Shown: positions 1-38,440 of the stretch, one piece after another
How the letters are laid out: the number at the start of each line of letters is the position of its first letter
Numbering within the stretch: position 1 is the first letter of the stretch
Virus record (IMG/VR): IMGVR_UViG_3300036045_000036
Span: 1-38,440 of that record
Strand: one strand, 5' to 3'
Length of the DNA stretch: 38,440 nucleotides
Source: a virus
Program-made: the position numbers and the translations under genes
Notes under the pieces: generated by a model
What the model saw: the letters and a program-made list of their open reading frames with translations, nothing else
The model's database searches: none
What the model was told of the DNA's origin: nothing

Positions 1-1471
1 CGCCGCCCCCACCCGACGAAGAAAACAGCCGCGTGATCTCGGCCGCCAGCGGCTTGACGACCAGCAATTGCGTGATGAGCTTGGCGATGTCCTGCCCCAG
101 CGCCTTCCACACGTCGCCGGCACGGCCGCCGGCGGTGATGAGTTCGCCGAGGGAACTGGCCATCTGCAGGCCGAGCTGCTCGGCGAGTTCGCCCTGGCGC
201 TTGAGGCCCTGCTCGACGTCGCTGTTCGAGCCGAACAGGCGGCGCTGGCCGGCGTCGTACTTCTCGATCGACAGGCCGAGGTCGAAGAAGGCGCGGTCGA
301 GCAGTTCGAGGTCTTCGGCCTGGCGGCGCGCGCCGGACTCGCCGGTGAGATCCTGCAGTCGTTCCTGGCGGCGGCGGCGCTCGCTTTCCTCCTCGGCCTC
401 GATCTCCAGCCGGGTGCGCTCGCGGTTGCGGCGGATGCGCTCGACGTCGGCGAACTCCTTGGCGTAGGCGTTGCTCGACTCCTCGGTGGCGCGCGTCTTC
501 TTGCGGGTGGCGTCGGCCCCGGCAGCGTCGGCGGCGGCCTTCTCGCGCACCGCCTGCGCCGACAGCTTCGCCTGCGTGGCCTCGGCGCCGGAGGTCTTGT
601 TGCCCTCGGCGATGGCGCGCTGACGCTGCTCGAGCGCCTGCAGCTCGGCCTTGTAGCGCTCGTAATTGCGGATGTCGCCGGTCTGCGACTGCTCCATCGA
701 ACGGATGATGGTGCGCAGCTCGGCGATGCGCTGCTCCTCGGTGCCGAGGCCGGTGAGCGCTTCGATCGTCTTGTTGATGGCCGGGATCACCCCGGCCGCC
801 AGCGTGAACTTGAAGCGCTCCCACGAGGCGCTGAGCTTGTCGGTCTCGGCCTGCAGCTTGTTGGCCGCCTCGACCGTCTCCTGCGTCAGGCCGGAGAAGC
901 GTTGCAGCCCGGCCGCGCCGCCGTTGAGCAGCGGCACCAGCCGCGCGCCGGCCTTGCCGAAGATGTCGACCGCCAGCGCCGCCTTGGCCGGGCCGTCTTC
1001 CATGCGCGCGAACGCATTGGCGAGCTGCGCCAGCACTTCGGTGGCCGGGCGCACGTTGCCGGACACGTCCCGCACGCTGACGCCGAGCGCGTTGAACAGC
1101 GCCACCTGCTGCTTGCTGCCGCTGGCCGCCTCGGACAGGTTGATGTTCAGCCGCGTCAGCGCGGTGTCGAGCGTTTCGACGCCGACGCCGGACTCGCCGG
1201 CGGCCTGGCGCAGGCCGGACAATTCCACCGCCGTGGTGCCGAGCGCCTGCGCGGCGTCGTTGAGATCGTCGATCCCGCTGACCAGCGAGCGGAGGCCCGC
1301 CACCACGGCGCCGCCGACCAGCGACGCCCACAGCCCCTGGAAGCGCAGCAGCGGTGCGCTGATGCCATCGAACGAGCGCTGCATGCCATCCACGGTGCCG
1401 GACAGGCGGCGCAGCACTTCGCTGGCGCGGTCCTGCGCGGAGAGGATGACTTCAGTGCGTTGCGTGGTCAT
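1..1471 (-). CDS. Tape measure protein, N-terminal part (runs off left edge)
   Basis: First 490 codons of a lambda gpH-like tape measure protein, which fixes tail length and leaves the tail ahead of the DNA. It begins MTTQRTEVILSAQDRASEV, typical for siphovirus tape measures, followed by a hydrophobic Gly/Ala-rich segment (about residues 45-70) and a long charged helical stretch (about 240-400) rich in Arg, Glu and Gln. The frame is open to base 1 and ends there in a Ser/Gly run. The ATG overlaps the stop of the frameshifted chaperone extension (ATGA), so translation is coupled. The rest of the gene is most likely 38194-38440. Together they give about 571 residues, which at roughly 0.15 nm per residue would mean a tail near 85 nm (inference). 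Confidence 0.9.
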   Translation of the reverse strand, partial: MTTQRTEVILSAQDRASEVLRRLSGTVDGMQRSFDGISAPLLRFQGLWASLVGGAVVAGLRSLVSGIDDLNDAAQALGTTAVELSGLRQAAGESGVGVETLDTALTRLNINLSEAASGSKQQVALFNALGVSVRDVSGNVRPATEVLAQLANAFARMEDGPAKAALAVDIFGKAGARLVPLLNGGAAGLQRFSGLTQETVEAANKLQAETDKLSASWERFKFTLAAGVIPAINKTIEALTGLGTEEQRIAELRTIIRSMEQSQTGDIRNYERYKAELQALEQRQRAIAEGNKTSGAEATQAKLSAQAVREKAAADAAGADATRKKTRATEESSNAYAKEFADVERIRRNRERTRLEIEAEEESERRRRQERLQDLTGESGARRQAEDLELLDRAFFDLGLSIEKYDAGQRRLFGSNSDVEQGLKRQGELAEQLGLQMASSLGELITAGGRAGDVWKALGQDIAKLITQLLVVKPLAAEITRLFSSSGGGG

Positions 1472-1722
1472 GGGCGTTCATTGGCGAAGTCGTCGATCTC
1501 GCCCATCAGGGCAAGCGTCAGGTCCCAGTCGTCGAGCCCGTGAATGGCGTGGTACAGCGGCAGCTGCTCACGGCGGCCGCGGCAGAAGTTCCAGCAGTGC
1601 ATGGCGCGCAGCACCGCCGGCAGCGGTTCGGGTGGCGGCGGCGGGCTGAAGTCGAGATCCTCCAGCCCGAGGATGCCGCTGGGCTGCACCCCGCGCCGCT
1701 GCGCCGCGAGGTGCGCGTTCAG
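1468..1722 (-). CDS. Tail assembly chaperone, T-type extension made by -1 frameshift
   Basis: This frame has no convincing start of its own; a GTG at 1689 exists but lacks a ribosome site. It lies in the -1 frame relative to the upstream chaperone gene and is open back to the slippery site at 1722-1728. After slippage the G-type protein would gain 84 residues beginning LNAHLAAQRRGVQ, for a fused product of about 204 residues. It contains a proline run (PPPPPEP) and ends just before the tape measure gene, overlapping its ATG. In lambda the GT fusion binds the tape measure protein during tail assembly; position, size and frame all match that arrangement. Confidence 0.82.
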   Translation of the reverse strand: MNAHLAAQRRGVQPSGILGLEDLDFSPPPPPEPLPAVLRAMHCWNFCRGRREQLPLYHAIHGLDDWDLTLALMGEIDDFANERP

Positions 1723-2081
1723 TTTCCCCGCGCGGCCTCCAGCGCCTCGCGGCGCGCCTTGACGCGCGAGCTGATCTCGTCGGCCAGCGCGGCTTCCCAG
1801 TCGCTGCGCTGGTCGAACAGCAGCACCGCCAGCTCGCCGCTGTACGGCAGCGGCTCGTCATCGAGGTCCGGCAGGCGCAGGTCGGCGGTGGTGACACCGC
1901 GCCAGCCACGCAGGGCCGCGAGGACGAGCTGCCGCTGCACGCGGGCGAAGGTGCGGTGCTCCTGGGTGAGCAGGTCCACCTCGAACTGCGTCGGCACGAC
2001 GCAGTCGAACTGGCGCTCGCCCAGGGCGTGGGTGAAGCGCCGCGCCCGTTCGGACGCGGCACGGATGCGCTCCAGGTCCAT
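1719..2081 (-). CDS. Tail assembly chaperone, G-type
   Basis: A 120-residue acidic/helical protein (MDLERIRAASERARRFTH...) placed between the major tail protein and the tape measure, the slot of lambda G. Such chaperones coat the tape measure protein before tail tube polymerisation. Its ATG at 2081 overlaps the TGA of the tail tube gene. The reading frame continues upstream as a longer open frame, but that part is only a shadow of the genes before it. Its last codons carry GGA AAC followed at once by TGA, forming a classical -1 slippery site. The family is recognised mainly by position and the frameshift, because chaperone sequences diverge quickly. Confidence 0.85.
   Translation of the reverse strand: MDLERIRAASERARRFTHALGERQFDCVVPTQFEVDLLTQEHRTFARVQRQLVLAALRGWRGVTTADLRLPDLDDEPLPYSGELAVLLFDQRSDWEAALADEISSRVKARREALEAARGN
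1722..1728 (-). promoter_or_regulatory. Programmed -1 ribosomal frameshift site GGGAAAC
   Basis: On the minus strand the zero-frame codons read CGG GGA AAC TGA. The heptamer G-GGA-AAC fits X-XXY-YYZ; lambda G/GT uses GGGAAAG. Slippage moves the ribosome into a frame open for 84 codons up to the tape measure start. The stop directly behind the site adds a pause. Confidence 0.85.
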
Positions 2082-2743
2082 CAGGAGGCGTAGGCGGTGA
2101 GTACGGCCGGGTTCAGCGCGATGCTGACCGTGCGGCGCACGTTGGTGTTCGACGCGAACTGCGGCGACACGCCCAGCGACACCACACCGGCGCCGTACCA
2201 CTTGGCGCCGGTGCGGGCGGTCAGCCGGAACGGCGTGACGGCGCGCGAGCTGCTCAGCGTGTTGAGCAGGATCTGCCCGGCCGAGGCGATGTCGTCGTCG
2301 ATGGTGAACTGGATGCGGCCCGGCGACTGGAAGGTCGGCTCCTCGGTCTGCACGTCCTGGTCGAGGTACTGGTAGGTGTAGTACTGCTGTTCGCCGCCGC
2401 TCGACTGGAAACTGTCGCCGAGGATCTGGCCGACGTTGGTCCAGGTCAACACCTCGCGGATGGTGCCGGCGCCGGTGCCGGCGGGGTAATCCGTGGTGTT
2501 CTGCGTGTCGAAGTTCTCCAGCGTGACGTCGTTGGTGGCGACGGCGCTGGCGCGCAGCACGCGGCTGGCGGCGCGCGGCCAGCCGCTGGTGACGATCTGA
2601 AGGATATCGTTCACGACGATGCCGTGCGACGCCTCCAGCGTGGCGACCGCTGCCGCGGCGTTGGTGATCGCCGACATGGTCTTCGTGGCGCCGAAGGTGG
2701 CCGCGAATGCGACCACCAGGCCATTGACTGGTGTACGTGCCAT
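2081..2743 (-). CDS. Major tail (tube) protein, gpV-like
   Basis: 220 residues. It lies directly before the chaperone pair and the tape measure and after the U-like gene, which is the position of lambda V. It starts MARTPVNGLVVAFAATFG and contains alternating beta-strand segments, as expected for a tail tube protein that stacks in rings around the tape measure. The start is supported by AGGAG a few bases upstream of the ATG at 2743. It overlaps the next gene by ATGA. It ends LTAYAS, without an obvious extra Ig-like C-terminal domain. The call combines synteny with fold-type sequence features; it was not confirmed by alignment. Confidence 0.82.
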   Translation of the reverse strand: MARTPVNGLVVAFAATFGATKTMSAITNAAAAVATLEASHGIVVNDILQIVTSGWPRAASRVLRASAVATNDVTLENFDTQNTTDYPAGTGAGTIREVLTWTNVGQILGDSFQSSGGEQQYYTYQYLDQDVQTEEPTFQSPGRIQFTIDDDIASAGQILLNTLSSSRAVTPFRLTARTGAKWYGAGVVSLGVSPQFASNTNVRRTVSIALNPAVLTAYAS

Positions 2744-2770
2744 TGCTTTGCTCCTGGTGGTGGATGCGGC

Positions 2771-3220
2771 TCAGTCGAGCAGCGAATCCGGCGCGGAGGC
2801 CGGGGTGTAAAGACTCTGCAGCAGGAAACTCACGGTGCGGCGCGCGACCGGCTGGTCGCCGCTGCCGTCCACCGTGGGCGCTTCCACATTGGTGGCGATG
2901 CACTGCACCGCCTTGCCGCCGACCGACGTCACGCCCGCCAGCGCAATCTGCGCGGCGGTGGCGATGTCGTCCAGCGGCGTGATCAGGTCGCCGGTGCCCT
3001 TGAGCACCGCCATGACGTCGATCGTCACGTCCCAGCGCAGCACCGGCTCGCCGTCGAGGTACTCGCTGGCGGGCGCACTCGACGCCATCACCAGCAGCGC
3101 GGGCAGCTGCGACTCGGCCCAGGGATAGGGTTCCTGCACGAACACGTTGGCGCCGGCCGGCGTGGCGCCGGACAGCGCGAGCACCGCCGCAGTGCGCACC
3201 TGGCTCAATACGTGCGGCAT
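2771..3220 (-). CDS. Tail terminator / minor tail protein, gpU-like
   Basis: 149 residues (MPHVLSQVRTAAVLALSG...). The protein contains the pattern PALLVMASSAPASEYLDGEPVLR followed by VTIDVMAVLKG, typical of gpU-type tail terminators: an exposed loop, then strands that assemble into a ring capping the tail tube at its head end. It sits between the FII-like connector and the tail tube gene, exactly as U does in lambda apart from the missing Z. Start ATG at 3220, three bases after the previous stop. Confidence 0.72.
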   Translation of the reverse strand: MPHVLSQVRTAAVLALSGATPAGANVFVQEPYPWAESQLPALLVMASSAPASEYLDGEPVLRWDVTIDVMAVLKGTGDLITPLDDIATAAQIALAGVTSVGGKAVQCIATNVEAPTVDGSGDQPVARRTVSFLLQSLYTPASAPDSLLD

Positions 3221-3223
3221 CGG

Positions 3224-3502
3224 TTACTGCCTTTCCAGCACGAGGCGCTTTTCGAGTTCGTCTGGCGCCACCGGCTCGATCGCGCGCACGACGTAGCTGA
3301 CACCAGCGCGCGCGACCGTGGCGCCGACCGCCACCGCAGCAATGTCCGACGCGCGGCACCGCAGCGCCGGCGCCGTGCTCTGGACATCCAGCGCGGCGAT
3401 GTACCCGCCGTCGAAGATCGCCGTAACCGGCGAGCCGGCGATGGTCACCGGCTCGCCGAACTGGGCGTAGATCAGCGCCAGCGAGGGCGTGAAGTCGATC
3501 AT
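3224..3502 (-). CDS. Head-tail connector, FII-like
   Basis: 92 residues. The sequence has the small beta-barrel pattern of lambda gpFII-type head-tail joining proteins: AIFDGGY near residue 30, then PALRCRASDI, a GATV turn, and YVVRAIEPVAPDELEKRLVLE at the end. The protein would cap the connector at the tail-binding face of the filled head. Its ATG (3502) overlaps the TGA of the methyltransferase/glycosyltransferase gene (ATGA), so it is probably translationally coupled to that foreign-looking gene. A longer open frame upstream is a shadow. Confidence 0.75.
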   Translation of the reverse strand: MIDFTPSLALIYAQFGEPVTIAGSPVTAIFDGGYIAALDVQSTAPALRCRASDIAAVAVGATVARAGVSYVVRAIEPVAPDELEKRLVLERQ

Positions 3503-5046
3503 GCGGCCTTCTTCGGCAGCAGGTTGCGGCCGCGCAGGTGGTCGAGAATCAGCTCCGCGATCGGCTCCGGCCGCGCCATCGCCTGGCAGGCGCTGGCGCC
3601 TGTGACGGTATCGCGCGCGCAGAAAGCGAAGTCCTGCCCGTGCACCCGGTGGCACGGGTGGCAGGCCAGGCCATGCGGCTCGATGCTGGCGCAGTTGAGC
3701 CAGTCGCGCGTCAGGTTCTCCACGCTGCTGTGGCTGAGCGTGATCACCTTGAGCACCGGCTCGAACGCCACCGCGTTGGCGATGACGCTTTCAGTGGCCA
3801 CCACCGCATCGGCCCGCAGGGCATAGGTCATCGAGATCCGCAGCGGCCAGTCCATGCCGACGACGTGGCCGTACTCCTCGACGCCTTCCAGCCGCGGGTC
3901 GCGGATGTCGCCCAGCGCGACGGTGTGCACGCCATGCTCGGCCAGCAGTTCCATCAGCCGTTGCGTGTGCGGCCAGTACTTGACCGGGCCGCTGCCGGCC
4001 GGGTTGACCACCACCACCGGCCCGTCGAGTACCGCGCGCAGCCTCTCGGCGGTCTCGATCTCGGTGGCCGTGGGGTAGAACTTCTGCCGCGCCGGCCGGC
4101 CCTCCAGCCCCGCCCACTCGTGGACGGTGTCCAGGTAGTTGCGGTTCATCAGCTTGTGTCGCAGCTGATGCGGCAGGAAGAACCGCACCTCGTTCGGGTG
4201 CGGCAGCAGGTTGGTCTCCACGCTGCCCACCAGGTTCACCCAGCGGTCGAACTTGACGGCCTCGTGCGCGTAGAAGCGCAGCAGTTCGTCGTCCGTCAGT
4301 GTGTGATTGCGCAGGGCGATCAGGCGGTCGATGTGCGGGTCGTGGCGCAGCACTTCGGCGCCGCCCGGCACGGTGTAGACCGTGACGTGATAGCCGTCTT
4401 CCTTCAGGTGCGCGCAGACGCTGCTCGCCCACAGCGCATCGCCGTGGCCGCCCAGTCGCACCACGCCGGCGGCCTTAGCGGGCCGCTCGGCGATGTCGAA
4501 CACATGACCATGGCCGGCGAGTTCCTTGCGGAACACCAGCAGGAAGCTGTATTCGCGGCCGGCGTCGCGCGTCTGGTTCTCCAGCAGCGTCCAGTCGGGC
4601 GCGACGTCCTCCATCGCGTCGATGATGTCGTCGGGCACAAAGTCGTGCCGGTGGTCCGGGTTGGCCCCGGGCTGCCCGATGTTCGGATACAGGTCGCGGT
4701 GCGGCAGGTACAGCACCAGGTGTCCGCCCGGCCGCACCAGGCGCCACCATTCCGAAAGCGCCGCGCGCGTGTCGTCGATGTGCTCCAGCGTGTGGCTGCT
4801 GAACACGGCGTCGAACGCATCGTCGCCGAAAATCGGCATGCGCGCCGCGTCGGCGACCACGAGGTCCGGCTTCATCGGAATGCCGAACAACGCCTGCTCG
4901 CGCAGGGAATCCACGCCGATGGCGTGCGGCCACAGCTTGCTCGGGCCACAGCCGATGTCGAGCAGACTGCCCATGGTGTAGGGCAGCACGTCGAAGCGCA
5001 CTTTCGCCGCTTCGTTGCCTTGCGGGTCTTCCGCTTTCCAGACCAT
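3499..5046 (-). CDS. Bifunctional SAM methyltransferase - GT9 glycosyltransferase fusion
   Basis: 515 residues from the ATG at 5046, chosen because GGGGA lies 6 bases upstream; an in-frame GTG at 5079 lacks such a site. N-terminal half: class I SAM-dependent methyltransferase (Methyltransf_11 type) with motif I LLDIGCGPSKLW, an acidic motif II, VVADAARMP, and FDAVFSSHTLEHIDD followed by LVRPGGHLVLYLPH. C-terminal half: GT-B fold of the ADP-heptose/GT9 type, starting VVRLGGHGDALWASSVCAHL, with the donor-site loop VVNPAGSGPVKYWP and a Cys-rich end (CHPCHRVHG, then more Cys). The gene lies inside the morphogenesis operon, between capsid and head-tail connector. A virion-glycan role or surface-polysaccharide modification is inference; the substrate is unknown. 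Confidence 0.85.
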   Translation of the reverse strand: MVWKAEDPQGNEAAKVRFDVLPYTMGSLLDIGCGPSKLWPHAIGVDSLREQALFGIPMKPDLVVADAARMPIFGDDAFDAVFSSHTLEHIDDTRAALSEWWRLVRPGGHLVLYLPHRDLYPNIGQPGANPDHRHDFVPDDIIDAMEDVAPDWTLLENQTRDAGREYSFLLVFRKELAGHGHVFDIAERPAKAAGVVRLGGHGDALWASSVCAHLKEDGYHVTVYTVPGGAEVLRHDPHIDRLIALRNHTLTDDELLRFYAHEAVKFDRWVNLVGSVETNLLPHPNEVRFFLPHQLRHKLMNRNYLDTVHEWAGLEGRPARQKFYPTATEIETAERLRAVLDGPVVVVNPAGSGPVKYWPHTQRLMELLAEHGVHTVALGDIRDPRLEGVEEYGHVVGMDWPLRISMTYALRADAVVATESVIANAVAFEPVLKVITLSHSSVENLTRDWLNCASIEPHGLACHPCHRVHGQDFAFCARDTVTGASACQAMARPEPIAELILDHLRGRNLLPKKAA

Positions 5047-5131
5047 CAGTTCCCCAGGTGCTCCCGTGTGAGGTTGCACGGCAGGCGGGACGGGGGACCC
5101 GCTTTTCGGGAGCGACCCTAGCCGCGCAATG

Positions 5132-5153
5132 AAAAGGCCGCCCGCAGGCGGCC
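5132..5153 (-). terminator. Intrinsic terminator after the capsid gene
   Basis: On the minus strand a perfect 7-bp stem (GGCCGCC / GGCGGCC in plus-strand terms) with a 4-base loop is followed by TTTT. It lies 20 bases past the capsid stop and before the methyltransferase/glycosyltransferase gene. It probably lowers expression of the tail genes relative to capsid, with antitermination or read-through letting part of the transcript continue. I see no convincing new promoter between it and 5046. Confidence 0.75.
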
Positions 5154-5175
5154 CCCGTTGGCGCTTCCTTCGCGC

Positions 5176-7101
5176 TTACGCGGTCAGGATGTCCTTGCGG
5201 ACGACGATCGCGGCCGGCTGGCGCACGGTGTAGTCCCAGAACTGGTTCAGCGTGATCTTCACCTGGCCGGTGTCGGCCTTCGTGTACGGGTCGACCGTGA
5301 CGTCGACACCGCCGAAGAAGCCCAGCACCGCCATCGACCAGTCGGAGCCGAACAGCAGCGCCGACGCAACCGTGGTGGAGGTGCCCTTGGTCAGGTTGGC
5401 CGGCACGTTGTTGGTGACCGCGGCGCGGTAGCCGTTGAGCGGCATGCCGCCGTTTTCCCAGATGAACGGCAGATTGGTGCCGCGCTGCACCTTCTTGGCC
5501 TTGCCGCGCGTCTGCGTGTTGATCAGGTAGCCCGACAGGCGATCCGGCTCGGCGTTGGCGGCGGCCGCAGCCGTCTCGACGTCGACCAGGTGATCCCAGA
5601 TCAGGTTGGTGCCGTTGGTCTGCTCCGTGACGGTGCCCAGGCCCGAGCGGTAGATCAGGCCGGTGCCGTTGGCGGCCGAGGAACCCTGGATCATGTAGTT
5701 CTCGATCTGCAGGGCGGCGCCGGTCACGAGGTCGTCGCGGATCATGCCTTCCAGCGCGATGGCCGACTGGATGATGGCCTGCTTCGACGGCTCGACGTAG
5801 GCGCTGACGCGCTTCGGGCTGAGCGTGAGCTTGCCCGTGACCGGCGCCGTCTCGCTGGCGGAACCGATTTCCGTCACGCCCGCGAGGGTCGACGGTGTGA
5901 CCTTGCGCGGGATGTCGATGTTGCCCGTTAGGCCGGCCAGCACGCGCACGCCGAGCTGCGGCACCACCATGGCGGCGCGCAGGGCATCCACGTACAGGTC
6001 GGTGCGCAGGTCGGTCGGGACCAGGTTGCCCGCTTCCGTCGCGGTGCCGACGTTGAAGTCGCGCCGCATGATCTCGTAGGGCACGAACACGCCCTCCGGG
6101 GTGATGCCGAGCGAATCGGCCATCGCGCGCGAGCACTCCAGCTCGAAGGCGATTTCCTTCATCACACTGGGGTCGTCGTTGCGCAGCGTCAGCGCGCGGA
6201 TCAGCTTGCCGAAGGAGTAGCGCTGGGCTTCCTTCTTCGTCAGGCCGAGGTCGAGCGCGCGGGTGTCAGTGTGCTTGGTCTGCTGCTTGTCGACGATGAC
6301 TTCGAGGAACTGCTCGACGCTCATGCCGTCGCGGCAGGCCTTGGCCACGTCCTGCTGGCTCACGTACTTGCTGTAGGTCGCACCCAGCTCGACGAGCTTG
6401 GCGACGCGGGCGCCGTTGGGGTCTTTCACTTCGTCCGTCATTTTCCGATTCTCCGTGATGACGATGGGTTGGGGAGTTGCTTCTGCTTCGGGCGCCGGCG
6501 GTGCGCTCTCCTGCGCCCGGCCCTTGCCCACCGTGGTGTCCGCAGGCACCGGGACGACCGAGGCCTCGAACGGAGTCCACCGCGTCACGGTGTAGACGGG
6601 TGGCTTGTCGTCGGCCTTGCGCGCTTCGCCCTCACCGAGCGAGCGCGCAAAGCCTTCGCCATGCTGCGAGCGCATCTCGCGCTCGAACTCGTCGCCGGTC
6701 ATCAGCCGCACTTGCGGCGCGCCGTCGACGCTCTTTTCTTCCTTGACCTGGTCGATGAAATACCCGACCGACACGAGCTGCCGGATGTTGTCGTCGACGT
6801 CCTGCTTGATCTCCTGCCCGAGCGGCGAGCGCGAGAAGCGCGCGGCCACGCGCAGGCGGCCGTTGTCCAGCCATGCGCGTTCGACCACGCCGATCTGGCG
6901 ATCGGTGTCGTGGTTGAGCAGCAGCGGGTGGCGGCCGTCGGCCAGCCGCTCGAGGTTGACCGCCTCGGGCGCGTGCGACAGCACCTCGGTGCCGAACCAG
7001 CGCTCGACCGGCATTTCGGACGACAGCGCGAACTCCAGCACGCCGTCGGGCGCGCGATCCTGCCCGCGCTCGATGGCGACGGTGCGGTGATAGGTCTTCA
7101 T
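5176..7101 (-). CDS. Fused prohead protease - major capsid protein (HK97 fold)
   Basis: 641 residues. Residues 1-190 are an HK97-type (U35/S78-like) prohead serine protease, with candidate catalytic His64 in HPLLLNHD, Ser111 in LVSVGYF, and Glu179 in TPFEASVVPVPAD. A linker rich in Pro/Glu/Ala (195-215) leads into a capsid domain of about 420 residues that begins with a helical delta-like region and continues through DFNVGTATEAGNLV, IPRKVTPSTLAGVTE and KVQRGTNLPFIWENGG, all HK97-fold capsid signatures. Start: ATG at 7101 with GGAGG five bases upstream; a longer frame to 7206 is unsupported. A second in-frame ATG at 6441 (residue 221) has GGAGA eight bases upstream, so free capsid protein may also be made. 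No separate scaffold gene is visible. Confidence 0.93.
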   Translation of the reverse strand: MKTYHRTVAIERGQDRAPDGVLEFALSSEMPVERWFGTEVLSHAPEAVNLERLADGRHPLLLNHDTDRQIGVVERAWLDNGRLRVAARFSRSPLGQEIKQDVDDNIRQLVSVGYFIDQVKEEKSVDGAPQVRLMTGDEFEREMRSQHGEGFARSLGEGEARKADDKPPVYTVTRWTPFEASVVPVPADTTVGKGRAQESAPPAPEAEATPQPIVITENRKMTDEVKDPNGARVAKLVELGATYSKYVSQQDVAKACRDGMSVEQFLEVIVDKQQTKHTDTRALDLGLTKKEAQRYSFGKLIRALTLRNDDPSVMKEIAFELECSRAMADSLGITPEGVFVPYEIMRRDFNVGTATEAGNLVPTDLRTDLYVDALRAAMVVPQLGVRVLAGLTGNIDIPRKVTPSTLAGVTEIGSASETAPVTGKLTLSPKRVSAYVEPSKQAIIQSAIALEGMIRDDLVTGAALQIENYMIQGSSAANGTGLIYRSGLGTVTEQTNGTNLIWDHLVDVETAAAAANAEPDRLSGYLINTQTRGKAKKVQRGTNLPFIWENGGMPLNGYRAAVTNNVPANLTKGTSTTVASALLFGSDWSMAVLGFFGGVDVTVDPYTKADTGQVKITLNQFWDYTVRQPAAIVVRKDILTA

Positions 7102-7109
7102 GAAACCTC

Positions 7110-7616
7110 CTAGTGGATCGTCACAAAAGTGGCGATCGCGTCTTCGTCCTGCTTGCGCCTTGAACGGCGCCGCGGTGGTGTGAGAATCGGAAAACCGCCT
7201 GACCACGGCGCCTCGGGTACTTCCTCACCGCCGCTGTCGAGTGTGGCTTCCGCCTGCGCGCTCGCCACGGCATCGCCGGCGAGCTCAATGCCGACATCAA
7301 GGGCGGCGTCGCCGCTCGCGCCGGCGAGCGCGTCGCCCCCCAGTTCAACACCGACATCGAGAACACCATCGGCTGCGGCACCGGCGATCGCTGCGCCGGA
7401 TAGATCGATGTCGCCGTTGCCGACCGCATCGCCCAGCTCGAAGTCGACCGCGACGAAGGTCGGCCGCGTGTGGGCGGTCAGCGCAAAGTCGATCCCGTCG
7501 AGCGCCAGCGGCGAGTACGCCTGCAGCACCGCGCTCGGGTTGGCGGTATCGGCCGGCGTGAAGACCGCAACGGCGAAGTCGACCTCGTCCAGCGGAGGGA
7601 CGACGTAGGTCGTCAT
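7110..7616 (-). CDS. Alanine-rich repeat protein between capsid and decoration genes
   Basis: 168 residues of unknown function. Residues 1-70 hold strand-like segments (DEVDFAVAVF, DGIDFALTAH, FVAVDFELGD). Residues 70-130 hold three imperfect repeats of about 20 residues: DLSGAAIAGAAADGVLDVG, ELGGDALAGASGDAALDVG, ELAGDAVASAQAEATLD. The C-terminus is basic (PPRRRSRRKQDED). The same repeat type occurs in three other proteins of this genome (11472, 11982 and 14539 genes). The gene overlaps its upstream neighbour by ATGA and precedes the capsid gene by 8 bases, so it is expressed with head proteins. A virion-surface or assembly role is inferred from position only. Confidence 0.7.
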   Translation of the reverse strand: MTTYVVPPLDEVDFAVAVFTPADTANPSAVLQAYSPLALDGIDFALTAHTRPTFVAVDFELGDAVGNGDIDLSGAAIAGAAADGVLDVGVELGGDALAGASGDAALDVGIELAGDAVASAQAEATLDSGGEEVPEAPWSGGFPILTPPRRRSRRKQDEDAIATFVTIH

Positions 7617-8413
7617 TGCATCAGGTACGGCGACCCCGGCGCCGTGTAGTAGGCACCGCCGCTCTCATACTGCACGAACGCGGCGCCGACCTTGCCGGCG
7701 CGGATCGTGGAGGCCCACAGGCCGCCGCCGGCGGTCGTCTTCACTTCGTGCAGGTACGCATTCGTGAGCGCGGTGTCATCGGCCTCGATCACCATGACCT
7801 TGGCACCGTCCAGCGGTGAACCACCGAGCGTCACGGTGCCACTGATGGCGAAAGTATCGATCGAGTCTTCAGCCCAGGAACAGCGTACGGTGTAGTTGGT
7901 CGAGTTTTGCGCGTTGCTGGCCGCAGCGCTCGCAAACACTTTTACCAGCAGCGCCTCACCAGGTCGCACCGTCAGGTTGGTCGATGACGATGTAAATGGC
8001 ATCAGGTTACGCTCGGCGATCCTTTCAGAATCGCGCTCCGCGTTTTGCTGCTCGACCGCCGTATGCATGCGGCCGGCCAGTTGCGCCCATAGCGTGTCGC
8101 CTGCGGTGGCCGTGATGAGCGCGACCTCGTTATTCTGCGACCTGAAAACGACGTTGGCGTCCGAGGTCTGCGTCGTATCGAAACTCGCCTTGTGCAGCGT
8201 CACACCTCCGCTGACCGCCGTGCATCGACAAGTCCGCACAATGTTCTGCACCGACGTCAGCGCCACCAGTGAATCGCACCCGAAGGTCAGGCGATTGATG
8301 ATGACGTTGACCCGCGACTTGAAGCCGTTTTCGATGACAAACAGATTCTGCGTCGTCGCGTCGTTTCCGACGATCGACAACGATTCTGCTGTGCCTCGAA
8401 ATACAACGGCCAT
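7613..8413 (-). CDS. Putative virion decoration protein with Ig-like C-terminal domain
   Basis: 266 residues. The first 190 residues are paralogous to the next gene upstream (8414-8947): both carry ATTQNL(F/L).IEN near residue 20, a TLAKG/TLHKASFDT segment, an ATAGD..W stretch followed by HTAV, and LLV.... near the end. Beyond that, this copy has an extra domain, TFAISGTVTLGGSPLDGAKVMVIEADD, ending YYTAPGSPYLMQ. It resembles carboxypeptidase-regulatory/Ig-like domains found on virion surfaces. It starts one base after the paralog's stop. The lambda D slot suggests head decoration, but no lambda D similarity is visible. The base composition is less GC-rich than the neighbours. Confidence 0.72.
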   Translation of the reverse strand: MAVVFRGTAESLSIVGNDATTQNLFVIENGFKSRVNVIINRLTFGCDSLVALTSVQNIVRTCRCTAVSGGVTLHKASFDTTQTSDANVVFRSQNNEVALITATAGDTLWAQLAGRMHTAVEQQNAERDSERIAERNLMPFTSSSTNLTVRPGEALLVKVFASAAASNAQNSTNYTVRCSWAEDSIDTFAISGTVTLGGSPLDGAKVMVIEADDTALTNAYLHEVKTTAGGGLWASTIRAGKVGAAFVQYESGGAYYTAPGSPYLMQ

Positions 8414-8947
8414 CTAGTCTTCTTCCCAGCACACGTTGACGACATAGTGATTCGTCGCGGGGTTGGACGTGCCGGCCGCCGCAACGATGTGCACCAGCAG
8501 CGCCTGGTTTTGCCGCAGCACGAAGTTCTGCGTATCGACAATGATCGGCAGCATCGACATATCCGGGGCGAGCACCTGCCCGACGGCGGTGTGGATGCGG
8601 GTCATGAACCGCTCCCACACGACGTCGCCCGCCGTTGCCGTTGGCCCGGAATTTGCGCCGCCGTCCGAGGCCGTCGAGCCGCGCACGATGGTGTTCGCGT
8701 TCGATGAGGCGCTCGTGTCGAACAGCCCTTTGGCCAGCGTCGTGCCGCCGGTCGGCACGCCCGTGGTGCGCGAGGTCTTGAACAGCGGCGAGACGGCCGT
8801 CAGCACGGCCGTGGTGTCCATCTGCACCGTCAGGCGGCGGATCCAGACCAGCTTGGTCGAATCGATGTTCTCGATCGTCAGCAGGTTCTGCGTCGTGGCC
8901 GCGTTGCCGACCTGCCGGAACGTCGATGCTGAGAAGAAACCGGCCAT
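8414..8947 (-). CDS. Putative virion decoration protein (short paralog)
   Basis: 177 residues (MAGFFSASTFRQVGNAATTQNLLTIEN...), paralogous to the N-terminal 190 residues of the downstream gene and probably the older copy of a tandem duplication. It has no signal peptide or membrane segment; it is predicted beta-rich, with Thr/Ser-rich loops. It terminates with TAG, one base before the next ATG. It follows the portal gene by 15 bases in the head cluster. Function is not known; a head-surface or connector-associated role is inferred from position. Confidence 0.7.
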   Translation of the reverse strand: MAGFFSASTFRQVGNAATTQNLLTIENIDSTKLVWIRRLTVQMDTTAVLTAVSPLFKTSRTTGVPTGGTTLAKGLFDTSASSNANTIVRGSTASDGGANSGPTATAGDVVWERFMTRIHTAVGQVLAPDMSMLPIIVDTQNFVLRQNQALLVHIVAAAGTSNPATNHYVVNVCWEED

Positions 8948-8962
8948 TCAGGAACTCGCTTT

Positions 8963-10873
8963 CTAGTTGTATTCGGTCGTGCTCTTGATGAGATCCCCGG
9001 CGCTGTTGCGCTCGTGGACGGTGACGCTGTTCTGCTGCCGCAAGGTAGCCTCGACCTCGATCTCCGGCTGCACGTCGACGTTGACGATCGGCGCGGAGAC
9101 GTTGACGATCGGCGCCTGCCCCGGCTCGATGCGAACTTCCGCCGGCTCGATGGTCGCCTCGAGATTCACCTGCGGCGCCTCGACGTTGACGATCGGTGCT
9201 GGCAGGTTGATGACGGTCGGCTCGACACGCACCTGCGGCGCCTCGACGCTGACCTGCGTGGGCTGCGGCGGCAGGTTGTTGATGACCACGCGCGGCGCCT
9301 CGGCGGCACGCTCGGCGGCGCGCACGCGGCGCTCCTCCAGGTCGTCGGCCTTGGCCTTGTCTTCATCGCTCGGCTGCGCCGGCGCGGCGGGCTTCTGCGG
9401 CGCGGCTTCCAGGCCGCTCGCCTTCATCAGCGCTTCTTCCTCGGCCAGTTCGTCGAGGATGTCTTCGATGGCGCGGCCCTGCGCGGCGGCGATCTGGCGG
9501 CGGCTGGCGAGCCGCGCGTCGATCAGCGCCTGGCTGGCCTGCGCATCTTTCAGCGGATCGACCCAGTCCCAGCGCCGGCCCTGAAAGGTGCCGGCGTCGG
9601 CGAACTTGCCGAGCCGCTCAGCCGACAGCCGGCTGCCGGACTCGAAGGTGATGGCGCCCAGCGGCAGCGCGGCCTCGAGCCAGTCGCGGTACAGCGGCAG
9701 CAGGAAGCTGTCGATCAGCCATTCCTGCAGGGTGATCCACATTTCGCGCGTCTCGATGGTGCCGGCGCGGATGCTGCTGTAGTTGACGCCCTCGAGGTCG
9801 TTGCTGAGGGTGGAGTAGTCGACATCGAGGCCGCTCGCCATGCCGCGCAGGCAGGTCTTGACGAAGCTGTCGAAGTTCTCGTGCGGATAGTCCGGGTCCC
9901 AGGTCTTGAGATCGACACCGGGATGGCCGGTCAGGTCGATAAACTCGCCGGGCTCGGCGCTCATGCTGATGCCGCCGGTGGCCGGGTCTTCCTCGCCGAG
10001 GTCGGTCTTCGGCACCGCGTCGGCGTTCTCGCCGGCGGTGAAGATGCCCATCTTGGCCGCACCGACGCGGGCGGCGATGATGGCGGCTTCTTCGTAGCCC
10101 TGCAGCATGGCGGCGCGCATCAGCACGGCGTGCATCCAGCTGTAGCCGCGCACCTGCTCGGCGCGCTCGGGCACGAACAGGTGGTAGATCTCGTTCGCGG
10201 GCACGCGCTCGACGTCGATCTTGAGCTTGCCGCCGTAGCTTTCGCCGGGGTGCCAGGTCTTGAGCCAGTAGGCGACCGGCCGCAGGGCGCTGTCGATCTC
10301 CACGCCCTGGCGGATCATGTTGCCGTTGGCGAGCAGCTTGTTGATGGACTCGTCGAGCCGGTCGGCCTCGAGCAGCTGCAGCTGCAGGCCATAGGGCGCG
10401 CGGCGATTCGTGACCTTGCGGACGATGGCCTCGCCGTCGCGCGCCACGGCCTTGACGGCCACCCGCAGCAGTTGCGTGAGCGTGCTGCGGCCGGCGAGGT
10501 CTGCGCTGCGGCCGAAGCGCGCCCAGTGCGCCTCGATGGCGGCGTTGCCCGGGATGTCGAGCGACGGCACGGTGCCGACCTTGGTCGGCACGTTCTTGGC
10601 CCGCACCTGCAGCGTGGGGCCGTAGGCGCCGATCAGGTTGGTGGCCACCATGCTCAGGAAGCGGCGGCCATACTCGTGGTTCTGGCACAGGTGCCGCGCA
10701 CGCGCGCGCAGGGTGGTGAGCGCGGTGTCGAGGTCGGCATTGATGGCGTTGCTGTAGCCGGGCAGCGACAGCGTGAGCCGCGTGTTCTGCGCGCCGGCGA
10801 AACCGCGCCGGCCGGCAGGCGCAACCGCGGGCGCACGAAACGCGCGCCAGGCCCGCTGCACTCGCTCGAACAT
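8963..10873 (-). CDS. Portal protein, gpB-like, with long beta-repeat C-terminal tail
   Basis: 636 residues. The core matches lambda-type portals (Phage_portal_2): NADLDTALTTLRARARHLCQNHEYGRRFLSMVATNLIG near the start, then ISMSAEPGEFIDLTGHPGVDLKTWDPDYPHENFDSFVKTCLRGMASGLDVDYSTLSNDLEGVNYSSIRAGTIE in separate blocks. Portals form the 12-fold ring at one capsid vertex through which DNA enters and leaves. Residues about 528-620 form an unusual tail of alternating Val/Ile strands with EAP/EP turns (VSVEAPQVRVEP, VNVEAPQVNLEA, PIVNVSAPIVNV). The start ATG overlaps the stop of the gpW-like gene. Confidence 0.92.
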   Translation of the reverse strand: MFERVQRAWRAFRAPAVAPAGRRGFAGAQNTRLTLSLPGYSNAINADLDTALTTLRARARHLCQNHEYGRRFLSMVATNLIGAYGPTLQVRAKNVPTKVGTVPSLDIPGNAAIEAHWARFGRSADLAGRSTLTQLLRVAVKAVARDGEAIVRKVTNRRAPYGLQLQLLEADRLDESINKLLANGNMIRQGVEIDSALRPVAYWLKTWHPGESYGGKLKIDVERVPANEIYHLFVPERAEQVRGYSWMHAVLMRAAMLQGYEEAAIIAARVGAAKMGIFTAGENADAVPKTDLGEEDPATGGISMSAEPGEFIDLTGHPGVDLKTWDPDYPHENFDSFVKTCLRGMASGLDVDYSTLSNDLEGVNYSSIRAGTIETREMWITLQEWLIDSFLLPLYRDWLEAALPLGAITFESGSRLSAERLGKFADAGTFQGRRWDWVDPLKDAQASQALIDARLASRRQIAAAQGRAIEDILDELAEEEALMKASGLEAAPQKPAAPAQPSDEDKAKADDLEERRVRAAERAAEAPRVVINNLPPQPTQVSVEAPQVRVEPTVINLPAPIVNVEAPQVNLEATIEPAEVRIEPGQAPIVNVSAPIVNVDVQPEIEVEATLRQQNSVTVHERNSAGDLIKSTTEYN

Positions 10874-11475
10874 CAGAACCTCGTCCCGATCAGGCGGTTA
10901 GTCTTCAGGCCGCGCGCGACGCGGGCTTCGTTCTGCTCGCGCGCGACGTCCAGTTCGGCGCGGTTGATTGCCTTGATGAGGCCGGCCAGCGCCACGTCGA
11001 GGTTGTCGTACTTGACCATGCGGTCGCCGATGCGGTATTCCACCGGCAGGCCGGCGCTGCCCTGCGTGCGTGCGCGCTCGCTGGCCGCGGCGAACGCGGC
11101 CTTGAGGTCGTCCAGCGCACGCTGGGCGGACGTGCGGTTATCGAACCCCTGCACCGCCGTGGCGGGGTTCTGCAGGATCTCGAGCTGGCCGCGGCTGTCG
11201 AGGTCGTCGAGCGTGACGCGGGCGCCGCTTTTGTAGACCCAGCGGAACCAGCCATAGGCGCCCGGCAGCCAGCCGGCGGTGGTGTCCGGGCCCTGCAATA
11301 CGGTGTAGTCGTCGCCCGCCGCGGCGGCGTCGAACTCGATCGGCGCCTGGCTCGGGCTGGCAAAGCGCGGCACGAAGCGATAGCGCAGCGTCCAGCCGTC
11401 CGACGGCGGGTAGTCCGCCACGGTGGTGGTGAACTCCAGCGTGTCGCCGGCGTACAGGCGGTCAGGCACGTTCAT
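10873..11475 (-). CDS. Head-tail joining protein with gpW-like C-terminal domain
   Basis: 200 residues. Residues 1-95 form a beta-rich domain (LYAGDTLEFTTTVADYPPSDGWTL...). Residues about 105-175 resemble lambda gpW: a helix (SAQRALDDLKAAFAAAS), the beta hairpin PVEYRIGDRMVKYDNLD, and a second helix (VALAGLIKAINRAEL). It sits directly before the portal and overlaps it by ATGA, as W precedes B in lambda, but gpW itself has only about 68 residues. I read it as a fusion of an extra N-terminal domain onto a gpW-type connector. Start ATG at 11475. Confidence 0.68.
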   Translation of the reverse strand: MNVPDRLYAGDTLEFTTTVADYPPSDGWTLRYRFVPRFASPSQAPIEFDAAAAGDDYTVLQGPDTTAGWLPGAYGWFRWVYKSGARVTLDDLDSRGQLEILQNPATAVQGFDNRTSAQRALDDLKAAFAAASERARTQGSAGLPVEYRIGDRMVKYDNLDVALAGLIKAINRAELDVAREQNEARVARGLKTNRLIGTRF

Positions 11476-11969
11476 GCGGTTCCTCGTCCAATGCGGCGCG
11501 GCGTTCCGGCCACGGCCTTGCCACGCCCCACGCGGCGGCGCCCGCCACCGATCGACACGGCCGGCACCGGCAGGCCGATACTGAGATCGCCGGCACCGTA
11601 GGCGCTGGCGAAGGCGTCGCCTTCGAGCACCTGCACCGCCAGCAGCGTGCCGGCCGCCTGCGCACGCGCGGTGGCGGCACCGCCGAGCAGCTGGCCGACG
11701 GTGAGCGTGCCGCTGGCCTGCGCGCCGGCGACGGCATCGACCCGCATGGGGCCGGTCTGCTCGAGCGTGCCGGCGGCTTCCGCGCCGGCCACCGCAGCGC
11801 CGGCGAGCTGCCGCGCCTGCTGCCAGGTGAAAGCGCCCGCGATGCCGAGCGAGGCAATGAAGGTCAGCCCCGGCGGGCCGCCCAGTTCGAAGGCGCTGCC
11901 TTCCGCCCAGGTGGCGGCCCATTCGAGGTCGACGCCGTCCCAGGTCTGCTGCCAGTCCAGGCGTGCCAT
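11472..11969 (-). CDS. Alanine-rich repeat protein, putative virion component
   Basis: 165 residues, unknown function. The short N-terminal part is Trp-rich (LDWQQTWDGVDLEWAATWAEG). Residues about 52-130 hold four repeats of about 20 residues (QLAGAAVAGAEAAGTLEQ, RVDAVAGAQASGTLTVG, LLGGAATARAQAAGTLLAV, LEGDAFASAYGAGDLSIG). The C-terminus is Gly/Arg-rich (GGGRRRVGRGKAVAG). It shares its repeat with the proteins at 7110, 11982 and 14539. It overlaps the gpW-like gene start by ATGA, so it is expressed with the connector genes. No known domain is visible. Confidence 0.7.
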   Translation of the reverse strand: MARLDWQQTWDGVDLEWAATWAEGSAFELGGPPGLTFIASLGIAGAFTWQQARQLAGAAVAGAEAAGTLEQTGPMRVDAVAGAQASGTLTVGQLLGGAATARAQAAGTLLAVQVLEGDAFASAYGAGDLSIGLPVPAVSIGGGRRRVGRGKAVAGTPRRIGRGTA

Positions 11970-11981
11970 GCGGTCCCTCGG

Positions 11982-13085
11982 TTACAGGCTGGTCAGCGTG
12001 GCGATGGCCGGGCCGCCGCGCATGTTGACGGTCGCGGTGTTGTCGTTGTAGTTGTGCACGAAGGCGAAGGCCTTGGCGCCGATGGTGCCGATACCCGGAA
12101 TGTCGACGAACCCGCCCGCGACGACGGCCGCCCCCTGCGCCAGGATGGCGTAGGTGGGGCTGGCGCCGGAGAACACGGTGGCGTGCACCGCCGTGCCGTT
12201 GGGCGCGTTGGTGGGGATCCTCCACACCGACGAGAAGGCCGTCAGCGTGGCACTGCCAAGCGCCGCGCCGATGGCCGCGCCGGTCAGTGCACGGTTGATG
12301 CTGAGCGTGCCGCTGGCTAGCGCCCCGGCCACCGCAGCGGCGGCGAGGTTGCGCTGGACGGCGAGCGTGGCCGAAGCGGTGGCGCCGGCGGTGGCGGAGC
12401 CGGCAAGGTCGACACCGCTTGAGAGCGGCCCTTCGGTGCCGCCGACCAGCGAAATTCCGAGCGCCATCCATGACGACGAACCGCCAGAACTATCCCACTC
12501 AGGATCGTAGGTTCCGGTACTCGTGACCTGTTTCGATATTGCGCCGGCGTGCAGGTTAGTCGCGCCGGTGCCTATCAACTGGTCCTGCGTCCACCCGGTG
12601 CTGGCCGCGAACTCTCGCTCGTGCGCGACCCGGTTGCACATACACGCCAGAAACAGCTGCTCAGCATTCGTCGTTGCATCGAAGTTCAGCGGCGACATGT
12701 CCGCGCTGAATCCAGACGTCTGCCAGATGTGCCCGAGCTTCTCATACAGCGTCGAGCTATTCCAGGAGGCTATCTCGTATGCGACCAGCAGCAGATGGTC
12801 GCTGCCGGCGGCCGGTGTCGCGGTGATCGTGAAACTGCCCGACGACGTGGTCGCCGGCGCGGTGTAAAGCCGGCCCCACACAAAATCGGTGCCGTAGCCT
12901 TCCTGGTCACGATTTGTGTAAGTGTTGCTTTGGTTGTCAGCGACCGTTGGATAGCCGTCGTCGGCAAAGACAAACACAACAATCAGGCGGCCGACCCCGG
13001 GCGTGGAGTCGAAAGTCAATCCGAGCGAAGCGACTTCGCCAGAACTGTAGGCCAGCTTGCTTTGAACGATGCTCGGGGCCGCCAT
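11982..13085 (-). CDS. Putative virion-surface adhesin with central alanine repeats
   Basis: 367 residues. Residues 1-215 look like a jelly-roll or carbohydrate-binding-type domain common on extracellular proteins (GRLIVVFVFADDGYPTVADN, then SGSFTITATPAAGSDHLLLVAYEIA, with conserved Cys-Met-Cys in LFLACMCN). Residues about 222-285 hold three alanine repeats (VDLAGSATAGATASATLAV, NLAAAAVAGALASGTLSIN, ALTGAAIGAALGSATLTAF). A C-terminal beta domain follows, ending GGPAIATLTSL. The N-terminal domain is noticeably less GC-rich than the repeat and C-terminal parts, suggesting a swapped cargo domain. It is probably virion-exposed, from position and composition; its ligand is unknown. Confidence 0.65.
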   Translation of the reverse strand: MAAPSIVQSKLAYSSGEVASLGLTFDSTPGVGRLIVVFVFADDGYPTVADNQSNTYTNRDQEGYGTDFVWGRLYTAPATTSSGSFTITATPAAGSDHLLLVAYEIASWNSSTLYEKLGHIWQTSGFSADMSPLNFDATTNAEQLFLACMCNRVAHEREFAASTGWTQDQLIGTGATNLHAGAISKQVTSTGTYDPEWDSSGGSSSWMALGISLVGGTEGPLSSGVDLAGSATAGATASATLAVQRNLAAAAVAGALASGTLSINRALTGAAIGAALGSATLTAFSSVWRIPTNAPNGTAVHATVFSGASPTYAILAQGAAVVAGGFVDIPGIGTIGAKAFAFVHNYNDNTATVNMRGGPAIATLTSL

Positions 13086-13087
13086 TG

Positions 13088-13396
13088 CTACACCGTGACG
13101 TCGAACTTCTGGCGGTCACTGATGCCCTGGGCACAGGCGTCCGCGTAGTTGAAGATGCATCGCCATTCGGCGCCGCGCTCGTGCAGTGGAACGAAGGTAT
13201 GCCAGCGCGGCGCCGGAATCAGCAAGAAGTCGCCGCGATCAAGCGTGACACTGCCGGCGCTGCCGTCAGGGTCGCGCCAGTCGATGCGAACTGGGCCGCG
13301 CGTAATGACAGTAAGGTGATCGACCCAGTGTTGATGACCGTCGAACTGACTCCCGAAGTCAGCCACGATTTGCCTGACGCTCCAGTTTTCGGTCAT
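13088..13396 (-). CDS. Small cupin-fold protein
   Basis: 102 residues from the ATG at 13396, which overlaps the upstream stop (ATGA); a longer frame to 13459 has no ribosome site. It shows both cupin motifs: FDGHQHWVDHLTVITRG (H-x-H, metal-binding half one) and GDFLLIPAPRWHTFVPL (half two with the expected His). This is a single-domain cupin with a probable metal site. Cupins bind or modify small molecules and sugars, or act as plain scaffolds, so no substrate can be named. Its place inside a virion-surface cassette, between a beta-propeller and an adhesin-like gene, is unusual. Confidence 0.72.
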   Translation of the reverse strand: MTENWSVRQIVADFGSQFDGHQHWVDHLTVITRGPVRIDWRDPDGSAGSVTLDRGDFLLIPAPRWHTFVPLHERGAEWRCIFNYADACAQGISDRQKFDVTV

Positions 13397-14538
13397 GGTT
13401 TGTAGAGCCACGCGCTGATGTCGTTGCCGAAATAGTAGGGCGTCGAACCGAGCACCCACACGACGCCATAATCGTCGATCGGCACGACAATGAATGGCTT
13501 GCGATGGTTGCTGGTGTTAAGCGGCGCCGGCATCACCCCTAGATCCGTCCACACGCCTGCATCGCTGCAGCGGTAGTGCCTTCCGTTATTTGCGAAGTAC
13601 AGCCAGCCGCTTCCAGATGGGTCTTTGCACAGGTGCGAGTCGTAGGTCGTGTTGAACGAAGACGGCGGCGTGCCGGTCAAGGTCGCGGCAGGCGTGCCGG
13701 TGGTGTTGATGATGCACGCGGCCGTATCCGCTCGACCGCACAAGACGGCGCCGTCGCCCCCAAGGGCGCGCGGGTTGAAACTCATCGGCAGCGACGATCC
13801 GGTCGCGCTGCCAAGGTTGCCGCCAGTGGCCAGCGTTGTCCATGTTCCGGGCGTGGTCAGATCCATCTGCCACAGCACCATCTGCGTGCCATTACTGCCA
13901 AAGCACCACATGGAGCCGACGGCGCCGCGATTGACAATGTCCAATGCCCCGGTGCGCAGCGACGAGGCTTGCGGCGCTGACGCGACGCCGTCAATCCACG
14001 CGCCGGTGTCGAGGTCGTATGCAAGAATGAGGTTTTCGCTGAATTTCTGCTTGTAGAATCGACGCCCTGCGACATCTATGCAGAGGCTGTCGTATAAGTG
14101 GACGATGCCGTTGGTGTTGCTTTCGTTCGGCGACTGAAAACCACGACTGACCGTCCACTTGCCGGCATTAAGGCCGGTTTCGTGATAGATCGGCTGTGTG
14201 TTCTTCAGGTATCCGCCGGGGCCATTAAATCCAGCTCCCGTTGAGGCCCACATCACCTTCTTGGTCGTGGGGTCGTAGCAGCCTTTCGCGCCCCAGTCGA
14301 TCGCCGTGTGCGCGGCGCCCGCGTTGTCTTCCGGCGGCTGTGTGCCATCGGATGGCGTCGGATACTTCCACCCGCCGACCTGCGTGGCTGCAGCACGATC
14401 CGCCGATAATGTTGCGGCGTGGCCATAGAACTCGGTCCAGCCGCTGCCCGCAGACTGGGCCTTCTGCTGAAGGACAGAATTTGTGACCGCAATGGTGACG
14501 GCAGTGCTGACCGCCCTGCGTGGCGCCACGTAGCGCAT
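13393..14538 (-). CDS. Beta-propeller-like virion protein
   Basis: 381 residues, without recognisable repeats of the alanine type. The sequence shows kelch/beta-propeller-like units: hydrophobic strand pairs with Trp near turns (CYDPTTKKVMWASTG, LNAGKWTVSRGF, LILAYDLDTGAWIDG, MVLWQMDLTTPGTW, PSGSGWLYFANNG, YRCSDAGVWTDLG, YGVVWVLGSTPYYFG). Six or seven blades are plausible. Galactose-oxidase-like folds on virions often bind host glycans. Its stop overlaps the cupin start and it starts one base past the end of the large lyase-like gene. The call is by pattern only. Confidence 0.62.
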   Translation of the reverse strand: MRYVAPRRAVSTAVTIAVTNSVLQQKAQSAGSGWTEFYGHAATLSADRAAATQVGGWKYPTPSDGTQPPEDNAGAAHTAIDWGAKGCYDPTTKKVMWASTGAGFNGPGGYLKNTQPIYHETGLNAGKWTVSRGFQSPNESNTNGIVHLYDSLCIDVAGRRFYKQKFSENLILAYDLDTGAWIDGVASAPQASSLRTGALDIVNRGAVGSMWCFGSNGTQMVLWQMDLTTPGTWTTLATGGNLGSATGSSLPMSFNPRALGGDGAVLCGRADTAACIINTTGTPAATLTGTPPSSFNTTYDSHLCKDPSGSGWLYFANNGRHYRCSDAGVWTDLGVMPAPLNTSNHRKPFIVVPIDDYGVVWVLGSTPYYFGNDISAWLYKP

Positions 14539-17040
14539 TTACTTGTTCCTCGGCCAGCGGTTGAAGCGCGGCGCCGTGCGAAATCCTGTCCGCCATGCGG
14601 CGAAGTCGCTTATGCCGCCGTTCGTGATGACCTTATCCCACGCGGAATCGGAGCCCGGCACGTCGCGCTCGATGGCGGCGCAAAGTGCAGCCCACATCTG
14701 CGCGGGGTAAGACGTACCTGCACTCACCGCTGCGGCAGAGTCGGCCGAAACACCAGACCAATCGGTCGGGGTGCCAGTTATCCACGAACCGGACGCAGGC
14801 GGCAGCGTGCCGGTCATATCCGAGCGCGTCATCGCGCCCCAGTCGCCCGATCCCATATTGATCGTGCCGCCAGTGATGTCTCCAATCGTCAGTGTGTACG
14901 GGTGATACCGCCACTCGCCGCCGGTGGCCTCATTTATGCGGCGCACCACATAGGCGCAGGCTTTGTCTGTCATGGCAGACCAGGCCGCGCCATCGGCGTC
15001 GCGCAGCACCTTGGCCGCGTCCACGAAGTTCCACGCCACCAGGCAGAAGTGCTGCATCCACGGCGCGTGCTGGCAGCGGGCCCGGCCATCGTGGTCGGCG
15101 TTGCTGGTATTGGCTGTCAGACCCCACACCACCGCGAGCGAGTTGTAGGGAGCATCGAGAAATGCGTTATTGACAGCGATGTTCGTTGCCAATGCCGTTC
15201 GATAGTCTGCCTTGCGTGTCGCGTCGGCGTCTGGAGTCAACAGAATCGTGGAGGCATAGGCCCTGGCACGCCAGGCGCGCGACCGCACCTGGTCGAACGA
15301 GTGGCTACCATCGGTGCTGCCAAAGTTGCTGTGGTGCCAGGCAAATTCCTTTTGAGCCATGTCGATAAAGCACGGGCTCGGCCGACACAGGAACGGCACC
15401 AGCGCAACGGCCGGAATGTGCGAGGCATCATTGCTGTTCGGCCCATAGCGGGGTTCGGTCGTCAGTGCAGGCCAGTTGCCGTTGGTGGTGTTCTTGCCTA
15501 AAACCTGAGCGCGCGTCGGAGGTGTTCCGTCCGCATGTCTGAAATGCCAGTTAAGCGACAGGGCCGCCAGCCCGGTCGCCAGAACCGCGCGGCGAGCGTA
15601 AAGATTCCCGCTCGCCAAGTAATCCGACTGGCATTCAGTCCATGGGCCAATTTCTTCGTCATCGCCAGTGCCATCCATCGCCGGCGCGCGCAGGCGGCAC
15701 GTGGCCCACGGCACATACGTGTCCCATGTCTCAGCATACTTGGTGGCGAGGTTCTCTGTTGATGCCTCTGCCGGCTGATAAAACAGCGGCGCGCCTTGCA
15801 AATACGCGATGTCGTGCGTCACCTCCATGCCCGGATCCAGACCGACCCAGGTGGAGCAGTACCATGCGCGAAATGGCTCGTGCCCGCCGGTGTACTTGAC
15901 CGCGCTGTAGCCTTCATCGTAGCGGCGACAGTTTGGAATGTCTGATCCTGCGCCAGGACTACTGACCGTTGCGATGGTGGCGCCGTTGACCTTCACGGTG
16001 GCGCCGGTGTAGGTCTGCGTGCTCGGCGCCGTCACCGTGGCCGCGTTGGCGTTGACTTCGCCGTTTTCTATCACGACCTCAACGAACGCGCGATCGCTGA
16101 CGCCGGCCTTAAAGGCGTGGATGTCGATGATCGCCTTCATCGTGCCGAGCCCGCAGCCGAGCACGTAGCGGCAGCAGATGGTGGCGCTGTTGGCCCACCA
16201 GGTGCGCGCCGGCGAAGTGAAGTCGCTGAGCGTCTGATCGCCGCCGCCGAAGTTGACGACGATGTCACTGACGATGGCGTCGATGCGGCTGGCGGTCAGC
16301 GCCGTGCCGCTTGGCGCGCCTGGCCGCAACCGGATGGCCTTGGTCACCGCGTTGGTGACGGCGGTTTCGCCGGCCACGACCATCACCTGTGCGCTGCCGT
16401 CCGGCCAGGTGCTGAGCACACTGCTGCGCAGGTTGGCGTCGTCTGGACTGACGAGGATCTGGCCGCTCGGCACCGCCCCTTCGACCGGATAGACCGTGGC
16501 GTGGTAAGGCAAGGTCGCGGTGACGGTCGGGTGCAGCGTGAGGGTCGGCAGTGCGCCCGGTTCAAAGTACGTGAAGCGGATGGAGTTGGCCGATGTCACC
16601 GCTGACCCACCATCGGACAGCACGCCGCCTTCGCTGAGCGTGATGAGCGTGGGCAGCGCAGTATTCAGCGGGTCCACGCCATACACGCCGCCGGCGGTAT
16701 AGCCAGCCGGGCCCGTGGCCGCCACATTGAAAGTCTCGCCGCCGCCCTGGACGAACGTGATGACCGGCGCCACGGCCCAGCCAAGCGAGGCGGCCGACGT
16801 TGAACCAGCCACCGCCGCCCCCTGCATGCGAATGCCGCGCAGCAGCGCGGCCGTGGCCTGCGCGCTAGCGCTGGCGGCGCCGCCGAGGTTGACCCCGCGC
16901 AGCAGCGCCGCGGCGGCCTGCGCGCTGGCGAGCGCGCTGCCGGCGAGCGGCACGGCGGCGCCCTGGCCGATGACACCGCTGATGGACATCAGCGCGCTCA
17001 GCCGCAGCCGCGGCGGGGCGCGCAGCTTGAAGTCGGACAT
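14539..17040 (-). CDS. Large putative polysaccharide lyase / depolymerase with N-terminal alanine repeats
   Basis: 833 residues. Residues 1-85: a short basic start, then three alanine repeats (VPLAGSALASAQAAAALLRG, VNLGGAASASAQATAALLRG, IRMQGAAVAGSTSAASLG). Residues about 170-330 resemble the RIFT-barrel domain of YetA-like exo-rhamnogalacturonan lyases: PVEGAVPSGQILV, then SVLSTWPDGSAQVMVVAG (the WPDGS motif). The C-terminal 400 residues look helical and Trp/His-rich, consistent with an alpha/alpha toroid (FAWHHSNFGSTDGSHSFDQ, CQHAPWMQHFCLVAWNFVDAAK). An enzyme or binding protein for host surface glycans is the best inference. The body is less GC-rich than the N-terminal repeats, suggesting acquisition of the cargo part. 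Confidence 0.6.
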   Translation of the reverse strand: MSDFKLRAPPRLRLSALMSISGVIGQGAAVPLAGSALASAQAAAALLRGVNLGGAASASAQATAALLRGIRMQGAAVAGSTSAASLGWAVAPVITFVQGGGETFNVAATGPAGYTAGGVYGVDPLNTALPTLITLSEGGVLSDGGSAVTSANSIRFTYFEPGALPTLTLHPTVTATLPYHATVYPVEGAVPSGQILVSPDDANLRSSVLSTWPDGSAQVMVVAGETAVTNAVTKAIRLRPGAPSGTALTASRIDAIVSDIVVNFGGGDQTLSDFTSPARTWWANSATICCRYVLGCGLGTMKAIIDIHAFKAGVSDRAFVEVVIENGEVNANAATVTAPSTQTYTGATVKVNGATIATVSSPGAGSDIPNCRRYDEGYSAVKYTGGHEPFRAWYCSTWVGLDPGMEVTHDIAYLQGAPLFYQPAEASTENLATKYAETWDTYVPWATCRLRAPAMDGTGDDEEIGPWTECQSDYLASGNLYARRAVLATGLAALSLNWHFRHADGTPPTRAQVLGKNTTNGNWPALTTEPRYGPNSNDASHIPAVALVPFLCRPSPCFIDMAQKEFAWHHSNFGSTDGSHSFDQVRSRAWRARAYASTILLTPDADATRKADYRTALATNIAVNNAFLDAPYNSLAVVWGLTANTSNADHDGRARCQHAPWMQHFCLVAWNFVDAAKVLRDADGAAWSAMTDKACAYVVRRINEATGGEWRYHPYTLTIGDITGGTINMGSGDWGAMTRSDMTGTLPPASGSWITGTPTDWSGVSADSAAAVSAGTSYPAQMWAALCAAIERDVPGSDSAWDKVITNGGISDFAAWRTGFRTAPRFNRWPRNK

Positions 17041-17445
17041 TTACACCAGCACCAGCGCGGCCGAAAGGCCCGGCGAACTGACGGAGGTGGCGTCGGCCGG
17101 GATGACGGTGTCGGACAGGATCATGTCCGCGCCGCTGCCGGCCAGGCCGACGCTGCCGGACACCAGCACGACATTGTCCCGGTCGCGCCACTGGATCTTG
17201 CCGATGGTGCCGGGCGTGACGGTGGTGTCGGCCGCCATGGTGTTGGTCTGCGCCTCGGCGACGCTGCCGCCGGGGCTGGTGGCGGCCGCAAAGGCCGGAT
17301 TGCCGAACAGCACCTGCGCCAGTTCGGCGTCGGCCGCGGTGAGCAGGCGGCAGTCGCCGGTGGCGTCGGTGGAGCCGACGTTCAGCTCGGCCAGGGCGCC
17401 GTTCAGCGCGCCGCGGCGGATGCGGTCATGGATGGTCAGGGCCAT
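17041..17445 (-). CDS. Minor virion protein of a widespread phage family (unknown role)
   Basis: 134 residues (MALTIHDRIRRGALNGALAEL...). The C-terminal pattern IGKIQWRDRDNVVLVSGSVG followed by GADMILSDTVIPADATSVS belongs to a family I recall as common near fibre and adhesin genes of siphoviruses, with a short helix first and then beta strands. No catalytic residues are evident. It directly precedes the lyase-like gene, with its stop next to that gene's ATG. Its own start overlaps the end of a 58-residue gene in another frame. Family membership is from memory of the pattern, not alignment. Confidence 0.68.
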   Translation of the reverse strand: MALTIHDRIRRGALNGALAELNVGSTDATGDCRLLTAADAELAQVLFGNPAFAAATSPGGSVAEAQTNTMAADTTVTPGTIGKIQWRDRDNVVLVSGSVGLAGSGADMILSDTVIPADATSVSSPGLSAALVLV

Positions 17446-17602
17446 GCGGAGGCTCCAGAGATTCTTCGAGGGCGAGGTCGAGATCGAGCGGCAGAACGCC
17501 GTCGAGCTCGACCTCCTTGCACACCGAGCCGTCGGCGCGGCGGAACTGGAGGGTCCCGCGCAGCTTGAGGCCGGCCCGCATGACGGGCGCCAGCAGGCTC
17601 AC
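17426..17602 (-). CDS. Small 58-residue phage protein
   Basis: GTG start at 17602 giving MSLLAPVMRAGLKLRG, preceded by AAGG about 8 bases upstream; an ATG at 17581 is an in-frame alternative. The body reads LKLRGTLQFRRADGSVCKEVELDG, a short beta protein type seen between fibre-family genes of related phages. It starts 10 bases after the upstream stop, and its last 20 bases overlap the start of the 134-residue gene. This tight packing fills what would otherwise be a 167-base hole and supports the call. No function can be assigned. Confidence 0.58.
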   Translation of the reverse strand: MSLLAPVMRAGLKLRGTLQFRRADGSVCKEVELDGVLPLDLDLALEESLEPPHGPDHP

Positions 17603-17612
17603 GGGGCGAGCC

Positions 17613-18134
17613 TTACTGCAGCGTGATGGTGAGCGCGCCGGCCGCGAACTGCACGGTGTTGCCGCTCGCTACGGTCTGGTTGGCGGTGAGCGCCGCGCAG
17701 AACAGCATGTTGCCGCTGGTGCTGGCGTCCATCAGCGCCCAGTGCGTGACGGTGCCCGACCAGGTGACCGTGCCCCAGCTGATGGCGTTGTTGTTGCTGG
17801 TGACGCCGCCAGTGCCGCTGGAGGCGGTGGTCGAGCCGGCCGACTGCGTGCCGGCCCAGTTGGCGAGCGAACTGGCGACGCTCTGGCGCGAGTAGTTGCC
17901 GCCGGAAACCTCGGTGCCGCCGCCGGCGTCGTTGCACGCCGCGGTGAACAGCGCCACGTAGCTGGTGGCCGGTGGCGTGAACGACTGGCCGCGCAGCAGC
18001 CAGTCGACGATCTTGTTCTCGAGGTAGTCCGAAAACGCCTGGGCGTGGGCCGGCTGCGGCGCAAGCGATCCGAGCGCCGCGATCGACAGCACGAGGGCCG
18101 CGGAAAGCGACCGGAACTTGTGCAGCAGTTTCAT
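17613..18134 (-). CDS. Virion/fibre-family protein carrying a Sec signal peptide
   Basis: 173 residues. Residues 34-173 belong to the widespread phage family with the pattern ENK..DWLLRG, YVALFTAACNDAGGGTEVSGGNYSRQ, WGTVTHWALMD.. and AAGALTITL, usually annotated as a tail-fibre or virion protein. Unusually, it is preceded by a classic Sec signal peptide: basic start MKLLHKFR, hydrophobic core LSAALVLSIAALGSLA, then PQPAHAQA with AxA cleavage possibilities. Start ATG at 18134 with GGAG nine bases upstream. If the signal works, the product goes to the periplasm or cell surface rather than directly into virions. A longer frame upstream lacks support. Confidence 0.75.
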   Translation of the reverse strand: MKLLHKFRSLSAALVLSIAALGSLAPQPAHAQAFSDYLENKIVDWLLRGQSFTPPATSYVALFTAACNDAGGGTEVSGGNYSRQSVASSLANWAGTQSAGSTTASSGTGGVTSNNNAISWGTVTWSGTVTHWALMDASTSGNMLFCAALTANQTVASGNTVQFAAGALTITLQ

Positions 18135-18190
18135 GGGTGAAGACTCCGTGGGTTGATGTGCCGGGAAACCGCCGGCGACGGTGAAACGGG

Positions 18191-20185
18191 TTACTGTTGC
18201 CAACGCTTCGCAAAGCTGCTGCGCAGGCGGCGGCGGGGAACGGGTGGCGCCGGCTCGGGCTGCTTGATGGCCTCGAACTGCGGCTGGCTGTCGGGCTCTG
18301 CGCCCGACTGGCCGTCGAACATTTCCTTTTGCGGCGTGAGACCGAACACGCGCTCGCGGTCGCGCCACACCACTTCGGCGTGGCGGCCGCTCATCAGGTA
18401 CTGGAATGCGGCGTAGCCGTACACCAGCAAATCCCAGGCCTCATTGCGCGCCGAGGACTTGACCCACCACAGCGCCTTGTGGCCGGTCTTGTCGCGCCGC
18501 CATTCGCGCCTCTCGGCGACCACCTGTTCGAAGTAGTCGGCGGGATACGCGATCGGAAAGTGCAGATACCCGGCACCGGCCGCCTGGATGCCGCGCAGGC
18601 GGCTGTCCAGCAGGTTCTTGATGCCCTGCGTGCCGACGTACCGCACGGTGACGCCGCCCGGCACCGGCTTGCCGCGCCAGGTGAACTCGACCGTGCGCGG
18701 CTTGCCCAGGTGCGGCGCGTTGTACTGCGGCGCGCCCTGGATGGCGAACCAGTGCTTGCCGCGCAGCTGCGCGTCGCGGCAGAAAGCCTTGACGTCCTCG
18801 GCGTGGTGGCCGCCCATGTCGACGGCGCAGGCATCGACGCGGATGAACTGCCCGCTCTCGTGCTTGATCGGCGCCTGCAGCAGCTCGCGCAGCTTCTGCC
18901 AGGTCTCGGGCGCGGCGGGCGAGCCGTAGATCTCGCCGTGATGCAGGCCCCAGCTTTCCTCGCCGCGGCCGTAGGCGCGCAGTTCGACGGCCAGGCGGTT
19001 GTCCTGCACGTCGACCGCGCCGACCACGATCAGCCCGCGCGCCGGGCACACCATCAGCGGGTAACTCTCGGCCCGCGAGCGCAGGCGCTCGGCGTTGAGT
19101 GCGCCCTTGATGGTCTCGGCCCACACTTCGCCGAGTTCGTTGTTCGTGAAGGCCTTGAGCGCTTCCTCATCGCCCTGGGCGCCGATCCAGTCGGCCGCCA
19201 GCTGCGTCCACGGACGCCAGCCGATCGGCGCCGCCATGGAGGGCAGGTGCCAGCTCGCCACGCCGGGCTCGCCCTGCGCGGTGGCCTTCCAGTGCGCCAG
19301 GCCGCGCGCGGCGCAGTCGTCCTCGCTCAGCCCTTCTTCGCGCGCGTAGTTGCGCGTCTTCCAGACGTGCTCGGCGTTGCCGGTGCCGCACGCAACGCAG
19401 TAGTACAGCGCCGTCTCGGGCTGCTGGTCCTGCCACTTGAGCTGCGCCCACTCGAGCGGCTGCGCATGGCCGCAATCGGGGCAGCACAGGTGCCAGCGGC
19501 GCTGATCGCCGCGGCGGAACTGCCGGTCGATCGCGCTGCGGTCCTTGATCGTCGGCGTGCCGTCGCCGTAGATCTTCGCCTTGCGTCCGAAGTTGCTGGT
19601 GCGCTTCTTCGCCAGCGTGATCGGGTCGCCCTGGTCGCCGATGTCGAGCGCGTACTCGTCCGGCTCCTCGAACTTGACGTAGCGGATGGTGGCCGACTTC
19701 AGGCCGCCCACCCGGTTGGCGCTGACCAGGCGCATGACACCGCCCGGATACTTCTTGCGCAGCTTCGTGTTGTTGCTGCCGGCGCGATCAGCGTCGCGCA
19801 CCCGGCGCCGCAGCTCGCGCGTGCTCTTGCGCATCTCCTCGAAGCGCGTGATCTCCCACTGCTTGGCGTCTTCCAGCGTGGCGAACACCACCAACATGGA
19901 GCCCGCCGCCGCGCAGATGGCGTGGCCGACGAAGTTCTCGCCGATCGCCGATCCGCCGACCTGGTGCCCCTTCTTGACCCAGCCCTCGCGGTACGAAGAA
20001 CCCGGCGACATCGTGTTCTGGATGTCGATGCAGTACGGCGTGCGCAGGTTGCGCCAGGGGCCCGGCTCCGGCGTGTCGACCGGAAGCACGCGATGCTTCG
20101 CCGCCCACTCGGACACCGTCACGCGGTCGTCCGGCTTCAACGCGGCAGCGATCGCCCGCAGGTAGATCGCAGCCGCGTCGCTCAT
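18191..20185 (-). CDS. Terminase large subunit, GpA family
   Basis: 664 residues, normal length for lambda gpA-type terminases, which package DNA into proheads and cut the concatemer. An N-terminal ATPase is seen around VKKGHQVGGSAIGENF (degenerate P-loop as in gpA) and ATIRYVKFEEPDEYALDIGDQG (Walker B region). A zinc ribbon follows (CPDCGH ... YYCVACG). The C-terminal nuclease has acidic clusters in VVGAVDVQDNRL and RVDACAVDMGGHHAEDV. It ends RRRLRSSFAKRWQQ. Its ATG overlaps the stop of the small subunit gene. GpA-type enzymes usually cut at cos sites, suggesting defined cohesive ends in virions. Confidence 0.95.
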   Translation of the reverse strand: MSDAAAIYLRAIAAALKPDDRVTVSEWAAKHRVLPVDTPEPGPWRNLRTPYCIDIQNTMSPGSSYREGWVKKGHQVGGSAIGENFVGHAICAAAGSMLVVFATLEDAKQWEITRFEEMRKSTRELRRRVRDADRAGSNNTKLRKKYPGGVMRLVSANRVGGLKSATIRYVKFEEPDEYALDIGDQGDPITLAKKRTSNFGRKAKIYGDGTPTIKDRSAIDRQFRRGDQRRWHLCCPDCGHAQPLEWAQLKWQDQQPETALYYCVACGTGNAEHVWKTRNYAREEGLSEDDCAARGLAHWKATAQGEPGVASWHLPSMAAPIGWRPWTQLAADWIGAQGDEEALKAFTNNELGEVWAETIKGALNAERLRSRAESYPLMVCPARGLIVVGAVDVQDNRLAVELRAYGRGEESWGLHHGEIYGSPAAPETWQKLRELLQAPIKHESGQFIRVDACAVDMGGHHAEDVKAFCRDAQLRGKHWFAIQGAPQYNAPHLGKPRTVEFTWRGKPVPGGVTVRYVGTQGIKNLLDSRLRGIQAAGAGYLHFPIAYPADYFEQVVAERREWRRDKTGHKALWWVKSSARNEAWDLLVYGYAAFQYLMSGRHAEVVWRDRERVFGLTPQKEMFDGQSGAEPDSQPQFEAIKQPEPAPPVPRRRLRSSFAKRWQQ

Positions 20186-20835
20186 GTGTCGTCGTCTTCG
20201 TCGTCCGGTTCGGATACCGCCGCGGCCACGTCGAACGACTGCAGCACCGAGGTCAGCTCTGTCGCCATGATCCGCTCCACGTGAAACGGATCTGCCTCCG
20301 CTGCCACCTGGTCCTTGATGCGCGCCGGCACGTTCTCGATCGCATCGCGCAGCCCGCGGAAAGCGGTGAAGGCAATGCGCGAGACCTCGTCGATGGCAAT
20401 CAACTTGCCGCGCAGCTGCTCCAGCTCGAGCGCCTCGCGCTCGGCCCGCGTGCGCTCTCGCTCGGCCCGTGCCTTGCGATACTCGGCCGTGTCGCCCGGC
20501 TGCGGCGCGTCTTCCGGCGGTTCCTGCGGCACCGTCACGGCGCCAGGCATTGCCGCCGGCTCATCCGGTCGTGCGCCCGCCAGCGATGGTGCGTCCGGCC
20601 GTCCGGACGCCAGGGATTGCGCTTCTTGGCGCACGCCCGGCCCGGGCCGGTCGATCCGCCCGTCGACCGTGCGGGAAATATCGTGCACCCGCGCCCGCCA
20701 CGCGCGCGCGGCGTCCACCGAGTGCACCGGCATGCCCACCAGCGCGTCCCGATGCACCTGAGACTTCGACACTCCGAGGGCCGCGGCCAGCGTTCGCACG
20801 CTCAATTTTGGCCCCGTCCCGCTATCGTGTCCCAT
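20182..20835 (-). CDS. Terminase small subunit, Nu1-like
   Basis: 217 residues from the ATG at 20835 (MGHDSGTGPKLSVRTLAAALG). The N-terminal winged HTH, LAAALGVSKSQVHRDALVGMPVHSVDAARAWR, resembles the Nu1-type DNA-recognition domain. A Pro-rich linker follows, then a long charged helix (YRKARAERERTRAEREALELEQLRG in part), a segment FRGLRDAIENVPARI typical of phage small subunits, and an acidic end EPDDEDDDT. The start is uncertain: TTG at 20874 or GTG at 20871 would add 13 or 12 residues; the ATG has AGGGG very close. It recognises the packaging site and recruits the large subunit. Confidence 0.85.
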   Translation of the reverse strand: MGHDSGTGPKLSVRTLAAALGVSKSQVHRDALVGMPVHSVDAARAWRARVHDISRTVDGRIDRPGPGVRQEAQSLASGRPDAPSLAGARPDEPAAMPGAVTVPQEPPEDAPQPGDTAEYRKARAERERTRAEREALELEQLRGKLIAIDEVSRIAFTAFRGLRDAIENVPARIKDQVAAEADPFHVERIMATELTSVLQSFDVAAAVSEPDDEDDDT

Positions 20836-20978
20836 GTCCCCTATGCCGTCCCCCAAGTTCAGAACGTCCACCAAATACGCACGACGGGGTCCGAATTACC
20901 CGCGCCAGAAAAGTGCCGGAAGGACCCGTAGAATCAATGACTTGCGAGTGGCGCGAAGCGTTGCCCATGCAGTGACGA
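20836..20978. other. Non-coding gap upstream of terminase genes (possible cos region)
   Basis: 143 bases between the gpZ-like gene and the small terminase gene, with no convincing reading frame. In lambda-type phages with GpA terminase, cos and its small-subunit binding sites lie just upstream of the small subunit, so this gap and the 21750-21906 leader are the two natural candidates. I could not identify a symmetric nicking site by eye. Confidence 0.35.
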
Positions 20979-21749
20979 CTACCGCGCATTGCGGGCAGCG
21001 AGTGCAGCGCGCGATCGTTCAAGGGCGATACCGAACTGGCGGCTGAAGTGCTTGGAAGCAGCCTGGTCGACGACGTTCTGCAGAGGCAGGCGAACACGGT
21101 AAGACGGTCGACCAACGACGAACGCCATGACTAGGCGCGTGGCCCAGCCGAAAGATGTCTTCCTGCGTTGGTACACGCCGCGCGGCAGCCCGCTGCGGCG
21201 CGATGGGATGAAGAACGTGCCGGCCTTTGACACTGTGCGGCGCGACCTGACCGAGTTGGTCCGGTTGGCGCTGTAGCCGGCTTCATCTTCCGCCACCTTG
21301 AGTTGCGACAGGATCTGCCGGATGAGCTTGGTCTCGATGTTGCCGTAGGCATCAAGCGGAAGGTCTTTGGCGGGCACGACGAATTCATTCGGACGCATGC
21401 CTGCTTGCATCAATCTGCGCTCGAAGGCCTTGCGACCACGCTGTCCGCCGAACACTTGCGGGTAGATGTAGGCCGTATCCCGGCTGGCCACCTGGCGGTC
21501 TCTTGCCTTGAGCCCTACCTTTGCGATCTGACTGGCTTCGGTCGCCGGCGTGATGAATGTGGAGTTCAACGCCCAGGGCGTCGGACGATCGAACGCCGTT
21601 CGCATCGTCTTGATGACTTCGAACTGCGCCTGCTTGGCGGTCTGAGTCAGGGCGATGGCTACGGTAGTGCGCCAGCGCCGATTGGAGAAACCCTCGGCCA
21701 TGGCACGCAGCGGGCCGAGATCGGCCTGGACCTTGATCGTGACCGTCAT
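20979..21749 (-). CDS. Minor tail protein, gpZ-like (displaced)
   Basis: 256 residues from the ATG at 21749 (MTVTIKVQADLGPLRAMAEGF). The features fit lambda Z/tail-completion proteins: an N-terminal helix, ALTQTAKQAQFEVIKTMRTAF, then basic residues and FFIPSRRSGLPRGVYQRRK, and a closing segment LPLQNVVDQAASKHFSRQFG. It is strongly basic and less GC-rich than the terminase genes. In lambda Z lies between FII and U; here that slot is empty and the only Z-like gene is upstream of terminase. No strong ribosome site precedes the ATG; a TTG at 21797 would run through the terminator hairpin and is unlikely. Confidence 0.62.
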   Translation of the reverse strand: MTVTIKVQADLGPLRAMAEGFSNRRWRTTVAIALTQTAKQAQFEVIKTMRTAFDRPTPWALNSTFITPATEASQIAKVGLKARDRQVASRDTAYIYPQVFGGQRGRKAFERRLMQAGMRPNEFVVPAKDLPLDAYGNIETKLIRQILSQLKVAEDEAGYSANRTNSVRSRRTVSKAGTFFIPSRRSGLPRGVYQRRKTSFGWATRLVMAFVVGRPSYRVRLPLQNVVDQAASKHFSRQFGIALERSRAALAARNAR

Positions 21750-21750
21750 C

Positions 21751-21787
21751 GGAAAAGAAGCGGCCGCGCGGGGGCGGCGCGGCCGCT
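21751..21787 (-). terminator. Strong hairpin terminator ahead of the late operon
   Basis: On the minus strand a perfect 11-bp GC stem (AGCGGCCGCGC with its complement) and 7-base loop are followed by TCTTTT. It lies between the antiterminator-like gene and the first late gene, where lambda has tR'. It would block late transcription unless antiterminated. Confidence 0.72.
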
Positions 21788-21906
21788 GCAGGGACAACAG
21801 AGGAGACAGCCATGCGGCCCGGCAGAACGTCGCACGGTGGTGCGGGGTGTAGCTCTGCCAAGCCTGCCTGATTCAAACACGAAAGAAGAAAAGCGCGAAA
21901 TTGTTT
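21788..21906 (-). promoter_or_regulatory. Putative late leader / antitermination region
   Basis: 119 bases without a gene between the antiterminator-like gene and the terminator at 21751-21787. By analogy with lambda PR'-tR', the late promoter and Q-loading site should be here. The minus strand offers TTGAAT followed by a weak -10-like GCTACA after 17 bases. The match is poor, so the region is inferred from layout rather than from promoter sequence. Confidence 0.4.
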
Positions 21907-22362
21907 TCAGTCTTCGGTGATGGTGAGCGCCTGCGCCATGAACGTGGCGTGCTGGGTGCGCACAATGCGGCCCGGGAAGGTCATGCTGGCGCTTTCGAGC
22001 GCGATACTGGTCGGCGCCGGCTGCTGCCGCTGCTCGAGCAGCGTTTCGAGCCGGCAGTCGGCGTAGCACAGGTGGTTGTGAAGCGTTTCCTTCGTGATGT
22101 GCAGGCGGCGCGCGATCTCGGCGCGGGTACGCATGAGGTCGAGGTAGACGGCCTTGACGGCGCGCCGCAGGTCGTCGGGCAGCTGCGCGACGAGCTGGTC
22201 GGTGACGACGGCTTCGTCGTTGATCTGCGGCGTGAGCGCGCCAACAGGCTGGGCGCAATCGACGCGTTCGGTGTAGAAAGCCGAGCGGCTGCCGCCGGGC
22301 GCCAGGTAGACCCACAGTTGCCAGCGGGTGAGGCGGTCTTTCCAGTATGGGTTGCGCTTCAT
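21907..22362 (-). CDS. Putative late-gene antiterminator, Q-like
   Basis: 151 residues. It contains LTRWQLWVYLAPGGSRSA, then DQLVAQLPDDLRRAVKAVYLDLMRTRAEIARRLHITKETLHNHLCYADCRLETLLEQ, a helix followed by a sigma-factor-like HTH and a closing helix. This layout is typical of short phage antitermination proteins (Phage_antitermQ-like). It is the last gene of the leftward early operon and lies directly before a terminator and the late operon, as Q does in lambda. It has about 30 extra C-terminal residues after the HTH. A plain transcription activator of the late promoter is the alternative. Confidence 0.62.
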   Translation of the reverse strand: MKRNPYWKDRLTRWQLWVYLAPGGSRSAFYTERVDCAQPVGALTPQINDEAVVTDQLVAQLPDDLRRAVKAVYLDLMRTRAEIARRLHITKETLHNHLCYADCRLETLLEQRQQPAPTSIALESASMTFPGRIVRTQHATFMAQALTITED

Positions 22363-22602
22363 GGTCTGCCTTCTGAGGTCTTCCGTAGGTCCATCACCCC
22401 GAGCCTGAGCAGACCCCGCCCTGCCCTGTGCAGCGCAAAGGTCCGCTTCACGATCACCCGTCGCCGTCGATCGCCCCTGCCAGCCTTTTCGGTGCGCGGT
22501 GCTAGCTTTTGCCCGCCGCGTGCGTGTCTTGCCACCTGCCGCCGGTCACGCCTGCCGCCGTTGCGCCGCCGTGGACTGCCCCCCGACGCACGGCCACCGG
22601 GC
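22363..22602. other. Stretch without a confident gene
   Basis: 240 bases between the antiterminator-like gene and the 66-residue gene. A minus-strand frame ending in ATGA overlap with the antiterminator start could encode about 32 residues from a GTG at 22457, but it lacks a ribosome site and is highly basic. I see no hairpin terminator or promoter here. Confidence 0.3.
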
Positions 22603-22803
22603 TCATGGGTCAGCCATGGCGGGAACCTCGTGCCGTGCCGCATAGGCCTTGGCCTCTGCGGCGGTATGGAAGCAGGCATCGACCAGCTTGGCGTCGAGCC
22701 ACAGCAGGTAACCGGGCACGCCGTGCACCAGCAGCTTGGCGATGTGGTGCCGATCGGTGCGAATGAACCAAGGCGAGCCGCGGGTCCATGTCAGATCGCC
22801 CAC
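22603..22803 (-). CDS. Small 66-residue early protein
   Basis: GTG start at 22803, overlapping by 13 bases the end of the HNH/HTH gene. The protein reads MGDLTWTRGSPWFIRTD, then YLLWLDAKLVDACFHTAAEAKAYAARHEVP. The pattern (a short strand, a turn, then a helix AAEAKAYAA) resembles small phage early proteins of unknown role that carry a substrate-description-like hairpin. No membrane segment or catalytic motif is seen. The call rests on coding character and operon packing. Confidence 0.55.
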   Translation of the reverse strand: MGDLTWTRGSPWFIRTDRHHIAKLLVHGVPGYLLWLDAKLVDACFHTAAEAKAYAARHEVPAMADP

Positions 22804-23276
22804 GGGGAAGCGGCGCGCCAGCTGCGGCCGTGCACGACGTTGTGCACGGTCTGGACGTTGACGCCGAGCGGCTCGGCGATCTTGCGCAGGCTGAGGCCTT
22901 CGGCCCACTGGCGGCGAATGTCGGCAGCCTTGGTTTCGTCGAGCTTGCAGAGGCCGGACCGCTTGCGCGCGGCGCGGCGCTGAAGGAAGGTCAGCGGCTT
23001 GCGCTGCGGGCAGTCGCGCCGCACGTAGTGGGCGCGCGTGACCGCGCGGATGTGCGCCGGATTGACGCAGTCCGGGTTCGCGCATGTCAGCTCGACATAG
23101 CGGCCAGGCTTCATGCCGGTCACCATGCGTGTGATGCGGTAGCGCTTGCGATCGACCTGGATGACGGGCACGCCATGGACGATCGAGCCCAGCCAGTGCC
23201 AGCAGCCATCGGGGCCGACGGCACTGCGCTGGCGGGCGAGTTCCACCCATTCGGCCGGGCTCAGGTCTGCGCTCAT
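22791..23276 (-). CDS. HNH-like domain plus C-terminal HTH protein
   Basis: 161 residues from the ATG at 23276, overlapping the upstream stop. Residues 20-85 match the HNH pattern of phage-borne endonucleases (DGCWHWLGS ... YRITRMV ... CANPDCVNPAHIRAVTRAHY), with Cys and His pairs for zinc. The position where active relatives have the first catalytic His (H-x-C) reads Leu-Thr-Cys here, so cleavage activity is doubtful. Residues 115-155 form an HTH (DIRRQWAEGLSLRKIAEPLGVNVQTVHNVVHGRSW) like those at the end of homing-type nucleases. It may bind DNA as a regulator or be a decayed homing endonuclease. Confidence 0.7.
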   Translation of the reverse strand: MSADLSPAEWVELARQRSAVGPDGCWHWLGSIVHGVPVIQVDRKRYRITRMVTGMKPGRYVELTCANPDCVNPAHIRAVTRAHYVRRDCPQRKPLTFLQRRAARKRSGLCKLDETKAADIRRQWAEGLSLRKIAEPLGVNVQTVHNVVHGRSWRAASPWAI

Positions 23277-23692
23277 GCCTTTCGCCTCACCAGGCCGAGG
23301 CTCACCGCGTGAGCCTGGCAGTAGACGTTGCCCTTCTCGTTCGTGTGCTCGGCGGCAGCGCTGCAGCGGGGGCGGCCGGGTTCGCGGGTGCCGTTCTTGT
23401 TCCACTCGCACTGTCCGAGGTCGGGCACGGATTCGAGTTCATCCTCGAAGCGCCGCTGGTTAAGCCAGGTGGCGGCGTGCGGGATGAAGCGCCACTCGGT
23501 GCCGGCGCGCTCCCACTGCGCTGCGTGCAGCGGGATGGTGCGCAGGCATTCCATGCGATCCTGTGCGCTGAGCCGGTTCCACGCGCGCAGGGCTTCCTGC
23601 TTGTTGACGCGGCGCGGGTAGTGCTTCCAGAACGAATCGAAGCTGTCGCTCGATAGCGAAGACCATGGGAACAGGCTGACGACCTTGGGCAT
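23273..23692 (-). CDS. Replication-type protein (primosome / O-like C-terminal domain)
   Basis: 139 residues. It carries the signature FDSFWKHYPRRVNKQEALRAWNRLS, then TEWRFIPHAATWLNQRRFEDE, found at the C-terminus of many phage replication initiators and helicase-loader partners. Here it stands alone, so the N-terminal DNA-binding part of classical O proteins is missing. A Cys/His-rich tail (CEWNKNGTREPGRPRC ... CQAHA) could bind zinc. It belongs to the leftward early operon and overlaps the HNH/HTH gene by ATGA. No helicase or polymerase gene is present, so replication would rely on host enzymes. Confidence 0.72.
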   Translation of the reverse strand: MPKVVSLFPWSSLSSDSFDSFWKHYPRRVNKQEALRAWNRLSAQDRMECLRTIPLHAAQWERAGTEWRFIPHAATWLNQRRFEDELESVPDLGQCEWNKNGTREPGRPRCSAAAEHTNEKGNVYCQAHAVSLGLVRRKA

Positions 23693-23703
23693 GCCGGCGA
23701 ACG

Positions 23704-23997
23704 TCAGCGCCAGAAGATGAACGGGAAACCGCCCGGGAATGCCGCCTCGGCAGGCTCCGGCGGCACCACCGCCTGCACCACGCGCGCCGGGCGATCGTGA
23801 CGCCCTGGCACCGCCGTGCCGTAGGCGGCGTAACCGCCGCGCACCAGGCGCACCACCGTGTCGTTGGCCTGCTTCACACTGAGCTGCAGCTCGGCCGCCA
23901 GCAGCGAGACCGGCGCCGGCTGCACGCGCAAACGCTCGAGCACGGCGGCGGCGATGGGGCCGAGCGGGCGACCGCGGCGCACACGCTGCGCGGTCAT
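23704..23997 (-). CDS. Small winged-helix DNA-binding protein
   Basis: 97 residues. Start ATG at 23997 with GGGAGG five bases upstream. The basic N-terminus (MTAQRVRRGRP) is followed by a winged-helix pattern, AVLERLRVQPAPVSLLAAELQLSVKQANDTVVRLVRGGYAAYG, resembling MarR/phage O N-terminal folds. It lies directly before the replication-type gene, so the two may together replace a two-domain O protein: DNA binding here, C-terminal domain in the next gene. That pairing is inference. The C-terminus is Pro/Phe-rich (FPGGFPFIFWR). Confidence 0.65.
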   Translation of the reverse strand: MTAQRVRRGRPLGPIAAAVLERLRVQPAPVSLLAAELQLSVKQANDTVVRLVRGGYAAYGTAVPGRHDRPARVVQAVVPPEPAEAAFPGGFPFIFWR

Positions 23998-24317
23998 AGT
24001 CCTCCCGCCCGCAGATCGTCGATCACGTCTCGCACGCGCACGCCGGCGCGGTAGACGCCGATGATGGGGTGGTCCTTCGCCAGCAGATCGAACAGACGCT
24101 CGCGGCAATCGACCAGTGCCGCGCGGCCGCGGTCGTTGATGACCGCGACGCGCGCTTCGGAATCCACGAGGCGGCGCACCACCAGGGTGGCGAAGTCGTG
24201 TCGCAGCGCGCTGACCGACGGCGGGCGGCGCGACAGCGGCGCGGAGTTGTTTTCGTCTTCCCAGCCCAGGTCGGCCGGGGTGGCGTCGACAAAGCGACGG
24301 ATGCGCGGGCCGGTCAT
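23994..24317 (-). CDS. Hypothetical early protein
   Basis: 107 residues from the ATG at 24317 (MTGPRIRRFVDATPADLGW). An earlier in-frame ATG at 24401 would overlap ydaS by 17 bases and has no better ribosome site. The protein is charged and helical (SALRHDFATLVVRRLVDSEARVAVINDRG, then CRERLFDLLAKDHP), without a motif I recognise. Its stop overlaps the next ATG (ATGA). It is transcribed with ydaS from the promoter at 24630-24663. A role in early regulation or replication is possible, but nothing in the sequence settles it. Confidence 0.6.
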   Translation of the reverse strand: MTGPRIRRFVDATPADLGWEDENNSAPLSRRPPSVSALRHDFATLVVRRLVDSEARVAVINDRGRAALVDCRERLFDLLAKDHPIIGVYRAGVRVRDVIDDLRAGGL

Positions 24318-24384
24318 CCGGAGCGACCTGGCGTATCCACCGAACGGCGGATTGCGCCCTGTGTCAAGCCGCGCAAACTGAAGC

Positions 24385-24624
24385 TCACGACACCTCCGCA
24401 TCGGAGGACGCATGGACGCAGCGCAGGTAGGACCACTCGACATCCGGACGCAGTTCTTCACACCGGACGCAACCGTCGGTTACCCGTTCGATGCGCGGGC
24501 AGTACTCCGCGGGCACGCGCCCGCGCGTCTTCCACATCGACACGAGGCTCTGGCGGATATCGAGGAGCCGGGCCAGATTGGTCTGGCCGCCGGCGTGGTC
24601 AATTGCGCGCTGAAGTGCTGACAT
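24385..24624 (-). CDS. YdaS/Cro-like transcriptional regulator
   Basis: 79 residues. MSALQRAIDHAGGQTNLARLLD starts an HTH of the YdaS_antitoxin/Cro family, continued by IRQSLVSMWKTRGRVPAEYCPRIERVTDGCVRCEELRPD, the standard layout including the conserved Cys pair. It is divergently placed to the CI-like gene, so a Cro role (turning off repressor and early genes) fits. The -10 of its promoter ends 6 bases before the ATG, so the mRNA probably begins at or next to the start codon and lacks a leader. Confidence 0.85.
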   Translation of the reverse strand: MSALQRAIDHAGGQTNLARLLDIRQSLVSMWKTRGRVPAEYCPRIERVTDGCVRCEELRPDVEWSYLRCVHASSDAEVS

Positions 24625-24629
24625 GCGCC

Positions 24630-24663
24630 CATTTAATCACGAGCGTGTTGTGTTCGTCAACAC
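24630..24663 (-). promoter_or_regulatory. Leftward early promoter with repressor operator (PR-like)
   Basis: Minus strand: -35 TTGACG, 18-base spacer, -10 TTAAAT. Overlapping the -35 is the inverted repeat GTGTTG-N7-CAACAC, a likely CI/Cro operator. The 34 bases match the copy at 25455-25488 at 29 positions. It drives ydaS and the genes down to the antiterminator. Confidence 0.75.
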
Positions 24664-24697
24664 CAACGCAATGGACGGCGTGCGTTTAATGCGCCTC

Positions 24698-25198
24698 ATG
24701 GACGACGGCAGCAGCGACACCTTCGCCCAGCGCCTGCGCTGGGCACGCAAGCGGCGCGGGCTGAGCCAGGACGCGCTGGCCCGGCTGGTTGATCTACGTC
24801 AAAGCACCATCGGAAATCTTGAGAGCGGCGCCCGCCATCGCGCGCGCGACCAGCGAAAGCTGGCCGACGCCCTGGGCGTCAACGAGCTATGGCTCGAGAC
24901 CGGGCGCGGCCCGCGCGACCGCGCCGTCGGCGACACCACCCGCCTGACCGAAGACGAGCACGACCTGGTTCTGGCCTATCGCATTCTGGACGGCTCGCAT
25001 CGGGCCGAGCTGCTGGCCGACGTGCTGCATCTGGTGCAGAACACCACGCCGTTCGGCGACGAGGTGCGGCACCTGCTGCGCGAGCGCTTTGGCGCTGGCG
25101 ACATTGCGCCGCCCGAGCGCGTGGCGGCCAGGCTGCCGCCCGCGCCCGTGGCGCAGCAGACGCGCGCCGTCTACCGGCGCCGCCGCAGCAAGACCTAG
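24698..25198 (+). CDS. CI-like prophage repressor (no protease domain)
   Basis: 166 residues from the ATG at 24698 (MDDGSSDTFAQRLRWARKRRG). In-frame ATGs at 24671 and 24689 are alternatives; none has a ribosome site. An HTH_3 domain is clear: LRWARKRRGLSQDALARLVDLRQSTIGNLESGAR ... LADALGVNELWLETGRG. The C-terminal half is helical (EDEHDLVLAYRILDGSHRAELLADVLHLV) and lacks the S24 autoprotease Ser/Lys signatures, so RecA-driven self-cleavage is not expected. Induction would need another route. A TTTAAT sits 7 bases before this ATG, so this mRNA may also be nearly leaderless. It ends with TAG and converges with the small membrane gene. Confidence 0.82.
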   Translation: MDDGSSDTFAQRLRWARKRRGLSQDALARLVDLRQSTIGNLESGARHRARDQRKLADALGVNELWLETGRGPRDRAVGDTTRLTEDEHDLVLAYRILDGSHRAELLADVLHLVQNTTPFGDEVRHLLRERFGAGDIAPPERVAARLPPAPVAQQTRAVYRRRRSKT

Positions 25199-25380
25199 CG
25201 CCGGGCCGCCAGGGACTCCACGGCCCGCGCGAAGACGTAGGGAATCACCGCGATCGCCGCTGCGATAGCGGCGCCCGCCGCCTCTTGCGGAGCGCCGTTT
25301 GCGGCGCCCACCATCACCACCAGCACCAGCGCCGCCAACAGCGCGCCCAGCAGCGCCAACACCCAGCACAGCTTCACCAT
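25195..25380 (-). CDS. Small two-helix membrane protein
   Basis: 61 residues with a clear ribosome site (GGGAGG, 4 bases before ATG at 25380). Two hydrophobic segments, LCWVLALLGALLAALVLVVM and AAGAAIAAAIAVIPYVFA, flank the motif ANGAPQEAAG. Short proteins with this NGAPQ(E/Q)AAGAA...AVIPY.FAR pattern are common in proteobacteria and their phages; their role is unknown to me. The gene lies antisense at the end of the repressor gene (4-base tail-to-tail overlap), so it could be a lysogenic moron, for example in superinfection exclusion. That is inference. Confidence 0.7.
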   Translation of the reverse strand: MVKLCWVLALLGALLAALVLVVMVGAANGAPQEAAGAAIAAAIAVIPYVFARAVESLAARR

Positions 25381-25454
25381 CAGCCCTCCCGCGTGACGCC
25401 GACACGTTAGTCGGCCGCCGTGCGCGCAGCAACTTGCGCGACGGAATCACGTTT

Positions 25455-25488
25455 GTGTTGACAATCACAACACGGACGTGATTTAATG
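25455..25488 (+). promoter_or_regulatory. Rightward early promoter with repressor operator (PL-like)
   Basis: -35 TTGACA (25458-25463), 18-base spacer, -10 TTTAAT (25482-25487). The -35 is covered by the inverted repeat GTGTTG-N7-CAACAC, identical in its arms to the operator beside ydaS. It drives the operon from 25514 through excisionase and integrase. Confidence 0.82.
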
Positions 25489-25513
25489 CCTTCCGTTGAC
25501 ACACGGGAGGCCC

Positions 25514-25627
25514 ATGAACTTTCACCAACAGCGCGCGGCGGACCTCGCCTACACGCGCCTCGTTGCCGCCGAGCTGCGGCTGCGCTTTCTGCTGGCGCGC
25601 CTGCGCGCGGCGCTGAGGGCCGCATGA
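25514..25627 (+). CDS. 37-residue leader-type protein
   Basis: ATG at 25514 with GGGAGG 4 bases upstream, about 20 bases after the predicted transcription start. It reads MNFHQQRAADLAYTRLVAAEL, then a helix RLRFLLARLRAALRAA. It is amphipathic and Arg/Leu/Ala-rich, with no recognisable family. It is the first gene of the rightward operon and overlaps the next by ATGA. The strong initiation signals argue that it is translated; it may simply couple translation to the membrane protein gene. Confidence 0.65.
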   Translation: MNFHQQRAADLAYTRLVAAELRLRFLLARLRAALRAA

Positions 25628-26313
25628 CCCGCCCCGACCAACTGCGCTCCGAACACGACTGGCTCGAGCACGTGGCGCGCGGCACGCGCGACCACGGCTG
25701 CGGCTACGACCCGCTGCTCGACAACGACGACCTTGCGCCCGCGCGCATCCTCGTGTGGCTCGGCGTGCTGTGGGTGCTGTCGATTGCCGCCATCGCCATC
25801 ATCCTGCTGATCCTGCCCGCGCCGGCCCACGGTGCCGAGGTTGGCGCCCTGCGCGCCGTCGTCAACGTGGCCGCCTGGCACAGCCGCGACACCACGACTT
25901 GCGACCGCCCCGGCATCACCGTGCCGGCCAGCGACCGGCCCGGCGCGCCGATGGTGACGCTCGGCGGCAGCGAGACCGTGGAGCTGCGCACCTGGACGCC
26001 CGGCTTCGGCGTCGGCGTTGACCTGAGCGAAGACAGCATGCTGGCCGGCGGCGTGTGGCGCAACAGCCAGGGCGAGGTCGTGCCCTATGCCACCGTGGAC
26101 TGGCGGCCGCTGCGCCTGGGCGCGGCTTCTTTCGGCCTGTTCGGCGGGTTCAGCGCCGGCTACTGCGGCAGCAATAACGGCGGCCCGGTGCCGGTGGCCG
26201 GCGCCGCCGCGCGGCTCGACATTGATCGCGTGGCCGTGCACCTGCTGCTTGCGAAGAAGCCCGGCGACAACAGCACCGCCGTCGGGCTGGCGATCTCGGT
26301 GGCGGTGCCATGA
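25624..26313 (+). CDS. Membrane-anchored or exported beta-barrel-type protein
   Basis: 229 residues. About 40 cytoplasmic-type residues are followed by a hydrophobic segment, ILVWLGVLWVLSIAAIAIILL, ending PAPAHGAEV, which could be an anchor or a late signal peptide. The remainder is strand-rich with aromatic/Gly pairs: TWTPGFGVGVDLSEDSMLAGGVWRNSQGE, TVDWRPLRLGAASFGLFGGFSAGYCG, GPVPVAGAAARLDID, VGLAISVAVP. This pattern (native ...YRNS..., Y..V...P, FG.FGG...GY, PVP) is shared with prophage-borne outer-membrane-like proteins that recall PagP-type barrels. Expression from the PL-like promoter suggests a role in the infected cell or lysogen, such as envelope change against superinfection (inference). 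Confidence 0.68.
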   Translation: MTRPDQLRSEHDWLEHVARGTRDHGCGYDPLLDNDDLAPARILVWLGVLWVLSIAAIAIILLILPAPAHGAEVGALRAVVNVAAWHSRDTTTCDRPGITVPASDRPGAPMVTLGGSETVELRTWTPGFGVGVDLSEDSMLAGGVWRNSQGEVVPYATVDWRPLRLGAASFGLFGGFSAGYCGSNNGGPVPVAGAAARLDIDRVAVHLLLAKKPGDNSTAVGLAISVAVP

Positions 26314-26489
26314 ACGACCCCGGCACCCGCGCCATCATCATCGCCGGCGTCGGCACCGTCGTCGTGCGGGCCGACGGCAGCGCGGCGGTCACCGACCGCA
26401 ACCGCGTCCGCTACGAACTGTCGCCCGAGATCGTGCGCGCACTGGCGGCGCTGGCGCAGCCGGTCACTGCCGGCGAGGAGCACTACTGA
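26310..26489 (+). CDS. 59-residue hypothetical protein
   Basis: The ATG overlaps the previous stop (ATGA). MNDPGTRAIIIAGVGTVVV, then RADGSAAVTDRNRVRYELSPEIVRALAALAQP. A beta-hairpin followed by a helix (PEIVRALAALA) suggests a small soluble protein. No family recognised. It belongs to the chain of overlapping genes leading to excisionase; its stop again overlaps the following ATG. Confidence 0.6.
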   Translation: MNDPGTRAIIIAGVGTVVVRADGSAAVTDRNRVRYELSPEIVRALAALAQPVTAGEEHY

Positions 26490-26587
26490 TGGACGAACAA
26501 GACCTGATGGACCGCGTGATCTTCTGGCTGGCGCTGGGTGGGCTGGTGTGGGTGTGCTGGCAGGGGTGGAGTGGAGGTTTCGCGTGA
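26489..26587 (+). CDS. 32-residue single-TM peptide
   Basis: MDEQDLMDRVIFWLALGGL, then VWVCWQGWSGGFA. One hydrophobic, Trp-rich segment with an acidic N-terminus, so an inner-membrane peptide with the N-terminus outside or a helix lying in the membrane is likely. It is translationally coupled on both sides (single-base ATGA-type overlaps). Its very small size makes the call depend on the packing of the operon. Confidence 0.55.
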   Translation: MDEQDLMDRVIFWLALGGLVWVCWQGWSGGFA

Positions 26588-26790
26588 TGAATAGCGAAAC
26601 GCGGCAACTTATGCGAAAACTGTGCGAGGCCACTGGTATTGCCTCTTACGCCGGGCGCGCGATTCGTCTTGAGTTCGTGTTCACCAGCGCCGGGCTTGAG
26701 ATCGTTGCCACGCTCCGGCCGGACAACGTGAAGAACGACATCGACCCCGTGCGCGATCATGTGCGCATGCGCCTCATCAGCACTGAATGA
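26587..26790 (+). CDS. 67-residue hypothetical protein
   Basis: MNSETRQLMRKLCEATGIA begins an amphipathic helix; the rest alternates strands (IRLEFVFTSAGLEIVATLRP) and ends DHVRMRLISTE. The reading frame extends further upstream without a start signal, and the ATG at 26587 overlaps the preceding stop, so this start is preferred. It is less GC-rich than adjacent genes. No known family seen. Confidence 0.6.
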   Translation: MNSETRQLMRKLCEATGIASYAGRAIRLEFVFTSAGLEIVATLRPDNVKNDIDPVRDHVRMRLISTE

Positions 26791-26945
26791 TGCTCCGCGC
26801 CCTCTACCACGCCGCCGCGCGCCTGTATTTCCGCTGGGCGCTGAACGCTATGCACCCCGCGCACCCCGACGCCGGATTCGTGCAGCTGCGGCACGCGCTG
26901 CACACGATCGAGCTGGAGCGCTTTCTCAGAGGCCGAGTGACATGA
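26787..26945 (+). CDS. 52-residue hypothetical protein
   Basis: Begins MMLRALYHAAARLYFRWAL and continues NAMHPAHPDAGFVQLRHAL, ending FLRGRVT. It is helical, basic and aromatic-rich, with His/Pro in the middle (MHPAHPDAG). It overlaps its neighbours on both sides by ATGA. No family recognised; coding status is supported by the uninterrupted chain of overlaps. Confidence 0.55.
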   Translation: MMLRALYHAAARLYFRWALNAMHPAHPDAGFVQLRHALHTIELERFLRGRVT

Positions 26946-27280
26946 CCCAGGACGACATCAGCCGCCGCCTGCTGCTGACCAGCGAGATCTGCCAGCAGCT
27001 GCAGCTCTACGCCCAGGAGATCACGCGCGAGAAGGTTTCGCGGGCGTATCTGGAGGCCTTCGCCAGCCGCGCGCTGCGGCGCTGTGCGGAGTTGTACACG
27101 CTGTCGCGGCCGGAGGCGTTCGGCGCGCCGGACACGGCGAGCTGCCCGCCGCAAGCGGCCTGGACTGACCACATGACGGCTAACGTGATTTATCCCCCAC
27201 TTCTGCCGGATAACATAGCTCGACCCGACGCGAGCAATCCAGCGCAAGCGCCCGCCGCGAAAGAAGAATCCGGCCGCTGA
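26942..27280 (+). CDS. 112-residue hypothetical protein
   Basis: Residues 1-60 are a helical bundle type (MTQDDISRRLLLTSEICQQ, then LQLYAQEITREKVSRAYLEAFASRALRRC). The C-terminal half is Pro/Ala-rich and probably unstructured (APDTASCPPQAAW ... PAQAPAAKEESGR). It is the last gene before excisionase, separated from it by 29 bases, and part of the PL-like operon. No known domain. Confidence 0.62.
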   Translation: MTQDDISRRLLLTSEICQQLQLYAQEITREKVSRAYLEAFASRALRRCAELYTLSRPEAFGAPDTASCPPQAAWTDHMTANVIYPPLLPDNIARPDASNPAQAPAAKEESGR

Positions 27281-27309
27281 GGGCGGATAACCGGCAGGAA
27301 AAACCAGGC

Positions 27310-27642
27310 ATGTTGACCATCGCCGCCGCCGCCCGCCAGCTCGCTGTCTCCGAGCGCACCCTGCGCCGCGAGATCGCCGACGGGCGGCTGCCGGCGGTGC
27401 GGGTGCGGTCGATGTATCGTATCCGGCCCGAAGACCTCGCCGCCTACCTCGCCAGGCTGCCCGCGTGTCGATCCGAAGAAAAGGCAACCGATGGGAAGTT
27501 CGCCTGCGTCTCGGCGGTGGCCGACGCATTGAGCGCACACTACCGCCAGGCGCCAGCCGTGCCGACGCGCGGGCCCTCGAAGATTCGATCCGCCGCGCGC
27601 AGATCGACCTTGCGGCTGGTCGCCGACCTGCCACCCTCATAG
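27310..27642 (+). CDS. Excisionase-like MerR-type HTH protein
   Basis: 110 residues as an open frame. The first 55 residues are a clear excisionase/HTH_17 domain: MLTIAAAARQLAVSERTLRR, then EIADGRLPAVRVRSMYRIRPEDLAAYLARL. It binds DNA near att and biases integrase toward excision. The last 59 codons overlap the integrase gene in another frame (178 bases) and look unlike a folded protein (Arg/Ser/Ala-rich), so the functional part is probably the N-terminal half. AGGAA lies about 10 bases before the ATG. The direct junction with integrase is typical of temperate phages. Confidence 0.72.
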   Translation: MLTIAAAARQLAVSERTLRREIADGRLPAVRVRSMYRIRPEDLAAYLARLPACRSEEKATDGKFACVSAVADALSAHYRQAPAVPTRGPSKIRSAARRSTLRLVADLPPS

Positions 27643-28448
27643 ACGACGCGCTCGACCGCTGGCTGGCCGAGGAAGTCATCCATCAGCGCAGCGCCGTCCG
27701 CACCCGCCAGCGCGTCAGCGTGCTGCGCGACTTCACCGCCGGGAAGACGCTGGCCGATCTCGTCACCGTGGCCGGCCAGATCAAGACCGCCGACGCCAGG
27801 CCGGCCACCATCAACCGCTACCTCAGCGTCCTGCGTCGCATCGGCAATCTCGCCGAGCAGTGGGGCCTGCTCGAGCGCGCCCCGCGCATCCGGCTGCTGC
27901 CGGAGCGCAACGAGCGCCACGTCTACCTGACGCCGGCGGAAGTACAGCGCCTGGCTGCAAAATGCCCGCCGGAGACGCGTGACCTGGTGCGCTTTGCCGC
28001 CCTGACCGGCCTGCGCCGGTCCGAGCTGCTGCGCCTCACGCCGGCCGACCTGCGCGGCGACGCGCTGCTGCTAGACGCCCGCACCAAGTCAGGCCGGGCC
28101 CGCATGGTGCCGCTGCCGCCCGAGGCCGCCGCCATCGCGCGCCGGCGGCTGCCGTGGCAGGTCAGCCTGTGGGCCCTGCGGCGCGACTTTGAGGACGCCC
28201 GCACGGCGGCCGGACTGCCGCACGTCCACTTTCATGACCTGCGCCACTCGTATGCAAGCTGGCTGGTGCAGTCGGGCCAGAGCATGAAGGCCGTCAAGGA
28301 CTTGCTCGGCCACGCCAGCATGACGACGACCGACCGGTATGCTCACCTGGCTGCGCCGCACCTGGTGCGGGCCGTGAGCGGGTTGAAGATTGGGGGAAGG
28401 GCGGGGGAAAAACCGAAAGCTGCAGCGGGCCGAAAGCGGGCTCGCTGA
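27465..28448 (+). CDS. int: Tyrosine integrase
   Basis: 327 residues, GTG start (MSIRRKGNRWEVRLRLGGG), AGG 8 bases upstream. N-terminal arm-binding-type strands (KGNRWEVRLRLGG), a core-binding SAM-like domain around residues 55-140, then the catalytic domain from LTPAEV (156). The active-site set is complete: Arg184 (TGLRRSE), Lys208 (TKSGRARMVPL), His257-x-x-Arg260 (HFHDLRHSYAS), His283 (LLGHASMTTT) and nucleophile Tyr292. The C-terminal tail is basic (GKKP-like AGEKPKAAAGRKRAR). It catalyses site-specific insertion into the host chromosome. attP lies immediately downstream, and one arm-site repeat falls inside its 3' end. Confidence 0.95.
   Translation: MSIRRKGNRWEVRLRLGGGRRIERTLPPGASRADARALEDSIRRAQIDLAAGRRPATLIDDALDRWLAEEVIHQRSAVRTRQRVSVLRDFTAGKTLADLVTVAGQIKTADARPATINRYLSVLRRIGNLAEQWGLLERAPRIRLLPERNERHVYLTPAEVQRLAAKCPPETRDLVRFAALTGLRRSELLRLTPADLRGDALLLDARTKSGRARMVPLPPEAAAIARRRLPWQVSLWALRRDFEDARTAAGLPHVHFHDLRHSYASWLVQSGQSMKAVKDLLGHASMTTTDRYAHLAAPHLVRAVSGLKIGGRAGEKPKAAAGRKRAR
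28391..28409 (+). repeat. 19-bp direct repeat, left copy (putative arm-type att site)
   Basis: TGGGGGAAGGGCGGGGGAA, itself two GGGGGAA units. An identical copy lies at 28571-28589. This copy is inside the integrase 3' end. The two copies flank the tRNA-like core at nearly equal distances, which suggests integrase arm-binding sites. Confidence 0.6.
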
Positions 28449-28457
28449 GAGTGAAAC

Positions 28458-28497
28458 GCCGGGATGGCGGAACTGGTAGACGCACGGGACTCAAAAA
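28458..28497 (+). other. 5' half of a tRNA-Leu(CAA) gene: probable attP core
   Basis: Starts GCCGGGATGGCGG and continues through a standard leucine D-arm (AACTGGTAGACGC) and the anticodon arm 5' strand into the loop CTCAAAA (anticodon CAA). After that the sequence no longer pairs: a matching tRNA would need TCCCG, but AATCG follows. Variable arm, T-arm and acceptor 3' strand are absent. It lies 10 bases after the integrase stop. This marks the likely crossover in or before the anticodon loop of a host tRNA-Leu gene. Confidence 0.78.
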
Positions 28498-28570
28498 ATC
28501 GTGGCCTACGCAGCCGCGCCAGCGGCTCAGAGGGACAGGGCCGGCTCAGGGCGCCTGAAACGGCCATGGA

Positions 28571-28589
28571 TGGGGGAAGGGCGGGGGAA
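28571..28589 (+). repeat. 19-bp direct repeat, right copy (putative arm-type att site)
   Basis: Exact second copy of the repeat at 28391-28409, in non-coding DNA about 75 bases beyond the tRNA-like core. The left copy ends about 50 bases before the core start, or about 85 bases from the anticodon loop. Confidence 0.6.
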
Positions 28590-28624
28590 GGGTGGCGGCG
28601 GCGTGGCGTGCTGCCCGCCAACGG

Positions 28625-28669
28625 AAAAAAGCCCCTCCGGGCCACCGCTTACGCGGCGCCAGGAGGGGG
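28625..28669 (-). terminator. Terminator of the late operon
   Basis: Minus strand: stem CCCCTCC / GGAGGGG enclosing a nested CCGC-GTAA-GCGG hairpin, followed by C and six T. It lies 72 bases past the last late gene and separates it from attP and the convergent integrase gene. Confidence 0.8.
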
Positions 28670-28740
28670 ACGGCGGAAGTCGAAGCTGCCCGCGATCGCC
28701 ATGCCGCCGACGAAGGCGACGGCCGGCGGGGCGTGCAGCC

Positions 28741-29187
28741 TTATGGCAAAGGGCTGAGTTCGGGCGCACCGAAGGTGATCTCGCCCGTCTCGGCCTCGGC
28801 GTTGACGACTTCGATCGCGCCGGTGAGCGTGATCTCGCGCACTTCGCCCTGGTCGAGGTCGGCGTCGAACACGGCGCTGATCTGGCACACGCCGGGGCCG
28901 ACGGCCTTGACCAGGCCGGTGAGGTCGCCGGTGCTTTCGACGGTGGCGACGGCCGCGTCGCTGGTGCTCCAGGCGACGGCGCCGTCAATGGCCGCCGGGC
29001 GGCCGGCGGCGGTCTTGGGCGCCACGGTGGCGCTGACTTGCTGTTCGTTGGTGATGCGTGCCATGAGGCCCTCCACGAAGGATTGGATGCCGGTTGCCCA
29101 GCGGAACACAAACCGCTTGTGCGGCTTGATCGGTTTGCGGCAGCGGCAGGTGCCGCGGCCGATGTTGATGATGACTTTGTGGCTCAC
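28741..29187 (-). CDS. Ig-like (Big_2-type) phage protein
   Basis: 148 residues if started at the GTG at 29187 (GTGA overlap with the phosphoesterase stop). Residues 1-41 are basic with a C-x-C (GRGTCRCRKPIKPHKRF). An internal ATG at 29064 has a strong GGAGG 5 bases upstream and would give the 107-residue form (MARITNEQQVSATVAPKTAAG), which matches the usual stand-alone family. The domain pattern TAAGRPAAIDGAVAWSTSD, ATVESTGDLTGLVKAVGPG, CQISAVFDADLDQG is that of bacterial Ig-like group 2 proteins. Both products may be made. It is the last gene of the late operon; function unknown, possibly virion-associated. Confidence 0.72.
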   Translation of the reverse strand: MSHKVIINIGRGTCRCRKPIKPHKRFVFRWATGIQSFVEGLMARITNEQQVSATVAPKTAAGRPAAIDGAVAWSTSDAAVATVESTGDLTGLVKAVGPGVCQISAVFDADLDQGEVREITLTGAIEVVNAEAETGEITFGAPELSPLP

Positions 29188-30251
29188 GACTGCACCACGA
29201 TCTCGGTGCTCATCCGCTTGCCGAACTTCTCGTCGACCAGGAAGCACACCTGGCTGGCGGGCTTGAATCCGCCGACGCGCTGGGCGTAGGCGCCCCAGCC
29301 GATCAGGCAGTTGTTGACGACGCAGCGGCCGATGTCGAGGTACTGGTGGTGATGTCCGATGCAGGTGACGTCGGCGGGCTGGGTCTCGTCCAGCCGGGCC
29401 AACCACTTGTAAAGCGGGATGGTGATGCCGCCGACGCCGCCGGCGTAGTTGACCTGGTCGCCGTGGGTGAAGCGCAGGGTGGTGTTGAGCACCTTGAGGC
29501 GCGTGATCTCGTCGTCGCTGACCATGACGTGCACCTTGCGGTTGGTGCGGTCGTAGAAGCGGGCGAGCTGCCGGTACATGAGCTGCTCATAGCTGCGCTT
29601 GTGGCCGCTGGAAACGCGCCGGTCGGGCGTGTCGCGCCCATGGTTGCCGCGGCTGGTCGGCACGGTGACGCGCTCGATGCCGGGGTGGGCGGCCAGCGCG
29701 TCGATCAGGCGCGTGGCGAGATCCTGCGCCAGCTCGAGCTCCTCGGTGGGGCTGAGGTAGTTGGTCTCGCGCAGGTCGTCGTGGATGAAGCCGGTCATCA
29801 GGTCGCCGCCCAGCCAGCAGACGACCTCGTTCATCTTCCAGCCGTAGCCGGAGCGTGAACGCAGGGTGTCGATCATCCAGCGCGCGCCGAGGATGAGCTT
29901 GTCGACGCGCTTGCTGGCGATGGTGGGGTTGTATTCGTTGCGCCCGCTGACGGTGGCGGGGTCGACCCGCTCGCCGACGTGCCAGTCGGAACACTGCAGC
30001 ACGAAGGCGGCGCGCCGCTCGGTGGCCTTGATCTTGGCCGGCCGCACCGGGTCGCGGTTGTGGTTGGCCTCGTCCAGCGCGGTGGCGGCGGCGAGAGCCT
30101 GCTCGGTGGCGTCGAGGTCGCGCGTGAGCTTGACGACGCGGTCCTTGAGGTCGGAGTTCTCGGCGACCAGCCGCGCCAGCTTGCGCAGGTCGCGCGAGTC
30201 GCGCTCGGAGGCGATGGAGTCGTCGATGGCCTGGTCGAGTTCGCGTGTCAT
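29184..30251 (-). CDS. Calcineurin-like metallophosphoesterase
   Basis: 355 residues, start ATG at 30251 overlapping the HTH gene stop. Residues 1-70 are a charged coiled-coil (SRDLRKLARLVAENSDLKDR ...). The phosphoesterase core has all metal motifs in order: SDWHVG (D-x-H), CWLGGDLMTG (GD), TSRGNHGRDT (GNH), RFTHGDQ (H) and CIGHHHQY (GHxH). Such enzymes hydrolyse phosphodiesters in nucleic acids or nucleotides; the best relatives in phages are SbcD-like nucleases of unknown target. It is encoded after the lysis genes, and pairs with an HTH protein. Confidence 0.88.
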   Translation of the reverse strand: MTRELDQAIDDSIASERDSRDLRKLARLVAENSDLKDRVVKLTRDLDATEQALAAATALDEANHNRDPVRPAKIKATERRAAFVLQCSDWHVGERVDPATVSGRNEYNPTIASKRVDKLILGARWMIDTLRSRSGYGWKMNEVVCWLGGDLMTGFIHDDLRETNYLSPTEELELAQDLATRLIDALAAHPGIERVTVPTSRGNHGRDTPDRRVSSGHKRSYEQLMYRQLARFYDRTNRKVHVMVSDDEITRLKVLNTTLRFTHGDQVNYAGGVGGITIPLYKWLARLDETQPADVTCIGHHHQYLDIGRCVVNNCLIGWGAYAQRVGGFKPASQVCFLVDEKFGKRMSTEIVVQS

Positions 30252-30700
30252 CGTCCGGCGCTCCACCAGGGCGTGATCCCGGCTTCGATGGCGATGGCGT
30301 GCAGCCGCGTCTGCCCGATCTGGACGCCATGCTTGGAGCGGATCCAGTTGAGCAGCGCGGCGGTGCGGATGGCGCGGCCCATTTTGGCCTGTTCGCCGAA
30401 GTAGCGCAGATCCTCGAGCGCGGCCGGCGGCAGATTGACGCCGACGTAACCGCGCTGGTTAGCGCGCAGGAAGGCTTCGCGCTCGCGGGCGACGTTCTCG
30501 TCGACAGCCGCGGCAGCGGCCGCGCCGCGCTGGTGCGGCGGTACAGCGACGACAAAGCCGCGGCGGATAGCTTCGCGCACGCGCCGGCTCATCTGGTTGC
30601 GGGACAGGCCGAGTTTTCTGGCGCCCGCCGTGGTGCCGTGTTGCAGGTAGACGTCGCCCGCGACGCGCACGACGTCGTCGGGGACTTTCGGGGTGGGCAT
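30248..30700 (-). CDS. HTH DNA-binding protein
   Basis: 150 residues; start ATG at 30700 with GGGAGG 4 bases upstream. An N-terminal helix-turn-helix is clear: VAGDVYLQHGTTAGARKLGLSRNQMSRRVREAIRRG (resolvase/transposase-like). After an Ala-rich linker it continues AREREAFLRANQRGYVG, then GRAIRTAALLNWIRSKHGVQIGQTRLHAIAI. Its stop overlaps the metallophosphoesterase start, so the two act in one unit; a DNA-targeting partner for the phosphoesterase is possible (inference). A second start SD signal inside a long operon suggests high independent initiation. Confidence 0.72.
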   Translation of the reverse strand: MPTPKVPDDVVRVAGDVYLQHGTTAGARKLGLSRNQMSRRVREAIRRGFVVAVPPHQRGAAAAAAVDENVAREREAFLRANQRGYVGVNLPPAALEDLRYFGEQAKMGRAIRTAALLNWIRSKHGVQIGQTRLHAIAIEAGITPWWSAGR

Positions 30701-30723
30701 GGAACCTCCCAGGCTGTTGGAAC

Positions 30724-31134
30724 TCAGGTGTCGCCGCCGTAGGCCGCCATCAGCAGCTGCTCGAGGATGACGATCACGGCGTGCTCGTATTCCATGACGC
30801 TGTCGTTGTGATCGCCCTCGGCCATGGCGACGTCGAGCATCGGCCGCAGCAGCAGGTGCAGCAGCTCGTGCAGCGCGGTGGACTCCAGCGACTGCGGCGT
30901 CACCGCAGCGCTCTTGAAGTCGACGCCGACGCGATAGCGCGCGAGCTTGTGCGGGTGTTCGACGCCGGTCAGCGACGCCATGTGCTTCAGGTCGCGCGCC
31001 GATTCCCGCACGATGCGCCAGTCGCGCAGGTTGAGCAGGGCCTGCCACTTGACGACGGCGCGGTCGAAGTACTCGACATCGGCATCGGTGACCGGGTTGC
31101 GAAACGCCTTCGGCTTGGACGGGGTTTTTGCCAC
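30724..31134 (-). CDS. Small HExxH putative metallopeptidase
   Basis: 136 residues, GTG start at 31134. Residues 88-93 read LHELLH, an HExxH zinc-protease motif (His89, Glu90, His93); a third ligand could be Glu115 or Glu117 in SVMEYEHAV, giving a gluzincin-like spacing. The N-terminal half is basic (MAKTPSKPKAFRNP) with a strand-rich middle (LARYRVGVDFKSAAVTP) like SprT or ImmA-type peptidases. No signal peptide, so it acts in the cytoplasm or virion. Its substrate is unknown. It lies between a membrane protein and the HTH/phosphoesterase pair. Confidence 0.7.
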   Translation of the reverse strand: MAKTPSKPKAFRNPVTDADVEYFDRAVVKWQALLNLRDWRIVRESARDLKHMASLTGVEHPHKLARYRVGVDFKSAAVTPQSLESTALHELLHLLLRPMLDVAMAEGDHNDSVMEYEHAVIVILEQLLMAAYGGDT

Positions 31135-31143
31135 GGCGCGGCC

Positions 31144-31689
31144 TCAGTCGGCAACGCCTGCGCGGATGCTGAATATCGGCCGCGCGTCCATGTTCACCGG
31201 GCGGAACGGGATGCGCCACTGCGGCGCGGCGAACTGGTTGTTGCGCCACTCGTTGTAGATCGGCGTGAGGCGGTAGCCGTAGATCACGTGGAAGCGATCG
31301 AACTGCCAGACCCACTCGGACCACGTTCCGTTGATGGTGGTCTTGGTCAGCGCGCCGTTGACCTGGTGGTCGAACTGCAGGCCCTCGTAGCTGGTGAGCC
31401 GCTTGAAGAAGGCCGGCTTGAGCGCGTAGCGCAGGCCGTAGCCGCGGTTGCGCACGCCGAGCCACCACCAGTCGTTGACGAAGCGGCCGAAGCGCCGGTA
31501 GATGCCCTGCATCTTCCGCTCGTACTGGCCGTGCGGGCTGACCGGATCGTCGGGCGTGATGAACCAGCCCTTGCGGTAGACCAGGCAGACCAGTGGCGCG
31601 GCGAGGGCCACCAGCTCGCACAGCAGCACCTTGCAGAATGTCAGACCCATTCTGAGTACGTTCGGACCTGATTTGGGTCTGCTGCTCAT
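31144..31689 (-). CDS. Phage membrane-anchored protein of unknown function
   Basis: 181 residues from the ATG at 31689 (ATGA overlap with Rz1). One hydrophobic segment near the start, FCKVLLCELVALAAPLVCLVY, then GWFITPDDPVSPHG and a Trp/Tyr-rich body (VNDWWWLGVRNRGYGLRYAL, GLQFDHQVNG). The end reads LTPIYNEWRNNQFAAPQWRIPFRP followed by FSIRAG. I recall this layout (TPDNP after one TM, NEWRNN near the end) as a common phage family without a known role. Its position behind the spanins suggests a late envelope function. Confidence 0.72.
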   Translation of the reverse strand: MSSRPKSGPNVLRMGLTFCKVLLCELVALAAPLVCLVYRKGWFITPDDPVSPHGQYERKMQGIYRRFGRFVNDWWWLGVRNRGYGLRYALKPAFFKRLTSYEGLQFDHQVNGALTKTTINGTWSEWVWQFDRFHVIYGYRLTPIYNEWRNNQFAAPQWRIPFRPVNMDARPIFSIRAGVAD

Positions 31690-31937
31690 GGCGCCGCCTC
31701 CCGCGTGGCCCACTTCGACAGGGCGCGCTGGCGCGCGGCGCATTCACCGTACATCGCCGTCAGCTCCGAAAACGCGCTCACCAGTTCGCCCAGGTCGCTG
31801 GCCGTCAGCCGCGGGATCGGCGGGCACGGCTGGGTCAGGCTGGCCGGCGGCGGCGTTCGCGGCGTCGATGGCGGCATTGAGGAGCACGCGCCCAGGCTCA
31901 GGCAGAGGGCAGCGATACTCGATGCGGGTGGTCTCAC
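31686..31937 (-). CDS. Rz1-like outer-membrane spanin lipoprotein
   Basis: 83 residues from a GTG at 31937. Signal peptide RPPASSIAALCLSLGAC with a lipobox Leu-Gly-Ala-Cys, then a Pro-rich stretch (SSMPPSTPRTPPPASLTQPC) and a helix (DLGELVSAFSELTAMYGEC). This is the o-spanin form. Most of it lies in another frame inside the Rz gene and extends about 58 bases past the Rz stop, the typical overlapping Rz/Rz1 architecture. It spans the periplasm with Rz to fuse the membranes in the last lysis step. Confidence 0.78.
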   Translation of the reverse strand: MRPPASSIAALCLSLGACSSMPPSTPRTPPPASLTQPCPPIPRLTASDLGELVSAFSELTAMYGECAARQRALSKWATREAAP

Positions 31938-32190
31938 GTTGCACCTCGACGCGATTGACAGTGGTGATGCGGCGCAGCTGCGCGGCAACCTGCTCGTAGG
32001 CGGCCGAGACGCCCTGCGTGAAGGATTCATCGACGCGCCGCTCGGCCTCGGCAGCGCGCAGGCGATCCGCCTCGGCCGCCTGGCAGGCATTGGCCGCCAC
32101 CTTGTAGCCGCCGACAAAGGCGGCGCCGAGTACGAAGGCGACGGCGATGAGCCGCACCGCCATGCCGCTGAACGCGAAGGCGGGGAACAT
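31744..32190 (-). CDS. Rz-like inner-membrane spanin
   Basis: 148 residues. N-terminal membrane anchor (MAVRLIAVAFVLGAAFVGGYK), then a long charged helix (CQAAEADRLRAAEAERRVDE ... AYEQVAAQLRRITTVNRVEVQRE) ending in YRCPLPEPGRVLLNAAIDAAN, the usual Rz end motif. An Ala/Pro/Gly-rich tail follows. Its ATG at 32190 overlaps the last stop of the endolysin frame; a GTG one codon earlier is also in frame. It carries the nested Rz1 gene. It is the i-spanin of the lysis cassette. Confidence 0.82.
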   Translation of the reverse strand: MFPAFAFSGMAVRLIAVAFVLGAAFVGGYKVAANACQAAEADRLRAAEAERRVDESFTQGVSAAYEQVAAQLRRITTVNRVEVQRETTRIEYRCPLPEPGRVLLNAAIDAANAAAGQPDPAVPADPAADGQRPGRTGERVFGADGDVR

Positions 32191-32573
32191 CACGTGTACC
32201 GGCCGCCGCGCGGCAGTTCGAAGTGCGGGCCATCGCGGAAGGTGAGCCAGTCGCCGCCCCAGATGATCTGCACGCCGAGGTCGGCGGCGGCCATCTTCAT
32301 CGCCTTGGCCAGGTGCTCGTAGAGCGGCCAGTCCTATCGGACTTCGCCGTGCAGGGTCACGGCGAGGTCGACGGCGTGCCCGGTCAGGTGCCGGCTGTTA
32401 TGGGTGCGGCTGGCGCCCACCCGCACCAGTTGCGCCTGTCGCTCGGCACTGCGCAGCCCCTCGGTGACGATGAATCCGAGATCGGCCGGCATGAAGTCAT
32501 GCGCGCGGCGCACCACGGCGACCAGGTCTTCGTGGACGCCGTGCAGGCGCAGCAGGTCGCGCGCGGAGAGCAT
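32190..32573 (-). pseudogene. M15 endolysin (L-Ala-D-Glu / D-Ala peptidase) interrupted by in-frame TAG
   Basis: A 127-codon frame of normal length for small M15C peptidases, with an amber codon at codon 80 (bases 32334-32336). Before the stop: GFIVTEGLRSAERQAQLV and SRHLTGHAVDLAV, which supply zinc ligands His62 and Asp69. After it: DWPLYEHLAKAMK, IIWGGDWLTF (candidate catalytic Asp108) and DGPHFEL (third ligand His117). Relatives usually read R-Y-D-W-P here, so TAC or TAT to TAG is a single-base change. The truncated 79-residue product lacks the catalytic Asp and third ligand and should be inactive. Read-through, a defective genome, or a sequence error are all possible. Confidence 0.82.
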
Positions 32574-32785
32574 CAGGCGCCATCCTTGCGCTCGGGGAAC
32601 AGCGCGCCGATCACGCCGCTGGCCGCCAGCCCGGTCAGCACGAAGGCTTCCGTGTGCTCCGGCTTCAGACTGGCGCCGAGCACGCTGGCGATCAGCGCCA
32701 GGCCGCGCCAGGTGCTGCCTTCCTGCGCGCGCGCGAGCAGGTAGCGGCCGAGGGCATTGAGCTTGCGACGCAGCGAGGCTCTCAT
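32573..32785 (-). CDS. Holin-like two-TM protein
   Basis: 70 residues. A basic N-terminus (MRASLRRKLNALGRYLLARAQ) precedes two hydrophobic segments, WRGLALIASVLGASL and AFVLTGLAASGVIGAL, joined by KPEHTE; the end is charged (FPERKDGA). Size, topology and position directly before the endolysin fit a small class II-type holin that times lysis. The ATG overlaps the upstream stop and its own stop overlaps the endolysin ATG. Confidence 0.78.
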   Translation of the reverse strand: MRASLRRKLNALGRYLLARAQEGSTWRGLALIASVLGASLKPEHTEAFVLTGLAASGVIGALFPERKDGA

Positions 32786-33069
32786 CGGCGCGACTCCTTT
32801 TCGATCAGGCGGTCGAGGCGGTCCTTGATTTCCTTGAGGTCGGCGCGGAACTCGGTGCGGGCGTTTTCGTCCGCCCGGCCGGCGGCGGCCAGTTCCTTGT
32901 CGTGCTGCAGCAGCTTCACCTCGTGGACTTCGATGCGGCGGTCGAGGTTGGCGTAGGCGAGGATCACCGCCGCCCCGCTGCCGAGAATGGCCACGAGGTC
33001 GGGAATGGTGATCGTCCAGTCGAACACCAGCGGACCAAAACGGGCGCGCGGCTTGTCGCTGTCTGTCAC
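32782..33069 (-). CDS. Single-TM coiled-coil protein of the lysis cassette
   Basis: 95 residues from a GTG at 33069 (GTGA overlap with the previous stop). Hydrophobic segment near residues 19-42 (TITIPDLVAILGSGAAVILAY), then a long coiled coil (RRIEVHEVKLLQHDKELAA ... FRADLKEIKDRLDRLIEKESRR). The layout resembles XhlA-type or DUF2730-like phage membrane proteins often beside holins. It could be a holin partner or a lysis regulator; nothing in the sequence proves which. Confidence 0.68.
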   Translation of the reverse strand: MTDSDKPRARFGPLVFDWTITIPDLVAILGSGAAVILAYANLDRRIEVHEVKLLQHDKELAAAGRADENARTEFRADLKEIKDRLDRLIEKESRR

Positions 33070-33485
33070 GTCAGATCCTTCCTCAGTTCGATGATGGCGT
33101 CGTCGATGTCTTCGAGCCGCTTGCGCAGTTGCGCCGGCGTGCCGCCGCGGCCCAGCGCCTGCTCGCGCATGGCGCGCGCCTGGGCGCGCTCCAGGTCTTC
33201 GATGCGGGCCAGCGCGCTTCGGCGCTTGCCGGCGCGCACGGCGGCGGCGGGCGTCAGGCGCCATTCGCCGGCATCGTCGTGCCATTCGTGGTCGGCGCTC
33301 GGCGCGGCCGGCACGTGCGGCACGAGGGCGCCGTCCTGCAGCCGCCACAGATGCGGGCGGTCGACCGCCGGCATGGCCACGCAGCCGGCCGGCGTGTTGG
33401 CCTCGAGGTCGGCCTCCGGCCCTTCATAGCCGGCGCCGTTGGACAGTCCGGTGGCGAGGTCGAAGAAGGTGACACGGGCGCGCAT
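33066..33485 (-). CDS. Small tail-fibre-assembly-type protein after gpJ
   Basis: 139 residues. MRARVTFFDLATGLSNGAGYEG is a short beta segment; residues 40-75 are Trp/His/Pro-rich (PHLWRLQDGALVPHV, EWHDDAGEWRLTP); residues 85-139 are a charged coiled coil (RRSALARIEDLERAQARAM ... LRKRLEDIDDAIIELRKDL). It follows the J-like gene by one base and resembles the small accessory/chaperone proteins commonly found there. Virion component or fibre chaperone cannot be told apart from sequence alone. Confidence 0.62.
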   Translation of the reverse strand: MRARVTFFDLATGLSNGAGYEGPEADLEANTPAGCVAMPAVDRPHLWRLQDGALVPHVPAAPSADHEWHDDAGEWRLTPAAAVRAGKRRSALARIEDLERAQARAMREQALGRGGTPAQLRKRLEDIDDAIIELRKDLT

Positions 33486-33486
33486 G

Positions 33487-36400
33487 TCAGACCTTGCGCG
33501 TGAGTTCGGCCACCACGGTCGCGCCCTTGGTGTAGATCTGGTAGACGTTCATGCCGGGGTCGAGTCCGACGTCGGGCTCGCCGAACACCAGCACCTGCAC
33601 TATCTGACCGGCCTGCACGGCGAAGATGTGCTCGATCGACTGCTCCGAGCAGTAGTAGGCGTATCCGCCGCCGGCGGGCTCCAGCCCCTGCAGCGAGCAC
33701 CTGGCCGAGTCGAACACGGTGGCGTAGTTGATTGCCACCCGCATCCAGTAGCGGCCGCGCCCGATGTAGATCGGGTCGCCATAAAACCAGCCGCGGAACC
33801 GCCCGGTCACCGCCGCCCGCACTACGCCGGTGACCGGCGCGGTGAACACGATTCCGCCGATCGTGTTGGCGGTGGTGACGATATAGGACGCATCGCCGAT
33901 GGCCTGCTTGTAGGTGCTATGCAGCTGGCCGTCAACGGTATTGAGGCCGTCGTCGACCCACGGCGTGGCGGTTTCCTTGGTGACGCCAGCCGGAGCAACG
34001 CACAGCATCGCGCGACTGAAAAATGCGTAGCTGTCGGGCTGGCCGCTGGTGGTGTTGTCTTTTAAGCAGATCACCTCGATGTATGCCGTACCGGCCGGCG
34101 CCGTGCCGCTGCGCCACAGGCGCGGGTGGTTGGCTGCGTCATAAGCCCCACCGATGACGCCCGCCCCGGCGTCGATCGAATCCGGGCCGCCCATCGCATC
34201 CGAAATGTAGTTGAACGAACTGTCGACCCAGCGCAGGTACATCCTGGCGGCGCAGCGGTGCGGGCTGACCGCTACGCTGGCCTCGTAAGTGGCGCCCGGC
34301 TGGGCCGGCACGCGCTGATAGATGAACTGATACCAGCCCGAGGTGGAGCCCGCCTGGAAAAACCACATGCCGCCGCGGCCGATGTTCCATGCGGTGCCGT
34401 TGTCGTAGTTGCGGCCGATGTTGATCGTGCCAACACCGGCCTGACCCCACCCGCGCAGCGCCCGCGTGTCAGGGAACAGCGCGCCGCCCAGGCCGAGGTC
34501 TTCGGTCCAGTCGCTATTGGTGAGCAGGTTCACGATCTGCCCGGGCCGGCCCTGGCAAACGTGCACCTGCGGCGCGCTCCAGGCACTGGCATACCCCGCC
34601 GAGTTCACCGCGCGCACGCGTATCAGGTAGTTCTGCGCGTCGAACGCCGGGTCGATCCAGATCTGCGTGGCCGCGCCGTCGGCCTCGATCATCGCCCAGT
34701 CGCCGGTCCAGTCGCCGCGCTTGTACTGCAGCTGCAGCTTGCCGCCCTTCAGCACGTAATCGTCGGCCGGCGGCGTGACGGCCACGCGGATGCGCGCGAC
34801 GAAGGTGCCGTCGCCGGCCTTGTAGAGCCACTGCGCGCTGGTGATGCCGGTGATCGTGGGCGCGCCCACCTGCGTCGGGCTCGGCAGCGTGGTGTTGCCG
34901 GCGCCGGTCAGGACGCTGGCCTCGCCGAGATTCCAGTCGTACAGGCCGTTCGGTTCCTCGCGCAGCGTAAAGGCCATGCCGCCTTCGACGCTGAAGCCGC
35001 GCTCGAGGATGCGGAACGGCTTGGCGCTGAACCCGTAGCGCGCCAGGGTGACGCTCACCATGTCGCCGACCTGCCAGGCGTAGGTGCTGAAGTTGCAGCG
35101 GCAGCGCAGGGTGAGCTGCTCGCGGCTGCGCGTGACGGCGAACTTGCTGAGCCGCTGCGCCCGGTGGTGGTCGGTCACCAGCGGCAGCGTGAGCGCGGTG
35201 GTCAGCGCCACGTCGCCGTCGTCGGCGATGTAGCCGGCGTTGGACCACTCCGGCGCCTGGTCCTCGATGTAGCCGGCGTCGGCGTTGATGTAGGTCGCCT
35301 TGGCGCCGTTGATCAGGCTGCGTCGGCTGGCATACGGCACGATCTGGACGTCGCCGTCGGCCAGCGTGTTCTCGCTCAGCGTGAGCGCGGGCGCGGTGTA
35401 GGCGCCGGCGCGGATGCGCCACTTGCCGGCCGAGTAGTTGATGCTGCCGGCCATGGCCTGGGCGAACTTCTCCAGGTTGGCGAGCCGGTCGTCGCCGGTG
35501 CTGATGACGCCGTTGACGGTGTAGCGGTCCTGGTAGGTGGGCGTGGCGGTGAGCTGCACGTCCTCGTCGCAGATGTTGGCGCTGGCGTTGGTGGCGCCGG
35601 CGTCGTCGAGCTTGGCGTCGGCCACGTTGACGCCGTACTGGAAACGCAGGTAGTCGCGCGCGCACAGCGCGGCGTTCTGCGTCCAGACGGTGCTGGCGTT
35701 GCGCGGGTCGTAGCAGCGCCGCCCACGCACCACGGCGGTGATGTTGGGAACGCCGGTCGGCCAGACGTTTTCGCCGAAGGTCAGCAGCACCACCAGCGCC
35801 GCCATGCCCTGGCACTGGTCCGAGGCGGTCCAGCTCGGCGCGCCAAGCACGCCCATCAGGCTGGAAATGTCCTGCCCGGGCGCTCCGGTATAGCGCCACA
35901 CCTTGGCGTAGCTGCCGCTGACGTTGCTGGTGTAGCTGATCTGCACCACCTTGCCGACGTGCGCCGCGTTGAACGTCACCGTAAAGCCGCTGACGCTGTA
36001 GTCGGAGCCCGCCACCAGGACCGGCGGCGCGCCGGCATCGCCGCCGCCGGTGCCGAAGGTGATGTCCTGCACGATCAGGTCGCCAGCCGGCGGGCTGGTG
36101 AGCGTGATCTGATGCGGCGAGCCCGGCACGGTAGCCACCTGCACCGGGCTCTGCACGCCAGACCAGGCATACGGCGCGGTGGCGACGTTGTCACTGCCGT
36201 CGATGGTCAGCGGCACGTCGTTGAAGTAGACCGTCTCGACGGCGTCGATCTCGCCGTGGGCGAGCGCGATCACCATCAGCAGTTTCTCCTTCACCGCGCC
36301 GAAGCTCTCGGCGTAGACGATCTGCCCGCCGACGCGCGTGCGGCCGTAGACGATCGGGCGCGGGTTGACGCCGCCCTTGACCGTGACCACCTGGTCGCGC

Positions 36401-36561
36401 AGGCTGGCATTGAAGGCGGCGCGCTCGGCCCGCTCGGCGCGGCGGCGCTCGCGCTGGCCCAGCGCGGCCGAGGCCGCCAGCGCCACGATGCTGCCGACGA
36501 TCTGCGAGCCGGCGAGCGCGGCCACCCCGTAGGCGACGACCGCGGGAATGATGGCCGGCAT
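33487..36561 (-). CDS. Tail tip attachment / host specificity protein, gpJ-like
   Basis: 1024 residues. The N-terminus has a helix with hydrophobic Ala/Val segments (VVAYGVAALAGSQIVGSIVAL), then VTVKGGVNPRPIVYGRTRVGGQIV, typical of gpJ/HK97 gp24-like tail tip proteins. The middle carries the phage-tail_3-like core (RYTVNGVISTGDDRLANLEKFAQAMAG, WQVGDMVSVTLARYGF, RILERGFSVEGG) and fibronectin-III-like parts (ITGITSAQWLYKAGDG, YLIRVRAVNSAGYASAWS). Residues about 670-1000 are beta-rich and probably contain the receptor-binding region (RNYDNGTAWNIGRGGMWFF, SGWYQFIYQRVPAQPG). It forms the tail tip hub and contacts the host. Confidence 0.9.
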   Translation of the reverse strand: MPAIIPAVVAYGVAALAGSQIVGSIVALAASAALGQRERRRAERAERAAFNASLRDQVVTVKGGVNPRPIVYGRTRVGGQIVYAESFGAVKEKLLMVIALAHGEIDAVETVYFNDVPLTIDGSDNVATAPYAWSGVQSPVQVATVPGSPHQITLTSPPAGDLIVQDITFGTGGGDAGAPPVLVAGSDYSVSGFTVTFNAAHVGKVVQISYTSNVSGSYAKVWRYTGAPGQDISSLMGVLGAPSWTASDQCQGMAALVVLLTFGENVWPTGVPNITAVVRGRRCYDPRNASTVWTQNAALCARDYLRFQYGVNVADAKLDDAGATNASANICDEDVQLTATPTYQDRYTVNGVISTGDDRLANLEKFAQAMAGSINYSAGKWRIRAGAYTAPALTLSENTLADGDVQIVPYASRRSLINGAKATYINADAGYIEDQAPEWSNAGYIADDGDVALTTALTLPLVTDHHRAQRLSKFAVTRSREQLTLRCRCNFSTYAWQVGDMVSVTLARYGFSAKPFRILERGFSVEGGMAFTLREEPNGLYDWNLGEASVLTGAGNTTLPSPTQVGAPTITGITSAQWLYKAGDGTFVARIRVAVTPPADDYVLKGGKLQLQYKRGDWTGDWAMIEADGAATQIWIDPAFDAQNYLIRVRAVNSAGYASAWSAPQVHVCQGRPGQIVNLLTNSDWTEDLGLGGALFPDTRALRGWGQAGVGTINIGRNYDNGTAWNIGRGGMWFFQAGSTSGWYQFIYQRVPAQPGATYEASVAVSPHRCAARMYLRWVDSSFNYISDAMGGPDSIDAGAGVIGGAYDAANHPRLWRSGTAPAGTAYIEVICLKDNTTSGQPDSYAFFSRAMLCVAPAGVTKETATPWVDDGLNTVDGQLHSTYKQAIGDASYIVTTANTIGGIVFTAPVTGVVRAAVTGRFRGWFYGDPIYIGRGRYWMRVAINYATVFDSARCSLQGLEPAGGGYAYYCSEQSIEHIFAVQAGQIVQVLVFGEPDVGLDPGMNVYQIYTKGATVVAELTRKV

Positions 36562-36564
36562 GCG

Positions 36565-36996
36565 CTACACCCGCCACGCCGCCCGGGCAGCGGTCATCGG
36601 CACGAAAGCGAGCCCGGAAGCGCCGGGCCCGCAGGCTTCGGCGCCCACGCACACGGCCAGGCTCTCGCGGCCGTTGATCTCCACCAGCACCACGTCGCCG
36701 CGCTGGGCATAGGCCACGTCGCAGGCGGCGAGCTGGTCCCAGTCCTGCACCAGCTGGCCCAGCCCGCTGCCCTGCATGAACTCCAGCGCGCCGCGCGCGT
36801 CGGTGTAAGCGAGCCGTTCGGCCAGTGCGTCGGTGGCTGGATCCAGGTCTTCGCGCGCCAGCTGCACCCAGCCGAGCGCGAACCGCGCGCAGTCGTGCTG
36901 GCCCCAGGTGAACGGCGTGTCGCGGTGCCGCTCCACGTACACCGCAAGCAGCAGCTGCCAGTCGGGCCGGCGCAGGCCGGAACCGTTGAGTTTCAT
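36565..36996 (-). CDS. NlpC/P60-like tail assembly protein, gpK-like (DUF6950 type)
   Basis: 143 residues from the ATG at 36996, 8 bases after the previous stop; a GTG at 37035 is the alternative. The signature RRPDWQLLLAVYVERHRDTPFTWG...DCARFALGW has the conserved W-G-x-x-D-C with candidate catalytic Cys36, then a Tyr-Ala-Arg stretch and GDVVLVEINGRESLAVCVG, the second half of the papain-like fold. Proteins of this slot sit between L- and J-like genes. lambda K shares the NlpC/P60 fold and cuts peptidoglycan or processes the tail tip. The catalytic His is not obvious, so activity is uncertain. Confidence 0.78.
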   Translation of the reverse strand: MKLNGSGLRRPDWQLLLAVYVERHRDTPFTWGQHDCARFALGWVQLAREDLDPATDALAERLAYTDARGALEFMQGSGLGQLVQDWDQLAACDVAYAQRGDVVLVEINGRESLAVCVGAEACGPGASGLAFVPMTAARAAWRV

Positions 36997-37004
36997 CGGA
37001 GGGA

Positions 37005-37589
37005 TCAGCGCTTGAAGAAGTCGGCCGCCGGCCACACGATCTGCCGGTCGGTCAGTTGCTTGGCGAAACGCAGGCCGGTATCACCGGGATACAGGCGCTG
37101 CTGGTCTTCGTCGGTCCAGAAAAGCGGCGCCGGGCGCGCGAAGTCAAACAGCTCGTTCTCGGCCGTGACGCGGATAGTGGCCGCGCCGCTGCGCGCCTCG
37201 TCGACCACCGCCATGGTGTCGATCAGGCCAGACCACTCCAGCACCGGGTCGGCCAGCAGCGCGTGCTGCGGCAGGTTCAGGAACCCGACGTACACGTTGA
37301 CCACGCGCCGCTGGTATTTCTCGCCGAGCGCGGTGGCGATCATCGAGGTCGGCACGCCGGACAGCGTGAACGCGAGGCCGGTCACCTCGCTGCCTTCGGC
37401 TTCGCGCACTTCCTCGACCGTGCCCAGGTTGCCCAGGCCGGTCCAGGTGTAGGAGTTCCACTGGATGCTGTAGGGCGCCGAGCACACGCGCATCGGCGCG
37501 GCGTCGAACATCATCTCGACGAACAGCACCAGGCCGACGGCCGGCTGCGTGAGCGCGGTGGCGACGGCGCCGGTGACGGAGCGGGTCAC
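37005..37589 (-). CDS. Minor tail protein, gpL-like
   Basis: 194 residues. VGLVLFVEMMFDAAPMRVCSAPYSI begins a beta domain; NSYTWTGLGNLGTVEEVREAEGSEV and LTFTLSG-like LAFTLSGVPTSM, then VNVYVGFLN, LEWSGLIDTMAVVDEARSG and YPGDTGLRFAKQLTDRQIVWP are conserved in the family that precedes DUF6950 genes. It corresponds in place to lambda L, part of the tail tip hub. No iron-sulphur Cys cluster is visible: only one Cys is seen. The stop is followed by 8 bases before the K-like ATG; its own start overlaps the M-like stop. Confidence 0.75.
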   Translation of the reverse strand: MTRSVTGAVATALTQPAVGLVLFVEMMFDAAPMRVCSAPYSIQWNSYTWTGLGNLGTVEEVREAEGSEVTGLAFTLSGVPTSMIATALGEKYQRRVVNVYVGFLNLPQHALLADPVLEWSGLIDTMAVVDEARSGAATIRVTAENELFDFARPAPLFWTDEDQQRLYPGDTGLRFAKQLTDRQIVWPAADFFKR

Positions 37590-38197
37590 GAGAACACCTC
37601 GATGGCGTCGAACGCCAGCCCGCCGAAGCGCGGCGCGCGGTACTCGATGCGCCAGGACGGATCGACCGGCATGAACTGCGCGGTGGGCTTGTCCCAGACG
37701 ACGGAGGCGCCGGCGGAGATCTGGGCGCGGAAGGGAGGCTCGATCGGCAGCCCGGTGACGTTGCCGGAGCCGTCCGAAGCGGTGAACTGCGTCACCACCT
37801 TCAGCTCCCCGCCGATGGCGAGCTTGTCACCCGCCCGCAGGAACGCTGACGGCGTGGCGCCGCTGATGTTCACGGTCACCGCGCCGGCAGCCGTGGTGCC
37901 GCTGGTCACCATCGTGCCGCGCATGGTGCCCATAGGCCGCGGGTTGATGAGGTCGTGAGTCGTGAAGCGATTGCTGCCGCCGCGCAGCTGCGCCATGAAC
38001 GCCTCCATCAGCCCGCGCTCCTCGCGCGTGAGGCCGTCCATGCGCAGGGAGAAGGCCCAGCGCGCGCCGGGCAGGTCGGCCACCTGCGTGGTGCCGGACA
38101 GCGGCGAGGTGAAGCTGCGCACGTTCGGCACCTGGCCGAACTGCCACTCCGTGAACGGAATGGCGCGGGTAAACGTCGGGAAGGCGTAGGTCGTCAT
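37586..38197 (-). CDS. Minor tail protein, gpM-like
   Basis: 203 residues. FPTFTRAIPFTEWQFGQVPNV, then LPGARWAFSLRMDGLTREERGLMEAFMAQLRGGSNRF contains the strand-helix pattern of distal tail proteins directly behind tape measure genes. A beta region follows (VTVNISGATPSAFLRAGDKLAIGGEL), ending YRAPRFGGLAFDAIEVFS. The ATG at 38197 overlaps the tape measure stop (ATGA), which ties this gene to the tail operon across the window junction. It starts tail assembly at the tip in the lambda scheme. Confidence 0.78.
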   Translation of the reverse strand: MTTYAFPTFTRAIPFTEWQFGQVPNVRSFTSPLSGTTQVADLPGARWAFSLRMDGLTREERGLMEAFMAQLRGGSNRFTTHDLINPRPMGTMRGTMVTSGTTAAGAVTVNISGATPSAFLRAGDKLAIGGELKVVTQFTASDGSGNVTGLPIEPPFRAQISAGASVVWDKPTAQFMPVDPSWRIEYRAPRFGGLAFDAIEVFS

Positions 38198-38440
38198 CCT
38201 GCGAGCACCCCACTGCCGCCGCGCGCGACGTTGTCCCAGCTCTGCGCCAGGCCGGCGCGCACGCCGGTTTCGACGTAGCTGGAGATGCGCGCACGGTCGA
38301 CCGCGCCGTCGATGTAGTTGGTGATGAACACCTGCCCGCCGCCCGCCGCGGCGCCGGGCGCGCCGGCGCCACCGGACGCGCCGCCGCCCGTGAAGAAGCC
38401 GCTCACCGCGCCGCCGATCTGCTTGAAGATGTCGCCAAAC
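38194..38440 (-). CDS. Tape measure protein, C-terminal part (enters from right edge)
   Basis: 81 codons from the edge: FGDIFKQIGGAVSGFFTGGG..., a Gly/Ala-rich run, then FITNYIDGAVDRARISSYVETGVRAGLAQSWDN and a short end. An amphipathic helix like AVSGFFTGG followed by a small conserved C-terminal segment is usual for lambda-like tape measures. It is followed by the M-like gene with an ATGA overlap, exactly where the tape measure should end. The N-terminal part is at 1-1471. The GTG at 38406 that could start this frame is not a plausible gene start. Confidence 0.85.
   Translation of the reverse strand, partial: FGDIFKQIGGAVSGFFTGGGASGGAGAPGAAAGGGQVFITNYIDGAVDRARISSYVETGVRAGLAQSWDNVARGGSGVLAG

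Follow-up and report, generated by a model that had tools for sequence, protein, structure and literature searches.

Four phage proteins sharing a 20-residue repeat as the probable rope of a Gp80-type bead-on-string fiber

RESULTS

A 20-residue repeat common to four proteins

Four proteins encoded by the phage record IMGVR_UViG_3300036045_000036 share a 20-residue repeat, and they probably form the rope of a Gp80-type bead-on-string virion fiber in which cargo domains have been replaced at the edges of the repeat arrays. Proteins with 20-residue repeats adjoin gp80 in many unrelated phages, and they are therefore probably the string that threads the fiber beads, bearing swappable binding or enzyme domains. 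The window is the whole 38,440-nucleotide stretch of this record that we analyzed, and its relevant features are as follows.

17613..18134, minus strand: Gp80-domain fiber bead gene encoding 173 aa, with a Sec-like signal sequence at the N-terminus (Pfam PF23140, PHROG 240, phmmer to 8jou_a)
17041..17445, minus strand: small conserved gene that separates gp80 from the first repeat gene (order shared with loci L004 and L174)
14539..17040, minus strand: repeat protein 1, 833 aa, with an N-terminal three-repeat module and a large C-terminal cargo
16774..16953, minus strand: three 20-residue repeats of repeat protein 1 (motif, shuffle test)
14539..16755, minus strand: cargo of repeat protein 1 (distant bacterial relatives of ~820 aa; unrelated to the L004 cargo)
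11982..13085, minus strand: repeat protein 2, 367 aa, with an N-terminal cargo, then three repeats, then a conserved C-terminal domain
12234..12413, minus strand: three 20-residue repeats of repeat protein 2 (motif, shuffle test)
11472..11969, minus strand: repeat protein 3, 165 aa, mostly repeat, with a basic C-terminal tail (motif, structure model)
11574..11813, minus strand: four 20-residue repeats of repeat protein 3 (motif, shuffle test, structure model)
7110..7616, minus strand: repeat protein 4, 168 aa, mostly repeat, adjoining the protease-major capsid gene
7230..7409, minus strand: three 20-residue repeats of repeat protein 4 (motif, shuffle test)

The repeat has the form xxLxGAAxAxAxAxGxL and occurs at 20-residue spacing in three, four, three, and three copies in the genes at 7110, 11472, 11982, and 14539, respectively, just as the original prediction had counted; copy 2 of the 11472 array has a degenerate start (GPMRVDAVAGAQASGTL). 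Among the 13 copies the conserved columns are L3 (11/13), G5 (11/13), A7 (13/13), A9 (12/13), A11 (12/13), and L17 (13/13). The motif is not accounted for by amino acid composition: 20,000 shuffles of the repeat-bearing segment alone, with its Ala-rich composition kept, never gave more than one motif, versus the three observed per gene, and the motif is absent from all other window ORFs of at least 60 aa. No Pfam or PHROG model matched any of the four proteins. The cargo is less GC-rich than the repeats (61–64% versus 75–80%), as had also been predicted, a difference that is uninformative as to origin because Ala and Gly codons force a high GC content.

The Ala-type repeat is also present in dozens of phages and prophages, the majority of them betaproteobacterial, where arrays of 3 to 30 copies accompany many unrelated cargo domains, including 18 N-terminal cargo groups that show no BLAST similarity to one another. 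Laminin_G_3 was found in seven of the 34 scanned cargo segments, and it was the only cargo identified when the Ala-type arrays of other phages were compared with Pfam and PHROG, the other matches being weak and at chance level. Searches of cultured phages by DNA or tblastn identified no close homologues, although the BLAST complexity filter may mask Ala-rich repeats, and we found no single-ORF fusions of Gp80 with the repeats.

Linkage of gp80 and 20-residue-period genes

The product of the gene at 17613–18134, upstream of the first repeat gene, matches Pfam PF23140 ("Podophage GP4 fiber I protein gp80"; E=4.5e-43, 147 bits, cut-off 27), PDB 8jou_a by phmmer (E=3.2e-16), and PHROG 240, which is labelled head protein. 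The order gp80–small gene–repeat gene is kept in the window, in L004 (small gene 72% identical), and in L174 (51% identical), and the small gene is probably a member of the gp80/repeat module.

Genetic linkage between gp80 and the repeat is near-obligate in both directions. Of the 36 nonredundant repeat-protein clusters for which 3 kb or more of upstream sequence is available, 35 are preceded by gp80 in the same orientation, and gp80 is upstream and co-oriented in all 48 repeat loci that hold it, at a median distance of 1.07 kb. Reciprocally, an ORF with a period of exactly 20 residues is present in 32 of the 36 loci that were selected by gp80 alone and have at least 4 kb of downstream sequence, usually with an unrelated repeat sequence; the other four loci, and several annotated gp80 phages, have no significant periodic ORF. 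Control portal loci contain gp80 in 0/80 cases and a 20-residue-period ORF in 3/80, and the base rate of gp80 is 5/369 genomes of the class, versus 6/7 genomes picked for their repeats.

The 20-residue period is invariant despite the unrelated repeat sequences. Across 47 gp80 loci, 37 of the periodic ORFs have 20 as their best lag and every other lag occurs at most twice, versus a best lag of 20 in only 3 of 574 control ORFs, all of which are in L005–L007, the nearest portal relatives. The annotated genomes of BcepIL02, Rumpelstiltskin, C72C1, ctXG6705, and Slicko01 also have gp80 with a period-20 neighbor of unrelated repeat sequence, and in Slicko01 the period occurs without alanine richness. 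The shared module had been predicted to mediate virion attachment; attachment still fits, and the gp80 linkage narrows its likely partner to the Gp80 fiber bead.

We propose that each 20-residue unit would be a short β-strand segment docking on one Gp80 subunit, probably with one repeat unit per Gp80 protomer, so that the array runs through the Gp80 beads or decorates them. The repeat proteins would then be present in the virion of this phage, and their nonrepeat parts (lectin-like, lyase-like, and other) would be payload shown on its surface and replaced at the array edges. The rope here would be divided among four short proteins with 13 units in total, versus the usual one long protein, commonly with 8–12 units. 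We give an even chance to a broader generalization, in which Gp80 fibers across tailed phages follow one structural code: any β-strand segment every 20 residues would string on the beads, the rope sequence drifting while the bead fixes the period, and receptor-binding or depolymerase domains would be plugged on. In this lineage the rope would consist of several short cargo-bearing strings, and one virion could show several payloads.

Structure prediction for the repeats

AlphaFold2 modeling of repeat protein 3 places strands at residues 60–63/68–71, 80–83/88–91, 100–103/108–111, and 120–123/128–131, at the same positions in every repeat, with pLDDT of ~70–76 in the repeats and a pTM of 0.49 from a shallow alignment; AlphaFold2 readily draws solenoid models from repeats. 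Foldseek with this model gave no match at E≤0.001. The earlier proposal that the repeats are strands of a solenoid may hold, the model giving a regular 20-residue strand pattern at moderate confidence and with no similar fold among solved structures. Neither disorder nor a lack of recurrence, both named beforehand as refuting the proposal, was found.

The repeats could instead form a free-standing β-solenoid shaft or spacer that holds the cargo off the virion, with Gp80 merely a neighboring, unthreaded base or cap. A regular β-rich array is predicted from the repeats alone, a narrow solenoid fits the alternating small residues, and the equivalent region of Alishewanella phage LSH1 gp34 was modeled as a poor-quality β-helix (PMC13243795). 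We nonetheless consider this unlikely, since it leaves unexplained the fixed period of 20 beside gp80 whatever the sequence, a regularity that fits a limit imposed by a partner, and the model itself is of moderate confidence with no solved fold alike.

Sec-like signals and virion presence

A Sec-like signal is present on the window Gp80 and on 12 of 47 nonredundant Gp80 proteins, and is commoner alongside Ala-type repeats. Such a signal is unexpected on a protein that is built into virions within the cytoplasm and counts against the rope model, as does the absence of JC1 gp54, the presumed rope, among proteins detected by mass spectrometry (PMC9144972). The signals would be accounted for if Gp80 and its repeat partners were a surface or secreted assembly of the lysogen or infected cell rather than a virion fiber. 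We regard this as very improbable: the majority of gp80 genes lack a signal, none is obvious at the rope N-termini inspected, and JC1 gp53, a Gp80, was detected in virions by mass spectrometry (PMC9144972). Deposited annotation also supports virion presence for relatives (BcepIL02 gp55/gp56 and phiM5_17), with the phiM5 and BcepIL02 records giving Gp80 as virion-associated or detected in the particle proteome.

Replacement of cargo at the array edges

The syntenic counterpart of the 14539 protein, L004:6030-8876, shares 58% identity with it across residues 1–86 and is unrelated past the last repeat, and in L174 this N-terminal module leads into a third continuation. These two homologues thus have a common N-terminal repeat module with unrelated continuations, which by sequence comparison indicates that cargo has been replaced at the array edges. 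Similarly, the 11982 protein matches L004:8877-9989 only from residue 199, which shortly precedes the first repeat, through to the C-terminus. The window 13393 protein has no similarity to the L004 cargo.

The predicted shared module with exchanged cargo is therefore supported by these comparisons, but the proposed route, recombination between repeats of different genes, is unsupported. The best match of 11 of the 13 repeats is the corresponding, orthologous array of L004, which implies separate descent of each array, with breakpoints at the array edges. DNA identity among the repeat copies is only ~60–83%. That the repeats are low-complexity linkers arising from GC-rich codon slippage, with the gp80 linkage reflecting a shared tail/head gene neighborhood, can be dismissed: array copy number does vary and the Ala-rich repeats are GC-rich, but the copies are too diverged for recent slippage and keep orthologous positions in L004, local shuffles never reproduce the motif, Slicko01 holds the period with no richness in alanine, a best lag of 20 is confined among controls to L005–L007, and the reciprocal test from gp80-selected loci contradicts it.

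The 14539 cargo has no Pfam match and does not qualify for PcRGLX (exo-rhamnogalacturonan lyase-like) membership; its distant ~820-aa bacterial relatives reach PcRGLX_1st (lyase-type RIFT barrel) at E=0.0098 and 0.047, below the cut-off. AlphaFold2 modeling of the 14539 protein with three of the bacterial relatives gave a mean pLDDT of 30.

Comparison with known fibers

We regard the window system as a variant of an already known kind of Gp80 fiber, with a probably split rope and a repeat that is itself undescribed in Pfam and PHROGs. The homologous bead is Gp80 of Ralstonia podophage GP4 fiber I (PDB 8JOU). Zheng et al. (2023, J Mol Biol 435:168258) reportedly describe this fiber as five Gp80 dimers joined by an elongated rope protein. 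The 8jou structure, which the window Gp80 matches, is described as a fibril that joins an adhesin to the tail collar of GP4 (PMC13243795). Unlike GP4, the window phage has the tail genes of a siphovirus, what is probably its rope is divided among four proteins whose large cargo is exchangeable, and its bead has a Sec-like signal. The repeat proteins match no PDB chain by sequence, and hence no GP4 rope chain was identified.

In LSH1 gp34-gp35-gp36, a payload with a depolymerase-like domain and a poorly predicted β-like region lies beside a Gp80-like protein (PMC13243795), and the window likewise has a payload protein with a repeat region adjoining a Gp80-like protein. The LSH1 β-like region, always beside a depolymerase-like domain, was left unexplained (PMC13243795), a puzzle to which the rope reading offers an answer. 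In Slicko01, which has a counterpart of this module, the 20-residue period (z=8.3) is found in the large protein next to a weak Gp80-like ORF; the Slicko01 repeats share no sequence with those of the window. Anabaena myophage A-1(L) gp80-gp82 form a neck bead-chain fiber whose distal component has a carbohydrate-binding module (PMC10966104); the likeness is by description alone, the beads there are modeled as gp81 trimers (PMC10966104), and the name gp80 is shared with GP4 by coincidence.

The linkage suggests a rule for annotation: beside gp80, seek a period-20 ORF, the nonrepeat part of which is likely a receptor-binding or depolymerase payload. The rule points to many unrecognized phage adhesins and enzymes, and it offers an easy way to test the bead-on-string model. 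The 8jou structure comprises 10 chains of the bead, and BcepIL02 gp56, the neighbor of a close bead relative, has ~10 units.

A 20-residue repeat shared by four proteins

A 20-residue repeat (consensus xxLxGAAxAxAxAxGxL) occurs 3, 4, 3 and 3 times in the products of the minus-strand genes at 7110, 11472, 11982 and 14539, as originally noted; no more than one motif arose in any of 20,000 shuffles of the repeat-bearing segments. The motif is absent from all other window ORFs, and Pfam and PHROGs searches gave no model for any of the four proteins. The window virus, an IMG/VR record, is a siphovirus by gene content, coding for terminase, portal, head-tail joining, protease-major capsid, major tail, distal tail and J-like proteins. 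Within this structural module, between the capsid and tail genes, lies a methyltransferase gene (3499-4980, minus strand; weak PHROG match) with a glycosyltransferase-like C-terminal part, 81% conserved in the syntenic relative L004.

A pattern for two consecutive repeats, run over IMG/VR and one genome per species, yielded no more than 30 stretches in the one-genome-per-species scan, most of them from Betaproteobacteria. An iterated HMM seeded with the 13 window copies identified ~100 ORFs carrying the repeat, in as many as 30 copies; those with at least three form 69 clusters at 70% identity, most frequently with 8 to 12 copies. In 37 proteins the array follows a long N-terminal cargo, and these cargoes fall into 18 groups lacking mutual BLAST similarity; the repeat recurs with varying cargo. 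Laminin_G_3 matches are present in 7 of 34 scanned cargo segments, and a Gly-rich domain in one.

Repeat genes are linked to gp80

Comparison of neighboring genes identified gp80, which codes for a fibre bead, and lies close to the repeat genes:

17613-18134, minus strand, Gp80 gene (PF23140, E=4.5e-43; PDB 8jou_a, E=3.2e-16)
17041-17445, minus strand, gene between gp80 and the first repeat gene

Linkage between gp80 and repeat genes is shown by their co-occurrence: gp80 is present in 48 of 88 repeat loci, upstream and on the same strand in all 48 (median 1.07 kb), and in 0 of 80 portal control loci. With loci clustered and at least 3 kb of upstream sequence required, it lies upstream in 35 of 36 repeat clusters. 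Six of seven genomes picked for repeats carry gp80, and the whole-genome base rate is 5 of 369 genomes of the class.

The reciprocal sample, selected by gp80 alone, contains 47 nonredundant loci, 36 with at least 4 kb downstream. In 32 of these 36, either the HMM or autocorrelation, judged against shuffled versions of the protein itself, identified a same-strand ORF with a period of 20 residues. The Ala-type HMM matched in only ~9 loci, the remainder being built on other residues. The period beside gp80 is fixed: of the non-overlapping ORFs in these gp80 loci whose period is significant, 37 repeat at lag 20, and any other lag occurs at most twice. In control loci the best lag is 20 in 3 of 574 ORFs, all from L005-L007, the nearest portal relatives; in L005 and L006 (278-1855 and 4744-6321, respectively) an Arg-rich array of this period with a lectin-like N-terminal cargo lies upstream of portal. 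Annotated phages selected by gp80 that code for such an ORF are BcepIL02, C72C1, Rumpelstiltskin and ctXG6705; a significant one was not seen in several others, including Lietuvens, X1 and Moby. Three of four newly found gp80-bearing bacterial genomes have one, and the fourth ends at a contig edge.

Other periods were also observed. In a Venkman protein annotated as FhaB-like (L236:9250-11442), with a Gp80 gene nearby, the period is 17 residues and very strong (z about 21), and an ORF of 27-residue period (L302:10422-11414; z 15.9) lies downstream of gp80 and a 20-residue-repeat protein.

Cargo is exchanged at the array boundaries

Comparison with L004 (TerL 87%, portal 77%, Gp80 89%) demonstrates cargo exchange. 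The 14539 protein is 58% identical to its L004 counterpart over residues 1-86, and unrelated past the last repeat; in another locus, L174, the N-terminal module is kept (46%), preceded as in the window by counterparts of Gp80 and the 17041 gene, and a third continuation is attached. The 11982 protein is 59% identical to its L004 counterpart from residue 199 to the end, with similarity undetectable before residue 199. The boundary of exchange therefore falls at the edge of the array or slightly beyond it, and can be on either flank. The original prediction of a shared module with exchanged cargo is supported by the L004 and L174 continuations, but recombination between repeats of different genes is not supported: for 11 of the 13 window repeats the best match is in the orthologous L004 array, so repeats do not seem to be traded between genes.

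Two genes between the repeat genes are missing from L004:

13088-13459, minus strand, cupin-like gene (weak Pfam match)
13393-14538, minus strand, 381-aa protein without a family

Distant relatives of the 14539 cargo are bacterial proteins of ~820 residues (25-30% identity) with sub-threshold similarity to PcRGLX_1st, so the lyase-like assignment suggested earlier is a lead and not an established result.

A putative bead-on-string fibre

Most likely, the repeat proteins are the rope, with cargo attached, of a bead-on-string fibre whose beads are Gp80; we infer rope-Gp80 binding, its stoichiometry and its geometry. GP4 fiber I is reportedly a rope protein carrying five Gp80 dimers. The 8jou structure has 10 bead chains, and BcepIL02, whose bead is 58% identical to that of 8jou, codes in the adjoining gene for gp56, with ~10 units of 20-22 residues, consistent with five dimers on a rope. 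Both bead and rope are annotated as virion-associated in the BcepIL02 record. Mass spectrometry of JC1 virions detected Gp80, and the presumed rope was not among the virion proteins detected (PMC9144972).

AlphaFold2 was run on the 11472 protein as a single chain, with 14 relatives. In the model every 20-residue unit has a pair of short strands, exactly in register between units, with pLDDT of about 70-76 across the array and low outside it; Foldseek found no significant match to it. Being of a single chain, the model does not prove that the array is a solenoid, as originally suggested, or that it is an extended rope.

The main puzzle for reading Gp80 as a virion protein is the N-terminal Sec-like signal sequence of the window Gp80, MKLLHKFRSLSAALVLSIAALGSLAPQPAHA. 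Such signals occur in 12 of 47 nonredundant Gp80 genes (L270, L271, L273, L277, L285, L303-L306, L324, L330 and L347), and are commoner beside Ala-type ropes (6/9) than in the other loci (6/38).

The 8JOU fibril is described as the connection between the collar of phage GP4 and an adhesin, and in LSH1 a Gp80-like fibril was proposed to bear a payload protein, whose second half, a poorly predicted beta-helix, was left unexplained (PMC13243795). In Slicko01, which is related to LSH1, a weak Gp80-like ORF adjoins the gene of an 1843-aa protein (L240:8570-14101) whose period is clearly 20 residues (z=8.3), with Ser/Asp-rich rather than alanine-rich units; these are a possible answer to the unexplained LSH1 gp34 region.

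Follow-up and report, generated by a model that had tools for sequence, protein, structure and literature searches.

The question raised by this locus is why an apparently well-preserved phage endolysin gene contains an in-frame amber codon, and whether the interruption belongs to the phage or to the record from which it is known. The window, that is, the whole stretch of DNA analysed (38,440 nucleotides), carries the gene on its minus strand, with the ATG at 32573 abutting the end of a small gene in the holin position and a same-frame TGA at 32192-32190. The elements of the region are as follows.

32190..32573 (-): M15_4 / LAS-type endolysin gene, read-through frame of 127 codons plus TGA, interrupted by TAG
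32334..32336 (-): the in-frame TAG, codon 80 of 127
32337..32573 (-): open part 5' of the TAG, 79 codons, holding the zinc ligands H62 and D69
32193..32333 (-): the 47 codons 3' of the TAG, holding W109, the catalytic D114 and the zinc ligand H117
32190..32193 (-): GTGA overlap between the endolysin-frame TGA and the GTG start of the Rz-like gene, read from the sequence
31744..32193 (-): Rz-like spanin gene, 149 aa (phrog_1152, E 9e-10)
32573..32785 (-): small protein of 70 aa in the holin position

With a small holin-like gene on one side and an Rz-like spanin gene on the other, the endolysin gene lies in a lysis cassette that is arranged like a working lysis module.

Reading through the TAG would give an M15 enzyme, as a first-pass annotation of this DNA had proposed: it consists of one peptidase domain (Pfam Peptidase_M15_4, E 7.5e-12) and matches the PHROG endolysin family phrog_465 (E 7.7e-51). 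Its predicted fold is confident (mean pLDDT 94.8) and finds its best solved match in ChiX (Foldseek E 3.2e-15, rmsd 1.1, TM 0.88), which is also the top sequence match (phmmer 3.8e-32). The SxHxxxxAxD zinc motif (H62, D69), invariant across an alignment of 36 sequences, is present, and both D114 (catalytic) and H117 (zinc) are encoded 3' of the TAG. The read-through form is therefore predicted to be a canonical single-domain L-Ala-D-Glu endopeptidase endolysin, and the confident fold and the match to ChiX argue that the open frame beyond the TAG is no chance ORF. The same search with the 79-residue product as written gave no Pfam match.

The amber codon does lie 5' of the catalytic Asp and the third zinc ligand, as had been claimed: H62 and D69 precede it, whereas W109, D114, G115, P116 and H117, invariant in the 36-sequence alignment and all kept, follow it. 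In the predicted model of the read-through form, residue 80 is in the link from strand 77-79 to helix 82-99. The product that ends at residue 79 has neither the complete zinc site nor the catalytic Asp, and there are strong grounds for predicting that it should be inactive, because two zinc ligands are kept but the rest of the active site is lost.

The 3' part of the gene shows no relaxation. The M15 frame stays open for 47 codons past the TAG, with a family match to the end, and every column in this part that is invariant in the 36-sequence alignment is kept (A96, G106, W109, F112, D114, G115, P116, H117, F118, and L120), as are the nearly invariant ones. The description of this end as perfectly conserved holds for DGPHFEL; the last residues are variable and do not fit it. 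Identity to homologues averages 0.65 before the TAG vs 0.69 after it (n = 103), and GC3 is 0.87 vs 0.96. The change appears to be recent because relaxation 3' of the TAG is absent, identity being no lower there and the conserved columns being kept; the comparison of identities agrees with the earlier suggestion that an intact downstream half points to a recent change, read-through or a base error. If neutral changes are assumed to fall at random, more than about eight substitutions in the 141 bases would probably hit a conserved column; this estimate, made by hand, gives a rough bound of about 6% on divergence since the TAG arose, and no date.

The residue lost at codon 80 is most readily identified from the family. 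Trp occupies this column in 104 of 109 homologues, always as TGG, the others having Phe (three), Ala (one), and Pro (one, in the truncated copy L157), and the codon aligns with Trp86 of ChiX in an alignment that pairs D69 with Asp75. TGG and TAG are separated by a single transition. The first-pass annotation had looked for TAC or TAT here; Tyr as the lost residue was rejected, since it is found in none of the 109 homologues. On the minus strand, window 32328-32341 can form a hairpin with a perfect 5-bp stem (AGTCC-GATA-GGACT), and most of the codon lies in its GATA loop; the stem is largely dictated by the family codons GTC CGN TGG GAC. A loop cytosine of the opposite strand may be liable to deamination.

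The same interruption was sought in relatives. None of 80 viral homologues retrieved by protein query has a stop within the endolysin gene. A scan of viral contigs for the surrounding motif gave a single match with TAG (L161, a non-M15 sequence, out of frame and with many stops) and no match with TGA, vs at least 41 in-frame M15 genes with TGG among the 79 matches listed. No homologue was found that carries a stop at codon 80 with the rest of the gene intact. In a Rubritepida MAG (L159, 5935-6207), a TGA occupies the codon-80 Trp column; this is a decayed bacterial copy, because an internal deletion of about 40 residues accompanies the stop. In Rubritepida flocculans (L157, 6001-6500) an M15 endolysin is cut after ...IRWD, two codons past the same column, and is followed by an IS110-type transposase-like frame, recognised by eye and apparently inserted. 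These two cases show that the M15 endolysin gene gets broken in bacterial genomes, and a stop in the column shared by L159 and this phage is unsurprising, as a single base change turns a Trp codon into a stop.

A second copy of the phage was found neither by megablast of window 14542-38440 against phages and plasmids nor by an exact 27-mer scan of viral contigs, searches in which records close to this window may be missing. The partial-contig records L082 and L100, closer relatives by terminase and tail fibre, hold no match to this endolysin, PHROGs and Pfam scans of the main genes of the window returned no other lysis enzyme that might replace it, and a search by terminase of 399 genomes from the order of a Burkholderiales MAG gave no host or prophage match, a blank that says nothing about the host.

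The type of DNA represented by the record bears on how the TAG is read, and two further features are relevant.

2..1477 (-): N-terminal part of the tape-measure gene, the C-terminal part of which lies at 38198-38439 and matches L105
28458..28496 (+): attP-like core, present once, next to the integrase gene and formed by the 5' half of a tRNA-Leu(CAA)

The record is a near-complete, circularly permuted genome of a temperate phage, the permutation being indicated because the tape-measure gene is split across both record ends. The attP-like core is far from these ends, and neither host flanks nor att ends occur in the record, which indicates an origin in excised, replicating or packaged DNA and not in an old prophage scar. 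At the joint between window 1 and 38440 the tape-measure frame is one base short modulo three; a few bases of a Gly-rich stretch are missing or duplicated there, a small gap. The attP-like core corresponds to the tRNA-Leu(CAA) 5' half up to the anticodon loop, not the usual 3' half, and the same is seen in L105.

Other features of the window were noted in passing. An Rfam int-alpA RNA (RF02996, 55.7 bits, gathering threshold 35.8) at 5063-5128 (-) has the major head protein gene on one side and a methyltransferase-domain gene on the other, which is unusual if the family is named for the genes it normally adjoins. The gene at 3499-5079, situated between those for the major head protein and the tail, encodes 526 aa, with a methyltransferase domain at the N-terminus. 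Inside the head-gene operon, window 13396-17040 holds two genes of partly lower GC (~0.62) for proteins of 381 and 833 aa; neither has a PHROG, Pfam or PADLOC match, and similarity to L082 is confined to residues 1-86 of the larger protein.

Judged by tail fibre and integrase, L105 and L106 (integrase 80–84%) are the nearest phages; in the lysis slot they have, as judged by eye, a lysozyme-like gene instead of M15. L104 has holin and Rz types as here, with a different M15-like enzyme, which is adjoined by a homologue of the 70-aa protein. The M15 gene probably entered by module exchange, because the nearest phages carry other endolysins in the lysis slot; among these phages there is no close allele for comparison.

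The reading we favour, and to which we give an even chance, is a real, recent and isolated nonsense substitution at codon 80 (TGG to TAG). Translation would then end at residue 79, before the long helix 82-99, and the product, devoid of the catalytic Asp and one zinc ligand, would not cut peptidoglycan. On its own, a phage with the TAG allele could not lyse a normal host; it would persist as a lysogen, inside cells that do not lyse, by complementation from a co-infecting phage or in a host that suppresses the codon. The in-frame TAG with an open frame beyond it, the Trp column one transition away, the unrelaxed downstream half, the occurrence of a single lesion among the 27 genes checked and the precedents of L159 and L157 are all consistent with this reading. 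Against it, a near-complete circular genome points to excised or packaged DNA, and among released particles an allele that abolishes lysis should be at a disadvantage. The circular form cuts both ways: free phages should need their endolysin, and this speaks for an error or a minority allele, but a lysis-defective phage would also build up excised DNA in cells that stay unlysed.

A somewhat less probable alternative is that the endolysin of the population is intact and that the TAG is an error of the consensus or the assembly, or comes from a minor strain variant that was collapsed into the contig. That the TAG is the sole lesion among the 27 checked genes suits this explanation as well, as does the expectation that a free phage form keeps its endolysin; the codon, moreover, lies mostly within the hairpin loop described above, a local structure of a kind that can trouble sequencing, and the record is a virus-collection contig known from its consensus sequence alone. 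Single-base substitution errors are, however, rare in well-covered assemblies, a G-to-A transition is also common as a real mutation, and the record has no signs of low quality besides the contig junction.

Improbable, by comparison with the nonsense substitution, is a functional amber, by which a suppressing or leaky host, or regulated read-through, would yield a little full-length endolysin and set the level or timing of lysis. The fully conserved downstream half would agree with such a role, and for some phages work cited in PMC11210395 proposes that stop recoding acts in the lytic genes. The codon usage of the window argues otherwise. TAG terminates 7 of the 27 genes checked, including those for the portal, the minor tail protein, and the CI-like repressor and the gene at 36565, and no internal stops were found in these 27. 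The TAGs of the portal, minor tail and 36565 genes are real ends because their alignments with relatives run through the last residue before the codon. Thirteen conserved genes contain 100 TGG codons and no in-frame TAG, and ARAGORN found no tRNA gene, hence no suppressor tRNA, in the window. The M15 motif, moreover, was met in viral contigs with TGG and never, within an M15 gene, with TAG or TGA, and no second phage with the trait was found. The more specific proposal that the amber is kept as a gate, with full-length enzyme made only in amber-suppressing or read-through-prone hosts or states so that lysis would be tied to host translation, is more doubtful still. Neither suppressed nor gated read-through has positive support.

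It is very unlikely that the endolysin is made in two pieces, with a restart at an ATG shortly after the TAG and association of the C-terminal piece with the N-terminal one. ATGs do occur 12 and 14 codons after the TAG, the second with AAGG 8 bases 5' of it, the break would come after strand 77-79 of the model and ahead of helix 82-99, and a restart would preserve coupling to the Rz-like gene; it would, however, delete W82 and P83, which are nearly invariant, and the first half of the helix, and no relative is split in this way. Global reassignment of TAG (code 15-like), in whose favour a single in-frame TAG in a conserved late gene may be cited, is ruled out for practical purposes by the codon's normal use as terminator of the portal, minor tail, CI-like and other genes, its absence in frame from the 13 other genes and the lack of a tRNA, in agreement with the first-pass annotation, which had judged global recoding unlikely.

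The likeliest reading of the locus as a whole is one interrupted copy of a well-known enzyme, with little consequence; it serves as a reminder that a single-base stop in a metagenome phage contig should be backed by reads. If the TAG is real and common in free particles, it raises the question of how a phage that lacks an endolysin of its own leaves the cell, to which complementation or host suppression could be the answer.

Several known systems resemble this one in part. The phages that use code 15 (TAG to Gln; crAss-like phages and others) share with it an in-frame TAG in a late lysis gene, but they have many in-frame TAGs and would be expected to avoid TAG as a terminator, and about half of TAG-recoded phages encode a Sup-CTA tRNA (PMC11210395), whereas here there is one in-frame TAG, no tRNA and TAG-terminated genes. 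ChiX of Serratia marcescens (PDB 5OPZ), a LAS-family L-Ala-D-Glu endopeptidase, binds zinc through His68, Asp75, and His123 and is inactive as the D120A variant (PMC5778951); its zinc ligands and catalytic Asp align with those of the endolysin, although ChiX belongs to a secretion operon while the phage gene is TAG-interrupted and lies in a lysis cassette. EndoRB49 has the zinc ligands H62, D69, and H117, the catalytic Asp D114 and an essential Trp, W109 (PMC10487532), and all five residue numbers are identical to those of the read-through endolysin. EndoRB49 and EndoT5 (M15_C phage endolysins) and LysECD7 have the same fold and motif, with fold-alignment identities to the read-through form of 48% (RB49), 45% (LysECD7), and 28% (T5), but their genes are intact. 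The closest sequences are the endolysins of the IMG/VR contigs L003 and L002 (71 and 66% identity, respectively), the second of which is also adjoined by an Rz-type gene, as judged by eye; both are uninterrupted, with Trp in the column that here holds the TAG.
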